NCBI RefSeq assembly: GCF_009495755.1
Contig: NZ_WIBJ01000031.1
Location: 665,421 to 729,420, forward strand
Direction: 5' to 3'
Length of the DNA: 64,000 nucleotides
Source: Flavobacterium sp. LMO8
GTDB lineage: Bacteria > Bacteroidota > Bacteroidia > Flavobacteriales > Flavobacteriaceae
Part shown: positions 1 to 64,000 of the stretch, in pieces
Layout of the letters: each line of letters starts with the position of its first letter
How positions within the stretch are numbered: position 1 is the stretch's first letter
The notes under the pieces: model-generated
Told to the model about the DNA's origin: nothing
Database searches by the model: none
The model's input: the letters and a program-made list of their open reading frames with translations, nothing else
Translations under genes and position numbers: made by a program

Positions 1-248
1 ATGTTGCTAAAGCTGTTGCAGAAGTAAAAGCTGGTAAAATCGATTTCAAAGTTGATAAAACTGGTATCGTTCACGCAGGAATAGGTAGAGTATCTTTTGA
101 TGCTGATAAAATCTATGAAAATGCACACGAAATCGTTCAAACATTAATCAAATTAAAACCAACTGCAGCTAAAGGTACATATATTAAGTCTATTCACTTA
201 TCTTGTACAATGAGTCCTGCTATTGCTTTAGATCCTAAAGCAATATAA
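1..248 (+). CDS. rplA: 50S ribosomal protein L1, C-terminal part
   Basis: Partial gene entering from the left edge. The reading frame begins at base 3 and stops with TAA at 246-248. The ~80 visible residues match the end of L1, including the IGRVSFD strand and the conserved KGTYIKS...SCTMSPA tail. L1 binds 23S rRNA at the L1 stalk and in many bacteria represses its own operon. Only 22 bp separate it from rplJ, so the two are almost surely co-transcribed. The start codon and the rRNA-binding N-terminus lie outside the window. Confidence 0.93.
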
Positions 249-270
249 TTGGTAGTTAAAAATTTTTAGT

Positions 271-768
271 ATGACTAGAGAAGAAAAATCAATCGCGATT
301 AAAGATTTAACTGCACAGTTAGCGGATGTTAATGTTATCTATTTAGCAGACATTTCAGGACTAGATGCAGATACTACTTCAAACTTAAGAAGAGCTTGTT
401 TTAAAGCAGGTATTAAATTAGAAGTTGTGAAGAATACATTACTTGAAAAAGCAATGGAAGCTTCTGATAGCGACTTTGGTGATTTATCAACAGTTCTTAA
501 AGGAAATACTTCTATGTTTATTGCTGATACGGCTAATGGTCCAGCAAAAATCATTAAAGAATTTCGTAAGAATGGTGAAAAACCACTTTTTAAAGGAGCT
601 TATATTAACCAGGAAATTTACATCGGTGATAATTTATTAGACAGCTTAGTAGCTATCAAGTCTAAAGAAGAAGTTATCGGAGAAATCATTGGATTATTAC
701 AATCTCCTGCTCAAAGAGTTATTGCAGCTCTTAAAAATCAACCTAACAAGGAAGAAGGAGCAGAATAA
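271..768 (+). CDS. rplJ: 50S ribosomal protein L10
   Basis: 165-residue L10, the stalk base protein that anchors L7/L12 dimers on 23S rRNA. The N-terminal MTREEKSIAI segment and the central LRRACFKAGIKLEVVKNTLL region are typical of the family, and the C-terminal helix that carries L7/L12 is present (QSPAQRVIAALK). It lies 22 bp after rplA and 55 bp before rplL. The long rplA-rplJ leader used for L10 autoregulation in Escherichia coli is absent, so any such control would have to act elsewhere. Length is normal. Confidence 0.97.
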   Translation: MTREEKSIAIKDLTAQLADVNVIYLADISGLDADTTSNLRRACFKAGIKLEVVKNTLLEKAMEASDSDFGDLSTVLKGNTSMFIADTANGPAKIIKEFRKNGEKPLFKGAYINQEIYIGDNLLDSLVAIKSKEEVIGEIIGLLQSPAQRVIAALKNQPNKEEGAE

Positions 769-823
769 TAAGTACGCACAAATAAATTATATTTTTTACA
801 AAACATTTTAAACGATAGAAAAA

Positions 824-1195
824 ATGGCAGATTTGAAACAATTCGCAGAACAATTAGTTAACTTAACAGTTAAAGAAGTTAACGAATTAGCAACAATATT
901 AAAAGATGAGTATGGTATCGAGCCTGCTGCTGCAGCTGTTGTAGTTGCTGCTGGTGGTGGAGCTGCTGGAGCTGCTGCTGAGCAAACTGAATTTACAGTA
1001 GTATTAAAAGAAGCTGGTGCTTCTAAATTAGGAGTTGTTAAAGCAGTTAAAGAATTAACTGGTTTAGGTCTTAAAGAAGCAAAAGATTTAGTTGATGCTG
1101 CACCAACAAATGTAAAAGAAGGTGTTTCTAAAGATGAGGCTGAAGGTCTTAAGAAAGCTTTAGAAGAAGCAGGAGCTGTAGTTGAGTTAAAATAA
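824..1195 (+). CDS. rplL: 50S ribosomal protein L7/L12
   Basis: 123-residue acidic stalk protein that recruits translation factors. The N-terminal dimerisation domain (about 1-35) is followed by an Ala/Gly-rich hinge (about 36-52). The C-terminal factor-binding domain carries the expected [20 protein letters not shown] motif. A-rich sequence precedes the ATG, as is usual in Bacteroidota. It is the last gene before a hairpin that probably sets the ratio between ribosomal protein and RNA polymerase transcripts. Confidence 0.97.
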
Positions 1196-1216
1196 TTTTT
1201 ACTCATTAATAAGCTA

Positions 1217-1258
1217 GGTTTAGGTCTTGAGAGTGTTCTCAAAGACCTAAACCATTTT
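1217..1258 (+). terminator. Hairpin terminator or attenuator between rplL and rpoB
   Basis: Arms at 1217-1232 and 1237-1253 form a 16-bp stem with one bulged A around a GTGT loop. Only a short T run follows (ATTTTGC), so it is probably a partial terminator. A hairpin at this place is a known way of lowering rpoBC expression relative to rplJL in other bacteria. Confidence 0.75.
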
Positions 1259-1284
1259 GCGTATATTAAATTATTGTATTTTTT
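1257..1284 (+). promoter_or_regulatory. Possible rpoB promoter downstream of the rplL hairpin
   Basis: TTG at 1257-1259, then 17 bp, then TATTTTTT at 1277-1284. This resembles the Bacteroidota TTG-N17..23-TAnnTTTG promoter with one mismatch. It would let rpoB be transcribed independently of the ribosomal protein genes. The region is AT-rich and chance matches are common. Confidence 0.3.
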
Positions 1285-1435
1285 ATGCGTTTTAAAGTAA
1301 ACAATAACGAAGAAAAAAATTAAACTAACTTTCCTGGTTTATTTTAAAGATGTATTGTTTATTAAAAAGGAAGTATTATTAAAACAGTGTATTTACACAA
1401 AAATTACTTTTTTTAAATCAAAATTTTATCCATTG

Positions 1436-4400
1436 ATGATTGCTAATCAGACTGAAAGATTAAATTTTGCTTCTACTAAGAACATTCCTCAATATCCAGA
1501 TTTCCTAGATATTCAGGTAAAATCGTTTAAAGATTTTTTCCAATTGGAAACTAAATCTGACGAAAGAGGCAACGAAGGGCTGTATAATACCTTCATGGAA
1601 AACTTTCCAATTACGGATACGAGAAATCAGTTCGTATTAGAATTCCTAGATTATTTTATTGATCCACCTAGATATACCATCGAAGAGTGTATTGACAGAG
1701 GTTTAACGTATAGCGTTCCTCTTAAAGCTAGACTAAAATTATATTGTACTGACCCTGAACACGAGGATTTTGAAACAATCGTTCAAGATGTGTATTTAGG
1801 AACAATACCATATATGACTCCTAGTGGTACATTCGTAATTAATGGTGCTGAGCGTGTAGTTGTATCGCAATTACATAGATCTCCAGGTGTATTCTTTGGA
1901 CAGTCTTTCCATGCAAATGGAACTAAATTGTATTCTGCCAGAATTATTCCTTTTAAAGGTTCTTGGATTGAATTCGCTACTGATATCAATAACGTAATGT
2001 ATGCGTATATTGATAGAAAGAAAAAATTACCTGTTACTACTTTATTTAGAGCAATCGGATTTGAAAGAGATAAAGATATCTTGGAAATTTTCGACTTAGC
2101 AGAAGAAATTAAAGTTTCTAAAACGGGTATTAAAAAATATGCTGGAAGAAGACTTGCTGCTCGTGTATTAAATACATGGCATGAAGATTTCGTAGATGAA
2201 GATACTGGAGAAGTAGTTTCTATCGAACGTAATGAAATTATCTTAGATCGTGATACAATCCTTGATAAAGATAATATCGAAGAAATAATTGAAGCAGACG
2301 TAAAAACTATCCTTTTACATAAAGAGGATAACAACGCGGCTGATTATACAATTATTCATAATACGTTACAAAAAGATCCAACAAACTCTGAAAAAGAGGC
2401 TGTTGAACACATTTACAGACAATTACGTAACGCGGAACCGCCTGATGAGGAAACGGCTCGTGGTATTATAGATAAATTGTTCTTCTCTGATCAACGTTAT
2501 AACTTAGGTGAAGTTGGTCGTTACAGAATGAACAAAAAGTTAAACCTTGATATTCCAATGGAAAAACAAGTTTTAACGAAAGAAGATATTATTACAATCG
2601 TTAAATATTTGATCGAATTAATCAACTCTAAAGCAGAGATTGATGATATTGATCACTTATCAAACCGTCGTGTAAGAACAGTTGGTGAGCAATTATCAGC
2701 TCAGTTCGGAGTAGGTTTAGCTCGTATGGCTAGAACAATCCGTGAAAGAATGAACGTTCGTGATAACGAGGTGTTTACACCAATCGATTTGATTAATGCT
2801 AAAACATTATCATCGGTTATTAACTCTTTCTTTGGAACTAACCAGTTATCTCAGTTCATGGATCAAACAAATCCATTAGCAGAGATTACACACAAACGTC
2901 GTTTATCTGCCCTTGGACCTGGAGGTTTATCTAGAGAAAGAGCTGGTTTCGAGGTGCGTGACGTTCACTATACACACTACGGAAGACTTTGTCCAATTGA
3001 AACTCCAGAGGGACCAAACATTGGACTTATTTCATCTTTAGGAGTTTATGCTAAAGTAAACGGAATGGGATTCATCGAAACGCCTTACCGTAAAGTAACG
3101 GATGGTGTGGTTGATTTAGAATCTACTCCAGTTTATTTAAGCGCTGAAGAGGAAGAAGGTAAAATGATTGCTCAAGCAAACATTGAAATGGATGCTAAAG
3201 GTAAAATTACTGCTACGAATGTTATTGCACGTGAAGAAGGAGATTTCCCAGTGGTTGCTCCAACTGCCGTTCATTATACAGACGTTGCTCCAAATCAAAT
3301 TGCTTCGATTTCAGCTTCATTGATTCCTTTCTTAGAACATGATGATGCGAATCGTGCGTTGATGGGATCTAACATGATGCGTCAGGCCGTTCCATTATTA
3401 CGTCCTGAAGCTCCAATCGTGGGTACTGGTTTAGAAAGACAAGTTGCTTCTGATTCAAGAGTATTAATCAATGCGGAAGGAAACGGAACTGTTGAGTATG
3501 TTGATGCTAATATGATTACTATCAAATACGACAGAACTGAAGAAGAACGTATGGTAAGCTTTGATTCAGATGAGAAAACGTATCAATTAATCAAATATAG
3601 AAAAACCAACCAAAGTACTTGTATCAACCTTAAACCTATCGTAAGAAAAGGTGACAGAGTTGCTAAAGGACAAGTATTATGTGAAGGTTATGCTACTCAA
3701 AACGGAGAATTAGCAATCGGAAGAAACTTAAAAGTGGCGTTCATGCCATGGAAAGGGTACAACTTCGAGGATGCAATCGTAATTTCTGAAAAAGTAGTTC
3801 GTGATGATATTTTTACATCATTACATATTGATGATTATACATTAGAAGTTCGTGATACTAAATTAGGTAACGAAGAATTAACTAATGATATTCCAAACGT
3901 TTCAGAAGAAGCTACTAAAGATTTAGATGAAAACGGTATGATTAGAATTGGTGCAGAGGTTAAACCTGGCGACATTCTAATCGGAAAAATTACACCAAAA
4001 GGAGAATCAGATCCTACTCCAGAAGAAAAACTTTTAAGAGCTATCTTCGGGGATAAAGCGGGTGATGTAAAAGATGCTTCATTAAAAGCGTCTCCATCTT
4101 TACACGGTGTAGTTTTAGACAAAAAATTATTTGCGAAAGCAGTAAAAGATAAGAGAAAACGTTCTAAAGATAAAGAAGACGTTGATAAATTAGAAGTTGA
4201 GTTTGAAGTTAAGTATACTGACTTGAAAGACAAATTAATTGAAAAATTATTTGTTATCATCGACGGTAAAACTTCTCAAGGTGTAATGAACGATTTAGGT
4301 GAAGAAGTATTACCAAAAGGTAAAAAATTCACTAAAAAGATGTTACAAGGAGTAGAAGATTTTGCTCACTTAACTAAAGGTCAATGGACAACAGATGAGC

Positions 4401-5248
4401 ATACCAATGCAATGGTAAATGACTTAATTCACAACTACAAAATCAAATTAAACGATTTACAAGGTTGGTTAAGAAGAGAGAAATTTACAATTACTGTTGG
4501 GGATGAATTACCTTCTGGAATTTTAAAACTTGCTAAAGTTTACATCGCTAAGAAACGTAAATTAAAAGTAGGGGATAAAATGGCAGGACGTCACGGTAAC
4601 AAAGGTATTGTTGCTAAAATCGTTCGTCATGAAGATATGCCATTCTTAGAAGACGGAACACCAGTAGATATCGTATTAAATCCACTTGGGGTACCATCTC
4701 GTATGAACATCGGTCAGATTTATGAAACAGTTCTTGGTTGGGCTGGACAAAAATTGAACAAGAAATTTGCTACTCCAATTTTTGACGGTGCTACTTTAGA
4801 TCAAATTAATGAATTTACAGACGAAGCTGGAATTCCAAGATTCGGTCATACATACTTGTATGATGGAGGAACTGGAGAGCGTTTCCACCAACGTGCAACT
4901 GTGGGTGTAATTTACATGTTGAAATTAGGACACATGGTAGATGATAAAATGCACGCACGTTCTATTGGTCCATACTCGTTAATTACGCAACAACCATTAG
5001 GAGGTAAGGCTCAATTTGGAGGTCAGCGTTTTGGAGAGATGGAGGTTTGGGCACTTGAAGCATACGGTGCATCAAGTACTTTAAGAGAAATCTTAACTGT
5101 TAAATCGGATGACGTTATTGGTAGAGCTAAAACTTACGAAGCTATCGTTAAAGGTGAAACTATGCCAGAACCAGGATTGCCAGAATCATTCAATGTATTA
5201 ATGCATGAATTGAAAGGTCTTGGTTTAGACATCAGATTAGAAGAATAA
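1436..5248 (+). CDS. rpoB: DNA-directed RNA polymerase subunit beta
   Basis: 1270-residue beta subunit, full length for a flavobacterium. I chose ATG 1436 ([11 protein letters not shown]), where family similarity begins. An upstream in-frame ATG at 1355 adds 27 basic and aromatic residues that do not belong to RpoB. The rifampicin region ([19 protein letters not shown], about residues 465-485, then [21 protein letters not shown]) has the wild-type D, H and S. The C-terminal clamp segment [18 protein letters not shown] is intact. It pairs with rpoC downstream across an unusually long 239-bp gap. Confidence 0.98.
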
Positions 5249-5258
5249 AAAAGAATGC

Positions 5259-5297
5259 AGTATTCAGTTCCGATTTTTTCTGAGCTGAATACTTTTT
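5259..5297 (+). terminator. Terminator-like hairpin directly after rpoB
   Basis: Arms 5259-5270 and 5282-5293 pair over 12 bp (one G-U) around an 11-nt loop and run into TTTTTATAATT. It sits 11 bp after the rpoB stop and before rpoC, where full termination would separate the two core subunits. Attenuation, RNA processing or mRNA stabilisation are alternatives. Confidence 0.65.
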
Positions 5298-5372
5298 ATA
5301 ATTAAGTTTTTAAGGATTTATAACCGTAAACCGTTCCGATTTTTTATTTAAACCTTTTGGTTTTTATAATTA
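5268..5372 (+). repeat. Two direct copies of a hairpin-framing repeat in the rpoB-rpoC spacer
   Basis: Copy A (5268-5304) and copy B (5334-5372) both begin with TTCCGATTTTTT and end with TTTTTATAATTA, with different bases between. Copy B encloses a small AAACC-TTTT-GGTTT hairpin, while copy A overlaps the larger hairpin after rpoB. The arrangement suggests a duplicated, diverged terminator or processing element. Confidence 0.6.
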
Positions 5373-5420
5373 GCACTTCAAAATTTTAGATTTGAAGTTT
5401 AGAGAAGTAATCCGTGTTAG

Positions 5421-5441
5421 AGACGTTGCACCGCAACGTCT
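5421..5441. repeat. Perfect 9-bp palindrome upstream of rpoC
   Basis: AGACGTTGC at 5421-5429 and GCAACGTCT at 5433-5441 flank ACC. Similar AGACGTTGC palindromes are, as I recall, dispersed in flavobacterial intergenic DNA. It lies about 47 bp before the rpoC start and has no T run, so it is more likely a repeat relic than a terminator. Confidence 0.6.
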
Positions 5442-5487
5442 GTACAAAATCAATTTTTAATTGCAAAATAAATCAATAGTAAAAACT

Positions 5488-8400
5488 ATGATGAATAATA
5501 GAAATAGTAAAGACAAGCAACAAATCAAAAGATTTAACAAAATCACGATAGGATTAGCTTCTCCAGAATCAATTTTAGGAGAATCCAGAGGTGAGGTTTT
5601 AAAGCCAGAAACTATCAACTATCGTACTCACAAACCAGAAAGAGATGGTCTTTTCTGTGAACGTATTTTCGGTCCAGTAAAAGATTACGAGTGTGCTTGT
5701 GGAAAATATAAAAGAATTCGCTACAAAGGAATCGTTTGTGACCGATGTGGTGTTGAAGTAACAGAGAAAAAAGTACGTAGAGATAGAGTTGGACACATCA
5801 ACCTTGTTGTGCCTATCGCTCACATCTGGTATTTCCGTTCGTTACCAAACAAAATTGGTTATATTTTAGGTTTACCATCTAAGAAATTAGATATGATTAT
5901 TTACTACGAAAGATACGTAGTAATTCAAGCAGGTGTTGCTAAAAACGCTGATGGCGAATCATTACAAAGATTAGATTTCCTTACGGAAGAAGAGTATTTA
6001 AATATTTTAGATACACTTCCAATGGAAAATCAATATTTAGATGACAACGATCCTAATAAATTCATCGCTAAAATGGGTGCTGAATGTATTATGGATTTAT
6101 TAGCTCGTACTGACTTAGACGAACTTTCTTATAGTTTACGTCACGCTGCTAATAACGAAACATCTAAACAACGTAAAACTGAAGCGTTAAAACGTTTAAA
6201 TGTTGTAGAATCGTTCCGTGACTCGAATAAAAATAGAGAAAACCGTCCTGAATGGATGATTTTAAAAGTTATTCCAGTTATTCCACCAGAATTGCGTCCG
6301 TTAGTGCCTCTTGATGGAGGTCGTTTCGCAACTTCAGATTTAAATGATTTATACAGAAGAGTTATCATCCGTAACAACCGTTTAAAAAGATTAATGGAGA
6401 TTAAAGCTCCAGAAGTTATCTTAAGAAACGAAAAACGTATGTTACAAGAATCTGTAGATTCATTATTTGATAACACGCGTAAAGCTTCTGCTGTTAAAAC
6501 AGAATCAAACAGACCATTAAAATCTTTATCAGATTCATTAAAAGGTAAACAAGGTCGTTTCCGTCAAAACTTATTAGGAAAACGTGTAGATTATTCTGCT
6601 CGTTCAGTAATTGTCGTTGGACCAGAAATGAAATTGTTCGAATGTGGTCTTCCAAAAGATATGGCTGCTGAACTATACAAACCATTCGTTATTCGTAAGT
6701 TAATCGAAAGAGGAATTGTTAAAACAGTGAAGTCGGCTAAGAAAATTATCGACAAAAAAGAGCCAGTTGTATGGGATATTTTAGAGAATGTAATTAAAGG
6801 ACATCCTGTATTATTAAACCGTGCTCCTACGCTTCACCGTTTAGGTATTCAAGCATTCCAACCTAAGTTAATTGAAGGAAAAGCAATCCAGTTACACCCA
6901 TTAGTATGTACGGCATTCAACGCCGATTTCGATGGTGACCAGATGGCGGTTCACTTACCATTAGGGCCAGAAGCTATTTTAGAGGCACAATTATTAATGT
7001 TGGCTTCTCACAATATCTTGAATCCTGCTAACGGTGCTCCAATTACAGTACCTTCTCAAGACATGGTACTTGGTCTTTATTACATGACCAAAGAGCGTTT
7101 GTCTACTCCAGAAATGAAAATTTTAGGAGAAGGTTTAACTTTCTATTCTGCTGAAGAAGTAAATATTGCTTTGAATGAAGGAAAATTAGAATTAAATGCT
7201 AGAGTGAAAATTAGAGCAAGAGATTTTAATGAAGAAGGTGAATTAGTTTATAAAATTATCCAAACTACAGCAGGTAGAGTATTATTTAATGAAGTAGTAC
7301 CTGAAGCTGCAGGATATATTAATGAGGTATTAACTAAGAAATCACTTCGTGATATTATTGGTAAAATCTTAGCGGTTACTGACGTTCCTACAACAGCAGC
7401 TTTCTTGGATAACATGAAAGATATGGGGTATAAGTTCGCATTCCGTGGAGGATTGTCATTCTCATTAGGTGATATTAGAATTCCAGAACAAAAAACGCAG
7501 TTAATAGCTGATGCTCGTGAGCAAGTTGATGGAATTTCGATGAACTATAGTATGGGTCTTATTACCAATAACGAACGTTACAACCAAGTTATTGATATCT
7601 GGACTTCTGCTAATGCTCAATTAACAGAGTTAGCAATGAAAAATATCCGTGAAGACCAACAAGGTTTCAACTCGGTATATATGATGCTTGACTCTGGAGC
7701 AAGGGGTTCTAAAGAACAGATTCGTCAGTTAACTGGTATGCGTGGTTTGATGGCTAAGCCTAAAAAATCAACCGCTGGTGGTGGTGAAATTATTGAAAAC
7801 CCGATTTTATCTAACTTTAAGGAAGGTCTTTCGATTCTTGAGTACTTCATTTCTACTCACGGTGCTCGTAAAGGTCTTGCGGATACGGCTCTTAAAACTG
7901 CCGATGCAGGTTACTTAACGCGTAGATTACATGATGTATCTCAAGATGTTATTGTAAACTCTGTAGATTGTGGTACTTTAAGAGGAATTGAAGTTTCTGC
8001 TTTAAAGAAAAATGAAGAAATCGTTGAAACTTTAGGAGAAAGAATCTTAGGACGTGTAGCTTTACAAAATGTAATTAATCCTCTTGATAATGAAGTTTTA
8101 ATTCATGCTGGTGAACAAATTACAGAAGCTGTCGTTAAGAAAATTGAAGCATCTCCAATCGAAAGAGTAGAAGTGCGTTCTCCATTAACATGTGAAGCTA
8201 CAAAAGGTATTTGTGCAAAATGTTACGGAAGAAACTTAGCTACAGGTAAGATGACTCAGAAAGGTGAAGCAGTTGGAGTTATTGCAGCGCAATCAATTGG
8301 TGAGCCAGGTACGCAGTTAACACTTCGTACGTTCCACGTTGGAGGGGTTGCTGGAGGTATCTCTGAAGAATCTAGCATTGTTACTCGTTTTGCAGGTAGA

Positions 8401-9795
8401 TTAGAAATTGAAGATTTAAAAACAGTTAAAGGTGAAGATGCTGAAGGAAACACTGTTGATATCGTAATTTCTCGTTCTACGGAATTAAAATTAGTAGATG
8501 CTAAAACTGGAATTTTATTAAATACACACTATATTCCTTACGGTTCAAGTATTTTTGTTAAAGACGGAGACGTTGTTGAAAAAGGTACTACAATCTGTAA
8601 ATGGGATCCATATAATGGAGTTATTGTTTCAGAATTTACAGGAAAAATTGCTTACGAAGATTTAGAACAAGGACAATCGTTCTTAGTTGAAATCGATGAG
8701 CAAACAGGTTTCCAAGAAAAAGTAATTTCTGAAGGTAGAAATAAAAAATTAGTTCCTACTTTATTGATTTACGGAAAAGATGGCGAATTAATTCGTTCAT
8801 ATAACTTACCAGTTGGAGCTCACCTTATGGTAGATGATGGCGAGAAAATTAAAGCAGGTAAAATTTTAGTAAAAATCCCACGTCGTTCTTCTAAAACAGG
8901 CGATATCACGGGAGGTTTACCAAGAATTACCGAGTTATTAGAAGCTCGTAATCCATCTAACCCAGCAGTAGTTTCTGAAATTGACGGTGTAGTTACTTTC
9001 GGAAAAATAAAAAGAGGTAACCGTGAAATCGCTATCGAGTCTAAATTTGGTGAAGTGAAGAAATACTTAGTAAAACTTTCGAACCAAATCTTAGTACAAG
9101 AGAATGACTACGTGAAAGCAGGTACGCCACTTTCTGATGGTGCAATTACTCCAGAAGATATTTTAAGAATTCAAGGGCCATCTGCTGTTCAACAGTATTT
9201 AGTAAATGAAATTCAAGAAGTTTACCGTTTACAAGGGGTAAAAATCAACGACAAACACTTTGAGGTAGTAATTCGTCAAATGATGCGTAAAGTAAGAATT
9301 GTTGATCCAGGAGATACATTATTCTTGGAAGATCAATTAGCTCATACTAGTGATTTCCTTGTTGAAAACGACAAGTTATACGGAATGAAAGTAGTGGAAG
9401 AAGCAGGTGACTCTGAAAATTTAAAACCGGGTCAAATTATTTCTCCACGTCAGTTAAGAGATGAAAATTCGTTATTAAAACGTAATGATAAAAATTTAGT
9501 AGAAGCTCGTGATGTTATTACAGCAACTGCTACTCCAGTACTTCAAGGTATTACGAGAGCATCGTTACAAACAAAATCATTTATTTCTGCTGCATCGTTC
9601 CAGGAAACTACTAAAGTATTAAACGAAGCTGCAGTTGCAGGTAAAGTAGATACTTTAGAAGGATTAAAAGAAAACGTTATTGTAGGTCACAGAATTCCAG
9701 CCGGTACAGGTATGAGAGACTACGATAATACAATAGTAGGTTCTAAAGAAGAGTACAACGAACTTATGGCTGCTAAAGAAGAGTTTAACTACTAA
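5488..9795 (+). CDS. rpoC: DNA-directed RNA polymerase subunit beta-prime
   Basis: 1435-residue beta-prime subunit with the start placed at ATG 5488 ([11 protein letters not shown]). A TTG further upstream gives a non-conserved extension. The N-terminal zinc site is complete ([19 protein letters not shown]). The catalytic magnesium loop NADFDGDQM lies at about residues 478-486, and the second zinc cluster ([11 protein letters not shown]) precedes the trigger-loop/bridge region. The C-terminal extension common in Bacteroidota is present. It is followed by a strong terminator that closes the operon. Confidence 0.98.
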
Positions 9796-9822
9796 TAATT
9801 AGTAACTATTATTCAAATATCC

Positions 9823-9859
9823 AAAAGCCTAACAGATTTTTCTGTTAGGCTTTTTTTTT
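9823..9859 (+). terminator. Rho-independent terminator of the rpoBC operon
   Basis: A perfect 14-bp stem (9823-9836 with 9841-9854) around a TTTT loop runs straight into nine T residues. This is the clearest terminator in the window. Confidence 0.93.
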
Positions 9860-9977
9860 ACACTAATAATACTTATTCTTGTATAAGATTTTCAAATATT
9901 GTTTATATCAACTAATATTATACAGGTCAAATAAATTCAAAAACTTCAATGACTTATATATTTAAAAATTAAAAATT

Positions 9978-10286
9978 ATGGAAAATAATAACCAGCAAGG
10001 GCAAATTAACATTGAGTTAGACGAGCAAACGGCTGAAGGAACCTATTCAAATTTAGCAATCATAAATCACTCCAATTCTGAATTTGTTGTCGATTTTGTA
10101 ACAATTATGCCTGGAGTGCCAAAAGCAAAAGTAAAATCAAGAATTATCTTAACACCACAACATGCAAAACGTTTATTAAAAGCATTAGGTGAAAATATTA
10201 ATCGTTTCGAAAACGCGCACGGAAAAATTGAAGAAGGCGAACAAATGCCAATTCCTCTAAATTTTGGTCCTACAGGACAAGCTTAG
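9978..10286 (+). CDS. DUF3467 domain protein
   Basis: 102 residues. The core EGTYSNLAIINHSNSEFVVDF followed by MPGVPKAKVKSRIILTPQHA matches the DUF3467 family of small cytosolic proteins of unknown function. There is no signal peptide or membrane segment. In Bacteroidota it commonly lies next to rpoC, and here it follows the rpoC terminator by about 120 bp and has its own terminator, so it is probably monocistronic. The function is not known. Confidence 0.88.
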   Translation: MENNNQQGQINIELDEQTAEGTYSNLAIINHSNSEFVVDFVTIMPGVPKAKVKSRIILTPQHAKRLLKALGENINRFENAHGKIEEGEQMPIPLNFGPTGQA

Positions 10287-10291
10287 TTAGG

Positions 10292-10324
10292 AAATCCTCA
10301 AGAGTTATTGAGGATTTTTATTTT
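10292..10324 (+). terminator. Terminator of the DUF3467 gene
   Basis: A 10-bp perfect stem (10292-10301 with 10308-10317) and a GAGTTA loop, followed by T-rich sequence, 6 bp after the stop codon. Confidence 0.85.
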
Positions 10325-10374
10325 AAGTATTTTATCGGTTAAAATTGTATTTCATCGTTGATTTATCTAAGATA

Positions 10375-10404
10375 TTGTTTTTTTTCAGAAATTGTATAGC
10401 TTTT
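10375..10404 (+). promoter_or_regulatory. Candidate promoter of the large surface protein
   Basis: TTG 10375-10377, 19 bp spacer, then TAGCTTTT at 10397-10404: one mismatch from the TTG-N19-TAnnTTTG flavobacterial consensus, about 50 bp before the ATG. Confidence 0.4.
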
Positions 10405-10452
10405 TGTAGGCAAACTTAAATTTTTTTACGGCAATTAATAAAAATTAACTAT

Positions 10453-13400
10453 ATGATAAACAACTACGATTCAGTTGATGCCTTTGTTTTTAATGGCTCA
10501 GCAAATTTGAAAAAACAAGAATCGACATCTTTCTCGGTAAAAAAAGGAACTTTAGTGCTCTTTATGACTGTGTTTTTGATGTTGTTTTCTTTTGTTTTTG
10601 TACAAGGGCAATCAGTAACAAACTATGCCTTTAGTACAACAACAACTGGTTCATTAGCCTTAGATGCTAATGGAAATACCGTTGATATGTCAACAGGAAC
10701 AACTCAATTGCTAGCATCGGGTTTAGACGATGTGGCATCTTCAGTTAATCCAATTGGATTTGATTTTATTGGTATGGGAGTTACGCATACCAATTTCTCT
10801 GCCAATACAAATGGAGCTTTTGCTCTAGGAAATGCTGCGATTGGTACATCTGGTACTACTAATACAGGATCAGCTACAAGGCTGTTTATTGCTCCTTTTG
10901 GTGGTGACCAAGCTACGCACTCAACAGGTAAAGTACATTATAAAATAATTGGTTCAGCTCCAAACAGAACACTTGTGGTAGAGTGGTTAAATATGGAGAT
11001 GGATTATCAATCATCAATTTCTAATGCTACGTATCAAGCAAGGATATACGAAACATCTGGAATTATTGAGTTTGTATACGGATCTATGTCAGTTGCAGAT
11101 GCTTTTTTTACAGGCCCAATTATTGGTTTTTCTGCAGGAACAACGGCAGGAACAATTGCTTCCGTAACTTCATCAACCAATGCAGTTACAACAAACGGAA
11201 CTGCTTATGTAAATAACACTTACGTTGTAGGTGCTATAGCAAATTTAGATTCTAGTGCTGATGGTTCAAGAAGAACTTATGTGTTTACACCATCAACTTT
11301 AGCTGTTACAGCACCAACAACTTTAACTTTTTCGGGAGTTACATCATCGGGTACAACTGTAAACTGGGTAGATGACTCAATAAATGAATTTGGATTTTTA
11401 GTAACAAGAGCAACAGATGTCGCTTTTACAACAAATGTTGTTACTACAACTATTGCTTCAACAACAGTAGCTGCTACTGGTGGAGCTTACAATTCTATAC
11501 AAACAGGTTTAACACCAAGTACGTTATATTATTATAAAGTTCAGGCACTTTCTGAGGCAATATATTCAACTGAAATTTCAGGTTCTCAAGCAACAAACCC
11601 TCCAGGCTTTTTTGTTTCAATTACTGATGGTAACTGGAATGATCCTGCTACTTGGGATGCAAATGCAGTTCCAACAGGTGTTGATAACGCAACAGTTGCG
11701 GCTCACACCGTTACGATAGACGCGGCTGGCATGTCAATTAATAACTTAATAGTTCAAGGTTCATTAGAATATGGTGTAACACCAACTACTTTTAATGTTA
11801 ATGGTAATTTAACTATTGAAGCAGGAGGAGAATTCCTTGTGTTTAATGGCACTATAGGAAAGGCTTTAGTTGTTACAGGAAATATAGTAAACGATGGAAA
11901 TATTGATTTATCTGTTGGAGCAACAACTGCAGGAAGTTTAACATTAAATGGAAGTACAGTTCAGACAATTTCTGGTTCTGGTACGTTTGCTAGTAACTTA
12001 ATAAGAAATTTAATTTTTACCAATACATCAACAACAATTCCAAATATTAATTGGGATTTTGATGATATAAGTGTTGCATATAATTTAAATATAGCAAATG
12101 CTAAAATTAATTTAAATAACAATAAAATTAACTTTGGTATTGGATCAGCTGTTGCTGCGGATACTGGTAATACATTTACATCTACAAATGGAGGTTTTTT
12201 AAACGGAACATTTTCTAGATGGTGGACAGCCGCTCAGACAGGTTATACTACTTCAGGACCAACAGCTATTCCAACAGCTGCGGCTGGAAGATATCCTTTT
12301 TATTCACCAACTGGAGATCAAAGAATATTCTATGTTGGTAGAACAACTCCTTCGGCGGGTGGTAAATATGCAGTAACTTATAATAACGCTACAACAAGTA
12401 CTACAGGATTAAGTATTGTTGATGGTGCTTATACGGTTACTAATCAATGGGATGGTAATTTTGTAGTTACACTAGATGGTACAACACCTGCTGCTGCTTC
12501 AAACTGGGTAACAATGTTTACTCCAAATGCTTTCTTTACTACTGCACTTGGTGCAAGAATTACAGGTGAAAGTGTTGCGATATCAGGAACTCACGTTAAT
12601 ACTTCAAGTGCTCCATATGGACAAAGAAGTGGGGTTTCAACTGCCGATTTAACTTCCGCGACAGGTTTACATCTTGGAGTTAATGTGTCTGATGTTCCAA
12701 TTGTTTCTGTTGCTTCTGGAGATTGGAATACAGGTTCTACTTGGAATGGTGGAGTTGTGCCATCTTGTGCAGATGTTGCTGTAATTGCAAACGGTCATAC
12801 AGTTACATCTACTACTTCAGGTAATGTGGCAAGAAATGTAACAATAGCAACAGGAGGTACATTGGAAGTTTCTGCTGGAGATTTAACAGTAGGTTGTACA
12901 TTAAACAATAATACTTTAGCGAATAGTGGTACTTTAACCGTTTCAGGTGGTCTATTAGCAGTTAATGGAAATATGGTACACAATGCAGCTTCTATTTTTA
13001 ATCAAAGTGGCGGGGATATTCTTGTTGATGGTAATGAAGGTGGTATTGTGGCAAATTCTGTTGCATCTGGTGTTGCAATCGTTCAATTAAATTCACAATT
13101 CATTAACTGGACAGGTGGTGCATTAACTATTTTAGACCCACACGCTAATACAACAGCGTCAAATACTTTAGCTTACAATAATAGTACTGCTCACGTAAAC
13201 GTTCCAAATACACATACTCTTAGATTAGGGGATGGTGTTTCAACAGATGCAGGAGGGAATGCGACTAATGGATTTAGATTGAATACTTGGGTAGGTTCTA
13301 ATAGAATTTTATTTGGTAACTTAGAAGTAAATACGCTTGGAGGAACAAATAGACAAGTAACTACAACTTATACTTTAGGATTTAGCGGAAATATGACTAT

Positions 13401-16400
13401 TGAAACAAGTTCGGAAGTAGTCTTTGGTACTTCTTATGTCGCTGGGAATGTATTAAATAATGGGACTTTTACATCTACTACATTGTTTGGATTAGCTAAT
13501 TATTTAAATGGTACTGTTTCTGCAACAACAAATCCTCAAACAATAGGAGGTACAGGTGTTTATAGAAATTTAGCTACTACACCTACAGCAAATTTAACTT
13601 CTTTTTTAGTTAATAATACTAATGCAACAGGTGTAACATTAAATGCTCCATTATCGGTTAGTGGTACATTAACAATGACATCTGGTATCATTAATACTAC
13701 AAATACAAATTTATTAACATTAGGAACTGCAACTGCAGGAGGAACTTTAGCAGGTACGCCAAGTGATACTAACATGGTTAGAGGTCCTTTCGCGAGAACT
13801 ATTGCTAATGCTAATGCAAATACAAATTATTTATTATTCCCTGTTGGTAAAGTAGCGTATGCTCCTGTTTGGGCTGCACCAGCTACTACAGCTGCAACTG
13901 TAATGAAGGCAGAAACTTTTGATACCAATACTGGAACACAAAATGCTGCGATTGCAAATATGGGAACTAACAGAAGATGGGAATTACCATTAATATCTGG
14001 AACAATTAGTGATATTAATGTAAGAGTAGGTGATGCTGGAATTTTAGCAACAAGTATTCCAGTTCAAGCACCTTCTGCTAGTGGAGAATATACAAGTACT
14101 TTTGGTTCTGTTGCAACTGCTGTTGCCGGGGTTTCAACTGAATCTACAACACCTGTTTTAAGTGCTAGCTATACAGGATTTTTAAGTTATGCAGATTCTA
14201 ATGCTTGTGCTGGAGCTCCAACACCAGGTAATACAATTGCTTCAGATAACTCAATTTGTTTAGGAACTTCTGTTACTTTAAGTTTACAAAATTTAACAAC
14301 AGGTTCTGGTGTAACTTATCAATGGTTTTCATCACCTGACGGAGTGACGTATTCTTCAATTCCTACAGAAACTAATCCGACTTATTCTACTACGCCAACT
14401 GAATCTACTTACTTTATGTGTGAAGTGACTTGTGCTTCAGGTCCTTCAACTACTGCTTCAACTCCAGTGCAAATAACTTTTGCAAATGAAGTAACTGCAA
14501 CTGTGCCAGCTACTAGATGTGGAGCAGGAACTGTTGATTTAAGTGCTACACAAAGTGCTGGTGCAACTATTAATTGGTTCGCAGCTGCAACTGGAGGTTC
14601 TTCATTAGCTTCTGGTTCTTCATTTACAACACCTTCAATTGCAACAACAACTACTTTCTATGCTGCTGCAACAACTGCTTCTGCAGGTAGTTTAGTTTTA
14701 GGAGCAGGTGCAACAAACTCCTCATCTACAGCGGCAAGTTTCTTTCCTGGTTTCTGGGGAGGATCTAAAACCCAGTATATAATTCGTGCTTCAGAATTAA
14801 TCCAAGCTGGATTAACGGCTGGACCTATAACTAATCTTGGGTTTGAACCAACAAACTCTGGTCAAACATATCAAGGATTCTTTGTTCAAATTGGACATAC
14901 TGCTTCTACAACTGCACCAACAACTACATTTATACCAAATGCTGGTTTAACTTTTGTTTATGCAGGTACTGAAGCAAACGATGGTTTTACACCTGTTGCG
15001 GGTTCTGTAAATAATTTAACATTTGGTACAGGAGCAGGAACTACAAGTAGTTTTGTTTGGGATGGAACTTCTAATATTGTAGTTTCAATTTCATGGTCTA
15101 GAGTTCCGTCTGCAACTACAGCTACATCAACAACAATGAAAGTGGATAATGTAGGTTTTGTTTCTGCAGCTTATAGACAAAGAGATAGTTTTACTCCAAT
15201 AGCAATGCTAGATGAAACCTCTGTAAATAGTACATCATCTAATAGACCAAGATTTACAATTAATGGTCAATTAATTTGTTCTTCACCAAGAGTTGCTGTG
15301 GTAGCTACTGTTTCTTCACCGCCAGCTTTAACTTTAAGCGCAGCAAATACAACAATTTGTGAAGGTGATTCTTCAAGTGTTGTTACTTTAACTGCTGGTT
15401 CTGGGGATTATGATACTTTCGTATGGTCTCCTGCAACTGGAGTAACAGGAGATGAAACAACAGGATGGACTTTTAATCCAACTACTGCAACTAGTTATAC
15501 TTTAACTGCTAGTCAAACTTCTGGTGCATTATGTGTAACATCTACAACGTTTGATGTTGATGTGAATCCGGTTCCTACTGCAATTACTATTACTCCAGCT
15601 TCACCAATAATTTGTGTTGATGGTATTCAGTCGTTAGCTGTTACAGGTGGAACAATTGGATCTTCAGGTTCAACGACAATTGGTTCTGATACTACAGTTA
15701 CAACTCAAAACGGTATAGAGCCAACTGCTTTTAATAATAGATATGAGCATTATTGGATGCAAATGGTATTTACAGCAGCTGAATTAAATGCTGCAGGTGT
15801 AGAAGCAGGTAATATTAATGGTATTAAATTTAATATTACTACTATTGGTTCTGCTGCATTTGTTTCAGATTATCGTGTTCACATGGCTAACACTGGATTG
15901 TCAGTATTAACAGGATTTGTTACTACAGGATTAACTGAAGTTTTCGCTGCGGCAACCTATAATCAACAATTAGGTGTAAATACAATTACATTTAATACTC
16001 CTTATGTATGGGATGGCGTTTCTAATATTATTTTAGATGTTAGAAATACTGGAGCTGATGCAACAAATAACTCAAGTACTTATTATACTGCTACTCCAGA
16101 CAATAAAACAGTTTCTTCAGTAACATCTACTTCTTTTGGAAGTTCAAATGCTTATGTAGCTTCTAATCCAACAGGAACTCTTAGCTTAAGAAGATTAAAT
16201 ACAACATTTGATTGGGTAAGTTCTCAACCAACGACTGTAACTTGGGCTCCATTAACAGATTTATACACAGATGCTGCTGCAACAATTCCTTATACAGGAA
16301 CCAATGCTACAACAGTTTATGTAAAATCTTCAACTATTGGAACTCAGACTTATACTGTAACTTCAACTGCAGCTACAACTTGTTTTACTACAGCAACTGT

Positions 16401-16887
16401 AGATGTAGAGGTAAGTGCTTTACCAGATACTACAATTTCTCGTTTAGATGATACATTAACAGTGGCAGAAGCTGGTGCAACTTATCAATGGGTTACTTGT
16501 GATGCAGGTCCTGTATACACACCTATTGGAGGAGCAACTTCTCAATCATATTTAGTAACTGCTATTGGAAGTTATGCTGTAGAAGTAACTAAAAACGGAT
16601 GTACTACAAGAAGTGCATGTTTTGATGTTACTACTTTAGGAACTTCTTCTTTTGATATGAATGCTTTAACTGTTTATCCTAATCCAGTTGTAGACATTTT
16701 ATCAATTAGATATAATGAAGAAATTACTGCGATTAACGTATATGACTTAAGTGGAAGATTGGTGAAACAAATAACACCAAATCAAACTGAGGTTGAGGTA
16801 AACATGTCTGAATTAGCTGCTGCAATGTATATTGTAAAAGTGAACGCAGGTGAAAGCCAAACTGAAATTAAAGTAATTAAAAAATAA
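10453..16887 (+). CDS. Giant secreted surface protein with type IX secretion (type A) signal
   Basis: 2144 residues, rich in Thr, Ser, Ala and Gly. The N-terminus has a basic stretch of ~30 residues and then a hydrophobic signal segment (about 32-50) ending FVQGQS. A fibronectin type III-like domain lies near 286-378. Two copies of a DGNWNDPATWD/SGDWNTGSTWN motif (about 390 and 754) start beta-rich filament-like regions. Ig-like segments with Cys pairs lie from ~1250 on. The last ~75 residues (ALTVYPNPV...ISVYDLSGR-like...IKVIKK) are a typical type A sorting domain, so the protein should be exported by T9SS and anchored on or released from the surface. Adhesin or matrix function is inference. 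It stands alone between terminators. Confidence 0.85.
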   Translation: MINNYDSVDAFVFNGSANLKKQESTSFSVKKGTLVLFMTVFLMLFSFVFVQGQSVTNYAFSTTTTGSLALDANGNTVDMSTGTTQLLASGLDDVASSVNPIGFDFIGMGVTHTNFSANTNGAFALGNAAIGTSGTTNTGSATRLFIAPFGGDQATHSTGKVHYKIIGSAPNRTLVVEWLNMEMDYQSSISNATYQARIYETSGIIEFVYGSMSVADAFFTGPIIGFSAGTTAGTIASVTSSTNAVTTNGTAYVNNTYVVGAIANLDSSADGSRRTYVFTPSTLAVTAPTTLTFSGVTSSGTTVNWVDDSINEFGFLVTRATDVAFTTNVVTTTIASTTVAATGGAYNSIQTGLTPSTLYYYKVQALSEAIYSTEISGSQATNPPGFFVSITDGNWNDPATWDANAVPTGVDNATVAAHTVTIDAAGMSINNLIVQGSLEYGVTPTTFNVNGNLTIEAGGEFLVFNGTIGKALVVTGNIVNDGNIDLSVGATTAGSLTLNGSTVQTISGSGTFASNLIRNLIFTNTSTTIPNINWDFDDISVAYNLNIANAKINLNNNKINFGIGSAVAADTGNTFTSTNGGFLNGTFSRWWTAAQTGYTTSGPTAIPTAAAGRYPFYSPTGDQRIFYVGRTTPSAGGKYAVTYNNATTSTTGLSIVDGAYTVTNQWDGNFVVTLDGTTPAAASNWVTMFTPNAFFTTALGARITGESVAISGTHVNTSSAPYGQRSGVSTADLTSATGLHLGVNVSDVPIVSVASGDWNTGSTWNGGVVPSCADVAVIANGHTVTSTTSGNVARNVTIATGGTLEVSAGDLTVGCTLNNNTLANSGTLTVSGGLLAVNGNMVHNAASIFNQSGGDILVDGNEGGIVANSVASGVAIVQLNSQFINWTGGALTILDPHANTTASNTLAYNNSTAHVNVPNTHTLRLGDGVSTDAGGNATNGFRLNTWVGSNRILFGNLEVNTLGGTNRQVTTTYTLGFSGNMTIETSSEVVFGTSYVAGNVLNNGTFTSTTLFGLANYLNGTVSATTNPQTIGGTGVYRNLATTPTANLTSFLVNNTNATGVTLNAPLSVSGTLTMTSGIINTTNTNLLTLGTATAGGTLAGTPSDTNMVRGPFARTIANANANTNYLLFPVGKVAYAPVWAAPATTAATVMKAETFDTNTGTQNAAIANMGTNRRWELPLISGTISDINVRVGDAGILATSIPVQAPSASGEYTSTFGSVATAVAGVSTESTTPVLSASYTGFLSYADSNACAGAPTPGNTIASDNSICLGTSVTLSLQNLTTGSGVTYQWFSSPDGVTYSSIPTETNPTYSTTPTESTYFMCEVTCASGPSTTASTPVQITFANEVTATVPATRCGAGTVDLSATQSAGATINWFAAATGGSSLASGSSFTTPSIATTTTFYAAATTASAGSLVLGAGATNSSSTAASFFPGFWGGSKTQYIIRASELIQAGLTAGPITNLGFEPTNSGQTYQGFFVQIGHTASTTAPTTTFIPNAGLTFVYAGTEANDGFTPVAGSVNNLTFGTGAGTTSSFVWDGTSNIVVSISWSRVPSATTATSTTMKVDNVGFVSAAYRQRDSFTPIAMLDETSVNSTSSNRPRFTINGQLICSSPRVAVVATVSSPPALTLSAANTTICEGDSSSVVTLTAGSGDYDTFVWSPATGVTGDETTGWTFNPTTATSYTLTASQTSGALCVTSTTFDVDVNPVPTAITITPASPIICVDGIQSLAVTGGTIGSSGSTTIGSDTTVTTQNGIEPTAFNNRYEHYWMQMVFTAAELNAAGVEAGNINGIKFNITTIGSAAFVSDYRVHMANTGLSVLTGFVTTGLTEVFAAATYNQQLGVNTITFNTPYVWDGVSNIILDVRNTGADATNNSSTYYTATPDNKTVSSVTSTSFGSSNAYVASNPTGTLSLRRLNTTFDWVSSQPTTVTWAPLTDLYTDAAATIPYTGTNATTVYVKSSTIGTQTYTVTSTAATTCFTTATVDVEVSALPDTTISRLDDTLTVAEAGATYQWVTCDAGPVYTPIGGATSQSYLVTAIGSYAVEVTKNGCTTRSACFDVTTLGTSSFDMNALTVYPNPVVDILSIRYNEEITAINVYDLSGRLVKQITPNQTEVEVNMSELAAAMYIVKVNAGESQTEIKVIKK

Positions 16888-16910
16888 AGTTAAGTTAAGT
16901 TTTTTAAATA

Positions 16911-16950
16911 AAAAAGGGTCAATCTTTAGAGGTTGGCCCTTTTTGTTTTT
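16911..16950 (+). terminator. Terminator of the surface protein gene
   Basis: Arms 16911-16925 and 16930-16944 form 15 bp with two G-U pairs around TTAG, followed by a T-rich tract. Confidence 0.88.
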
Positions 16951-16961
16951 ATTTTAGCAAC

Positions 16962-17453
16962 ATGAAATTGACAGCATTAAAAATAGAACAACTCCCAATA
17001 GTAATCGACTTAACCAAGAAAATTTGGCCTGTGGCGTATGGTGAAATCTTGTCAAAAGAGCAATTAGATTACATGATTGACAAATTTTATAACGAAACCG
17101 CTTTGCGCGAATTAATACAAAAAGGTCACGTTTTTTATTTGGCACAAGACGATAATGGAAAAGAGGTAGGTTTTGTTTCCTATGAAATTAATAGCGAACC
17201 CAACAAAACAAAAATCCATAAAATTTACGTGTTACCCGAAACACAAGGCACTGGTTTAGGTAGACAATTCTTTGAATTGGTTAAAGAAAAAGCTATTGAA
17301 AATAACCAAAAAGCCATTTTCTTAAACGTAAATAAATACAACAACGCCTTACATTTTTACACCAAACTAGGCTTTACAAAAGTAAAAGACGAAGTTATTG
17401 ATATTGGAAACGGTTACGTAATGGATGATTATGTGATGGAAATAGCAATTTAA
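16962..17453 (+). CDS. GNAT family N-acetyltransferase
   Basis: 163 residues of a single GNAT fold. The acetyl-CoA pyrophosphate loop QGTGLG (motif A) follows the beta-4 strand KIHKIYVLPE. The C-terminal NALHFYTKLGFTKV segment (motif B) is conserved. The acceptor substrate cannot be told from sequence. It begins 12 bp after the terminator T tract of the surface protein, so the transcript start must lie in or close to that terminator, or read-through occurs. Confidence 0.9.
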   Translation: MKLTALKIEQLPIVIDLTKKIWPVAYGEILSKEQLDYMIDKFYNETALRELIQKGHVFYLAQDDNGKEVGFVSYEINSEPNKTKIHKIYVLPETQGTGLGRQFFELVKEKAIENNQKAIFLNVNKYNNALHFYTKLGFTKVKDEVIDIGNGYVMDDYVMEIAI

Positions 17454-17560
17454 AATGTTTATAACATTACGGATTTCCACATTTTGGTTTGAAATGGGTT
17501 TTGTAAATTGCATGAAGTTATTCGGAAGGAAGTTTTACTAATATGTAACATTTTTAAATA

Positions 17561-18052
17561 ATGTGGGTAAAATCATTTATAGAGTATAAAAGCAAAGAGC
17601 TTATTGAGTGTAAATTACTTTTTAAACATGGTAAAATACAAGAGATTGAAATGGAATTTTTTAATGGAATAAAGCCATTTGAAAATAATTCAGAACTTGC
17701 AGAAAATCTTGAAATATTGAAGACATATAAACAGGATGAATCAAATATGTTTTGTAAATATTTTATTAAAAAATCTATTAATAGAGAGGTTTTTAAAATG
17801 TTTTTAGATATTAATTACTTTGAGTATCTCAAACTTCAATGGCAATTAAAATATTTTTTAATACAATCAAAAGATATAAAAATTGAAGTATTAAAATATA
17901 TAATTATAAGTATATTAGCTTTTATTGGCGGACTTTTTTATTTTAAAAATGATGTCTCAAAAAATATAAATAATGATAGTGTAGAAAAAATAAAATCTGA
18001 TGATTTAAATAAAGTTGATGGAAAAATAGATTCGTTACACTTGTCTAAATAA
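17561..18052 (+). CDS. Hypothetical protein with one C-terminal membrane helix
   Basis: 163 residues I cannot assign to a family. The first ~100 residues are charged and soluble-looking. A hydrophobic helix (about 111-126, IIISILAFIGGLFYF) is followed by a polar Asp/Asn/Lys-rich tail, so the protein looks anchored in the inner membrane near its C-terminus. It is very AT-rich even for this genome and is flanked by another small unknown gene. Confidence 0.6.
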   Translation: MWVKSFIEYKSKELIECKLLFKHGKIQEIEMEFFNGIKPFENNSELAENLEILKTYKQDESNMFCKYFIKKSINREVFKMFLDINYFEYLKLQWQLKYFLIQSKDIKIEVLKYIIISILAFIGGLFYFKNDVSKNINNDSVEKIKSDDLNKVDGKIDSLHLSK

Positions 18053-18088
18053 TTAAATTTAATAACGGTTACTTAAAAATAAAATTCA

Positions 18089-18580
18089 ATGAAACAATCA
18101 ATTTTTGGAATCATTTTTTCATTTTTTGTTATTCCATTATTTGGGCAAACAATAGTTAAAGATAGTATTTCCGGAAAATACCAATCTGAAGGCGTTGTAG
18201 TTTTTGATAGTATTAAGGCAGATATGATTTTCACTAAGGCTAAAGAGTGGATTGCTATTAATTATAAATCTGCAAATGATGTTATTCAGTTAGCAGATAA
18301 AGAGAGTCTAAAAATTATTGTAAAAGGTAATTTTAAAACTTCAATGTTTATGAAAGATGTTTGGATAGCTCACACTTTAATCTTAGATTTTAAAGATAAT
18401 AAGTTAAGATATTTTTACTCAAATTTTAGCTATTACAGCTCTGGTTCAGGAAGTTTAGAATTTGAAAGTAAAAGTTTAGGTTTCAAAAAATCAGTTATAA
18501 AAACTACGGAGAAAAATTTGATAGCATCAATAGATGATTTAAAAAAATACATCATTCAAAACAGAAAAAGTGATTGGTAG
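18089..18580 (+). CDS. Secreted DUF4468-like (TBP-fold) protein
   Basis: 163 residues starting with a clear signal peptide (cleavage likely after about residue 19, LFGQ). The segment VFDSIKADMIFTKAKEWI and the VIQLADKES strand resemble DUF4468 proteins of Bacteroidota, which have a TBP-like fold and no known activity. It is probably periplasmic or envelope-associated. It faces rluF convergently across ~77 bp that contain the rluF terminator. Confidence 0.7.
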   Translation: MKQSIFGIIFSFFVIPLFGQTIVKDSISGKYQSEGVVVFDSIKADMIFTKAKEWIAINYKSANDVIQLADKESLKIIVKGNFKTSMFMKDVWIAHTLILDFKDNKLRYFYSNFSYYSSGSGSLEFESKSLGFKKSVIKTTEKNLIASIDDLKKYIIQNRKSDW

Positions 18581-18604
18581 TTGACACGCTCGTGCCCACA
18601 AAGC

Positions 18605-18633
18605 AAAAAAAAGCACGAGCAAGATGCTCGCGC
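18605..18633 (-). terminator. Terminator of rluF
   Basis: On the minus strand a 9-bp stem (18633-18625 with 18621-18613, one G-U) around a 3-nt loop is followed by eight T (18612-18605). A second copy of GCTCGTGC at 18589-18596 can also pair with the arm, so the region may be a repeat used as a terminator. Confidence 0.8.
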
Positions 18634-18657
18634 TAGCTTTTTCAAATTATTTATTTT

Positions 18658-19446
18658 CTATCTATTCCTCTCCCCATAATTCCTTTTCCCCGTAAATTTG
18701 CTTTTATTACTTGGTAAACTCGCTTCTTCCGTTTTGCTTGAAGGAGCAATTAGTTGGTTTAATTCCGCAACTTCGGCATCGGTTAAGTTTCGGTATTTGC
18801 CTTCTTGTACGTCTAATGAAATGTTGATAATGCGAGTACGTTTTAAAGCCGTTACTTCGTAATCTAAATATTCACACATTCTACGAATTTGTCTATTCAA
18901 ACCTTGCGTTAAAATAATTCGGAAAACGTATTTGCTAATTTGTTCTACTTTGCATTTCTTGGTAATCGTTTCCAAAATCGGAATTCCGTTTGCCATTCGG
19001 TCAATAAATCGGTCGGTAATGGGTTTGTTTACGGTTACGATATATTCTTTTTCGTGGTTGTTTCTCGCACGAAGAATTTTGTTTACAATATCGCCATCAT
19101 TCGTCATAAAAATCAATCCTTCACTGGCTTTGTCCAAACGGCCAATAGGAAAAATACGCTCTGGATAATTGATGTAATCTACAATATTGTCTCGCACACC
19201 TAAGTTGGTCGTACATTCAATACCAACCGGTTTGTAAAACGCTAAATAAATAGGTTTTTCGTTTTTCTGTTGTACCAATTCACCATTCACACGAACTTCA
19301 TCACCAGGCGCAACTTTAGCACCCATTTCCGGAATCTTTCCGTTAATAGTAACTCTTCCTTGCTCAATCAAACGATCGGCTTCTCTACGAGAACAAAAAC
19401 CTGTTTCTGATAAAAATTTATTAATTCGTGTTGTATTTTCTTCCAT
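18658..19446 (-). CDS. rluF: 23S rRNA pseudouridine synthase, RluF-like
   Basis: 262 residues from ATG 19446 ([12 protein letters not shown]). An upstream ATG adds 14 non-conserved residues and would overlap the promoter. The N-terminal S4 RNA-binding domain (about 5-60, [17 protein letters not shown]) is followed by the RsuA-type catalytic domain with [19 protein letters not shown], where the Asp is the nucleophile. The [14 protein letters not shown] motif fits the RluF branch, which modifies U2604 of 23S rRNA. A basic, low-complexity C-terminal tail is present. Confidence 0.88.
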
Positions 19447-19450
19447 GATG

Positions 19451-19458
19451 CAAAGATA
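19451..19458 (-). promoter_or_regulatory. -7 promoter element of rluF
   Basis: TATCTTTG on the minus strand is an exact match to TAnnTTTG. It ends 4 bp before the ATG, so transcription would start almost at the start codon and give a leaderless or nearly leaderless mRNA. No clear TTG is seen at the -33 position. Confidence 0.6.
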
Positions 19459-19551
19459 AGTTTTTTTAGTAATTTTTTTGTTGCACAAAGTTTCTCAAAG
19501 TTTTCACAGTGTAACACAAAGTTTCTTTATAAGTTTTTAAAAAAGTAAAAC

Positions 19552-19720
19552 GTCTTTGTGTATCTCTTATCAACACAATCAAAATCAAAAAAAACTCTGT
19601 GAATCTCTGTGTAATTTAACCTCAAAGTTCGCCAAGTATTTTGTCTTAAAAGTTAATGTCTCTGCGTATCTCTTTTCAATTCAATCAAAGTCAAAAAATC
19701 TCTGTGAATCTCTGTGTAAT
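19552..19720. repeat. Two imperfect direct repeats of a dispersed intergenic element
   Basis: Copies at 19552-19616 and 19658-19720 share GTCT(T/C)TG(T/C)GTATCTCTT, a CAATCAAA(A/G)TCAAAAAA core and CTCTGTGAATCTCTGTGTAAT. They are non-coding and fill the 333-bp gap before rluF. Such CTCTGTG-rich units look like degenerate dispersed repeats of flavobacteria. Confidence 0.65.
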
Positions 19721-19726
19721 AAAAAC

Positions 19727-19756
19727 AAAAAAAAGCCCTTTTAAAAAAAGGACTTT
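19727..19756 (-). terminator. Terminator of the nif3/coiled-coil operon
   Basis: Minus-strand 11-bp stem (one G-U) between 19756-19746 and 19742-19732, followed by a T tract at 19734-19727, 24 bp after the stop codon of the 19780 gene. Confidence 0.75.
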
Positions 19757-19779
19757 CATTTATTTGGAAAAGGATTCAA

Positions 19780-20559
19780 TTAGATGCTAGCAAATAATTT
19801 TTCCATTTTTTCTTTTTCTTCGTCAGCTAAAACACCGTCTACTAAGATTCTTCCACTGTGCTCATCTGTAATAATTTTTTTACGAGCTGCAATTTCCATT
19901 TGCGTTTGTGGTGGAATTGTGAAAAATGAACCGGCAGAAGCGCCACGCTCAATAGAAACAACCGCTAAACCGTTTCTTACACTGTTTCTAATTCTGTCGT
20001 AAGCAGCAATTAAACGCTCTTCAATTTGACCTCTTAATTCTTCTGATTTTGCTGATAAGAAGTTTTCTTCTTTTTCAGTTTCAGCCATAATATCGCTTAA
20101 TTCAGCTTTTTTATGTTTTAAGTGAGTTTGTTTTCCGTCTAATTTTTCTTTAGTTTGAGCTACTACTTCTTTTTTGTGCTCAATAGAAGTTTTCATTTCT
20201 TTAATGTGTTTTTCAGCCAATTGAATTTCCAATTCCTGAAACTCCACTTCTTTAGTTAAAGAGTTGAATTCTCTATTATTACGAACATTTTTTTGTTGCT
20301 CTAAATATTTTTTAATCGCAGCTTTGTGCTCGTCGATAGCATTTTTCTTGTCTTTGATTTGCTCGTCAATAGTCTCTAAATCGCTTTTTAGTTTCTCTAA
20401 ACGAGTAGAAAGTCCTGCAACTTCATCTTCTAAATCTTCTACTTCAAGAGGTAATTCTCCTCTTACATTTCTTATTTCGTCTATTTTAGAGTCAACTAGT
20501 TGTAAAGCATAAAGGGCTCTTAACTTATCTTCTACACTTAGCTCTTTGATTGTTGCCAT
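19780..20559 (-). CDS. COG1579-type coiled-coil protein lacking its zinc cysteines
   Basis: 259 residues. Residues ~35-180 are a long Lys/Glu-rich coiled-coil hairpin, as in the COG1579 nucleic-acid-binding protein family. The C-terminal domain keeps the family framework (ERGASAGSFFTIPPQ and IITDEHSGRILVD) where zinc-ribbon homologues have CxxC pairs, but the whole protein contains no cysteine. Metal binding must therefore be lost. It starts 2 bp after the nif3 stop, so the two are translated from one mRNA. Role unknown. Confidence 0.85.
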   Translation of the reverse strand: MATIKELSVEDKLRALYALQLVDSKIDEIRNVRGELPLEVEDLEDEVAGLSTRLEKLKSDLETIDEQIKDKKNAIDEHKAAIKKYLEQQKNVRNNREFNSLTKEVEFQELEIQLAEKHIKEMKTSIEHKKEVVAQTKEKLDGKQTHLKHKKAELSDIMAETEKEENFLSAKSEELRGQIEERLIAAYDRIRNSVRNGLAVVSIERGASAGSFFTIPPQTQMEIAARKKIITDEHSGRILVDGVLADEEKEKMEKLFASI

Positions 20560-20561
20560 AT

Positions 20562-21677
20562 TTAAAAGTACTTAACTGGATTTGTATTTTCTTCTGATAA
20601 AATAATTCCGCATTGCAGCGAATTTGGTGCAAAATTAGTGATTTTTTCTTTAAGAAAATCAACAATATAATTTTTTGTATATCTTTCGCTTTCAAAGTGA
20701 CCAATATCGGCTAAAAGTAACTGATTTTCAGCTTCATAAAACTGATGGTATTTTAAGTCGGCCGTAAGGTAAGCGTCTGCTCCTGAAGATATTGCGTTTT
20801 TAATTGCAAAACTTCCACTTCCGCCTAAAACGGCTACTTTTTTTATTGATTTTCCAGTAAAAGCCGAATGACGAATACCTCCACATTGTAATTTATCTTT
20901 TACTAATTGCAAAAACTCGGTTTCAGAAAGCGGATTTTCGAATTCACCCACGCGTCCCAAACCAATATTTTGATGTTTGTTTTCTAATTGATAAATTTCG
21001 TAAGCTACTTCTTCATACACATGATTTTTGAATAAAGCTTTCAAGATTTTCCCTTGCAAATGCTTTTCAAACGTCATTTCGATTTTAATTTCTTCGTTTT
21101 CGACAAATTCAAAACGTTCACCAATTTCTGGATTCGAATTTTCATTTCCCATATATGTTCCAATTCCTTTCGAATTAAAACTGCAATCTTCATAATTTCC
21201 AATGGTTCCAGCTCCAGCATCAAACAAGGCATTTCGCAATTTTTCAACGTTTTCCGGAATCGTATAAGTAACTAATTTTTGAATGTAATTTTCTTTTGGA
21301 ATTAAAACTTTAGATTTTTTTAACCCTAGTGCATCACAGAAAATTTTATTAACTCCATTCTGATGATTGTCTAAAGCAGTATGAACGGCATAAATTGCAA
21401 TATCATTTTTAATGGCTTTTAAAATCGCGCGTTCCACATAATTTTTGCCCGTTATTTTCTTAATTCCCGAAAACAAAATAGGATGGAAGCAAACCACCAA
21501 ATTACATTTTTTCGAAATCGCTTCATCAATCACTGATTCCAATGCATCATGACAAACTAAAACGCCTGAAATTTCCTGATTTGGATTGCCAACTAAAAGG
21601 CCAACATTATCAAAATCTTCGGCATAACCTAGTGGCGCCATTTCTTCAAGAACAGAAAGTATATCGGAAAGTTTCAT
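20562..21677 (-). CDS. Nif3-like dinuclear metal centre protein
   Basis: 371 residues from ATG 21677 (MKLSDILSVLEEMAP). A further upstream start adds ten unconserved residues. Family marks: YAEDFDNVGLLVG near the N-terminus, the metal ligands VVCFHPILF, VYAVHTALDN-like IAYAVHTALD and the C-terminal DIGHFESERY. A middle insert (about 120-230) is the PII-like domain of the long Nif3 subfamily. It forms hexameric toroids in homologues; the substrate is not settled, with GTP cyclohydrolase-like activity proposed. It forms an operon with the downstream coiled-coil protein. Confidence 0.92.
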   Translation of the reverse strand: MKLSDILSVLEEMAPLGYAEDFDNVGLLVGNPNQEISGVLVCHDALESVIDEAISKKCNLVVCFHPILFSGIKKITGKNYVERAILKAIKNDIAIYAVHTALDNHQNGVNKIFCDALGLKKSKVLIPKENYIQKLVTYTIPENVEKLRNALFDAGAGTIGNYEDCSFNSKGIGTYMGNENSNPEIGERFEFVENEEIKIEMTFEKHLQGKILKALFKNHVYEEVAYEIYQLENKHQNIGLGRVGEFENPLSETEFLQLVKDKLQCGGIRHSAFTGKSIKKVAVLGGSGSFAIKNAISSGADAYLTADLKYHQFYEAENQLLLADIGHFESERYTKNYIVDFLKEKITNFAPNSLQCGIILSEENTNPVKYF

Positions 21678-21787
21678 GATGTTTGATTTTACTAAATGAT
21701 TACACAAATTAACGAAATACCAGTTAGAAATGAAATGATAAATAGCATAAACTTTAATATGATGATAATTTATTATACTTTCGTAAT

Positions 21788-22801
21788 ATGATTTTGTTAC
21801 GAAAAATACTTTTTCCTTTGGCCTTTTTGTATTGGCTTATTACGTTTATCCGAAATTGGCTTTACGACAAAGGCATTTTCAAGAGTTATTCTTTTGATAT
21901 ACCTATAATTGCTGTTGGTAACCTTAGCGTTGGCGGCACAGGAAAAACACCTCAAATTGAATATTTAATCCGATTGCTTTCAGAGAAATATAAAGTGGCT
22001 GTTTTGAGTCGCGGTTACAAGCGTACGACTGAAGGTTTTATTTTGGCAGATGAAAACGCAACTGCGAGTTCTATTGGTGATGAACCATTTCAGTTTTATT
22101 CAAAATTTCCAAACATTCAAGTGGCAGTTGATGCCAATCGTAAAAACGGAATTGAAAATTTATTACAACTTCAGAATAAACCAGACATCATTTTATTAGA
22201 CGACGCTTTTCAGCATAGAAAAGTAAAAGCTGGTTTTTATATTTTGCTTACGGCGTATGACGATTTGTTTTGCGACGATTATATTTTGCCTTTCGGGAAT
22301 TTACGCGAACCTTCATCTGGTAAAAGAAGAGCGGATATGATAATTGTCACAAAATGTCCGAAGGATTTGTCCGAACTTGCACAGCAGAAAATCAGAGAAA
22401 AGTTAAAAGTAAATCAACCGGTTTTATTTACAACAATTCAGTATGATGATTTTGTTTTTGGGAATGATGTGCAACATTTAGTTACTGAAATTCAATCCGA
22501 AAGTAAAGTGTTGGTTGCTGGAATTGCAAAACCTAAATTGTTCTTCAATTTTCTAAAAAATGAAACAGATGAGACTTTGGTTTTTCCAGATCATTATCAT
22601 TTTTCGAAACAAGATTGTGAGCAAATTTTGGCAAAAGCCAACGGAAGAAAAATAATTACAACAGAAAAAGATTTTGTTCGTTTAAACGGATTATTGCCAA
22701 AATCGCAATTGTTCTATTTGCCAATAAAATCAACTTTTTTAAATGCAAATATTGATAAAACAATAGAAGATTATGTGGGAAAATGTACAAGAAACAGTTA
22801 G
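21788..22801 (+). CDS. lpxK: Tetraacyldisaccharide 4'-kinase
   Basis: 337 residues. LpxK phosphorylates the lipid A disaccharide at the 4' position on the inner membrane. The N-terminus has a hydrophobic membrane-anchoring helix (about 5-22) and the Walker A loop GNLSVGGTGKTP (44-55). The VLSRGYKR and LLDDAFQHR motifs are conserved. It is divergent from nif3 and overlaps punA by 29 bp, implying translational coupling, an arrangement common in flavobacteria. Confidence 0.96.
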   Translation: MILLRKILFPLAFLYWLITFIRNWLYDKGIFKSYSFDIPIIAVGNLSVGGTGKTPQIEYLIRLLSEKYKVAVLSRGYKRTTEGFILADENATASSIGDEPFQFYSKFPNIQVAVDANRKNGIENLLQLQNKPDIILLDDAFQHRKVKAGFYILLTAYDDLFCDDYILPFGNLREPSSGKRRADMIIVTKCPKDLSELAQQKIREKLKVNQPVLFTTIQYDDFVFGNDVQHLVTEIQSESKVLVAGIAKPKLFFNFLKNETDETLVFPDHYHFSKQDCEQILAKANGRKIITTEKDFVRLNGLLPKSQLFYLPIKSTFLNANIDKTIEDYVGKCTRNS

Positions 22802-23585
22802 TTTTATTAAAAGCAAAACCAATTTTACTCCAGAATACGGTGTAATTTTAGGTTCAGGATTAGGCGGATTTACTTCAGATATTACCATTGAATATACATT
22901 ACCGTACACGGAAATTCCAAATTTCCCAGTTTCAACCGTTCAAGGGCATCATGGAGCTTTGGTTTTTGGAACAATTGAAGGGAAAAAAGTGGTGGCGATG
23001 CAAGGACGTTTTCACTTTTATGAAGGGTACGATATGAAACAAGTTACTTTTCCAATTCGTGTAATGAAATATTTGGGTGTAGAAAAATTAGTTGTTTCCA
23101 ATGCTTCGGGTGGTGTAAATCCTGCCTATGTTGTTGGAGATGTAGTTGTAATTACTGATCATATCAACATGATGCCTGAACATCCTTTGAGAGGACATAA
23201 TGATGAACGTTTTGGTCCAAGATTCGTAAATATGAGCGAACCGTATTCTAAAGCAATGATTGAAAAAGCATTTGAATTGGCTGAGGATTTAAATATTTAT
23301 CTTAAAACAGGTATTTATTTAGGATTACAAGGTCCAACATTTGAAACCCTTGCCGAATATAAAATGGTAAAAGCTTTAGGAGCAGATTGTGTTGGAATGT
23401 CAACCGTTCCAGAAGTGATTGTGGCACGTCATATGAATATGGAGTGCTTTGGAGTTTCTGTAATTACTGATATGGGTGATGAGGAAAATATCGAAGAAGT
23501 AAACCATGAAGAAGTGTTACAAGCGGCACAAAAAGCAGAACCTCATGTAAGAAACTTAATTAAGAATTTGATTGCTCAGTACTAG
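22773..23585 (+). CDS. punA: Purine nucleoside phosphorylase (trimeric type)
   Basis: 270 residues. It cleaves purine nucleosides with phosphate for salvage. The phosphate loop GSGLGG (27-32), VQGHHGALV, QGRFHFYEGY (77-86), GLQGPTFET and the MSTVPEVIVARH segment mark the trimeric PNP family. Start ATG 22773 lies inside lpxK in another frame. Its 3' end overlaps the 3' end of the convergent histidine kinase gene by 26 bp, so there is no room for a separate terminator. Confidence 0.96.
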   Translation: MWENVQETVSFIKSKTNFTPEYGVILGSGLGGFTSDITIEYTLPYTEIPNFPVSTVQGHHGALVFGTIEGKKVVAMQGRFHFYEGYDMKQVTFPIRVMKYLGVEKLVVSNASGGVNPAYVVGDVVVITDHINMMPEHPLRGHNDERFGPRFVNMSEPYSKAMIEKAFELAEDLNIYLKTGIYLGLQGPTFETLAEYKMVKALGADCVGMSTVPEVIVARHMNMECFGVSVITDMGDEENIEEVNHEEVLQAAQKAEPHVRNLIKNLIAQY

Positions 23586-25770
23586 TTAAGTATTTGGTTA
23601 CTACATTATAGAAATGCTCTGGTTCAAAAGGTTTTGTGATTACTTCATTCATACCATATGATAGAAGCATTTCTCTATTTTCATTTAGAGAGATTGCGGT
23701 TAGTGCTACAATTGGAATATGACTGTTGAATTTTCTGATTTCACTAGTTGCTTCCGTTCCGTTGATTCCAGGTAAGTGAACATCCATTAGAATTAAATCG
23801 TAATCATTTACTTTTGCGTCTTCTATGGCATCTTCTCCATTATCAATAATATTACATGAAATGCCCCTTCTTTCGAGCATTTTCTGTGTAATCATTTGAT
23901 TGATTTTGTTATCTTCCACTAAAAGGACTTTTTTCGTATTCAGTAAAGTTAAGTTAGGGGTAATTTCTACTTTTTTACTTTTGTTTGCTGCTCCTTTTTC
24001 AAATTCTAATTCAAAACTAAAAGCACTACCCTTTCCAGATTCACTCGTTAGGTGAATTTCACTTTCCATTAATTCCAAAATTTTCTTCACGATGGAAAGA
24101 CCTAAACCTGTCCCTCCATAAGTGCGATTAATTTCAACCGAACCTTGGCTAAAACTATCAAAAATAGCTTCTTTTTTGTCTTTTGGGATACCAATTCCGT
24201 TGTCTTTAATCTCAAAATATAAAGTTACGTTATCTTCTGTTTCTCGCTTATTTTTAATAGTACACCAAATATCTCCATTTTTACTAAATTTAATAGCATT
24301 GTTTAATAAATTAATCAGAATTTGAGATAATTTAGTTGGATCTCCTTGTAAATTGTAATCAATCGATTTGTCAATATTTAAGTGACATTTAATGTTGTTT
24401 TCGTGAATGAATTCTTTGAATGAAGTGACAATGTTTTCAGTAAGTTCAGAGATGTTAAAATTGATTTTTTCGATTACTACTTTGTCAGATTCTAAACGAT
24501 TGATTTCTAAAATATCATTAATGAAATTTAATAAGTAATTTCCTGAAAACTCCAGTGATTTCAAGTAATTCAGCTGACTTGGTTTTGGTTTTTCTTGTAA
24601 TAAAAGATACGTAATTCCATTAATAGCATTTAAAGGAGTTCGAAGTTCATGACTTACTGTAGATAAGAAATCAGCTCTAGCTTTTGAAGCACTTTCAGCT
24701 TTATCTTTCTCTATAGTTAATTCTCTGTTTTTTTCTTTTAAAAGTTTATTGGTAGTAATTCTAATTTTATTGTTTTTATACAAAGACAAACTCAATAAGG
24801 ATAAAATCGAAATTAAGGCAATACTCAAAATACTAATTAACTTAGAGAATCTTAAGGTTTTTTGTTGACTTTTTTTCTCTTTGTCTAATTGTTCAATAGT
24901 TTTCAATTGCTTATCAAATTGAATTTTGTCAACAGTGTTTTCAGCTACATAATTATTATAATATTTTCCTATGGAATCTGTTAAATTTGCATATTTTTTT
25001 AAATATAAATTCGCATTTGAAATGTTGCTGTTTTTCTCATATGTAGTGCTTAGTAGGATGTAAATGCGTTTGGTTAATTGAAAATCATTATTGTTTGTTT
25101 TGTTTGTTTGATTGGCAAGATTGAAGTAATTGATCGCTTGTGGATACTTCTCTTTTAAAATTTCTATTTCACCTAACTGAATGTAAGCTTCTGTTTTTGT
25201 GCTAAGTAAAGCGTCGTCACTAATGTTTTCTACAACTCCTTTTAGTATAAGGCTAGCTTCGTCAATTTTTCCTTTTTCTTTTTTTATGATAGCTTTTTGA
25301 AGATTAATTAATTCAATAGCTTCAAGGAAGTTTAATTTTTTATAAATAACTGTAGCTTTTTCAAAAAAGGTTTCAGCGTAATCAATCTTGTTTTTTTTAA
25401 GATAACATTTTCCTAAACCATAATAAGAAAGCGCAATATTAGATTTTGGCTCGCTTTTACTATAAATGCTAATCGCTCTTATGTAATAATCTATTGCTAA
25501 ATCATTTTTTTCTAGTTCATAAAATATAGTGGCTAATTGAAGATAGCAATCAGCTAATTTTTTTTCTAAATTATTTTTTTTAGCAAATTCAATAGCTTTT
25601 TCGGTGTACAAAATAGCTTTTGAGTAGGATTTTTTTTCTTCTTTGTTAAAAAGACCAATCTCTAAGTAGTAATCAGTACTATCGCTTATTTTCCCCGCAT
25701 CTTTATATATAGATTGCGAGTAACTGTTTACAGTTATTAAAAGAAATAATATGAGAAGTCGATTAATCAA
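23560..25770 (-). CDS. TPR-containing hybrid sensor histidine kinase
   Basis: 736 residues. Signal peptide (1-18), a periplasmic region of TPR-like helices (about 20-270), a coiled coil, a membrane helix (about 307-328), a HisKA domain with phospho-acceptor H374 (STVSHELRTPLN), a HATPase domain (DNGIGIP, GGTGLGLSI) and a C-terminal receiver domain with D663 (LILMDVHLPG). No DNA-binding domain follows, so the output probably passes to another regulator or acts by phosphotransfer. It stands alone; the ligand is unknown. All catalytic motifs are intact. Confidence 0.93.
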   Translation of the reverse strand: MINRLLILFLLITVNSYSQSIYKDAGKISDSTDYYLEIGLFNKEEKKSYSKAILYTEKAIEFAKKNNLEKKLADCYLQLATIFYELEKNDLAIDYYIRAISIYSKSEPKSNIALSYYGLGKCYLKKNKIDYAETFFEKATVIYKKLNFLEAIELINLQKAIIKKEKGKIDEASLILKGVVENISDDALLSTKTEAYIQLGEIEILKEKYPQAINYFNLANQTNKTNNNDFQLTKRIYILLSTTYEKNSNISNANLYLKKYANLTDSIGKYYNNYVAENTVDKIQFDKQLKTIEQLDKEKKSQQKTLRFSKLISILSIALISILSLLSLSLYKNNKIRITTNKLLKEKNRELTIEKDKAESASKARADFLSTVSHELRTPLNAINGITYLLLQEKPKPSQLNYLKSLEFSGNYLLNFINDILEINRLESDKVVIEKINFNISELTENIVTSFKEFIHENNIKCHLNIDKSIDYNLQGDPTKLSQILINLLNNAIKFSKNGDIWCTIKNKRETEDNVTLYFEIKDNGIGIPKDKKEAIFDSFSQGSVEINRTYGGTGLGLSIVKKILELMESEIHLTSESGKGSAFSFELEFEKGAANKSKKVEITPNLTLLNTKKVLLVEDNKINQMITQKMLERRGISCNIIDNGEDAIEDAKVNDYDLILMDVHLPGINGTEATSEIRKFNSHIPIVALTAISLNENREMLLSYGMNEVITKPFEPEHFYNVVTKYLTSTEQSNS

Positions 25771-25829
25771 GGAATGCCCTAGTTATATTTAACTTTGCAA
25801 TTTAAGTTTTTTACATATAAAAAAAAACT

Positions 25830-26861
25830 TTATTTTTTATATGCGAAGGTAATTAAATCAATTAATCGAGAAGAATAACCAATTTCGTTGTCGTACCAAC
25901 CTACAATTTTAACCATTTTATCAATAACAGAAGTTAATTGCGCATCAAATAAACAAGAATTTTGGTTTCCAATAATATCCACAGAAACAATTGGGTCTTC
26001 AGTGTAATCAAGAATGCTTTTAAAATTAGTTTCAGCTGCTTTCTTGAATGCTTGATTGATTTCTTCAATAGAAACTTGACGCTTTACATTGAAAGTAATA
26101 TCGGTCAACGAACCATCTGGAACTGGAACGCGAATACCACAACCACCAATTTTTCCTTCTAATTCTGGAAATATTTTTGTCAATGCTTTTGCTGCTCCAG
26201 TTGTTGTTGGAACAATAGATTGAGAAGCGCCACGAGCTCTGCGCAAATCTTTATGCGGTTGGTCGTGTAAACTTTGGTCGGTAGTGTAGGAGTGAACTGT
26301 GGTAATGTACGCTTGCTCAATTTCGCACAATTCCTGTATGATTTTAATCATCGGAGCGGCATTATTCGTGGTACAACTTGCGTTGGAAATAATGGTTTCA
26401 CTTCCGTTTAAAATGTGTTCGTTTACACCTAAAACAACGGTTTTTATTTCATCTACTTCAGAAGGTGCGGAAAGAATTACTTTTTTCGCTCCAACTAAAA
26501 TGTGTTGGTTAATCTCTTCAAACGTTTTGAATTTTCCTGTCGATTCAATTACAATATCAACTTTTGCCGATTTCCAATCTAAATTTTTAATTTCTCTTTC
26601 GTGAAAAAACAAAAATGACTTATCATCAATGATAATCGAATCATCAGAAAACGAAACTTTTTGATTCAAAACACCGTGAATGCTATCGTATTTCACCAAA
26701 TGCGCCATTGTTTTATTATCTGCAATGTCGTTGATGGCAACTACTTCAATAGTAGGATGATTCAAAAGCAATCGGAACAAATTACGTCCAATTCTTCCAA
26801 AACCATTAATAGCAATTTTTATTTTTGTTTCAGGTTTCAATGTTTTTGTTTCAAGTTTCAA
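25830..26861 (-). CDS. Glyceraldehyde-3-phosphate dehydrogenase, short form
   Basis: NAD-dependent GAPDH of about 330 residues. INGFGRIGRNLF binds NAD, SNASCTTN holds the catalytic Cys (C163 counted from TTG 26861), followed by the catalytic His segment TTVHSYT, and WYDNEIGYS ends the fold. The start is odd. No in-frame ATG precedes the conserved KIKIAINGF; the only conventional candidates are TTG at 26861 or 26840, inside a run of GAAACTTGAAAC repeats, with an in-frame stop just upstream. It follows lipA on the same strand by 82 bp. A second GAPDH lies at 61.6 kb. Confidence 0.88.
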   Translation of the reverse strand: MKLETKTLKPETKIKIAINGFGRIGRNLFRLLLNHPTIEVVAINDIADNKTMAHLVKYDSIHGVLNQKVSFSDDSIIIDDKSFLFFHEREIKNLDWKSAKVDIVIESTGKFKTFEEINQHILVGAKKVILSAPSEVDEIKTVVLGVNEHILNGSETIISNASCTTNNAAPMIKIIQELCEIEQAYITTVHSYTTDQSLHDQPHKDLRRARGASQSIVPTTTGAAKALTKIFPELEGKIGGCGIRVPVPDGSLTDITFNVKRQVSIEEINQAFKKAAETNFKSILDYTEDPIVSVDIIGNQNSCLFDAQLTSVIDKMVKIVGWYDNEIGYSSRLIDLITFAYKK

Positions 26862-26871
26862 GTTTCAAGTT
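26827..26871. repeat. GTTTCAA short tandem repeats at the 5' end of a GAPDH gene
   Basis: GTTTCAAGTTTCAAGTTTCA plus two spaced GTTTCA units, period 7. They cover the first codons of the minus-strand GAPDH gene and appear to have replaced or invaded its normal ATG start region. Confidence 0.65.
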
Positions 26872-26943
26872 GAAAAGTTAGTGTAACTAAGCTTAATTAT
26901 TTGAATTCAGGATTTAAAAAACTTCCAGTATCCAGCTTCCCGC

Positions 26944-27819
26944 TTAATGAATATGTTTCTCTGCATGATAAGAAGAACGCACTAAAGCGCCACTTTCCAC
27001 ATGTCTAAAACCTAATTCTTTTCCTATTTGTTCGTATTTCGCAAATTGCTCTGGCGTGATGTATTCTTTAACCGGTAAATGTTTTTTACTTGGTTGTAAG
27101 TACTGACCAATAGTAACAATATCCACTTTCGCATCAGCTAAATCATGTAAAACTTGAATCACTTCTTCCTCAGTTTCACCTAAACCTAACATGATACCCG
27201 ATTTAGTTCTTTTGATGCCTTGCTCTTTCAAATAACGTAACACTTCCAAGCTTTTTTCATATTTCGCTTGAATGCGTACTTCACGAGTCAAACGTTTTAC
27301 GGTTTCCATGTTGTGTGAAACTACTTCTGGAGCTACTTCGATGATTCGGTCTAAATTTCTCGTGTTGCCTTGAAAATCTGGAATTAACGTTTCTAAAGTC
27401 GTATTTGGATTCATTCGGCGAATGGCTTTCACGGTTTCTGCCCAAATAATCGAACCCATATCTTTTAAATCATCACGGTCAACGCTAGTAATTACAGCAT
27501 GCTTGATGTTCATAATTTTGATAGAACGCGCTACTTTTTCAGGTTCGTCCCAATCCACAGTTTCTGGACGACCGGTTTTAACACCACAAAAGCCGCACGA
27601 ACGTGTACAGATATTTCCTAAAATCATGAAAGTTGCGGTTCCTTCACCCCAACATTCGCCCATATTAGGACAACTTCCCGAAGTACAAATCGTATTCAGT
27701 TTGTATTTATCTACTAAACCTCTTAGTTCGGTGTAGTTTTTACCGGTTGGTAATTTTACGCGTAACCATTTTGGTTTGGGTTCTCTTGGTGGAAAAACAT
27801 TGTCAATAGCCGTGTCCAT
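26944..27819 (-). CDS. lipA: Lipoyl synthase
   Basis: 291 residues from ATG 27819 ([11 protein letters not shown]); a longer start would run into the promoter. This radical SAM enzyme inserts two sulfurs into octanoyl groups of lipoate-dependent complexes. The auxiliary cluster Cys are C45, C50 and C56 ([12 protein letters not shown]); the radical SAM CxxxCxxC is C71, C75 and C78. The C-terminal SSYHAEKH tail carries the conserved RSSY. It is upstream of the short GAPDH gene on the same strand. Confidence 0.97.
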
Positions 27820-27837
27820 AATCAAAATTTTGAGAGG

Positions 27838-27845
27838 CAAAGATA
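27838..27845 (-). promoter_or_regulatory. -7 promoter element of lipA
   Basis: Exact TATCTTTG (TAnnTTTG) on the minus strand, 18 bp before the lipA ATG. No TTG is clear at -33. Confidence 0.55.
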
Positions 27846-27926
27846 CGATATGAAATTTAGAATTTAGAAGTAAGAATTTAGAAAATGAGAAAACTTTAGG
27901 AAAGTTTTAGGAAATGTGAAAGAAGA

Positions 27927-28373
27927 TTATTTTAAATCGATTTTCTCTTTTTTCAATTTTTCAACAAAAGTATTTCGATTTCGTTCAATATGATCAAATA
28001 AACCAATTGGGTAATTACAATTATAAAAATGATCAAATTGATTTCCAGAAAATATTTTTGAGAAATTTACATACTCAATGGATTTCATGAGAATAATTGA
28101 TAAGTCGCCCTTTCTAAGGTTGCTATTTTGTTTTATACAACTTTTAATGTTTAATGATGTTGTATCTAATATACTTTCAATAATTTCATCTCTGTTTTTG
28201 ATGTAATTAACTTTTAAATCATTAAAGTTTTTATTTTCAACAAAACGATTAGAGGATGAATCCCAAGTCAGAGTGTGATTAAAATTGAATTCAACTTCAA
28301 TTAGATCAGTTTGTTTTTCAGAACATGAAGAAAGTAAAATTATAACAGGTAAAATCCATTTGATATTTTTCAT
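27927..28373 (-). CDS. Small hypothetical lipoprotein
   Basis: 148 residues. A hydrophobic N-terminus ends in the lipobox LLSSC (Cys at about 17), so it should be a lipid-anchored envelope protein. The rest is charged, with a Lys/Glu-rich C-terminal helix and one further Cys pair. I recognise no domain. It lies 46 bp downstream of the ECF sigma gene on the same strand and could be the last gene of that transcript. Confidence 0.7.
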   Translation of the reverse strand: MKNIKWILPVIILLSSCSEKQTDLIEVEFNFNHTLTWDSSSNRFVENKNFNDLKVNYIKNRDEIIESILDTTSLNIKSCIKQNSNLRKGDLSIILMKSIEYVNFSKIFSGNQFDHFYNCNYPIGLFDHIERNRNTFVEKLKKEKIDLK

Positions 28374-28419
28374 ATACTTTATTAAATAGTTGAACTTGTT
28401 ATAAAGTTAAAGAAAATAT

Positions 28420-28983
28420 CTACTTCCCCGAAATAATCTCCGCCAATAATTTTTTAGCTCTAAGTAACTTAATTTTGATGTTATTCAACGGTTCATCAAT
28501 TTGTTCAGCCATTTCTTGATAGGTCATTTCTTGAAAATAACGCATTTGAATGACTTCCTGATAAGCAGGTTTCAATTGTTTGATGTATTGGAGTAATTGG
28601 GCTAAATTTTGCTCGATAATCAATTCATCTTCAGCAGAATTGGAGTCATCGGCGACGCTGTAGGCTTGATGGTCTTCTTCGTCATTCATTTCAATAAATA
28701 AAGACGATTTCTTTTTGCGAAGCATATCAATATGTACATTTTTTGCAATCGCAATCAGCCAAGTATTAAATCCATATTCGGGATTATAGGTTGCTATTTT
28801 ATCAAATGCTTTCGCGAAAGTTTCAATAGCAATATCTTCAGTATCGGTTTCGTTTTCGGTGCGTTTTAGCATGAAACCATAGACTTCATTCCAGAAAAAA
28901 TCCAATAAAAACGTGAAAGCAACTTGGTCTCCCTTTTTTGCTTTTTCAATGTTTTCTTGAATAATGACCGAATTTACTTCCAA
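28420..28983 (-). CDS. ECF-type RNA polymerase sigma factor
   Basis: 187 residues with sigma region 2 (about 20-95; TEDIAIETFAKAFDKI then FNTWLIAIAKNVHIDMLRKK, the core- and -10-binding helices) and region 4 (about 130-180; MTYQEMAEQIDEPLNNIKIK, the -35-binding helix-turn-helix). No anti-sigma factor with a FecR or zinc-binding domain is next to it, unlike most ECF systems. It overlaps the upstream glycosyltransferase gene by 10 bp and is probably translationally coupled. Targets unknown. Confidence 0.93.
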   Translation of the reverse strand: MEVNSVIIQENIEKAKKGDQVAFTFLLDFFWNEVYGFMLKRTENETDTEDIAIETFAKAFDKIATYNPEYGFNTWLIAIAKNVHIDMLRKKKSSLFIEMNDEEDHQAYSVADDSNSAEDELIIEQNLAQLLQYIKQLKPAYQEVIQMRYFQEMTYQEMAEQIDEPLNNIKIKLLRAKKLLAEIISGK

Positions 28984-30083
28984 TGTACAGGTTTTGAGAT
29001 GAGGTTTCTAAAAAATACGCTCAGTTGTGTAAAGATAAGCACAATTTCAATAATCGGATACCAATACATCACATCTTTTTCTTTTAGTTTTCCAGCGGCA
29101 TAGCCTAAAGAAATCCAAGTGAATAAATATCTGAAAACAATAATTCCAGTCACAATCATCCATTGGAATTGAAACGCTAATAAAACAATCGCTAAAACTA
29201 GAAACCAAAACTGACTAAAGAAAAATAATCCCAACTGAAATTTATCAAATCCTTTGTAGAATTTCGCAGTGGTAGCGTGTCTTCTTTTTTGGTACATCCA
29301 AGACGAAAAAGTAGTTTTTGGTTCCGAAAAAGTAAAACTTTCTGGAGTGTATAAAATTGCCGTGTTCTTTTTCGTAGCCGCTTGATTGATAAATAAATCA
29401 TCATCACCTGAACGAATTTTCATGTGATCCATAAAACCACGAACGTTGAAAAACTCTTCTTTTTTGTAAGCTAAATTGCGCCCAACACCCATATAAGGTT
29501 TGCCAATTTTCGCCCAAGAAAAATATTGCGTAGCGATTAACATCGTTTCAAAACGAATGATTTTGTTTAGGAAAGAATTCTTCACTTTTTCGTAAGCACC
29601 ATAACCTAAAACGATGGTTTTTTCTTTGGTAAATTGACTCGAAATTTGCAATAACCAATCGTTTGACGCTGGATAACAATCTGCATCGGTAAAAACTAAA
29701 TACTCGTTTTTTGCGGCTTTGATTCCTAAGGTTAACGCGAATTTTTTATTACCCCAAAACGCTTCGTTGTTTTGAACTTTTACCAATTTTACATTCGCAT
29801 ATTGCTTTTCGTAACTTTCAAAAAGTTCCAAAGTTTCATCGCTCGAAGCATCGTCAATTAAGACAATTTCGTAATCAGGATAATTTTGAGTTACTAAAGT
29901 TTGAAAATACTTTTTGATATTTTCTTCTTCGTTTTTAGCACAAACAATTATGGAAATAGGTAAACGTTTCGGAGTTCCTTCGGTTTTTTTACCAAATGAG
30001 AATTTTCCGAAAATAAAAAGGTAATAAATAAATTGAATAAACACGATAACCGCAAAAGCGATTAAGAGTATTGTTTGTATCAT
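28974..30083 (-). CDS. Membrane glycosyltransferase family 2
   Basis: 369 residues: an N-terminal membrane helix (about 3-25), a GT-A catalytic domain (about 40-235), and C-terminal membrane helices (about 280-365). Catalytic marks are IIVCAKNEEENI, the metal-binding TDADC, and SGDDDLFI, with RRHATTAKFY resembling the QxxRW region of processive GT2 enzymes but not identical. It probably transfers sugars to lipid or polymer at the inner membrane; donor and acceptor unknown. It sits 12 bp after a small membrane protein gene and overlaps the ECF sigma gene. Confidence 0.9.
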   Translation of the reverse strand: MIQTILLIAFAVIVFIQFIYYLFIFGKFSFGKKTEGTPKRLPISIIVCAKNEEENIKKYFQTLVTQNYPDYEIVLIDDASSDETLELFESYEKQYANVKLVKVQNNEAFWGNKKFALTLGIKAAKNEYLVFTDADCYPASNDWLLQISSQFTKEKTIVLGYGAYEKVKNSFLNKIIRFETMLIATQYFSWAKIGKPYMGVGRNLAYKKEEFFNVRGFMDHMKIRSGDDDLFINQAATKKNTAILYTPESFTFSEPKTTFSSWMYQKRRHATTAKFYKGFDKFQLGLFFFSQFWFLVLAIVLLAFQFQWMIVTGIIVFRYLFTWISLGYAAGKLKEKDVMYWYPIIEIVLIFTQLSVFFRNLISKPVHWK

Positions 30084-30095
30084 AAATGGATAAAA

Positions 30096-30299
30096 TTATG
30101 CGTGCGATTCTTCGTTGCAGTCTTTCATTTGTTCTGGAGTTTTTCCGCAATAGCTGCAGTTTTCTCCATCTTTATTTAAAAACGGACTTTGGCTAGCACA
30201 AGTTCCAGCGAATTTTCCATCTTTTTTTGCCCAAATTTTTATCGCGATACCTGCAAACGCAAGTCCTAAAAGTCCAATGGTTACTAATACAAGTTTCAT
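30096..30299 (-). CDS. Small membrane protein with a cysteine-rich tail
   Basis: 67 residues: one N-terminal membrane helix (about 3-20), a basic stretch, then a tail with four Cys (GTCAS, CSYCGKTPEQMKDC). The pattern looks like a metal-binding or redox tail, but I know of no defined activity for this family in Bacteroidota. It is the first gene of a tight minus-strand group with the glycosyltransferase and ECF sigma genes. Confidence 0.75.
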   Translation of the reverse strand: MKLVLVTIGLLGLAFAGIAIKIWAKKDGKFAGTCASQSPFLNKDGENCSYCGKTPEQMKDCNEESHA

Positions 30300-30318
30300 C
30301 TTTTTCTATTTTGAACTG

Positions 30319-30326
30319 CAAAATTA
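30319..30326 (-). promoter_or_regulatory. -7 promoter element of the small protein-GT2-sigma operon
   Basis: Exact TAATTTTG (TAnnTTTG) on the minus strand, 19 bp before the ATG at 30299. A TTG lies 16 bp upstream of it (30343-30345), slightly closer than usual. Confidence 0.5.
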
Positions 30327-30387
30327 ATTAAAATCCAAATAACAAATCCCAAATTCCAAACAAATCTCAAAAACAAATTCAAATTTT

Positions 30388-30490
30388 TTGGAACACAGAT
30401 TTAAGAAATGGAAGAAATCTTTAAGTCGAAAAAGATTAGCACGCAGATAGAGCAGATTTGCTAATGCAAAACGCAGATTTAAGCGGATTT
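30388..30490. repeat. Dispersed intergenic repeats downstream of murB
   Basis: TTGGAACACAGAT at 30388-30400 recurs at 31691-31703 and inverted at 31738-31750. ACGCAGAT at 30441-30448 and ACGCAGATTTAAGCGGATTT from about 30471 are the other typical units. The 312-bp gap 30300-30611 holds these, AAATCCAAAT-like degenerate repeats and no gene that I can support. Confidence 0.6.
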
Positions 30491-30611
30491 CTTATGTTGC
30501 CTATGAAAAGTGAAATGCCTAAAATCAACACAAAGCAAATCTAATGTGTCTATGTGTTTAAAAAAGCACGCCAAGATTTCAAACTCCTAACTTCCTTCTC
30601 CCAACTCCCAA

Positions 30612-31619
30612 CTAAATAATATTTACTTCTGCTTCTATTGCAATTCCAAATTTTTCTAAAATGGTTTGTTGAATATTTCTCGAAAGGGCTACAATTTCTG
30701 CTCCAGTTGCGGTTCCATAATTCACTAAAACCAAAGCTTGATTTTTATGTACACCCGCATCACCAAAGCGTTTTCCTTTAAAACCGGCTTGTTCAATTAA
30801 CCAACCAGCAGGAACTTTTACTTCGGTTTCTGAAACTACATAATGCGGCATTTCTGGGTGAAGTGCTTTTGCTTTTTCGTAAGCGTCTTTTACTATAATC
30901 GGGTTTTTAAAGAAACTTCCGCTATTTCCTAATTCTTTTGGATCTGGTAATTTGCTTTGACGAATTGCAATTACAGCATTGCTAACATCTTTTAGAGTTG
31001 GGTTTTCGATTCCGTTTTGTTGTAATTCGGTTTCAATTGCTCCATAAGTAGTAGAAACTTTATGATTTCTCATAGTCAATTTAAAACAAACCGAAGTAAT
31101 GATATATTGATTTTTCAATTCGTTTTTGAATACACTTTCGCGATACTCAAATTTGCATTGTGCATTAGTGAAAGTTTCAATTTCTAATGTTTTCAAGTTT
31201 AAAGCTTCGCAAGAAAACATGGTATCTTTAATTTCAACACCGTAAGCACCTATATTTTGAATTGGAGTCGTACCAACGTTTCCGGGAATCAACGATAAAT
31301 TCTCAATTCCACCAAATTTTTGGTCAATGCACCAAAGTACAAATTCGTGCCAGTTCTCACCAGCTTGAGCTTTTACAATGGCAAAATCATCGTTTTCTTC
31401 AACAATTTCTCTTCCTTTTAAATTCACATGAACGACTAATTTTTCGATGTCTTGTGTTAAAAGCATATTACTTCCGCCACCTAAAATAAAAATATCATCG
31501 TTTTCTGTCAACACTTCTTTCAATTCATCAATCGAACTTACCGAAACAAATTGTTTGGCTTTGGCTTCAATTCCAAAAGTATTGTAATTTTTTAGAGAGA
31601 AATTGGTTTGAATATTCAT
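30612..31619 (-). CDS. murB: UDP-N-acetylenolpyruvoylglucosamine reductase
   Basis: 335 residues from ATG 31619 (MNIQTNFSLKNYNTFG). A reading frame open further upstream adds 40 residues that contain the promoter and a repeat, so it is rejected. It makes UDP-N-acetylmuramate for peptidoglycan, using FAD and NADPH. FAD-binding ILGGGSNML, SLIPGNVGTTPIQNIGAYG and the catalytic Ser in NSGSFFKNP mark a type I MurB. It is downstream of recF on the same strand but has its own promoter. Confidence 0.96.
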   Translation of the reverse strand: MNIQTNFSLKNYNTFGIEAKAKQFVSVSSIDELKEVLTENDDIFILGGGSNMLLTQDIEKLVVHVNLKGREIVEENDDFAIVKAQAGENWHEFVLWCIDQKFGGIENLSLIPGNVGTTPIQNIGAYGVEIKDTMFSCEALNLKTLEIETFTNAQCKFEYRESVFKNELKNQYIITSVCFKLTMRNHKVSTTYGAIETELQQNGIENPTLKDVSNAVIAIRQSKLPDPKELGNSGSFFKNPIIVKDAYEKAKALHPEMPHYVVSETEVKVPAGWLIEQAGFKGKRFGDAGVHKNQALVLVNYGTATGAEIVALSRNIQQTILEKFGIAIEAEVNII

Positions 31620-31636
31620 CGTAGAATAATTTTTTT

Positions 31637-31666
31637 CAAATGTAATGTTTATGTGGTAATTTTCAA
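31637..31666 (-). promoter_or_regulatory. murB promoter
   Basis: Minus strand: TTG (31666-31664), exactly 19 bp, then TACATTTG (31644-31637). This is a full match to the Bacteroidota TTG-N19-TAnnTTTG consensus, 17 bp before the murB ATG. Confidence 0.75.
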
Positions 31667-31690
31667 ATTCAACATTATGAAGTATCTTCT

Positions 31691-31750
31691 TTGGAACACA
31701 GATTAAAGAAATTTTAATAATTTTTAAAATCTGTTCCATCTGTGTTCCAA
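31691..31750. repeat. Inverted 13-bp repeat between recF and murB
   Basis: TTGGAACACAGAT (31691-31703) and its exact complement (31738-31750) enclose 34 bp that hold a further partial copy, TCTGTTCCA. It lacks a T run, so it is a repeat element more than a terminator. The same 13-mer lies on the other side of murB at 30388. Confidence 0.65.
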
Positions 31751-31763
31751 AAATTATTCAAGT

Positions 31764-32843
31764 TTAAATCGGAAATATTTTATAAGATTGATGTGTTTCT
31801 TTAATAATCAATTCCGTTCGTTCTACATGTGTATCGGAAATAAAAATTTGTCCAAAAACAGCATCATTCACCATCGTTACAATTTTTTGCACACGCGTTT
31901 CGTCCAATTTATCAAAAATATCATCAAAAAGAAGGATTGGTAATTCGCCACTTTGTTTTTTCATGAATTCGAATTGCGCCAATTTTAAAGCAATCAAAAA
32001 TGATTTCTGTTGGCCTTGCGAACCAAATTTCTTAATAGGGAAACCATCTATTTCAAAAATCAAATCATCTTTATGAATTCCAGCGCTGGTATATTGAATA
32101 ATTCGGTCTTTTTGAAGCGATTCTTCTAAAAGCGACATTAAATCTTTTTCAAATAATTGACTTTCGTATTTTAATGCAACTTTCTCATTTCCACCTGAAA
32201 TATTGGTGTGATGTTTTTCGAAAATTGGAATAAAATTGGCAAGAAATTGTTTTCTTTTTTCGAAAATTAATTGTCCGGAATTACTCAATTGCTCGTTATA
32301 AATTGATAAATTATCCGCATCAAATGTATGATTTAAAGCGAAATATTTCAATAAAGCATTTCGTTGCGCTAACGTTTTTTGGTATTGTATCAGCAATTGC
32401 AAATACGTATTGTCTAAAGTTGCAATTACACTATCAATAAATTTTCTACGTGTTTCGCTTCCCTCCACAATCAAATCGGCATCAGAAGGCGAAATAATCA
32501 CTAAAGGAATCAATCCTAAATGTTCAGAAAGTTTTTCGTAAACTTTTCCATTGCGTTTGATGGTTTTTTTTTGCCCTTTTTTTAAACTGCAAACAATTTT
32601 TTCTTCTTTATTTTTTTTTTCAAGCAAAGCATCAATCACAAAAAATTCTTCTCCGTGTTTTATATTTTGAATCGCCAACGGATTAAAATAGCTTTTTCCG
32701 TAGGCTAAATGGTAAATCGCATCTAAAATATTGGTTTTTCCAACACCGTTTTTTCCAACAAAACAATTAATCTTAGCGTCAAAATCAAATTCGATTTGGG
32801 CTAAATTTTTGTAATTAAGAAGCGATAATTGTTTTAAAAACAC
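31764..32843 (-). CDS. recF: DNA replication and repair protein RecF
   Basis: 359 residues if started at GTG 32843 ([14 protein letters not shown], the usual RecF N-terminus). ATG 32888 would place the start upstream of the expected transcription start, so I reject it. RecF loads RecA at gaps and is an SMC-like ATPase: Walker [10 protein letters not shown], signature [18 protein letters not shown], Walker [15 protein letters not shown]. No dnaA or dnaN is next to it, which is usual in this phylum. Confidence 0.93.
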
Positions 32844-32885
32844 AATAAGTATACTTTGATTTTTGACTAAAAATAGGACTTTATG

Positions 32886-32893
32886 CAAAAGTA
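32886..32893 (-). promoter_or_regulatory. -7 promoter element of recF
   Basis: Exact TACTTTTG (TAnnTTTG) on the minus strand, overlapping the ATG at 32888. It supports the downstream GTG start at 32843. Confidence 0.55.
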
Positions 32894-32948
32894 AATCGAA
32901 TTTGTTAAAAATATATACTAAAATGGTTTTTAATTTTAATAAAAATTA

Positions 32949-32956
32949 TATTTTTG
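32949..32956 (+). promoter_or_regulatory. -7 promoter element of the TPR protein-ribH operon
   Basis: Exact TATTTTTG (TAnnTTTG), 22 bp before the ATG at 32979. A -33 TTG is not evident. Confidence 0.5.
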
Positions 32957-32978
32957 CACCTCATTAAATTTAATATAA

Positions 32979-33758
32979 ATGGCAACATATAACAAAAGAG
33001 GTTACAAAGCTCCAAAACCAGAAGAAGCTAAAGTTGAAAACGAATTGGAAGAAGTAATTGATACTACAGATAGTACAACCGCTGAGGTTTTCAATACATT
33101 AGACGAAACAGCATCAAAAACGGAAGATTGGGTAGCTAAAAATCAAAAAGTAATTTTAGGAGTGGTTGGAGCAATTGCAATCGCAACTTTAGGTTATTTG
33201 TTATACAATCGTTTTGTTGTGGAGCCAAAAGAAGAAAAAGCAGCTAACGAAATTTTTCAAGCACAACAATATTTTCAACAAGCAGTTGATGCTACAGAGA
33301 AAAACGATTCTTTATACAATTTAGCACTTAAAGGTGGTGATGGTAAATTAGGGTTTATCGGAGTTGCAGAGCAATATTCAGGAACTGATGCAGGAAACTT
33401 AGCTAATTACCATGCTGGTATGGCTTACTTAAACTTAGGTGATTTTAAAAATGCAATTACGTATTTAGAGAAATTCAAATCGGAAGATGCTATTTTAAAA
33501 CCATTGGCTTTAGGAGCTATCGGAGATGCTTTATCGGAAACTAATAAAGTAGAAGATGCTATTTCTTATTACAAAAAAGCAGCTGAAGCTTCTGAAAATG
33601 ATTTCACAACGCCAAGATATTTATTAAAAGCAGCTCAATTAAGTTTATCAGCTGGTAAAAAAGCAGAAGCACATGCTTTGTTTGTTGAGATTAAAGAGAA
33701 ATATGAAACTTCTAAAGAAGGAATGAATATTGATGCTTTCATTGCAATGACTGAATAA
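32979..33758 (+). CDS. Membrane-anchored tetratricopeptide protein (YfgM-like)
   Basis: 259 residues: a charged cytoplasmic N-terminus, a membrane helix (about 60-77, VILGVVGAIAIATLGYLLY), and a C-terminal TPR array (about 130-255; NYHAGMAYLNLGDFKNAITYLEKF is a clear unit). The layout matches YfgM-type proteins, which assist envelope protein folding at the translocon, although a specific role here is inference. It is followed 2 bp later by ribH, so the two share an mRNA. Confidence 0.87.
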   Translation: MATYNKRGYKAPKPEEAKVENELEEVIDTTDSTTAEVFNTLDETASKTEDWVAKNQKVILGVVGAIAIATLGYLLYNRFVVEPKEEKAANEIFQAQQYFQQAVDATEKNDSLYNLALKGGDGKLGFIGVAEQYSGTDAGNLANYHAGMAYLNLGDFKNAITYLEKFKSEDAILKPLALGAIGDALSETNKVEDAISYYKKAAEASENDFTTPRYLLKAAQLSLSAGKKAEAHALFVEIKEKYETSKEGMNIDAFIAMTE

Positions 33759-33760
33759 GA

Positions 33761-34246
33761 ATGGCAACAGAAAATAAAAATTTATCCAATTACGATAAAA
33801 ACACAATCCCAAACGCGAAAGATTTTCGGTTTGGGATTGTTGTTTCAGAATGGAACGAACAAGTAACCGAAGGTTTATATAACGGAGCTTTCTCAGCTTT
33901 AACAGATTGTGGTGCTTTGCCAGAAAATATCATCCGTTGGAATGTGCCGGGAAGTTTCGAATTGATTTTCGGAGCACGCCAAATGCATGAAAAATTAGAG
34001 CTAGATGCTGTAATTGTAATTGGTTGTGTAATTAAAGGGGAAACCATGCATTTCGAGTTTGTTTGCGAAGGCGTAACACAAGGCATGAAGGATTTGAATC
34101 TTTTATATGATGTGCCAACCATTTTTTGCGTGCTAACCGATAACAACATGCAACAATCATTAGATAGAAGTGGTGGGAAACACGGTAATAAAGGTGTAGA
34201 AGCTGCAATAGCTGCAATTAAAATGGTAGATTTGAATAGAAAATAA
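33761..34246 (+). CDS. ribH: 6,7-dimethyl-8-ribityllumazine synthase
   Basis: 161 residues. It catalyses the penultimate riboflavin step as an icosahedral or pentameric enzyme. VVSEWNEQVTEGLYNGA, PGSFELIFGARQM, GCVIKGETMHFEFVCEGVTQG (with the catalytic His) and GVLTDNNMQQ-like VLTDNNMQQSLDR are the active-site motifs. It starts 2 bp after the TPR gene and ends before a good terminator. Other rib genes are not in the window. Confidence 0.97.
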   Translation: MATENKNLSNYDKNTIPNAKDFRFGIVVSEWNEQVTEGLYNGAFSALTDCGALPENIIRWNVPGSFELIFGARQMHEKLELDAVIVIGCVIKGETMHFEFVCEGVTQGMKDLNLLYDVPTIFCVLTDNNMQQSLDRSGGKHGNKGVEAAIAAIKMVDLNRK

Positions 34247-34273
34247 AAGGATTTCCTTTAAAATCAATATACT

Positions 34274-34300
34274 AATCCCGATTTTCATCGGGATTTTTTG
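34274..34300 (+). terminator. Terminator after ribH
   Basis: A perfect 9-bp stem (34274-34282 with 34287-34295) with a TTTC loop, followed by TTTTTG; 28 bp after the ribH stop. Confidence 0.88.
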
Positions 34301-34361
34301 TTAACAAAAATTTGGAGGTTAAAAGCGTAAAAATCCCTAAATTTGAAAAAAATAATGCGAT

Positions 34362-34661
34362 ATGTTTAAGTTTGGAAGAGGAGGATTCAAATTGCCACAA
34401 AATAAAAAGTTTAATTATACACCACGTCATTACCAAGGTAAAGAGGTGGATAATCCGTTCGATTTTGATTCTTCAATCAGAAAAGACAGAGAGTCAGTTA
34501 ATTATAATGATTTTAGAGCACATTGGAGCGAAGCCAGAACCAGCAGTCGTCACAGAGGAAACCGTCAATTTAATATGAGAATTTTGATTATCATATTAGT
34601 TTTGTTATTGGTTTTTATGTACATCATCGATTTTGATTTATCCATTTTTAAAAGAAAATAA
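34362..34661 (+). CDS. Small conserved membrane protein
   Basis: 99 residues. The soluble N-terminal part is basic and aromatic (MFKFGRGGFKLPQNKKFNYTP) and a single C-terminal membrane helix (about 73-89) is followed by a short tail. Flavobacterial homologues are often mislabelled riboflavin synthase subunit beta because they sit beside ribH; nothing here supports that activity. It is 2 bp upstream of the Crp/Fnr regulator gene and probably co-transcribed with it. Confidence 0.75.
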   Translation: MFKFGRGGFKLPQNKKFNYTPRHYQGKEVDNPFDFDSSIRKDRESVNYNDFRAHWSEARTSSRHRGNRQFNMRILIIILVLLLVFMYIIDFDLSIFKRK

Positions 34662-34663
34662 AT

Positions 34664-35332
34664 ATGAATAATAGTATTTGGTTTTTTGATAATATTGATG
34701 TTTTTCAAATTCTTTGTCCGCATAAATTTACCGAATACAAGAAAGATCACTCTTTTAACTTTTTTAAAAAAGGCGATTATATCTATTTTGAAGATGATAT
34801 TGCTAATAAAGTTTTTTTGGTTAATTCTGGTAAAATTAAAGTAGGTTATCTTACTGAAGATGGAGAGGAAATGATTACTGCTATTTTATCCAAAGGACAG
34901 ATTTTTGGAGAAAAAGCCATTTTAGGTGAAGAAAAAAGAAATGAATTTGCTCAAGCATTAGATAATGAAGCGTCAACTTGTGTGGTTACTTTGGATATAA
35001 TGCACGAATTACTTCGACAAAATACAGAATTTAGTATTTCGATTTATAAATTCATCGGTTATCGCTTTAAAAAATTAGAACGAAGGCTACAAATTATGCT
35101 TTTCAAAGATGCTAAAACACGTTTATTAGAATTTTTAAAAGAATTAGCAGATGATTACGGATTTAAAAATGCAGTTTCAGGTGATACTGTTATTAAGCAT
35201 CCATTTACTCAAAAAGATATCGCTTCATTAATTGGTTTATCGAGACCAACATTGAATATTTTAATCAATGAACTTCAAGATGAAAAAGTATTAACTTTTG
35301 AACGAAAACAAATAATTCTTTATAAAAATTAG
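34664..35332 (+). CDS. Crp/Fnr family transcriptional regulator
   Basis: 222 residues: an N-terminal cyclic-nucleotide-type effector domain (about 25-135; GDYIYFEDDIANKVFLVNSGKIKVG, GQIFGEKAIL), a dimer helix, and a winged HTH (about 165-215; FTQKDIASLIGLSRPTLNILI). The N-terminus has a single Cys, so it is not an Fe-S sensor of the FNR type, and the effector pocket does not show a clear cAMP signature. It starts 2 bp after the small membrane protein gene. A palindrome just after its stop is a likely binding site. Confidence 0.9.
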   Translation: MNNSIWFFDNIDVFQILCPHKFTEYKKDHSFNFFKKGDYIYFEDDIANKVFLVNSGKIKVGYLTEDGEEMITAILSKGQIFGEKAILGEEKRNEFAQALDNEASTCVVTLDIMHELLRQNTEFSISIYKFIGYRFKKLERRLQIMLFKDAKTRLLEFLKELADDYGFKNAVSGDTVIKHPFTQKDIASLIGLSRPTLNILINELQDEKVLTFERKQIILYKN

Positions 35333-35335
35333 TTG

Positions 35336-35351
35336 TGTTAGTTAGCTAACA
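35336..35351. promoter_or_regulatory. Candidate Crp/Fnr operator
   Basis: TGTTAG-N4-CTAACA, a perfect 6-4-6 dyad with the geometry of Crp/Fnr sites (compare TTGAT-N4-ATCAA). It begins 4 bp after the regulator's stop codon and lies about 100 bp before the outer membrane protein ATG. A second dyad, TGAAGAA-N9-TTCTTCA (35407-35429), lies nearer the gene. Confidence 0.45.
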
Positions 35352-35453
35352 TTTTTTTCATTTTTCTGAATATAATTTTGAACATCATTTTATTGTTAAA
35401 ATGTATTGAAGAAGTATTGAAGTTCTTCATATTAACTAAATTAGCTCGAAAAG

Positions 35454-36332
35454 ATGAAAAAAATTGTATTTGCTTTTATAGTATTTGTATCAAGTAATAT
35501 TTTTTCACAAGGCTGCAGTGATGCCGGATTTTGCACCTCCGAAAATATGAAATATGGCACTATGGTTGATTCTTTAAAACATACAGTAAAGTTTGGAATC
35601 AATCAAGGTAGTGCAGATTTTGATGTATCGGTATTTGGTATGTACTTAGAATACAAATATCAAATAAGCGAAAAATTAAATTTTGGAACAAGAATAAATT
35701 ACACAAGTCAAAGTAACGATGCTGTTTCATCAAGCGCAATTTCTGATGGATATATTATTGCAGATTATTTGATAAATCCAACAATTAGTGCAAGTATAGG
35801 ATTAAAAATTCCATTTACCGATGGAAATGTAAAAGAAAATGGTGTTGCTTTACCAATGGACTTACAACCGAGTTTGGGAACATATGATTTAGTGTTGGGT
35901 GTGTCAAAAAAATATAATAATTTATTTTTTGCTCTGGGATATCAACAACCGCTGAATAAGATTAAAAACACTTTTTTTAAGCCATTAGGTACAAATGAAT
36001 TTTTTACAACAAATCAATTTAATAGAGCGCCCGATTTATTATTGCGAGTAGGTTATAACTACGAAATAACTAATAAATGGAAACTAAGCCCAAGTTTGCT
36101 CCCAATCTACCATTTAGCTAATGACACTTTTGAAGATGTTACCAATCAGGAAATTCAGATAAAAGGATCAGAAGGCTTAACACTGAATGCGAATCTGTTG
36201 GTTCAATATGCAATTAACGATAAAAATGCGCTCGAATTTAATTTTGGTTCACCATTAATTGTAAGAGATGCTAGACCTGATGGATTAACTCGCTCTTATG
36301 TTATGAATTTAGAATATAAATATCGATTTTAG
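35454..36332 (+). CDS. Putative outer membrane beta-barrel protein
   Basis: 292 residues with a signal peptide (1-18, ending NIFSQ) and a mature N-terminus that starts with a GCSDAGFC cysteine pair. The rest is alternating hydrophobic strands, and the C-terminal YVMNLEYKYRF ends in Phe as outer membrane barrels do. I cannot name a substrate. It follows the Crp/Fnr gene and the candidate operator, which suggests that it is the regulated target. A strong terminator follows. Confidence 0.75.
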   Translation: MKKIVFAFIVFVSSNIFSQGCSDAGFCTSENMKYGTMVDSLKHTVKFGINQGSADFDVSVFGMYLEYKYQISEKLNFGTRINYTSQSNDAVSSSAISDGYIIADYLINPTISASIGLKIPFTDGNVKENGVALPMDLQPSLGTYDLVLGVSKKYNNLFFALGYQQPLNKIKNTFFKPLGTNEFFTTNQFNRAPDLLLRVGYNYEITNKWKLSPSLLPIYHLANDTFEDVTNQEIQIKGSEGLTLNANLLVQYAINDKNALEFNFGSPLIVRDARPDGLTRSYVMNLEYKYRF

Positions 36333-36350
36333 TTTTTAAAGTTTGTTTTT

Positions 36351-36386
36351 ATAAACCTACATTTTTTATGTAGGTTTATTTTTTTT
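36351..36386 (+). terminator. Terminator after the outer membrane protein gene
   Basis: A perfect 12-bp stem (36351-36362 with 36368-36379) with a T5 loop, followed by seven T. Confidence 0.9.
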
Positions 36387-36412
36387 ATAAAGAAAACCAC
36401 ATATAAATTCTT

Positions 36413-36420
36413 TATTTTTG
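36413..36420 (+). promoter_or_regulatory. -7 promoter element of the mutL operon
   Basis: Exact TATTTTTG (TAnnTTTG), 28 bp before the mutL ATG and just after the preceding terminator. Confidence 0.55.
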
Positions 36421-36448
36421 CAATTCACCTAAATTCATTATTCGTCAA

Positions 36449-38305
36449 ATGACTGCGAGTATTATTCAACTTTTACCCGATCATGTTGCCAATCAAATTG
36501 CTGCTGGAGAAGTCGTTCAACGACCAGCTTCTGTAGTAAAAGAATTGTTAGAAAATGCTGTAGATGCAAAAGCTACAGATATCAAATTAATCGTTAAAGA
36601 AGCCGGAAAAACTTTAGTTCAAGTAATTGATAACGGTTTAGGAATGAACACCACCGATGCACGTTTGTGTTTCGAACGTCATGCGACATCTAAAATTCGC
36701 CAAGCGGAAGATTTATTTGATTTACATACCAAAGGTTTTCGTGGAGAAGCATTGGCTTCTATTGCTGCAATTGCGCATGTAGAAATGAAAACCAAACAAG
36801 ATCAGGAAGAATTAGGAACGCATATCGTAATTGAAGGCAGTAAATTAGTTACACAAGAAGTAGCGGTTTTGCCAAAAGGAACTTCGTTTGCGGTTAAAAA
36901 TTTGTTTTTTAATATTCCAGCTCGAAGAAATTTCCTAAAATCAGAAACAGTTGAATTTCGTCATGTGATGGATGAATTTCAGCGTGTGGCAATGGCGCAT
37001 CCGTCGATTTCATTTACGTTGATTCATAACGGAAGTGAGTTGTATAATTTACCAAGTTCAAATTATCGTCAAAGAATCGTAAATGTTTTTGGTGGAAAAA
37101 CCAATGAAAAATTAGTACCCGTTTCAGAAGAAACCGAGTTAATCAATATCACAGGATTTGTTGTAAAACCAGAATTCGCTAAGAAGAGTAGAGGCGAACA
37201 GTTTTTCTTTGTAAACGATAGATACATCAAAAGTGCCTATTTGCATCATTCTATCATGAGTGCTTACGAAGGTTTGTTAAAGGAGGGCAATCAACCAAGT
37301 TATTTCTTGTATTTACAAGTGCCACCGCATACTATTGATATCAATATCCATCCAACCAAAACAGAAATTAAGTTCGATGACGAACATTCGTTATATGCTA
37401 TTTTGCGTTCGGCTGTAAAACATAGTTTAGGACAATTTAACGTAGCGCCAGTTTTAGATTTTGAACGCGATTCAAATTTAGACACGCCATATCAATACAA
37501 AGATAAAGAAGCCGATTTTCCTACGATTCAAGTTGATTCTAGTTTTAATCCGTTTGCCAATGATAAACCAGCTGCTAAATCGCTTTCTTCTTTTGGAAGT
37601 TACAAGAGAGAAACGTCAACGGCAAGTTGGGAAAGTTTATATGTTGGATTAAAACAAGAAGCTCAAGAAATAGAGCAATTTTCGTTTGAAAGTGCAGAAG
37701 TTACAGGAACTTTATTTTCTGAAGATACTGTAGAAAGTGCACCAACTTCAACCTATCAAATTCATAAAAAATATATTGTTAGTGCCATAAAATCAGGTAT
37801 GTTGGTGATTGATCAACGACGTGCGCATGAACGCATTTTGTATGAACAATTTTTGACTAATATTACTGTTTTCAAAGCTTCAAGTCAGCAATTGTTATTT
37901 CCTTTAACAGTGTATTTTTCGTCAGATGAAATGCAGTTATTGAAAGAATTACAACCTACATTAGAAAATACAGGATTTGTTTTTGACGCGTTTAATGTGG
38001 ATTCCGTTCAAATTTCGGGCTTACCCATTTTAATGGCAGAAAGCGAAGTTTCAATCGTTTTAGAAGAATTAATCAGTAATTTACAAAATGAAATTCCGGA
38101 AAGTAGTTTTTCGCAAAGTGATAGCATTGCAAAATCGATGGCTAAAAGTTTGGCTGTAAAAACAGGAACTTATATGACTGTAAAAGAGCAAGAAAATTTA
38201 GTAAATTCATTGTTTGCTTGTAAAGACCCAAATGTTTCCCCTTTTCAAAAACCCACATTTATTACCTTAACGGTAGAAGATTTAGATAAAAGATTTGCTC
38301 TATGA
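36449..38305 (+). CDS. mutL: DNA mismatch repair protein MutL
   Basis: 618 residues. The GHL ATPase domain is intact (ELLENAVDAKATDI, DNGLGM, ATSKI, GFRGEALASI). The C-terminal dimerisation domain is present, but the metal sites of MutL endonucleases are not. The DQHAxxE motif reads DQRRAHE from D455, and the terminal CPHGRP motif reads SPFQKP. This protein therefore probably does not nick DNA itself. It opens an operon with two rhomboid genes and overlaps the next gene by 4 bp (ATGA). Confidence 0.96.
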   Translation: MTASIIQLLPDHVANQIAAGEVVQRPASVVKELLENAVDAKATDIKLIVKEAGKTLVQVIDNGLGMNTTDARLCFERHATSKIRQAEDLFDLHTKGFRGEALASIAAIAHVEMKTKQDQEELGTHIVIEGSKLVTQEVAVLPKGTSFAVKNLFFNIPARRNFLKSETVEFRHVMDEFQRVAMAHPSISFTLIHNGSELYNLPSSNYRQRIVNVFGGKTNEKLVPVSEETELINITGFVVKPEFAKKSRGEQFFFVNDRYIKSAYLHHSIMSAYEGLLKEGNQPSYFLYLQVPPHTIDINIHPTKTEIKFDDEHSLYAILRSAVKHSLGQFNVAPVLDFERDSNLDTPYQYKDKEADFPTIQVDSSFNPFANDKPAAKSLSSFGSYKRETSTASWESLYVGLKQEAQEIEQFSFESAEVTGTLFSEDTVESAPTSTYQIHKKYIVSAIKSGMLVIDQRRAHERILYEQFLTNITVFKASSQQLLFPLTVYFSSDEMQLLKELQPTLENTGFVFDAFNVDSVQISGLPILMAESEVSIVLEELISNLQNEIPESSFSQSDSIAKSMAKSLAVKTGTYMTVKEQENLVNSLFACKDPNVSPFQKPTFITLTVEDLDKRFAL

Positions 38306-39102
38306 TGAATAATATGACCGATACCGTAAAACAGTTATTAATTATTAACGTTTTATTTTTTATAGGAAGTTATTTTGTGCCACAAGCCAATGAATTATTA
38401 TCGCTACATTATTTTGAGAGCGATGGTTTTAAATTCTGGCAACCCATTACGCATATGTTTATGCATGGAAGTTTGATGCATATTTTCTTTAATATGTTTG
38501 CTTTGGTTTCGTTTGGAAGTGCTTTAGAGCATTTTTGGGGCGCTAAAAAGTTTTTGTTTTTTTACCTTTCTTGTGGAATTGGAGCAGCTTTAATTCAATC
38601 TGGAATAAATTATTATGAGTTTCATTCTTTAATTAATGAAATTTCAATAACTTCAATTTCTGAAGCCGATATGAGACTAATGTTAAATGCTGATATGAGT
38701 GATGGAATTTCATTTAGATCTGATTTGTTATTTGAAGCAACAAAACCCCTATTGGAAAAATATAATTTTGATACTGATAATTTTACGATTTTGTTTCAAG
38801 CAGCTTGTGAAAATCAAGGAATTATGGTTGGAGCTTCAGGAGCAATTTATGGCTTGTTAGTTGCTTTTGCCTTTATGTTTCCTAATGCAGAATTAGCTTT
38901 ACTATTTATTCCAGTTCCCATTAAAGCAAAGTATTTTGTTCCCGTAATTGTCTTGTTAGATTTATTTTCTGGAGTTACAGGATATAGTATTTTTGGTGGA
39001 GGAATTGCTCATTTTGCGCACGTTGGTGGTGCTTTATTTGGTTTTATTATGATGTGGTATTGGAAGAAAAACCAGTTTGATAAAAACCGCTGGGATAGAT
39101 AG
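38302..39102 (+). CDS. Rhomboid family intramembrane serine protease (first)
   Basis: 266 residues with about six membrane helices. The catalytic dyad is S179 (GASGAIYG) and H240 (AHFAHVGG). Rhomboid oxyanion residues are seen in HMFMHGSLMHIFFNM. A polar insertion of ~70 residues (about 104-172) sits before the catalytic Ser. It overlaps mutL by 4 bp; ATG 38305 or 38314 would also be possible starts. Substrates are unknown. This mutL-rhomboid-rhomboid order is typical of flavobacteria. Confidence 0.93.
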   Translation: MMNNMTDTVKQLLIINVLFFIGSYFVPQANELLSLHYFESDGFKFWQPITHMFMHGSLMHIFFNMFALVSFGSALEHFWGAKKFLFFYLSCGIGAALIQSGINYYEFHSLINEISITSISEADMRLMLNADMSDGISFRSDLLFEATKPLLEKYNFDTDNFTILFQAACENQGIMVGASGAIYGLLVAFAFMFPNAELALLFIPVPIKAKYFVPVIVLLDLFSGVTGYSIFGGGIAHFAHVGGALFGFIMMWYWKKNQFDKNRWDR

Positions 39103-39140
39103 TTTTTAGAAAATAGAATTAAGAGCAAAGAAAACAGAAA

Positions 39141-40004
39141 ATGAATATTTTAGACGATTTAAAACTACAATACAAAACAGGAGGCATGGTTCAAAAGTTA
39201 ATCTTTTGGAACATTGGTCTTTTTTTAGTCTTTACGCTGTTGGATGTTGTTTTAAAATTCTCAAAAATAGATTTCAATTATTTTGATGTTGTTGCATTAT
39301 CTTCTGATATCAATACGTTTTTGGTTAAACCTTGGACAATAATTACGTTTAATTTTTTTCATGCCGGAATTTTTCACTTGATTTTTAATCTTCTAATTTT
39401 GCATTTTTCCGGAAGATTATTTAACACCTATTTTACCGATAAACAATTGTTTGGTGTTTATGTTTTAGGTGGTATTTTCTCCGGAATTACCTTTGTTTTA
39501 TCCTATTTTTTTATTGGAAAAGCTGGTTTGTTAGTAGGAGCAAGTGGTGCAATTATGGCTATTTTAATTGCTACAACAACGTATGCGCCTTTTATGTTGT
39601 TGCGCATTCCGTTAATAGGAATTGTGAAGCTTTGGCATGTTGCTTTTGTGATATTATTTATTGATTTAATTCAATTGCCTTTAGAAAATACCGGTGGACA
39701 TTTAGCGCATCTTGGTGGAGCTTTATTCGGATTTATTTATGTAAAAATCTTGCAATCTGGAACCGATTTAACCAAACCATTTTCTTTGTTTTTAGATGCC
39801 ATTGTGAATATTTTTAAACCTAAAAAGAAAACACCTTTTAAAAAAGTACATCGCAACGCAACAAAAAATGTTGTAAATTCGTTAGTATCGAAGAAAGATT
39901 TTACTCAAAAACAAATTGATGATATTTTAGATAAAATCAGTAAATCGGGCTATGATAGTTTAACAAAAGAAGAAAAGGAATTCCTATTTAAAGCAGGAAA
40001 GTAA
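39141..40004 (+). CDS. Rhomboid family intramembrane serine protease (second)
   Basis: 287 residues. Six membrane helices carry the dyad S135 (GASGAIMA) and H190 (HLAHLGG). The basic cytoplasmic C-terminal region (about 220-287) ends in a helical DUF6576-like domain (DDILDKISKSGYDSLTKEEKEFLFKAGK, shown only in part elsewhere) missing from the first copy. The two are diverged paralogues rather than a recent duplication. It lies 38 bp after the first rhomboid gene and 3 bp before the phosphoesterase gene. Confidence 0.92.
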   Translation: MNILDDLKLQYKTGGMVQKLIFWNIGLFLVFTLLDVVLKFSKIDFNYFDVVALSSDINTFLVKPWTIITFNFFHAGIFHLIFNLLILHFSGRLFNTYFTDKQLFGVYVLGGIFSGITFVLSYFFIGKAGLLVGASGAIMAILIATTTYAPFMLLRIPLIGIVKLWHVAFVILFIDLIQLPLENTGGHLAHLGGALFGFIYVKILQSGTDLTKPFSLFLDAIVNIFKPKKKTPFKKVHRNATKNVVNSLVSKKDFTQKQIDDILDKISKSGYDSLTKEEKEFLFKAGK

Positions 40005-40007
40005 TAC

Positions 40008-41048
40008 ATGCAAAAACAAAGTTGGTTAAGCAAATTAATGTTTTTTCTTAATATAGTTCTTGCTGTAGTAACTTTTGTTGCTTATTCTTTGCCTTTTTTA
40101 GCGCCAAAAGTTTTTCCGTTTTTAAGTGTTTTAACATTAGGATTGCCTGTGTTTTTATTCCTTAATTTTTTCTTTTTTGTGTATTGGTTACTTCAGTTAA
40201 AGCGTTATATGTTGCTTTCCGGATTTGTTTTGTTGCTAGGAATTACGTTTGTAAATCGATTTTATAAATTTTCTGAAACCAATATACCATCTGAAAATTC
40301 CGATTTTAAATTAATGAGCTATAACGTAAGATTGTTCAATTTATATGAATGGTTACCCAATACAGATGTGCCAGAACAAATTTCAAAGTTTATAGTGGAA
40401 GAACAACCTGATATTTTGTGTTTGCAAGAGTTTTCTCCAAACGAATTGGTTTCAAAATCGTTCAATTTTAAATACAATTTTACAAAGTTGTATGGTGGAA
40501 AAAATAAATACGGACAAGCCATTTATTCTAATTTTAAAATGATTCACGAGGGAGAAATTGAGTTTCCAAATTCGAGTAACAATGTCATTTTTGCTGATAT
40601 TGTTAAAGGTAAAGATACTATTCGTGTGTATAGTATGCATTTGCAATCCATAAAAATCAGTACAGATATTCATGAAAAAATTGATGAAGAAAAGTCAAAG
40701 TTTATTTTCAAACGATTAAGCGAAGCTTTTACTGTGCAGCAACAACAGACTGAATTGATTAAAAAGCATTTTGAAGATTGTAAATTTTCAAAAATTATTT
40801 GTGGCGATTTGAATAATAGTGCTTTTTCTTACGTGTATCGAACGATTAAAGGTGATATGAAAGATGCTTTTGAACAAGCTGGAACTGGTTTTGGTAAATC
40901 GTATAATTACAAATATTACCCTGCTCGAATTGATTATATTTTTGTAGAAGAAAACATTGAAGTAAAAGAATTCAAATCGATTGAAACTTTCAAACAAAGT
41001 GATCATTTTCCGCAAATTACACGTTTGAAAATTGAGGACAAAGAGTAG
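40008..41048 (+). CDS. Membrane endonuclease/exonuclease/phosphatase family protein
   Basis: 346 residues: three N-terminal membrane helices (about 8-85) and an EEP catalytic domain (about 105-345). Active-site motifs are MSYNVRLFN (Asn), DILCLQEF (Glu), CGDLNN (Asp/Asn), RIDYIFVE and SDHFPQI (catalytic His). Substrate could be DNA, phospholipid or phosphoinositide-like and cannot be told from sequence. It is the last gene of the mutL operon and converges with wbqC with only 2 bp between. Confidence 0.92.
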   Translation: MQKQSWLSKLMFFLNIVLAVVTFVAYSLPFLAPKVFPFLSVLTLGLPVFLFLNFFFFVYWLLQLKRYMLLSGFVLLLGITFVNRFYKFSETNIPSENSDFKLMSYNVRLFNLYEWLPNTDVPEQISKFIVEEQPDILCLQEFSPNELVSKSFNFKYNFTKLYGGKNKYGQAIYSNFKMIHEGEIEFPNSSNNVIFADIVKGKDTIRVYSMHLQSIKISTDIHEKIDEEKSKFIFKRLSEAFTVQQQQTELIKKHFEDCKFSKIICGDLNNSAFSYVYRTIKGDMKDAFEQAGTGFGKSYNYKYYPARIDYIFVEENIEVKEFKSIETFKQSDHFPQITRLKIEDKE

Positions 41049-41050
41049 TG

Positions 41051-41665
41051 CTAAAGTTGTTGTTTCTTCAAATAATCAACAGCGTATCTACCATCGTTAA
41101 ACAACAAATCCAGAATACTTAAATTATTGATAAAACCATGTTTTTCATTGAAAACCTGTGTGTATTCTTCTATTTGAGTAGTATCTTTTTTTCCATTTAC
41201 TAAATGTCTGAAATCAGTATAATCAGGAACTTCATGGAAGAATTCAGTAGTTTTTTTGGGTTGGATATTAATTCCCAATGAATCGTTTACCAATTGAAAA
41301 ACTTCTAAATTCAAATCCATTAAAAATTCATGCTTCTTTTCAAATAACGGACGGAAATCATCTTCAAAATATTCAAAGAAAGGCGAAGTTCGGTAAGCTG
41401 CTTCAAGTGATTTAAAGTGGTTTTTCTGCCAACCAAAATCGTTTTCAATGCGAACATCTTTATATTTTTGATGTTTTTCAACAGCATGTTTTACCGGAAT
41501 ATTTAGTAATTGAACTCCGTTTGGACTATAAATATACATCCTATTTCTATTGGTTTGTTTTTGGAAATTATCTTCCATTTCAAACGTAACCGAATCCGCT
41601 TGAAGCATTGCCACATAATTGCTAATTGATGGGAAATAAGTTGGATGTATTAGGATGTTGTTCAT
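41051..41665 (-). CDS. WbqC family protein
   Basis: 204 residues from ATG 41665 (MNNILIHPTYFPSISNY); a start 33 bp upstream is less likely. HPTYFPSI at the N-terminus, NRMYIYSPNG and WQKNHFKSLEAAYRTSPFF are family marks of WbqC proteins, which occur in polysaccharide loci and in this conserved operon, but have no firm biochemical role. It follows lepB on the minus strand across a 60-bp inverted repeat element. Confidence 0.88.
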   Translation of the reverse strand: MNNILIHPTYFPSISNYVAMLQADSVTFEMEDNFQKQTNRNRMYIYSPNGVQLLNIPVKHAVEKHQKYKDVRIENDFGWQKNHFKSLEAAYRTSPFFEYFEDDFRPLFEKKHEFLMDLNLEVFQLVNDSLGINIQPKKTTEFFHEVPDYTDFRHLVNGKKDTTQIEEYTQVFNEKHGFINNLSILDLLFNDGRYAVDYLKKQQL

Positions 41666-41683
41666 TATAAAATATTGTTTTAA

Positions 41684-41743
41684 AAACACTAATTTCACTA
41701 ATTAGCACGAATTAATTTGTGAAAATTAGTGAAATTAGTGTTT
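41684..41743. repeat. 60-bp palindromic repeat element between lepB and wbqC
   Basis: A perfect 20-bp inverted repeat (41684-41703 with 41724-41743, beginning AAACACTAATTTCACT) encloses a 20-bp centre that is itself nearly palindromic (CACGAATT-AATTTGTG). The size and symmetry suggest a REP- or MITE-like dispersed element that would form a long RNA hairpin inside the operon transcript. Confidence 0.8.
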
Positions 41744-41752
41744 GAAATATAA

Positions 41753-43468
41753 TTAAGCTTCTTCTTTCTTTTTCTTCTTTTTTCTGAAATAATCAAAAGC
41801 AAAGTAAGCTGCTAAAGCAATTAAGAAATATTGGAAATACGATTTTGGTTGCCCATCACCGCTAACCGTTGTGAATAATCTATCCCAACGAATGCTCCAG
41901 TTTTTGATGCCATCATTAATTCCATCAATACTCATCCAAATGAAAATTGGTTTTCCAACGATATGATCAGCCGGAACAAATCCCCAATAACGGGAATCTA
42001 ATGAGTTATGACGGTTGTCTCCCATCATCCAATAGTAATCCTGTTTAAAAGTATAAGAAGTTGTAACTTGTCCGTTGATGCGAATTTCATTTCCGTTTAC
42101 TTTTAAATCGTTTCCTTCGTATTCGCCAATAATCTTTTTGTAAAGCGGTAAGTTTTCTTTGTTTAATTCAACTGTTTTTCCTGCTTCTGGAATATAAATT
42201 GGACCCATGTTATCTTTGTTCCAACTATTTTTAGATGAAGGTTTTCCATCTAGAATATCTGTAAATATTCCATCTTCAGCTGTTTTGCTAATTTGTTGTT
42301 TTACAAAACTAATTCTACTATCAGATTTTAATTTTTCAAATTTTTCAAAAGTAAGGTTGCCATAAAAATAACTTGGTGAAATCATCAAACTTAACTTGTT
42401 ATAAATCTCTTGATCGACTTGCCCTGTTACAGCTGTTGTTAAAGTTTCTCTTGATATTTCTTCAAATGCATATCTACTAATAAGCTCGTTTTTTAATTCA
42501 GGTTTGTCCCAAATTTCATTTTTAATTTCAAATAATGGATAACCTTCTGTAATTTGATAGAAACTTTTTATGTCATCTGGGTTTACATTATTTGTTTTAA
42601 TTAAGTAAAAATACTGAGGTTTTGCTCTTTCAGGAAGAATAGATTCTTTTCCATTAATAAATATGATTCCATCTCTAATCTCAAAATTATCACCAGGAAT
42701 AGCCGTACAACGTTTTACATAGTTGGTTTTTTTATCAATTGGTTTATCGTATCTTTTATCAGCCGCTTTGTACATATGAAATAAAGTATCAGCTGGCCAG
42801 TTGAAAACTACAATATCATTACGCTCAATTTTTTGCAATGCAGGAAAACGGAAATAAGGTAATGAAGGTTTTGAAGTATACGATTTAACTTTTACAACAG
42901 GTAAAGTATCATGAACCATTGGTGCAGCAATTGGAGTCATAGGAGTTCTTGCTCCGTAATGAAACTTACTCACGAATAAAAAGTCACCCACTAATAACGA
43001 TTTTTCTAACGATGATGTTGGAATCGTATATGGTTGAATAAAATACGTGTGAACTAAAGTGGCAACAACAATTGCAAAAGACAACGAACCCAAAGTATCC
43101 ATTGTTTTGTTTGGTGCCGTTAAATCGCGATTGGCATGATAAGTAGTTTCTTGTGTGTAATTTACATAAGCGATGTAAAATCCTAATGTAACTACTCCTA
43201 AAACCATATCAAGGGTTGATTTTTTACCAAAAGTTCTTAGTGTTTCAATCCAAATAATTGGAAATAAAAACAAATTGATAACTGGAATAAAAAGCAATAA
43301 AATCCACCATTTTGGTCGGTTGATGATTTGCATTAATACAATTCCATTATACACCGGAACAAATGCTTCCCATGCTTTTCTACCTGCTTTTACATATAAT
43401 TTCCAAGTTCCAATTCCGTGAATTACTTGAACTAATAAGATAAAGATTAACCAACCTGATATTTCCAT
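41753..43468 (-). CDS. lepB: Signal peptidase I, long form
   Basis: 571 residues, far longer than the usual 250-320. An N-terminal region with four hydrophobic helices (about 5-105, DUF5684-like) precedes the peptidase. The catalytic Ser is S153 (PTSSLEKS) and the Lys is K252 (YVKRCTAIPGD). A ~220-residue insertion separates box D from box E (MMGDNRHNSLDSRYWGFV). A C-terminal membrane helix and a Lys-rich tail close it. Long LepB forms are common in Bacteroidota. It cleaves Sec and T9SS client signal peptides. Confidence 0.93.
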   Translation of the reverse strand: MEISGWLIFILLVQVIHGIGTWKLYVKAGRKAWEAFVPVYNGIVLMQIINRPKWWILLLFIPVINLFLFPIIWIETLRTFGKKSTLDMVLGVVTLGFYIAYVNYTQETTYHANRDLTAPNKTMDTLGSLSFAIVVATLVHTYFIQPYTIPTSSLEKSLLVGDFLFVSKFHYGARTPMTPIAAPMVHDTLPVVKVKSYTSKPSLPYFRFPALQKIERNDIVVFNWPADTLFHMYKAADKRYDKPIDKKTNYVKRCTAIPGDNFEIRDGIIFINGKESILPERAKPQYFYLIKTNNVNPDDIKSFYQITEGYPLFEIKNEIWDKPELKNELISRYAFEEISRETLTTAVTGQVDQEIYNKLSLMISPSYFYGNLTFEKFEKLKSDSRISFVKQQISKTAEDGIFTDILDGKPSSKNSWNKDNMGPIYIPEAGKTVELNKENLPLYKKIIGEYEGNDLKVNGNEIRINGQVTTSYTFKQDYYWMMGDNRHNSLDSRYWGFVPADHIVGKPIFIWMSIDGINDGIKNWSIRWDRLFTTVSGDGQPKSYFQYFLIALAAYFAFDYFRKKKKKKEEA

Positions 43469-43504
43469 TTTTAATATCGTTTACTTGTTAAATTGTATAA
43501 TTGT

Positions 43505-44212
43505 TTATTTTGAGGACAAACCTAAAACATCTTTCATGGTGAAAACACCTTTTTTACCTACTAACCATTCGGCAGCTACCACAGCTCCTAAAGCAAAACC
43601 TTCTCTACTGTGTGCTGTGTGTTTGATTTCAATTTGGTCGACTTCGCTATCATAGAAAATACTATGCGTTCCAGGAACGTTTTCGATGCGTTTTGCTTCA
43701 ATGTGTATTTCGTTGCTAATTGGTGTTTCTAATGTCCAATTGGCATAATCTGTATGTTTGATAACGCCTTCTGCAAGAGTAATTGCTGTTCCGCTTGGTG
43801 CGTCTAATTTTTGTGTGTGATGAATTTCTTCCATTGAAACGTTGTATTGTTTCAAATTTGCCATCATTTTAGCTAAATATTCGTTTAATTCAAAAAACAC
43901 ATTTACACCTAAACTAAAATTAGAAGCATAAATAAAACTTCCGTTTTTAGCTTCACACAAGTCTACCATTTTTGGATACTCTGCAACCCAACCTGTAGTT
44001 CCTGAAATAACAGGAATTCCGTTGTTTAAACATTCTGAAATATTTTCAACAGCACTATCGGGAACACTAAAATCGATAGCGACATCGGTATTTAATAATC
44101 CTTCAAAAGTGTTGTTTTGGTCTTTTTTTAATACGATTTCATGACCTCTTTCTAAAGCTATTCTTTCAATAACTTTTCCCATTTTTCCGTATCCTAAAAG
44201 TGCAATTTTCAT
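43505..44212 (-). CDS. dapB: 4-hydroxy-tetrahydrodipicolinate reductase
   Basis: 235 residues. It acts in lysine and diaminopimelate synthesis. LLGYGKMGKVIE is the NAD(P)-binding loop; SGTTGW and EEIHHTQKLDAPSGTA carry the catalytic His and Lys. It is within the minus-strand parAB-lepB operon, 44 bp after the DUF5683 gene and 36 bp before lepB, an order shared by many flavobacteria. Confidence 0.96.
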   Translation of the reverse strand: MKIALLGYGKMGKVIERIALERGHEIVLKKDQNNTFEGLLNTDVAIDFSVPDSAVENISECLNNGIPVISGTTGWVAEYPKMVDLCEAKNGSFIYASNFSLGVNVFFELNEYLAKMMANLKQYNVSMEEIHHTQKLDAPSGTAITLAEGVIKHTDYANWTLETPISNEIHIEAKRIENVPGTHSIFYDSEVDQIEIKHTAHSREGFALGAVVAAEWLVGKKGVFTMKDVLGLSSK

Positions 44213-44256
44213 AGTAGTTAGTTGTTGGATTGATTGAAATGTTACCCAATTTTTTG

Positions 44257-44817
44257 TTAAAAACTATAGGTTAATGTCATTCCGTAATTGAATCTGTAAT
44301 CCAATTGATTTTGATTCATATCTGGTTTAATTGATAGATTGTCATTAACATTGAATTGCATTAAATGCGCATCAATGTTGGCATCTACAATATTCAAGAT
44401 ATAAATTGCTCCTGTGATTAAAGCAGATAAATCTCTGTTTCTTTGGTGAAATTTCTGCCCTCTAATTAAACGATCATTGTCTAAATTTCCATAAATTGGA
44501 TGATCAGGATCACTTGTCCCGTCTAATCTTCGTTTGTACTCATCTCTAAACTTATGATATTCTTTTTGATTAAAAGTATAGTAGTAAAGACCAACTCCTA
44601 AACCAGCATAAACAACAGGGATTTTCCAATATTTTTTATTGTAAGCCTGACCTAAACCAGGAACAAGCGCCGAATAAAAAGCCGCTCTAGCTGGGCGATT
44701 AGGATCAATAACTGCTTTAACGGTGTCTTTTGGAACCAAAGAAATCTCTTCTTGTGCTCTTCCTTCAAAACTCAGAAAAAGACAAGTTAAAATAAATATG
44801 TATTGAAGTTTTCTCAC
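44257..44817 (-). CDS. DUF5683 family envelope protein
   Basis: 186 residues beginning at GTG 44817, which overlaps the parB stop by 1 bp (TAGTG). A signal peptide (1-21, ending GRAQ) is followed by a mature domain with ARAAFYSALVPGLGQAYNKKYWKIP, the mark of DUF5683. Two hydrophobic segments (about 68-85 and 133-150) suggest membrane association. Function unknown; its place between parB and dapB is conserved in the group. Confidence 0.87.
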   Translation of the reverse strand: MRKLQYIFILTCLFLSFEGRAQEEISLVPKDTVKAVIDPNRPARAAFYSALVPGLGQAYNKKYWKIPVVYAGLGVGLYYYTFNQKEYHKFRDEYKRRLDGTSDPDHPIYGNLDNDRLIRGQKFHQRNRDLSALITGAIYILNIVDANIDAHLMQFNVNDNLSIKPDMNQNQLDYRFNYGMTLTYSF

Positions 44818-45716
44818 TAAGAATTAATTAGTTTCAAGATGCGATTAAAATCTTCTTCTGAATGGAAAGGAATCGTTATTTTTCCTTTTCCGTTACCCGC
44901 AACTTTAACGTCAACTTTTGTTCCGAAATAGTTAGCAAATGCTTTTTTCTCATCTTCTTTGATGTCAAATGAGTTACCTTTTGTAGGTTTAGCAGTTTTT
45001 GGTTTTAAACTATCTTGATAATTTTTAACCAAAGTTTCTGTTTCTCTAACCGAAAGATTTTGCGTTACCACTTTATGATAAATATCGCTTTGAACATCTT
45101 GATTGTCAATGTTAATCAACGCTCTTCCGTGTCCCATCGAAATAAAACCATCTCTCATTCCTGTTTGAATAATTGGATCTAATTTCAATAAACGTAGATA
45201 ATTGGTAATAGTTGAACGTTTTTTACCTACGCGCTCGCTCAATTCTTCTTGGGTTAAATTAATTTCTTCGATTAATCTTTGGTACGAAATAGCAACCTCA
45301 ATTGGATCTAAATCATGACGTTGGATGTTTTCCACCAAAGCCATTACTAATGATTCATTATCATTCGCTAAACGAATGTATGCCGGAATCGTTTTCAATC
45401 CAATTAATTTAGAAGCACGCAAACGACGCTCTCCCGAAATTAATTGGAACTTATTAAATTCTAATTTTCTAACAGTAATCGGCTGAATTACACCTAATTC
45501 TTTAATCGATTTGGCTAATTCTTGTAACGTTTCTTCGTTGAAATTTGTTCTCGGTTGAAACGGATTAATTTCAATCGATTCAATATCTAACTCAATAATA
45601 TTTCCTACTACTTTATCTGCGTTTTTGTCCTCAACCGATTTAATATCGTTTTCAGGATCTTTCAATAAAGCCGATAATCCTCTTCCTAAGGCTTGTTTTT
45701 TTACCGCTTTTGTCAT
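44817..45716 (-). CDS. parB: Chromosome partitioning protein ParB
   Basis: 299 residues. The N-terminal CTPase/ParB domain includes NPFQPRTNF and GERRLRASKLIG. The central HTH (ELSERVGKKRSTITNYLRLLKL) binds parS. A C-terminal dimerisation segment ends at residue 299. It follows parA by 8 bp. I did not see a parS-like palindrome in this window. Confidence 0.96.
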   Translation of the reverse strand: MTKAVKKQALGRGLSALLKDPENDIKSVEDKNADKVVGNIIELDIESIEINPFQPRTNFNEETLQELAKSIKELGVIQPITVRKLEFNKFQLISGERRLRASKLIGLKTIPAYIRLANDNESLVMALVENIQRHDLDPIEVAISYQRLIEEINLTQEELSERVGKKRSTITNYLRLLKLDPIIQTGMRDGFISMGHGRALINIDNQDVQSDIYHKVVTQNLSVRETETLVKNYQDSLKPKTAKPTKGNSFDIKEDEKKAFANYFGTKVDVKVAGNGKGKITIPFHSEEDFNRILKLINS

Positions 45717-45724
45717 CTTCTCTA

Positions 45725-46489
45725 TTATTGATTTTTCTTAATAATTTCCTCGGCCAAGTTCAAATAATTAGAAGCTCCTTTACTCGTAGCGTCGTAATTA
45801 ATAATACTTTCTCCAAAACTTGGTGCTTCGCTCAATTTGATATTTCTTTGAATAATCGTTTCAAAAACCATATCGTTAAAGTGTTTTTGTACTTCTTCCA
45901 CTACTTGATTTGACAAACGTAAACGTGAATCGTACATAGTTAATAGCAAGCCTTCAATATCTAAATTTGGATTGTGAATTTTTTGAACACTTTTAATGGT
46001 GTTTAATAATTTTCCTAAACCTTCTAAAGCAAAATATTCACATTGAATAGGAATTACAACACTATCTGCGGCTGTTAACGCATTAAGAGTTAATAAGCCT
46101 AATGATGGTGCGCAATCTATTAAAATATAATCGTATTTATCTTTTATACTTTCTAATGCTTGTTTTAGCATGTACTCGCGATTTTCTTTATCAACAAGTT
46201 CAATTTCAATAGCAACCAAGTCTATATGAGCCGGAATTACCGATACATTTGGTGCAGAACACGAAACTATTGCTTGCTCAGGAGTAGCACTATGTTCTAG
46301 AACTTGATAAGAACCAATTTCAACACTTTCTACATCAATTCCTAATCCCGAACTAGCATTTGCTTGTGGATCAGCATCAATTAAAAGTACTTTTTTTTCT
46401 AAAACACCAAGAGAAGCAGCCAAATTAACCGAAGTGGTTGTTTTTCCTACGCCACCTTTTTGATTGGCAATTGCAATGATTTTACCCAT
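45725..46489 (-). CDS. parA: Chromosome partitioning ATPase ParA
   Basis: 254 residues of the short, chromosomal ParA/Soj type without an N-terminal HTH. The deviant Walker A is KGGVGKTT (11-18), Walker A' is LLIDADPQANASSG, and Walker B is YILIDCAPSLG. It moves ParB-parS complexes on the nucleoid. It is the first gene of a six-gene minus-strand operon reaching wbqC. Confidence 0.97.
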   Translation of the reverse strand: MGKIIAIANQKGGVGKTTTSVNLAASLGVLEKKVLLIDADPQANASSGLGIDVESVEIGSYQVLEHSATPEQAIVSCSAPNVSVIPAHIDLVAIEIELVDKENREYMLKQALESIKDKYDYILIDCAPSLGLLTLNALTAADSVVIPIQCEYFALEGLGKLLNTIKSVQKIHNPNLDIEGLLLTMYDSRLRLSNQVVEEVQKHFNDMVFETIIQRNIKLSEAPSFGESIINYDATSKGASNYLNLAEEIIKKNQ

Positions 46490-46514
46490 TTGATAATTAA
46501 AAAATTTAAGTGGT

Positions 46515-46544
46515 AAAAATACAATTATTTATGGTTTTTTCAAG
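46515..46544 (-). promoter_or_regulatory. Candidate parA operon promoter
   Basis: Minus strand: TTG (46544-46542), exactly 19 bp, then TATTTTTA (46522-46515), one mismatch from TTG-N19-TAnnTTTG; 25 bp before the parA ATG. Confidence 0.55.
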
Positions 46545-46750
46545 GCAATTTTGTTAACAATGGGTTAAAGTGTAACTTAACTGATTTAGAGACAGAAAAA
46601 TACCGAAATAAAAATATTTTGAAGCCACACTTTAGGCGTTTTTTAGAGGTCGTTTCCCGCTTTCCGTTACAATAATTTTGCATTTTTTTTTTAACTTTTA
46701 CAAAATGGATTTTCACTACAATCGGGGCTACAATCAATCGTTTAGGAATT

Positions 46751-46781
46751 AAAAACAAAAACACGAAGATAATTCGTGTTT
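46751..46781 (-). terminator. Terminator of the 36-residue basic protein gene
   Basis: Minus strand: a 9-bp perfect stem (46781-46773 with 46767-46759) around TTATC, followed by TTGTTTTT. It is 9 bp after the small gene's stop. Between here and 46545 I see no feature I can support; the minus-strand frame 46540-46764 looks spurious. Confidence 0.8.
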
Positions 46782-46790
46782 GGATGTGTA

Positions 46791-46901
46791 TTAATCACGC
46801 TTTGGCGTATTTTTTTTAGTTCGTTTTTCTTCTTTTTTCTCTTTTGCGGTTTTCAAAGGTTCTTTCTTTGCCGTTTTCTTCGCGTCTTGACTTTTTGCCA
46901 T
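46791..46901 (-). CDS. 36-residue Lys-rich conserved small protein
   Basis: ATG 46901 to TAA 46793-46791 encodes MAKSQDAKKTAKKEPLKTAK followed by a further Lys/Glu/Arg-rich half ending PKRD. Very basic proteins that begin MAKSQDAKK occur in other Bacteroidota, as I recall, so I take it as real. A dedicated terminator follows directly, which strengthens the case. Its charge suggests nucleic-acid or ribosome association, but that is inference. It is divergent from nothing; the large secreted protein gene ends 69 bp upstream on the same strand. Confidence 0.7.
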   Translation of the reverse strand: MAKSQDAKKTAKKEPLKTAKEKKEEKRTKKNTPKRD

Positions 46902-46969
46902 AATTTCTAGGTTTTTAGTAAATGTAGTAATTAAAAAGCAAATAGCACTTAATTTTTCTCATTTAACTA

Positions 46970-49405
46970 TCATCGAATCAAACTGAAATTAGCTCTAAAT
47001 TTCTTAGTGGCATTACTTTCTTGGTAATCAATTGTAAACCAATAATCACTTGATGGTAATTGATTTCCATTGTATCTGCCATCCCAAGATAAATTAGTTT
47101 CAGAAAGTTGTGTAATTAATTTTCCATAACGATCAAAAATCGAAATTTTCCAATTTTCAAAACTATTCATACCTACAATTGTCCAAAAATCATTTATACC
47201 ATCACCATTTGGAGTGAAATAATTAGGATAGTTAATTACAAAAATATCTTCAGATAGAAAATTGCCACATCCATTCTGATCCATTACGGTTATGGTGTGA
47301 TTTCCTGCGCTAACATTTTCGAAGATATTACTTTCTTGAAGCGCTCCATTATCTAGTTGATAATAATAATTTCCTGATGGAATTGCAGTAATAGTAATGC
47401 TTTGATTGTTTGTGAAAATATCTGAAATTAAATAAAAGAAATCTTGTAATTGAGATTCTAAAATGCTTACCGCAATAGTTTGAGGATTAGCACACGATCC
47501 CAAATTTGGTGTAAAAGTATAACTGCCTGAAACTAAATTATCAATTATACCAGGTGACCAAGTTCCTGAAATTCCATTTGGTGAAGTAGTTGCTAAAATA
47601 GGAGGTGTTTCTCCTGTACATAATGAAATGGTGCTAGGAAAATCGGGAGAAAAGCTGTTTCCAACCGTAATATTTATTTGGTAGGGAAGAATATTTTGGC
47701 AAGAACCCACTTGCGGCGTAAAAGTATACGTTGTAGTTCCTGATGTTGTTGTGTTTATCGTTGAAGGATTCCAAGTTCCTAAAATTGGAGTTGTATTTGA
47801 AGATGATGTTGGTAAAACTTCAGGTGTTGCATTTATACAGTAAGTAGTAGTTATTGGTGGAAAAACTAAAGCAATAGTAGTTGCAGGCGTTACAGTTACA
47901 ACAATAGTTTGGGGAGTTCCAGTACAACCATTTAAAATGGGTATAACCACATAAGTTACAGTTCCTGTTGTTGTTCCATTATATTGTAATGTTTGATTGA
48001 TACTTGTTCCCGAACCATTTGAAAATCCAGTAACATCAGTAGAGGAAGCAGTCCAATTTAAAGTAGCATTTACATCAGAAGCTACAAGTGAAATAGCTGT
48101 ATTGCTATTCGTGCATAAAGTTGTTGGTCCTGAATGTATAACTGAAATTGCGGGCAATAATGTTACTGTCGTTCTTGTTGTGCTTCTGCATCCGTCAGAA
48201 ATTGTAACTGTTTCCGCATAGTAATTTCCGATGGAAGGTGGAGTAAAAGTGTTTGAATTTGCTAATAAAAGATTTCCGTTTGTGGAACTATCATACCAAT
48301 TTACACTTTCTCCAGCCAAAACACTAACGCTTAAACTCGTTGCTTGATTGGTACAAAAACGTTGGTCACCATTAGAAATAGGTGCATTAGGTAATGGAAT
48401 AAAAATAACACTATAAATATCTGAAAAAGTAGAACAAAAGGGATTGTTTAAATTAGCAATGTCTTGCGCTACTTTAACTCGGTAATACGTTGTAGTTGTT
48501 ATGTTTGGAATGGTATAGTTTGCTGTATTTTCACCAGGAATATCTGTGAAATTTATGTTGTCATTACTTTGTTGCCATTGGTAAACATGAGAAATACTTC
48601 CGGTTGTAACCACTTGTAAATTTGGGTTAGTAATGCTTGAATTTTGACAAACGGTCATCGCACTTCCAGTTGTAGCTGTGTTTATAATGGCGCTATTTTC
48701 GCCACAAGCTTTAAACATGATATCATCAATAGCTAAATCATTTCCACAACCTCCAGCACCATTATTTCGCATTTTTAAAATCGCTGAAGTTTGTCCAGCT
48801 GGCATAGTAAAAACCAAACCAAATTGATTCCATATTGGAGTTGAAGTTCCTGCAATATTTCCTGTATTACCAGATTGTAATAAAATGGTATCGGTTTGAT
48901 CCCAAATTTCAAAAGTAACGTTAATTGGAATTCCAGTTCCAGAACAACCACCTGAAGCTGAGTTGTATATATTCAAAACCCAAGCCGAAAATTCAAAGCG
49001 TGTATTACTGCATAAACCAGTAACGGTTCTTCTGTAAAATTGTCCAGGCGAATTACTAGCATTTACAATTAAACATTTTCCGTTTAAACCGTCAACTTCA
49101 TTATCGGGTGTGCGGTCTAGTGAAAAAAGCCAATTAGGAGAATTCGGAATTATGTTTGTTCTGTGAAACAAAGTATATTGACCATCTTGAGGAAAGCCAG
49201 TATTAACGTAGCTATAATTGGATACTCCAGTAGGTAATGCCGGACCGTAATCTAAACCGCTTCCAAAGTTTTCTAAAAAAATAGGAGCGCCACTACTACC
49301 ATTACAAAAACCTAACTGTCCATACGAAAAGAGAGAATAAAAAAGTAAAATGGTAAAAAAGTAAAATTCCTTTAATTTTAGTGACATGTTTTTCGAGATA
49401 TTCAT
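46970..49405 (-). CDS. Secreted protein with type B gliding-type sorting domain
   Basis: 811 residues. The signal peptide is near 10-29 (ending FSYGQ). A carbohydrate-binding-like N-terminal domain (about 30-230) with four or more Cys is followed by Ig-like repeats, each with SVCQNSS/CTN-type Cys pairs. The C-terminus NYFTPNGDGINDFWTIVG with IFDRYGKLI and a terminal IR is the type B T9SS signal (gliding motility-associated C-terminal domain). It is exported to the surface; adhesion is inference. ATG 49387 is an alternative start. Confidence 0.85.
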   Translation of the reverse strand: MNISKNMSLKLKEFYFFTILLFYSLFSYGQLGFCNGSSGAPIFLENFGSGLDYGPALPTGVSNYSYVNTGFPQDGQYTLFHRTNIIPNSPNWLFSLDRTPDNEVDGLNGKCLIVNASNSPGQFYRRTVTGLCSNTRFEFSAWVLNIYNSASGGCSGTGIPINVTFEIWDQTDTILLQSGNTGNIAGTSTPIWNQFGLVFTMPAGQTSAILKMRNNGAGGCGNDLAIDDIMFKACGENSAIINTATTGSAMTVCQNSSITNPNLQVVTTGSISHVYQWQQSNDNINFTDIPGENTANYTIPNITTTTYYRVKVAQDIANLNNPFCSTFSDIYSVIFIPLPNAPISNGDQRFCTNQATSLSVSVLAGESVNWYDSSTNGNLLLANSNTFTPPSIGNYYAETVTISDGCRSTTRTTVTLLPAISVIHSGPTTLCTNSNTAISLVASDVNATLNWTASSTDVTGFSNGSGTSINQTLQYNGTTTGTVTYVVIPILNGCTGTPQTIVVTVTPATTIALVFPPITTTYCINATPEVLPTSSSNTTPILGTWNPSTINTTTSGTTTYTFTPQVGSCQNILPYQINITVGNSFSPDFPSTISLCTGETPPILATTSPNGISGTWSPGIIDNLVSGSYTFTPNLGSCANPQTIAVSILESQLQDFFYLISDIFTNNQSITITAIPSGNYYYQLDNGALQESNIFENVSAGNHTITVMDQNGCGNFLSEDIFVINYPNYFTPNGDGINDFWTIVGMNSFENWKISIFDRYGKLITQLSETNLSWDGRYNGNQLPSSDYWFTIDYQESNATKKFRANFSLIR

Positions 49406-49597
49406 AACCTCTTAAAATTAGAATATCTTTTCAAGAGTTAGAAGCTAAAATCTGTCATAAAAACTATACAAATATTCATGAAGCAATTAATATCAACATT
49501 TACTGACTTTAAGGCTGATTTGATGGTTTAAATCGTTATTTTGTATAGGTATTGTTTAGGTTAAAATTAAATTTGCAAACAAATAAATTCGTTGTTT

Positions 49598-50725
49598 TTA
49601 AATATAACACAGTTTTTTTGCCGCTGCAATCAAAGTTTCATCGGTCTTTGCAAAACAAAAACGAAGCATGTGTCTGTCTGTAGCATCATTATAAAAAACT
49701 GAAATCGGAATAGAAGCTACACCGTGATTTACAATCAATTCTTTAGCAAAATCCACATCATTTTTAGTTGAGATTTGATTGTAATTCACCACCTGAAAAT
49801 ACGTTCCATCACAAGGCATTAATTCAAAACGGCTGTCTTTGATTAGGTTTTGAAACAAATCGCGTTTGCGTTGGTACATTTTTGAAACTTCGCTAAAATC
49901 AACCACATCCAAATATTCCGAAATCGCATGTTGCGAAAAACTATTCACACTAAATACCAAAAACTGATGCACTTTTTTCATTTCGTACATTAGATGTTCA
50001 GGAGCAATTAGATAACCTACTTTCCAACCCGTAACATGCAACGATTTTCCAAAAGAAGAAGCAATAATTGTTCGTTCTACTAATTTTGGACGTGTATTAA
50101 ACGAAATATGCGGTTGCGAAAACGTAATGTATTCGTACACTTCGTCGCCCAAAATAAGAATTTGAGGATGTTTTTCTAAAATAGTTTCTAAAGATTCAAA
50201 GTCACTTTCTGTCCAAATTCTCCCAGTAGGATTGTGCGGATTATTGATGACAATCATTTTGGTTTTAGGTGAAATCGCACTTTCAATACGGTTGAAATTA
50301 GGAGTATAATCATCGTTTAATGAAACACGAACTGGTTTACCACCCGCTACCAAAACTGAAGGCTCGTAACTGTCATAACTTGGATCTAAAATCAACACTT
50401 CATCACCATGATTTACAAACGTGTTTATCGCTGTAAAAACGCCTTGTGTAGCGCCAGCGGTAATTAACATTTCATTTGTGGGATTGACTTTTCTACCGTA
50501 TTGTTTTATCGTTTGTTTCGCAATTTTTTCCAATAACGAAGGTAAACCTGCCATTGGTGTATATTGATGAATGTTTTCTCGAATAATACGTTCCGAAATT
50601 TGAAGCAAACGTTCGTCTTCAGGGAAATTTGGAAATCCTTGTGATAAATTAATGGCTCTGTGCTCGTTCGCTAATTGCGACATTACAGAGAAAATACTGG
50701 TGGTGATGTTAGGTAGTTTTGACAT
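49598..50725 (-). CDS. Methionine aminotransferase (YbdL-like, PLP class I/II)
   Basis: 375 residues of the class I aminotransferase fold. NLSQGFPNFPED, NNPHNPTGRIW, LGDEVYEY and the PLP lysine in SSFGKSLHVTGWKVGY are intact. The overall sequence fits the methionine aminotransferase (YbdL) branch, which can return 2-oxo-4-methylthiobutanoate to methionine; kynurenine aminotransferase is the close alternative. Single gene next to a palindromic repeat. Confidence 0.88.
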   Translation of the reverse strand: MSKLPNITTSIFSVMSQLANEHRAINLSQGFPNFPEDERLLQISERIIRENIHQYTPMAGLPSLLEKIAKQTIKQYGRKVNPTNEMLITAGATQGVFTAINTFVNHGDEVLILDPSYDSYEPSVLVAGGKPVRVSLNDDYTPNFNRIESAISPKTKMIVINNPHNPTGRIWTESDFESLETILEKHPQILILGDEVYEYITFSQPHISFNTRPKLVERTIIASSFGKSLHVTGWKVGYLIAPEHLMYEMKKVHQFLVFSVNSFSQHAISEYLDVVDFSEVSKMYQRKRDLFQNLIKDSRFELMPCDGTYFQVVNYNQISTKNDVDFAKELIVNHGVASIPISVFYNDATDRHMLRFCFAKTDETLIAAAKKLCYI

Positions 50726-50800
50726 GAGATAATTTATTGAAAACGAAAATGCAATTTAAATTTGGTTATATTGTTAATAATTTTCTTATTGATAATGAAT

Positions 50801-50925
50801 TAACCACATAGAAACATAGTTAAAAAGATAGTTATAGACAATTCATTGTTACACATAGCTATGTTTTTTATTGCAAAGTGAAACGACTTTTAGAGTTTAT
50901 GAATATCTATGTTTCTATGTGGTTT
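50801..50925. repeat. 125-bp palindromic MITE-like element
   Basis: Terminal inverted repeats TAACCACATAGAAACATAG (50801-50819) and CTATGTTTCTATGTGGTTT (50907-50925) match over 18 of 19 bp. An internal 12-bp perfect palindrome ACATAGCTATGT lies at 50853-50864. There is no coding capacity. It fills most of the 310-bp gap 50726-51035. The structure suits a non-autonomous mobile or structural repeat. Confidence 0.8.
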
Positions 50926-51035
50926 AAATTTTCAAAAATAAATTCAATTTGATTTTATAATTTTTCAAAAATATAAAAAATATACACGCTATAATTTCTT
51001 CAAATTACTTTATTTTGTGATTTAATTCAAAGATT

Positions 51036-51608
51036 TTGAAGATAATCATCCTAACACCGATGGAAATTGAGCGAGAAAAAGTCCTAAACGCTTTAGCTCG
51101 AATTCCTAATTTGAATCATACTTACGAAGTAATCGTTTCTGGAATTGGTCGTGAAAGTACGGCTAAGGCGATGATGCAAATGCCACCACACGATATTTGT
51201 GTGTTAATGGGTTTTGCCGCTGTAGTTGGAAAAGAAGCCCATTTACCCGATTATTTGCATTTAGGAAAACCCATCGAAATTACCAATGCTTCGTTATACG
51301 GTTACGAAGGCGGCTTGTTTGAAAATGGAAAACCCATTATCACCGAAAAGCCAAAGCTAAATTTACCTTGTTTGTCGTCTTTAACTTCCGATAAATTTGT
51401 AAGAACAACCGATTTAGCCGAAAAAACGGTTGTAAATATGGAAGATTACACCTTTAAATATTTGAAAAAACCACAAGATTTTATCGTGCGCATCATCTCC
51501 GATTTTTTACCTCACGAAACCGAAATCGACTTTTTTGAAGAAGTGAAAAGTATTGATTTTTTGGAAGGTGTAAAGGCAATGGATGAGCATATTTATAAGA
51601 AATTTTAA
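51036..51608 (+). CDS. Nucleoside phosphorylase/nucleosidase superfamily protein
   Basis: 190 residues, shorter than usual (~230). KIIILTPMEIEREKV resembles the first strand of MTA/SAH nucleosidases, YEVIVSGIGRESTA the nucleotide loop, and VVNMEDYTFKYL...VRIISDF the purine-binding Glu-containing helix and the RxISD strand. The start must be TTG 51036 to keep strand 1; ATG 51060 would cut it. A nucleosidase such as a futalosine hydrolase relative is possible, yet the middle of the fold is shortened, so activity is uncertain. Confidence 0.72.
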   Translation: MKIIILTPMEIEREKVLNALARIPNLNHTYEVIVSGIGRESTAKAMMQMPPHDICVLMGFAAVVGKEAHLPDYLHLGKPIEITNASLYGYEGGLFENGKPIITEKPKLNLPCLSSLTSDKFVRTTDLAEKTVVNMEDYTFKYLKKPQDFIVRIISDFLPHETEIDFFEEVKSIDFLEGVKAMDEHIYKKF

Positions 51609-51615
51609 AATTTAT

Positions 51616-51647
51616 TTGGAATATTGAAAAAATTAACCAAATCTTTG
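51616..51647 (+). promoter_or_regulatory. Candidate promoter of the rtcB leader
   Basis: TTG 51616-51618, 21 bp, then AATCTTTG (51640-51647), one mismatch from TAnnTTTG. Transcription would begin near 51654, 30 bp before the leader peptide ATG. Confidence 0.45.
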
Positions 51648-51683
51648 CATCAGAAAATTAATAACCTTTTAAAACGAAGAAAA

Positions 51684-51767
51684 ATGTTTGTATTCAAATC
51701 ATTACCTCAAAGCAATTCATCAGTGGGAACTGGTGTGGCTCTTCTTCGTGGCTTAACGCAATCATAG
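51684..51767 (+). CDS. 27-residue leader peptide upstream of rtcB
   Basis: ATG 51684 to TAG 51767, peptide MFVFKSLPQSNSSVGTGVAL then LRGLTQS. The ATG has an A-rich leader as genes of this phylum do. It ends 16 bp before a strong terminator and has no known family. Its 3' part (51743-51754) can pair either with bases just before the ATG (51674-51680) or with the left arm of the terminator (51787-51797). This is the layout of a leader peptide that controls attenuation. It could also be a free-standing small gene. Confidence 0.5.
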   Translation: MFVFKSLPQSNSSVGTGVALLRGLTQS

Positions 51768-51783
51768 ATAAAAAACATATATG

Positions 51784-51820
51784 AAAAAGCCCGAAGACAT
51801 TTAGTTTCGGGCTTTTTTTT
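51784..51820 (+). terminator. Terminator/attenuator ahead of rtcB
   Basis: A perfect 12-bp stem (51784-51795 with 51806-51817), a 10-nt loop and eight T overlapping the arm end. It lies 118 bp before the rtcB ATG. The interval 51821-51937 has no exact TAnnTTTG promoter, so rtcB may depend on read-through. Confidence 0.88.
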
Positions 51821-51937
51821 GTTTATTCTAGAACCTTCAAAAAATTTCCCGAAACGTATTCAAAAATATTGCAATGTGCTAAGTATGCCTTTTTGGTTTG
51901 CTGTAGTTCATTGTTATGAATCATTTTTAAAATAATC

Positions 51938-53329
51938 ATGGGAAATAAACTATCTGGGAAAGACTTAATTAAATTAGGCTTCCCAAAAAATAATGCAATA
52001 AACATTGCCTTAGGGCAAATTAACAGATATCGAAAAAGAGAAAAAAAGGAAAGTATTTTAACCGAAGCCAAACAAGTATTGCTGCATCCAGAAAAATTCA
52101 AAGGAGATGGCACTTGGGGAAAAGTAGCGGAAGGTTTAGTAAATCCAGTTCAAGTAAAATTCAATCAATTGAAAACAACTCGAGCACCTTTTTCCATCTT
52201 TGGAGAAAACGAAATTGATGAACAAGCTAAGTTTCAATTGTACGATGCTTTAAAATTACCAATTTCGGTAAAAGGTGCTTTAATGCCCGATGCGCATTCA
52301 GGTTACGGATTACCAATTGGCGGTGTTTTAGCTACCGATAATGCAGTGATTCCATACGGAGTAGGAGTGGATATTGGCTGTAGAATGAGCTTGTCGATTT
52401 TTGATTTACCAGCGTCTTTTTTCAAAGGGAAAGACCATCAATTACAAGCCATTTTGAAAGACAATACCAAATTTGGAATGAGTGAAACGCATAAAGTTAA
52501 AGCCGATCACGAAGTGTTTTACAAAGACGAATTTAAAACCATTCCAGTTGTGAAACAGTTGTTAGACAAAGCGTACAAGCAATTAGGTTCATCTGGTGGA
52601 GGGAATCATTTTGTGGAATTCGGAATTGTGAAATTAGACAATCCATTGCCGGAATGGAAATTGGAAGCCAAAGAATACGTAGCGGTTTTATCGCATAGTG
52701 GTTCTCGTGGATTGGGTGCCAATATTGCTAAACATTATACGTATTTGGCAAGTAAGCAATGTCCGTTACCAAAAAATGTACAGCATTTAGCTTGGTTGGA
52801 TTTGAATACGCATGACGGTCAAGAATATTGGATGGCTATGAATTTAGCGGGAGAGTATGCCAAAGCTTGTCATGAAGATATTCACAGAAGATTGGCTAAA
52901 GCTTTAGGAAAACGCATTGTGGTAACCATTGAAAATCATCACAATTTTGCTTGGAAAGAAATGGTGGATGGCAAAGAATGCATTGTGCACCGAAAAGGAG
53001 CAACACCAGCAGCTAAAGGGCAATTGGGAATTATTCCAGGTTCAATGACTGCGCCAGGATTTATTGTAATGGGTAAAGGAAACGAAGACAGTTTGCAATC
53101 GGCTTCTCACGGAGCGGGTCGTTTGTTTTCGAGAGCGAAATGTAAAGCTACTTTTACCCAAAGTCAGATTAAAAAAGTCTTGGCAGATAATGATGTGACG
53201 TTGATAGGTGGAAATATTGACGAGGCACCAATGGCGTACAAGAACATTCATACTGTTATGAATTTACAAACCGAATTAGTAGATGTGTTAGGAACTTTCA
53301 CACCGAAAATTGTTAGAATGAACCGATAA
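51938..53329 (+). CDS. rtcB: RNA ligase RtcB family (RtcB2-like)
   Basis: 463 residues. GTP-dependent RNA ligase that joins 2',3'-cyclic phosphate or 3'-phosphate ends to 5'-OH ends. The manganese and guanylylation residues are all present: C148 (DIGCRM), H224 (GGGNHFVE), H253 (LSHSGSRG), H335 (ENHHN) and the guanylated H391 (SHGAGR). The start ATG 51938 ([14 protein letters not shown]) gives the usual length. It is 1 bp upstream of prfH; such RtcB-PrfH pairs repair decoding-centre-damaged ribosomes in other bacteria. Confidence 0.96.
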
Positions 53330-53330
53330 G

Positions 53331-54023
53331 ATGGAAAAGATAATTCAAATAACCTCAGGAAGAGGACCTGCTGAATGTACTTGGGTTGTGGCGCAAGTAT
53401 TGAAAAAAGTGTTGCAAGAAGCAGAAGCTTTACAATTAAAAGCGACTGTTCTGCAACACGAAGCAGGTCAAGAAAATGGAACGGTAGCATCGGCTATGGT
53501 TCAAATTATAGGAAATGAAGCAGATGAGTTTGTTGCTTCATGGGTGGGAACCATTCAATGGATTGGAAAAAGTACGTTTAGAAAATTTCATAAGCGAAGC
53601 AATTGGTTTATTGGAATTTTTGAAGTAGATGCGATTCAATCTAGAGCATTTTCAGAAAAAGACATTCAATATCAAGCGATGCGAAGTTCTGGAGCGGGCG
53701 GACAACATGTAAATAAAGTCAGTTCTGCTATTCGAGCGACACATGTACCAACAGGAATTAGTGTGGTGAGTATGGATTCACGTTCGCAACATCAGAACAA
53801 GAAATTAGCTACTGAGCGTTTATTACTGAAACTAAATGAAGCCCAATTGAATCTTTTGAAACAACAATTTCAAAGTCAATGGACGAATCAATTAGCTGTA
53901 GAACGTGGAAATCCAATTCGAACTTTTGAAGGTTCTGATTTTAAGAAACTTAAAGTAGAAAAGAAATTTAAAGCTGTACGACAGCAATTAAAAAACGAAT
54001 TAAAAAATGAAAAATATAGATAA
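53331..54023 (+). CDS. prfH: Peptide chain release factor homologue PrfH
   Basis: 230 residues. It has the class I release factor core with GGQ (123-125, [11 protein letters not shown]) and the basic C-terminal tail but lacks the N-terminal domain 1 of RF1 and RF2, as PrfH proteins do. It is known to hydrolyse peptidyl-tRNA on ribosomes with cleaved 16S rRNA so that RtcB can reseal the rRNA. It starts 1 bp after the rtcB stop and overlaps the TPR gene by 17 bp, so all three are tightly coupled. Confidence 0.95.
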
Positions 54024-54534
54024 ATACTTGTTTCAGGCTTTAGATAATTATCCTTATTCTTTGGAAGAAACCATTGAATCTTTAGATTATGCCATGTCCT
54101 ACGATGCGAAGAATACAACCGCTTTGTGTTTGTATGGAAGAATTCAAACAGAGCAATTGCTAAATTATGAAGAAGCAAAACGTTATTTTCAAGAAGCATT
54201 GGCGATTAATATAGATGCCGTAGCGGTATATCCATATTATATAGAAACCTTGCTTTTGAATGAAGATTATGAAGAAGCTTCTAAGTTAATTGACTTTGCA
54301 ATGACAATAAAAGGCATTAATAAAATGGTGATTTTGTTAAAGAAAGTTCAATTGTTAGAACGTCAAGCAGCTATTAAAGAATCTTTAAAATTAATCGATG
54401 AGGTTAAATTGAATACGTTTACCAATGAAACTTACGAAACCGATGAGGTTGAAAAACGATTAAAGGCAAAAAAAGAACTTTTGAAACCTAAGAAAAAGGC
54501 GAAGTCTCAAAAAGCTAAGAAAATTAAAAAATAA
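54007..54534 (+). CDS. TPR protein in the rtcB-prfH operon
   Basis: 175 residues: three or so TPR-like helical repeats (about 15-135; [20 protein letters not shown] is the clearest) and a very basic C-terminal tail (about 148-175, many Lys in a row with Ala, Gln and Pro). The tail suggests RNA or ribosome binding. It begins inside prfH (17-bp overlap) and is followed by a terminator, so it is the third cistron of the repair operon. I know of no described role. Confidence 0.85.
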
Positions 54535-54535
54535 G

Positions 54536-54562
54536 AAAACCAGCTGTGAGGCTGGTTTTTTT
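54536..54562 (+). terminator. Terminator of the rtcB-prfH-TPR operon
   Basis: A 9-bp perfect stem (54536-54544 with 54551-54559) with a TGTGAG loop and a T run, directly after the stop codon. Confidence 0.9.
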
Positions 54563-54675
54563 GGTATTTATTCAGATGTTTTAAATACATCTTCTCCGAC
54601 TTTTTTGAAAAAGTGAAAGGGATTGATTTTTCAGAGGAAATTTAAGTTATTGATTCTAACTTAATTTTTTAGAAT

Positions 54676-55143
54676 TTACATATAACCATACGAATATCCA
54701 TCGGCAGATCCCTCTCTTTTTATTAATAGCCAATAAGGACCTGGAAAGAAATCACATTTTACAAACCAAATCCAATAATCATTAACGGATTCTCCATTTT
54801 CGGGTGGAAAAACACTAAAATCATAGGGTGAATTTTCACAATCAGAAGGTAATAAAGCAAATTTTAAATTTGAATCCGCATTTATAGTTTTGATAAGGGT
54901 GTTTTTTACAATTTCAGGCGAAGGATTATTTTCTAAACCAAATGCATCAGGTGCACTTGTAACCATATTATAAAAATTATCTGTGTTTTTTGTTTCTACA
55001 AATAATCCATTTAAACTTCTTTTAAATGCTTCTAAAATATCAATATTTGATGCTAAGTTTCCTTGTTTAGAAGCTTCAACTTCGTTTTCAATATACGGTT
55101 TGTTTATTGAAAAACTGCTTAATATTTCTTCAAATTTATTCAT
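54676..55143 (-). CDS. Hypothetical acidic protein
   Basis: 155 residues, no signal peptide or membrane helix, acidic, with two Cys (SDCENSPY and VKCDFFPG). The C-terminal WIWFVKCDFFPGPYWLLIKREG is rich in aromatic residues. I recognise no family. It lies 12 bp downstream of the methylmalonyl-CoA mutase large subunit gene on the same strand and may be read from the end of that operon, or be an accessory gene inserted between the repair operon and the mutase operon. Confidence 0.65.
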   Translation of the reverse strand: MNKFEEILSSFSINKPYIENEVEASKQGNLASNIDILEAFKRSLNGLFVETKNTDNFYNMVTSAPDAFGLENNPSPEIVKNTLIKTINADSNLKFALLPSDCENSPYDFSVFPPENGESVNDYWIWFVKCDFFPGPYWLLIKREGSADGYSYGYM

Positions 55144-55155
55144 AATTGTTGATTT

Positions 55156-57297
55156 TTATTCTTCAATTAAAATTTTTAAAATCGTAATCGCAGCATCACT
55201 AATTTTTGTGCCTGGACCAAAAACCGCTACAGCTCCAGCGTCGAATAAGAATTGGTAGTCTTGTGCTGGGATAACTCCGCCCACAATTACCATAATATCT
55301 TCTCTTCCGTATTTTTTTAATTCTTCAATTACTTGTGGTACTAAAGTTTTGTGTCCCGCAGCTAAAGAAGAAACGCCTAAAATGTGTACGTCGTTTTCCA
55401 CCGCTTGTTTTGCAGCTTCTTGTGGTGTTTGGAATAATGGTCCAATGTCAACGTCAAAACCTACGTCAGCATAACCTGTTGCTACTACTTTCGCTCCACG
55501 ATCATGACCGTCTTGTCCCATTTTCGCTATCATAATACGTGGACGACGCCCTTCTTTCTTCGCGAAAGCATCAGCTAATTGTTTTGCTTTTTCAAAACTT
55601 TCGTCGTTTTTAATTTCTTTACTATACACGCCGCTAAAACTTCTAATTTGTGCTTTATATCTTCCGAAAACTAATTCTAAAGCATCACTAATTTCGCCTA
55701 ATGTCGCTCTGTTTCGTGCTGCTTCTACTGCTAAAGATAGTAAATTTACACCGTTGTCATTCCCGTGTATATGGGAATCTGCGCTTTCGGTTAATTTTGC
55801 TAAACATTCGGCAACTTTAGCGTTATCGCGAGCCGCTTTAATTTGTTCTAAACGTTCAATTTGTTGTTTGCGCACCATTTGGTTATCCACATCCAAAATA
55901 TGTAACGGATCTTCTTTTTCCAAACGGTATTTATTCACCCCAACAATAATATCTTGACTGCTATCGATACGTGCTTGTTTGCGTGCAGCAGCTTCTTCAA
56001 TTCTTAGTTTTGGAATTCCTGCTTCAATGGCTTTAGTCATGCCACCAAGTGCTTCTACTTCTTCAATTAAAGCCCACGCTTTTTCAGCAATTTCAGCTGT
56101 TAAACTTTCTACATAATAACTTCCTGCCCATGGGTCAACTGTTTTACAGATTTTAGTTTCTTCCTGTAAAAAGATTTGTGTATTACGAGCAATTCGTGCT
56201 GAGAAATCGGTTGGTAAAGCAATCGCTTCGTCCAAAGCATTCGTGTGTAACGATTGTGTTCCTCCAAAGGCTGCTGCGGCTGCTTCAATCGCAGTTCGAG
56301 CTACATTGTTAAAAGGATCTTGTTCCGTTAAACTCCAACCCGAAGTTTGGCAATGCGTTCTTAAAGCCAATGATTTTTCGTCTTTTGGGTTGAATTGTTT
56401 CAATAATTTTGCCCAAAGCATACGACCGGCACGCATTTTTGCAATTTCCATAAAATGATTCATTCCAATCGCCCAGAAAAAAGAAAGGCGAGGAGCAAAT
56501 GTATCAATATCCATTCCAGCCGCTAAACCGGTGCGAATGTATTCTAAACCATCAGCTAAAGTGTACGCCAATTCAATATCAGCAGTAGCTCCCGCTTCTT
56601 GCATGTGGTAACCCGAAATCGAAATCGAGTTGAATTTTGGCATATTTTTACTCGTATATTCGAAAATATCCGCAATAATTTTCATCGAAGGTGTTGGTGG
56701 ATAAATGTAAGTATTTCGCACCATGAATTCCTTCAAAATGTCATTCTGAATTGTTCCTGATAATAGGTTAGGAGTAACGCCTTGTTCTTCCGCAGCCACG
56801 ATGTAGAAAGCCATAATTGGTAAAACCGCACCATTCATCGTCATCGAAACCGACATTTCACCTAAAGGAATTTGGTCGAAAAGTACTTTCATATCTTCCA
56901 CCGAGTCAATCGCAACTCCAGCTTTTCCAACATCACCAACCACTCGTTCGTGGTCTGAATCGTAACCTCTGTGTGTTGCTAAATCGAAGGCAACGGATAA
57001 ACCTTTTTGTCCAGCCGCTAAGTTTCTTCTGTAAAAAGCATTACTTTCTTCCGCAGTAGAAAATCCCGCATATTGACGAATTGTCCATGGTCGGCGAACG
57101 TACATGGTAGCGTATGGTCCGCGTAAATTTGGTGCAAAACCAGCGCCAAAACCAAGATGCTCTAAATTAGAAATATCTTCTTTAGTGTAAGTTGGTTTTA
57201 ACTCGATGTTTTCGGCTGTGGTGAAGTGTTGTTTTTCAGAAACTTCTAACTTCTGACTTCTAACTTCTAACTTTAAATGTTGTATATCTTTTCTCAT
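55156..57297 (-). CDS. scpA: Methylmalonyl-CoA mutase large (catalytic) subunit
   Basis: 713 residues. It interconverts methylmalonyl-CoA and succinyl-CoA with adenosylcobalamin. The TIM-barrel substrate domain has [17 protein letters not shown] and [20 protein letters not shown]; the C-terminal cobalamin domain (about 585-713) has the base-off ligand H598 in [11 protein letters not shown]. The first ~23 residues ([15 protein letters not shown]) are encoded by a GAAGTTAGAA-type repeat and have no family counterpart. It is 2 bp after the small-subunit gene. Confidence 0.95.
57241..57273. repeat. AACTTCT short repeats inside the scpA start region
   Basis: Four AACTTCT/GACTTCT units at ~10-bp period lie in the first codons of scpA and are translated as [11 protein letters not shown]. 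The sequence resembles AAGTTAGAAGT intergenic repeats and seems to have been taken into the reading frame. Confidence 0.6.
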
Positions 57298-57299
57298 GA

Positions 57300-58664
57300 T
57301 TATTGCTCTTGAGATAATCGTTCTTGTTCTAATTTTTCAGCCAAACGTTTTTCGATAATCGGTGTGATTAACGTTTTTCTGGCGTTTTGTTTTACGAAAG
57401 GATACAATTCCAAATCGTTTTTCATTTGGTCGTTTTTGTTTGGATATTTGTTGGTTCCCAATAAAACTTCTTTCCCTGAATCGAAAAGTTCTTGTTCTTT
57501 TTGAGCACTTTCGTTGATTTTTCTTTGAATCGTTCCATCGATTAATTGCGAAATTAAACCGCCATTTTTCTCGATATCTTTGAATAATTCTAAAGCTTTT
57601 TCTGCTAATTGTTCCGTTAAGGTTTCAATATAATACGCGCCATCAGCAGGATTATTCACTTTGTCAAAATAACTTTCGTGTTTTAAAACTAACAATTGGT
57701 TTCTCGAAATTCTATCGCCAAACTCGTTGTCTTTGTGATAAATCGCATCGTAAGCTAAATTTGCAACAGCATCGGCTCCACCTAAAATTGCCGACATACA
57801 TTCTGTAGTCGTACGCAACATATTTACGTTATAATCGTATAATGTTTTATTGCGTTTGGTTGGTGTTGCGATGATATGACAATCCAAATTATGATTGTAT
57901 TCTGATGCTAAAGTATTGAATAAAAGACGTAATGCTCTTAGTTTTGCTATTTCGAAAAAGTAATTTGTTCCAACAGCAACTTCAATCGTAATGGGTTGGT
58001 TGATGGCTGGAATTCTATTGAAATATTCGTTTGCTTGTGCTAAAGTGTAAGCTAATTGTTGCACTATATTCGCACCAGCGTTTTGATAAATTCCGCTTGA
58101 AATAGTTAAAAATGGAACAGTTGTTTTTGAAGCAATTGTATTTAGTTTCTCAATATCTTTTTCAAGGTTTTCAAACCAATTTCCATCTTTTACTAATTGT
58201 CCGATTGGATCATTTTGGATAAAGATATTAGCTTTGTTTTTTGAAGCGAAATCATTGATATTATTCGTAAATTCAACAGAAAGAAAAGGTAAATTGAAAT
58301 AATAATTTACATTCTCTAACGGAAGATTTTGCATTAATTCTTCAATTGAAACCGTATCATTTTCTAATGTAAAACGAACGCTTTCTGCTCCTCTCTGTAA
58401 AGTTTCAAGCGCACGAGCATTCGATTTTTTCACATCATGAACAAAAATATTTTGAACAATTGCAAAAGGTTTTGTTGGAACAATGGCGTCAAGATTTATT
58501 GCTGTTTCATCATTGTGATAAAACGGTTTTACTTTAATGCCTTCTGGACTTTCCCAAACTAATGTTTCGTTGTAATCAGCTCCTTTTAGTTCGTATTGAA
58601 TTTGTTGCTTCCATTGTTTAGAAGAAACGGCTTCAAAATCGGAAAATAAATTATTGTTAGCCAC
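57300..58664 (-). CDS. mutA: Methylmalonyl-CoA mutase small subunit
   Basis: 454 residues of the mutase fold without cobalamin-binding residues, as in the alpha-beta heterodimers of Bacteroidota and Actinomycetota. [20 protein letters not shown] and [10 protein letters not shown]-like segments mark the N-terminus, and [35 protein letters not shown] is the family's C-terminal region (shown in pieces here: [15 protein letters not shown]). It needs the large subunit, encoded 2 bp downstream, and follows the divIC-like gene by 11 bp. Confidence 0.93.
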
Positions 58665-58675
58665 GAATTATATTT

Positions 58676-59029
58676 TTAATTGTTACTAGTTGTTTTTTCA
58701 GATTCAGCTTTCTTTTCGCCTTCAAATTCTATGATGTAAATATCTTCGTTTTCGCGTTTCATATAATATTTTTCGCGAGCGTATTTTTCTACACGATCAT
58801 CATTTTTAAGGTGTTTTATATTGGCACTGTCTTTTTTGATTTCGGTTTTGTAATACTGAATATTATCCTCAATTTCCTCAATTTCTTTATCTAAAACGCG
58901 GTGTTCTAAATAGGAGTAATTGTCAAAAAATAACATCCAAACAATAAAGAAAAGTAATACCAAAACATAACGGTTCACTAAAAACTTTAGGAACGGATAA
59001 TTGGCAATTAAATTCTTTATTTTTTTCAT
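58676..59029 (-). CDS. FtsB/DivIC-type septum formation initiator protein
   Basis: 117 residues: a short cytoplasmic N-terminus, a membrane helix (about 22-36, VLVLLFFIVWMLFFD), then a periplasmic coiled coil (about 46-80) and the ERVEKYAREKYYMKRENE-like segment typical of septum formation initiators, followed by a charged tail. It should act with FtsL and FtsQ in the divisome. It lies 1 bp after udk and 11 bp before the mutase small subunit in one operon. Confidence 0.9.
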   Translation of the reverse strand: MKKIKNLIANYPFLKFLVNRYVLVLLFFIVWMLFFDNYSYLEHRVLDKEIEEIEDNIQYYKTEIKKDSANIKHLKNDDRVEKYAREKYYMKRENEDIYIIEFEGEKKAESEKTTSNN

Positions 59030-59030
59030 T

Positions 59031-59639
59031 TTAAGCGATTCTTTGATTAATTACAGCTCGCACTACGTCGATAGCAACCGTGTTGTATTTGTCATTTGGA
59101 ATGATAATATCAGCAAAAGCTTTTGTAGGCTCGATGAATTGCTCGTGCATTGGTTTTAACGTGTTTTGATAACGGTTTAAAACCTCTTCCATATCACGTC
59201 CACGTTCTGCAATATCACGTTTTAAACGACGAATTAATCGTTCGTCAGAATCGGCATGAACGTATACTTTAATGTCAAACATTTCCCTTAATTCTGGATT
59301 GGTTAGAATTAAGATGCCTTCAACAATCATTACTTTTCTTGGATGTGTGATGACTTTGTCGTCAGTTCTATCGTGAGTAACGAAAGAATAAACAGGTTGT
59401 TCAATTGTTTTTCCGGCTTTTAAGTCTTTTAAATGAGCAACTAAAAGTTCAAAATCAATCGCTCTTGGATGATCAAAATTAATTTTGGTACGCTCTTCAT
59501 AGCTTAAGTGATGCGTTTCTTTATAGTACGAATCCTGAGAAATGATTCCCACTTCTGAAGAAGGTAACTCATTCATAATTTGATGTACTACTGTCGTTTT
59601 TCCACTTCCGGTACCGCCGGCAATTCCAATAATTAGCAT
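59031..59639 (-). CDS. udk: Uridine kinase
   Basis: 202 residues. It phosphorylates uridine and cytidine for pyrimidine salvage. The P-loop is GIAGGTGSGKTTVV, followed by SQDSYYK and NFDHPRAIDFELL, the substrate-binding YDFVTHDRT-type VYSFVTHDRTD and the lid RRLKRDIAERGRD. It is the first gene of the udk-divIC-mutase operon and starts 27 bp after an exact -7 motif. Confidence 0.97.
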   Translation of the reverse strand: MLIIGIAGGTGSGKTTVVHQIMNELPSSEVGIISQDSYYKETHHLSYEERTKINFDHPRAIDFELLVAHLKDLKAGKTIEQPVYSFVTHDRTDDKVITHPRKVMIVEGILILTNPELREMFDIKVYVHADSDERLIRRLKRDIAERGRDMEEVLNRYQNTLKPMHEQFIEPTKAFADIIIPNDKYNTVAIDVVRAVINQRIA

Positions 59640-59666
59640 AAAGATTCTTAGGTTGATTGTTTTAGC

Positions 59667-59674
59667 AAAAATAG
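59667..59674 (-). promoter_or_regulatory. -7 promoter element of the udk operon
   Basis: Exact TATTTTTG on the minus strand, 27 bp before the udk ATG; no TTG at the expected distance. Confidence 0.5.
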
Positions 59675-59743
59675 AAATAATATTCTATGTGTTTTTTGTT
59701 TTGGTGAGAAAGTTTGGGAATAAATGCTAAAAAAATATAGGTT

Positions 59744-59797
59744 TTGGAACGCGGATAAAACAGATGCTTTGCATCGCAGATAGAAAACAGATTTTTA
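59744..59797. repeat. GGAACGCGGAT-type dispersed repeat
   Basis: GGAACGCGGATAAAACAGAT (59746-59765), then a GATGC-TTT-GCATC hairpin and CGCAGATAGAAAACAGAT. It resembles the ACGCAGAT units at 30.4 kb and lies between the tRNA terminator and the udk promoter. Confidence 0.55.
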
Positions 59798-59804
59798 TAA
59801 ATGA

Positions 59805-59831
59805 AAAAAGACCCTCAATTGAAGGTCTTTT
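59805..59831 (-). terminator. Terminator of tRNA-Pro
   Basis: Minus strand: AAAAGACC (59831-59824) pairs with GGTCTTTT (59813-59806), with an inner TCAATTGA palindrome and one mismatch, followed by T residues. It directly follows the tRNA 3' end. Confidence 0.8.
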
Positions 59832-59832
59832 G

Positions 59833-59907
59833 TCGGGGTGGCAGGATTCGAACCTGCGGCCTCCTGCTCCCAAAGCAGGCGCGATAACCGGGCTACGCTA
59901 CACCCCG
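59833..59907 (-). tRNA. tRNA-Pro (anticodon TGG)
   Basis: 75-nt cloverleaf on the minus strand. The acceptor stem is CGGGGTG/CACCCCG with A as discriminator base. The anticodon stem CCTGC/GCAGG holds loop TTTGGGA (anticodon TGG, proline). The T arm GCAGG-TTCGAAT-CCTGC is perfect. CCA is not encoded. It is the only tRNA in the window. Confidence 0.96.
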
Positions 59908-60030
59908 AATTTGTGAGTGCAAATATAGAACTATATTGTTATTTTCAAAACGTTTTTTAAAAATAAATTTAGTTTATTATGAAATAGTGAATTCTAATCT
60001 ATTTTTAAGAAATAATTTTAATTAAAAACT

Positions 60031-60038
60031 TACATTTG
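60031..60038 (+). promoter_or_regulatory. -7 promoter element of trxB
   Basis: Exact TACATTTG (TAnnTTTG), 22 bp before the trxB ATG. Confidence 0.55.
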
Positions 60039-60060
60039 CTACTCTTAAAAGAATAAAGTT

Positions 60061-61008
60061 ATGTCAAATACAATTGAAAAAGTAAAATGTTTAATTATAG
60101 GTTCTGGTCCAGCGGGTTATACTGCGGCTATTTATGCGGCTAGAGCGAATATGAATCCTGTTTTATATCAAGGACAACAACCGGGGGGTCAATTAACAAC
60201 AACCAATGAAGTTGAAAATTTTCCTGGATATCCTGAAGGTGTAACCGGACCTGAAATGATGGTTCAGTTGCAAGAACAAGCAAAACGTTTTGGTTCAGAT
60301 ATTCGTGATGGATGGGCTACAAAAGTAGATTTCTCTGGAGATATTCATAAAGTTTGGATTAACGATACCATAGAAATTCACGCAGATACGGTAATTATTT
60401 CTACAGGAGCTTCTGCTAAATATTTAGGATTAGAATCGGAACAACATTATTTAAAATTAGGTGGTGGAGTTTCCGCTTGTGCGGTTTGCGACGGATTTTT
60501 CTATAGAAATCAAGAAGTAGTAATCGTTGGCGCAGGAGATAGCGCTTGTGAAGAAGCACATTACTTGTCTAAATTATGTAAAAAAGTAACGATGTTAGTT
60601 CGTAGTGATAAATTTAGAGCTTCTAAAATTATGGCTGAACGTGTTCAAAAAACAGAAAATATCGAAATTTTAATGCACACTGAAACAGAAGAAGTTTTAG
60701 GCGACGGTCAAGTAGTAACAGGAGTTAAAGCAAAAAATAGAGCTACTGGTGAAGTTGTTGAAATTCCAGCAACTGGATTTTTCGTAGCCATTGGTCACAA
60801 ACCAAACACTGATATTTTTGCTGATTACATTACGTTAGATGAAACGGGTTACATCGTAAATGTACCAGGAAGTTCTAAAACAAATGTAGCAGGTGTATTT
60901 GTAGCAGGTGATGCGGCTGACCATGTATATCGTCAGGCTATTACGGCTGCGGGAACTGGTTGTATGGCGGCATTAGATGCAGAACGTTATTTAGCGGCGA
61001 AAGAGTAA
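60061..61008 (+). CDS. trxB: Thioredoxin reductase
   Basis: 315 residues. It reduces thioredoxin with NADPH through FAD and a redox-active Cys pair, C140 and C143 (SACAVCDGFF). The FAD-binding GSGPAGYTAA (14-23), the NADPH-binding VGAGDSACEEA and the C-terminal VAGDAADHVYRQAITAAGTGC are intact. It is 18 bp upstream of a cysteine-free thioredoxin-fold protein gene that probably shares its mRNA. Confidence 0.97.
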   Translation: MSNTIEKVKCLIIGSGPAGYTAAIYAARANMNPVLYQGQQPGGQLTTTNEVENFPGYPEGVTGPEMMVQLQEQAKRFGSDIRDGWATKVDFSGDIHKVWINDTIEIHADTVIISTGASAKYLGLESEQHYLKLGGGVSACAVCDGFFYRNQEVVIVGAGDSACEEAHYLSKLCKKVTMLVRSDKFRASKIMAERVQKTENIEILMHTETEEVLGDGQVVTGVKAKNRATGEVVEIPATGFFVAIGHKPNTDIFADYITLDETGYIVNVPGSSKTNVAGVFVAGDAADHVYRQAITAAGTGCMAALDAERYLAAKE

Positions 61009-61026
61009 TATTTAAATTTTAAAATC

Positions 61027-61563
61027 ATGAATGCTAAAAAAATCTTTTTATTGGTGTTTTTTATTGGTATCTCTGGATTAGTGTATTATTTTACAAATTC
61101 AAACAGTGCGTCATCTTTACCATTTCCAAAATTCGTCTCTTTAGACGAACAAAATATAGTTAGCTTTTACGATTGGGCTTTGATTGGTCCAAGTGGTGTT
61201 AGTAAAAATATGATTGCGGACGAAAAAAATGTGATTTTAATTCATATGTGGGATGTAAACGATCCAAATGTAGTGGAAGAATTAGAAACGTTGCAAACTA
61301 TATATGATGAGTATAAAACCAAAGCACAGTTTTATTTTGTAACTAAAAATACCCAAATTGAAGTTCGAAATTTTATTGAGCAACATCAATTTACTTTCCC
61401 AGTATATTTTAGTTTGAGTCGAATTCCAAAACCTATGGAATTTACTTTTCCATCAAGTACTTATTTGTTAAGTAAAAAAGGAAGAATTGTAGTGGAATCT
61501 AAAGTAGCAACCAATTGGGATGACGATGCATTAAGGTTAGTTTTGAATAATTTGGTTAAGTAA
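61027..61563 (+). CDS. Membrane-anchored thioredoxin-fold protein without cysteines
   Basis: 178 residues. A signal anchor (about 5-22) precedes a TlpA/redoxin-like fold. Where TlpA proteins have WCxxC, this one reads HMWDVNDPNVVEEL, and the protein contains no Cys at all. FTFPVYF and STYLLSKKGRIV are the usual cis-Pro and final strand regions. It therefore cannot act as a thiol oxidoreductase and may be structural, a binding protein or a relic. It follows trxB by 18 bp and ends before a hairpin shared with the convergent GAPDH gene. Confidence 0.78.
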   Translation: MNAKKIFLLVFFIGISGLVYYFTNSNSASSLPFPKFVSLDEQNIVSFYDWALIGPSGVSKNMIADEKNVILIHMWDVNDPNVVEELETLQTIYDEYKTKAQFYFVTKNTQIEVRNFIEQHQFTFPVYFSLSRIPKPMEFTFPSSTYLLSKKGRIVVESKVATNWDDDALRLVLNNLVK

Positions 61564-61570
61564 TAATGTA

Positions 61571-61608
61571 ATAAATAAAAAAGCTCCTAGTTTTCACTAA
61601 GAGCTTTT
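61571..61608. terminator. Bidirectional terminator between trxB operon and long GAPDH
   Basis: AAAAGCTC (61579-61586) pairs with GAGCTTTT (61601-61608), plus an inner TAG/CTA. On the minus strand it is followed by TTTATTTATT, which suits the GAPDH gene ending at 61627. On the plus strand the T run is shorter. Confidence 0.78.
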
Positions 61609-61626
61609 GAAATTTTATGCTATCTA

Positions 61627-63075
61627 CTAATAGTAGCTGTATCTTCTTACTTTAGCAATGTATTTTGCTAAACGAATAACTTGATGACTGTAGCCATACT
61701 CGTTATCATACCATACATACATTACAATGTTTTTTCCGTCTTCAGAAACAATAGTAGCATTGCTATCAAAAATAGCAGGAGCTGATGTTCCTACAATATC
61801 AGATGATACTAATTCATTGTTTAAAGAATATTTGATTTGCTCTACAAGATCTCCTTCTAAAGCATATTTTTTCATAATGTTGTTTACTTCTTCAATCGAA
61901 GTTGCTGTGCCAACTTCTAAATTTAAAACTACTAATGAACCGTTTGGAACAGGAACACGAATAGCGTTTGAAGTTAATTTACCTGCTAATGTAGGTAATG
62001 CTTTTGCGACAGCACTTCCAGCACCAGTTTCTGTAATAACCATGTTTAAAGCAGCAGCACGACCTCTACGGTATTTTTTGTGCATGTTGTCTACTAAGTT
62101 TTGGTCATTTGTGTAAGCGTGTATGGTTTCTAAGTGTCCTTTTATAACACCTAAAGTATCTTCAACAGCTTTTAAAACTGGAGTAATTGCATTGGTTGTA
62201 CAAGAAGCTGCAGAGAAAATATTTACTTCATCTGGATTGTAATCTTCGTGATTTACTCCGTAAACAATATTTGGAATTCCTTTTCCGGGAGCCGTTAATA
62301 AAACTTTTTCAACACCATTTGAAACTAAATGTCTTTGTAAGGCTTCTTCATTAGTGAATGCTCCAGTGTTATCAATTAACAAAGCGTCTTCAATTCCGTA
62401 AGCAGTATAATCAATTTCTTCTGGTGAATTTGCAGTAATGATGTGAACGGTAGTTCCGTTAATCAATAAAGCATTGTTTTCTGGGTCAGCTATAACAGAA
62501 CCTTGGAAATCGCCATGAACTGAATCATAACGTAATAAAGAGGCTCTTTTTTCTAATAAAACTGCATCATTTTTATCTCTTGTAACAATTGCTCTTAAAC
62601 GTAATTGTTGTCCTTTTCCAATTTTAGACATGATTTCACGTGCTAATAATCGTCCAATTCTACCAAATCCATAAAGCACTACATCTTTAGGTTTGATTTC
62701 TTGAAAGTTTTTAGCGTTTTTTAACTTGTCGATAACAAATGCTTTTGCATCATTGTATTTATCATCTTCTAAATGATATTCATAAGTTAATTTTCCAATA
62801 TCAATTCTTGATGGAGGTAAATCTAAATCAACAATAGCACTTGCAATTTCAACTGAATCAAAAACGTTGATTGGTTTTTCAACGAAAGCACCAGCATACT
62901 CGTGTAAATTGATGATTTCGCTTACGTTTTTGTCGATTAATTGATTGCGGAATAATACTAATTCGATTGATTTATCAAACCATAAATCACTTATGATTTT
63001 AATGAATTCTACACCTGCTTTTCTTCTGTCTGCTTGAAAAGCTAATTCTTTTTCGTATAAAGAAATATTGCTCAT
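61627..63075 (-). CDS. Glyceraldehyde-3-phosphate dehydrogenase, long form
   Basis: 482 residues from ATG 63075 (MSNISLYEKELAFQ); a longer frame would include the promoter. A ~130-residue helical N-terminal extension of unknown role precedes the GAPDH fold. NAD-binding YGFGRIGRLLA starts at about residue 135 and the catalytic Cys is C292 (SAASCTTN). WYDNEYGYSHQVIRL is conserved. Long GAPDHs occur in Bacteroidota beside a short form, and may work in the opposite direction or with another cofactor (inference). Confidence 0.93.
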   Translation of the reverse strand: MSNISLYEKELAFQADRRKAGVEFIKIISDLWFDKSIELVLFRNQLIDKNVSEIINLHEYAGAFVEKPINVFDSVEIASAIVDLDLPPSRIDIGKLTYEYHLEDDKYNDAKAFVIDKLKNAKNFQEIKPKDVVLYGFGRIGRLLAREIMSKIGKGQQLRLRAIVTRDKNDAVLLEKRASLLRYDSVHGDFQGSVIADPENNALLINGTTVHIITANSPEEIDYTAYGIEDALLIDNTGAFTNEEALQRHLVSNGVEKVLLTAPGKGIPNIVYGVNHEDYNPDEVNIFSAASCTTNAITPVLKAVEDTLGVIKGHLETIHAYTNDQNLVDNMHKKYRRGRAAALNMVITETGAGSAVAKALPTLAGKLTSNAIRVPVPNGSLVVLNLEVGTATSIEEVNNIMKKYALEGDLVEQIKYSLNNELVSSDIVGTSAPAIFDSNATIVSEDGKNIVMYVWYDNEYGYSHQVIRLAKYIAKVRRYSYY

Positions 63076-63102
63076 GTAAATATAATGTGTTGTTTTGTGG
63101 TG

Positions 63103-63110
63103 CAAAAGTA
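63103..63110 (-). promoter_or_regulatory. -7 promoter element of the long GAPDH gene
   Basis: Exact TACTTTTG on the minus strand, 27 bp before ATG 63075 and inside the longer open frame, which supports the chosen start. Confidence 0.55.
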
Positions 63111-63141
63111 TAGATTTCAATCGTTTTCGTGAAATTTTTTT

Positions 63142-63177
63142 AATAAAAAAACCAGACATTATTTTGTCTGGTTTTTT
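63142..63177 (-). terminator. Terminator of the htrA-type gene
   Basis: Minus strand: a 13-bp perfect stem (63177-63165 with 63158-63146) with a 6-nt loop and a T-rich exit. It lies 25 bp after the protease stop codon. Confidence 0.88.
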
Positions 63178-63202
63178 GAAGTCATTTTTTTAAAGAAATT
63201 CT

Positions 63203-64000
63203 TTACATGATTATGCTATACATTTGACCGTTTTTAGATATTAATTGATATCTAGCTTTTTGATTTTCTTTTTTAGCCAAATAGCTTGAAATGGTTTCCA
63301 TATCTTTTGCTTTCATGCCATCAATACTTAAAATTACGGCACCATCTAAAATATCACTATATTCTGCATACTCAGGATTGTTAACTTTTTTAATCTTGAT
63401 GCCTTCTTTAACGTTGAATTGTTTTTTATCTGTAGCATCTATATCTTCAAATTCAATTCCGTTGAATTCGTAATTTAAAATTTCTTTTTTGGTCAGTTTC
63501 ACCGGAAGTGTTTTTTGTTTCCCATCACGTAAAACACTTACTTGAATAACATCATTTGGTCGTTTGGTATTTATATAGGCTGATAATTCAGAATAACTAT
63601 TGATTTTTTTATTATCTAATTGTATAATAATATCTCCGATTTCTAAACCCGCTTTTTCAGCACCAGAATTTTTAGTTACTTTATTAATGTAGAATCCTTG
63701 CGTTTCTTTTATGCCTAATTCTTTAGCGTAATTCGAATTCAATTCGCCACCTTCAATTCCTAAAACACCTCGTTGTACATTACCAAATTGCATTAAATCT
63801 TCAATAATTTTTCGTGTTAAATTCGATGGGACAGCAAACGAATATCCCGCATAACTCCCTGTTGGTGAAGAAATCATCGTATTAATTCCGACTAATTCTC
63901 CACGAGTGTTTACCAAAGCACCACCGCTATTTCCTGGATTTACCGCAGCATCGGTTTGAATAAACGATTGAATACCATTGTTTGATAAATTTCGAGCTTT
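63203..64000 (-). CDS. HtrA/Deg-type serine protease, C-terminal part
   Basis: Partial gene running off the right edge; about 265 residues are visible. The catalytic Ser is in NPGNSGGAL, encoded near 63935. Two PDZ domains follow: the first has [12 protein letters not shown]...[17 protein letters not shown], the second is short ([14 protein letters not shown]). DegP/DegQ family enzymes degrade or refold misfolded envelope proteins. The His and Asp of the triad and the signal peptide lie outside the window. An in-frame TTG near 63916 is internal, not a start. Confidence 0.92.

Follow-up and report, generated by a model that had tools for sequence, protein, structure and literature searches.

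The locus described here raises two connected questions: why a small TPR-repeat gene should sit at the end of an RNA-repair operon, and how such an operon is switched on. The window (the whole 64,000-nucleotide stretch of Flavobacterium sp. LMO8 that was analyzed) holds, all on the forward strand, a short leader ORF, a terminator, rtcB, prfH and the TPR gene. We propose, with a probability of roughly 60%, that these form an attenuator-controlled RNA-repair operon that would be induced by stalling, with the TPR protein as a shared adaptor. The proposal draws on gene order, conservation, alternative pairings with their covariation and a leader shared between operons, all read from sequence.

The RNA ligase gene rtcB (51938-53329, 463 aa; PF01139, E 3.8e-82) lies directly upstream of prfH, from which it is separated by 1 nt. 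The product of prfH (53331-54023, 230 aa), peptide chain release factor H, scores above the curated cut-off of TIGR03072 (236.2 vs 166.65 bits), and the GGQ motif can be read in its sequence as GAGGQ. The window RtcB scores below the cut-off of TIGR03073, release_rtcB (141.8 vs 271.8 bits); it is an RtcB beside PrfH and no TIGR03073 member. The putative activity of the pair is to reseal cleaved 16S rRNA and to rescue the ribosome so damaged. The third gene (54007-54534) encodes a protein of 175 aa with TPR-like helical repeats and a Lys-rich tail, as judged by structure prediction and family alignment. The earlier note, whose span began at prfH (53331), had placed the start of this gene 17 nt inside prfH, an operon terminator directly behind it and a Lys-rich tail on its product. 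These observations were confirmed: prfH ends at 54023 and the TPR gene starts at 54007, the terminator scan finds a hairpin with a T tail at 54532-54563 that overlaps the TPR stop, and 15 of the last 30 residues are Lys or Arg. The gap between prfH and the TPR gene is negative in 41/66 measured pairs with a downstream TPR ORF (using longest-ORF starts), so the overlap is no local accident. No tRNA array, SPFH gene or new structured RNA was found at the window's own locus, and the tRNA branch discussed below is therefore known only from relatives. For a 190-aa ORF (51036-51608) that precedes the leader and ends on the same strand, neither Pfam nor NCBIfam gave a match at E<=0.1; its sequence looks by eye like that of a nucleosidase.

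The TPR assignment is weak by sequence and solid by structure. The best Pfam match, TPR_19 (E 6.2e-5, 23.7 bits), is below the cut-off of 25. The AlphaFold model (mean pLDDT 87) predicts nine helices arranged as a superhelix of paired antiparallel helices, with residues 165-175 at pLDDT <50, and its closest PDB match is a consensus TPR (E 6.2e-5, TM 0.74). A contig scan with one sequence, which returned mostly close kin (14 loci), gave Flavobacterium aquaticum and F. cheniae as the closest named kin of the locus, and no relative was found in one scan of viral contigs with patterns of the window protein. The homologues of L070, L071, L073, L101 and L102 have a Lys-poor tail with a hydrophobic end, and there a conserved C-terminal NW(F/L)..RLN.LL replaces the Lys-rich end. 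A second, more distant TPR paralogue (HMM E ~1e-17 to 1e-20) occurs in another gene neighborhood in the window's genus and a related genus (L234, L235, L236, L237).

A TPR companion of this gene pair is already in print. Section 2.4 of Burroughs and Aravind (2019; PMC6514570) lists a TPR gene accreted to RFH-RtcB together with three further accessories of the pair, namely a Pol-beta nucleotidyltransferase, a zinc-ribbon protein whose tail is charged and a charged helical protein, and the paper compares the TPR protein to Rqc1. As the gene pair and its TPR accessory are the same as those in the window, the third component is not new, contrary to what the earlier note had supposed. The other three accessory items of that paper (items 2-4) all have counterparts among the relatives analyzed here: c9 is a weak nucleotidyltransferase match below Pfam cut-offs, c30 has CxxC pairs and c6/f34 is highly charged, the last two being judged by eye from the sequences. 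The leader-peptide attenuator and the tRNA-array branch are absent from the main-text parts of PMC6514570 on the system. Neither a leader-peptide attenuator on RNA-repair operons, common to tRNA-array operons, nor a link between the TPR gene and tRNA arrays was found in the open-access literature searched. The TPR companion is thus known and the attenuator, common to both kinds of operon, is apparently new.

To see how far the association extends, prfH neighborhoods were surveyed in a family sample of 149 genomes, an order sample of 296 (these two overlap in part) and a phylum sample of 395. The TPR family lies immediately 3′ of prfH in 59/62 prfH genomes of the order sample, with gaps between HMM matches of 9-249 nt (pairs were matched by reading coordinates); the exceptions, which were checked, carry prfH without an adjoining TPR ORF (G172, G339 and G344). 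Twelve of the 149 family genomes have prfH over the cut-off, and in nine of these the TPR gene is directly downstream. In the other three it sits between rtcB and prfH (G079), ~0.9 kb downstream of prfH (G135) or on a separate contig (G019). Beyond the order, the phylum sample contains just two prfH genomes, G449 and G542; neither has a TPR-family match at E<=1e-12, and G546, G552 and G775 of that sample have partial matches with no repair neighbors. Within the order, the TPR gene is thus neither absent nor elsewhere in most relatives with rtcB-prfH. One Flavobacterium-like RtcB-PrfH-TPR locus, L099, is filed under a Limnohabitans MAG, probably through a binning error.

The idea that the TPR protein is a partner of RtcB-PrfH therefore holds insofar as the gene association reaches well beyond this genome; it is too narrow, because the TPR family persists without prfH. 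No prfH adjoins the TPR gene in 14/73 TPR genomes of the order sample (G154 and G343 among them being weak matches), and the TPR gene follows RtcB2 with prfH absent in L069, L075, L076, L077 and L156. On the TPR tree (59 rows, a quick tree with SH-aLRT support only) the PrfH neighborhood changes at least seven times, at least five of these being forced by well-supported branches. These data bear directly on the proposal in print (PMC6514570) that the TPR protein is an Rqc1-like, PrfH-specific scaffold for the stalled ribosome. The adjacency in 59/62 genomes and the frequent overlap with prfH speak in its favor, but the TPR genomes without adjoining prfH, the repeated changes on the tree and the RtcB2-TPR loci without prfH make it rather unlikely, and a role of the TPR protein as a PrfH-only factor was rejected on the first two of these grounds. 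The same loci weigh against the idea that the TPR gene is a passenger kept by its overlap with prfH and without a role in repair. The gene has no known function and three prfH genomes lack it beside prfH, as this idea would allow, but loci without prfH retain it beside RtcB2 alone or beside tRNA arrays, and it is widely conserved (32-78% identity to the window protein across family alignment A1); we consider a passenger very unlikely. Since some RtcB2 loci without PrfH keep the TPR gene, RtcB would be the best candidate partner. On the present evidence an adaptor of RtcB, or of its RNA, is a tentative assignment that we place somewhat below even odds.

The second question concerns the 5′ end of the operon. 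A leader ORF of 27 aa (MFVFKSLPQSNSSVGTGVALLRGLTQS, 51684-51767), conserved ahead of rtcB in 10 related loci (L089-L098), is followed by a terminator at 51783-51818, found by the terminator scan, and nearly the same hairpin is present in these 10 loci. Fold prediction and sequence comparison delimit three further elements. Segment 1 (ACGAAGAA, 51674-51681) is just 5′ of the leader start codon and pairs with segment 2 (TTCTTCGTGGCTT, 51742-51754), which lies inside the leader ORF and can pair either with segment 1 or, as an antiterminator, with segment 3 (AAGCCCGAAGA, 51787-51797), the 5′ arm of the terminator. The window leader shares its layout with ribosome-mediated attenuators of the trp type, which combine a leader ORF with alternatively pairing segments and a terminator ahead of the structural genes: an intrinsic terminator lies between the leader ORF and the first gene, and the 1:2 (off) and 2:3 (antiterminator, on) pairings are mutually exclusive and conserved across 69 distinct sequences, apart from one 1:2 pair, y, that is not kept (32/64). 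In contrast to the trp type, no stretch of a single repeated residue, as a series of one regulatory codon would give, was seen by eye in the leader peptides listed, and the operon would repair translation and makes no amino acid.

Both pairings are backed by covariation. Of 74 motif matches, 71 were usable (the 69 distinct sequences), and the shuffles used for comparison ignore relatedness. The 1:2 pair x is paired in 61/64 sequences, as T-A, C-G, A-T or T-G types, against a shuffled mean of 30.8. For the 2:3 pairing, which includes the terminator arm, pair h is formed in 62/69 sequences (A-T 16, G-C 46) against 50.7 in shuffles and pair i in 61/69 (T-A 31, C-G 27) against 48.7; for x, h and i alike, 0/5000 shuffles were as high. 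Other pairs are weaker or not universal: w (1:2) is formed in 54/64, and g and z (2:3) in 57/69 and 59/69, respectively. The covariation extends to the peptide. In the wider leader family ahead of RtcB/TPR operons, the C-terminus mostly has L-R-G or L-R-D nearby, and the residue after Leu-Arg tracks the terminator arm, Gly going with a C arm in 42 rows and Asp with a T arm in 14; the crossed combinations (Gly with a T arm, Asp with a C arm) do not occur among the 72 rows. Other residues follow Leu-Arg in 16/72 rows, seven of which are mis-anchored.

We then mapped the distribution of the leader. An upstream scan found leaders ahead of RtcB2 in the window's genus, in family f5 and in further families. 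The motif of leader plus terminator gave the 74 matches in 1.82 Mb of fetched loci, both strands included; because the loci had been chosen for a nearby TPR or prfH gene, this background differs from random sequence. Going downstream on the same strand, the first gene of interest is RtcB2 for 62 of the matches and TPR for 8, at a distance of 29-1653 nt, and the remaining four (the window, L227, L228 and L229) are situated before rtcB or its head gene. Strict leader matches were found at 61/66 loci with both RtcB2 and PrfH; three loci missed by the strict search (L174, L175 and L179) show a leader and hairpin in the upstream scan, and no leader was seen in L088 and L186. No strict match was found at six of the seven RtcB2 loci without PrfH. 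Among the 29 TPR-headed loci without an upstream RtcB2, the same kind of leader is present in 14 and no such leader was seen in 15. In addition, nine loci of family f7 have a different hairpin, with TCCCGG, before the TPR gene. A candidate second leader type is present upstream of the TPR gene in L164, L165, L167 and L168, where a short ORF that ends in PES* contains a segment complementary to one arm of a hairpin that recurs in these loci.

One sequence version of the pattern was also searched in 40 whole genomes. It matched exactly once per genome in 25/40, always 1.5-3.0 kb upstream of the prfH match and on the same strand, and the reversed pattern used as control matched 0/40. The match in the window genome (G000:C30:717164) corresponds to window position 51744, within segment 2. 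In the window's genus, the pattern was found in 17/17 prfH-bearing and 0/9 prfH-less genomes; in family f5, 8/14 genomes were matched and 6/14 missed. Loci of many of these genomes had served to define the pattern, so the test lies in its specificity and not in its recovery. The hairpin at 51783-51818 could in principle be a mere terminator of the upstream gene, which ends at 51608 on the same strand, with the short ORF a chance occurrence, as short ORFs are common. However, the ORF, the distance to the hairpin and both pairings recur ahead of RtcB/TPR operons in many genera, with different upstream neighbors and compensatory changes, and the pattern occurs once per genome in most of the genomes searched. 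A chance arrangement is therefore highly improbable, even less likely than the passenger considered above, and an attenuator ahead of rtcB is, on the sequence data, very probably real.

The same TPR family also occurs in another setting. A common arrangement in other genera of the family consists of the TPR gene, tRNA genes behind it and, after these, an SPFH/Band 7 gene (PF01145, E 1e-26), all on one strand. Counting 2.5 kb to either side of the TPR gene, 12/27 family loci have at least one tRNA gene on the downstream side, 7 of them at least five, and no locus has one on the upstream side (0/27); control loci around prfA/prfB-like genes (18 loci, 63.9 kb) contain no tRNA genes. A binomial statistic for this tRNA enrichment assumes 45 tRNA genes per 3.5 Mb and takes no account of relatedness, and whole-genome tRNA counts, which are limited to 150 candidates per genome, were left out of the analysis. 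The arrays can be long, for example 15 tRNA genes in each of L085 and L067, 17 in L082 and 11 in L086. The two settings are combined in G218 and G348, where RtcB2, a nucleotidyltransferase, PrfH, TPR, a large unassigned protein, tRNA genes (14 and 16, respectively) and the SPFH gene occur together. Further genes in several islands code for RlaP-type nucleotidyltransferases (PF10127) and for WYL regulators that carry a PhyH domain as a fusion; this fusion with phytanoyl-CoA dioxygenase is found near TPR/RtcB islands at L065:2375-4096 and in eight other loci. A large conserved protein of ~600 aa (L157:4653-6437; L158:9562-11457, as two ORFs; L065:8457-10331), which matches no Pfam family, has the TPR gene on one side and the tRNA array or RtcB1 on the other. 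The small protein c39 downstream of TPR (L157:4121-4708; also L098, L099, L100 and L153) looks by eye like a DEDD-type 3′-5′ exonuclease. An assignment of c55, a large protein beside some arrays, as TROVE/Ro60 was dropped for lack of a Pfam match.

The array tRNA-Tyr was followed as an example. The G102 array tRNA-Tyr has copies with 80-86% identity in nine other genomes, one in each and all in the island; with this query 10/16 genomes searched match, and no second copy was found by it in the matching genomes. The array tRNA-Tyr of G097, G105, G135, G330 and G360 is of another type that the G102 query missed. By pattern search, an array-type tRNA-Tyr coexists with a separate copy of a second type in 14/18 genomes, no clear second copy being found by this search in G079, G148, G218 and G348. 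The window genome has two tRNA-Tyr copies, both of the second type.

The arrays suggest another role for the TPR protein, namely that it serves tRNAs and not RtcB. Its basic tail would then handle or protect the tRNAs of the array or Y RNA-like RNAs, possibly at a membrane scaffold formed by the SPFH protein. The TPR gene indeed heads tRNA genes followed by SPFH in L066, L067, L070, L071 and L074 with no close RtcB2 or PrfH (a distant RtcB is present in L071). Anabaena offers a parallel, as loss of the repressor TrcR there leads to a joint rise of the tRNA array, of rtcB and of a slipin gene (PMC10272220), and the three change together in a second report in which erythromycin is suspected (PMC9938897). 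On the other hand, the fetched loci of the window's genus and of family f5 keep the TPR gene without any array, and the tail is Lys-poor with a hydrophobic end in the five homologues described above. We regard this role as unlikely, if a little less so than the PrfH-specific scaffold, and retain the adaptor of RtcB or its RNA as the preferred assignment.

A structured RNA of ~160 nt (model R1) was found mostly between the tRNA genes and the SPFH gene, for example at L066:10117-10277; it ends in a T-arm and runs into Y RNA-like modules. In the 12-sequence alignment 95.5% of cells are paired; sliding the partners by 1-3 columns lowers this share to 39-47%, and double changes occur in 20/43 pairs, with 0/500 shuffles as high. 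No Rfam family covers most of its length at gathering score. The model matches 16/149 family genomes at E<=0.01, 14 of them strongly; an enrichment statistic for R1 is circular, because 11 of the 14 strong matches are in the training set, and the weight lies on the specificity of the model and on the matches beyond that set. Outside the training set there are strong family-sample matches in G036, G079 and G096, all of which also carry the TPR family, as well as matches in G218 and G348 (L232 and L233). In G079 and G096, R1 occurs with tRNA arrays before the SPFH gene in islands apart from RtcB2-TPR, and in G036 it is followed by an RtcB1 gene, not by SPFH. The two weak matches are G033, before an SPFH gene with no strong TPR match, and G139, with no tRNA-array or SPFH neighbors. 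The model search found no R1 copy in the window genome.

The modules that follow R1 resemble YrlA. The best match to RF02553 has 49.1 bits (E 2e-8), below the gathering score of 69, and matches at E<=0.01 overlap or lie near R1 in 13/15 loci scanned; as they are below the gathering score, we term the relatives' elements Y RNA-like only. Some "tRNAs" with low scores that precede the SPFH gene are candidates for permuted, Y RNA-like modules, but a part of them also pass the tRNA gathering score. A full-length match to GOLLD (RF02032; L243:786-1266, 119.1 bits, E 3e-31, below the gathering score of 150) was found in one of the 15 loci scanned, the TPR-tRNA-array-SPFH island of G097. At gathering thresholds, Rfam thus reports neither GOLLD nor YrlA.

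How the attenuator could work follows from the two pairings and presupposes coupled transcription and translation in Bacteroidota. We infer that the leader is translated and that stalling is the signal. Before translation, segment 1 would pair with segment 2, the 3:4 terminator hairpin would form, and the operon would be off. A ribosome initiating on the leader would cover segment 1, and if it stalls or crawls there segment 2 would be free to pair with segment 3; with 2:3 paired, the terminator cannot form and rtcB, prfH and the TPR gene would be transcribed. A ribosome that runs to the end of the leader would cover segment 2 and let the terminator form again. The inducers would be slow or damaged ribosomes and missing tRNAs, which is the damage that the operon's products are expected to deal with, and we consider induction by impaired translation probable. 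PrfH would free the stalled ribosome and RtcB would reseal the cut RNA. The TPR repeats are predicted to bind a protein, RtcB being the best candidate among the conceivable partners, and the Lys-rich tail may hold RNA. In relatives, a second operon type with the same kind of leader, in which TPR precedes tRNA genes, the structured RNA, Y RNA-like elements and SPFH, would provide tRNA replacement beside repair, if the array tRNAs are put to such use. A Flavobacteriales translation-damage regulon, in which one attenuator family would read stalling and switch on a repair branch (RtcB and PrfH) and a replacement branch (redundant, diverged tRNA arrays with R1, Y RNA-like elements and an SPFH scaffold), both marked by the same TPR protein, is a reading to which we give even odds.

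Elements of this arrangement are known from other systems. In Salmonella, the rsr-yrlBA-rtcBA operon places an RNA ligase beside Y RNA genes and is induced by RNA damage through RtcR, a sigma-54/CARF activator, whereas attenuation would take that part here; to our knowledge it includes no TPR, PrfH or tRNA array. The Anabaena trn operon or L-array and the TrcR regulon share with the present loci a redundant tRNA array, rtcB and slipin under common control tied to translational stress, but in Anabaena the genes are dispersed and a repressor protein controls them, whereas here they are physically linked with the TPR gene and have a leader-peptide attenuator at the head. No mention of TPR was found in PMC10272220.

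If the proposed attenuation is correct, the damage mended by the products would itself be the inducing signal, with no dedicated sensor protein, and since read-through would hinge on how the ribosome advances, a damaged ribosome would act as its own inducer. The attenuator would also explain how RtcB-PrfH is switched where no RtcR-type activator serves the operon. The regulon reading would give the TPR protein a defined setting in which to search for its partners. If it is true, RNA ligation, ribosome rescue, spare tRNAs, Y RNA-like RNAs and SPFH proteins would be parts of one response in these bacteria, paralleling the reported co-control of tRNA array, rtcB and slipin gene in Anabaena.
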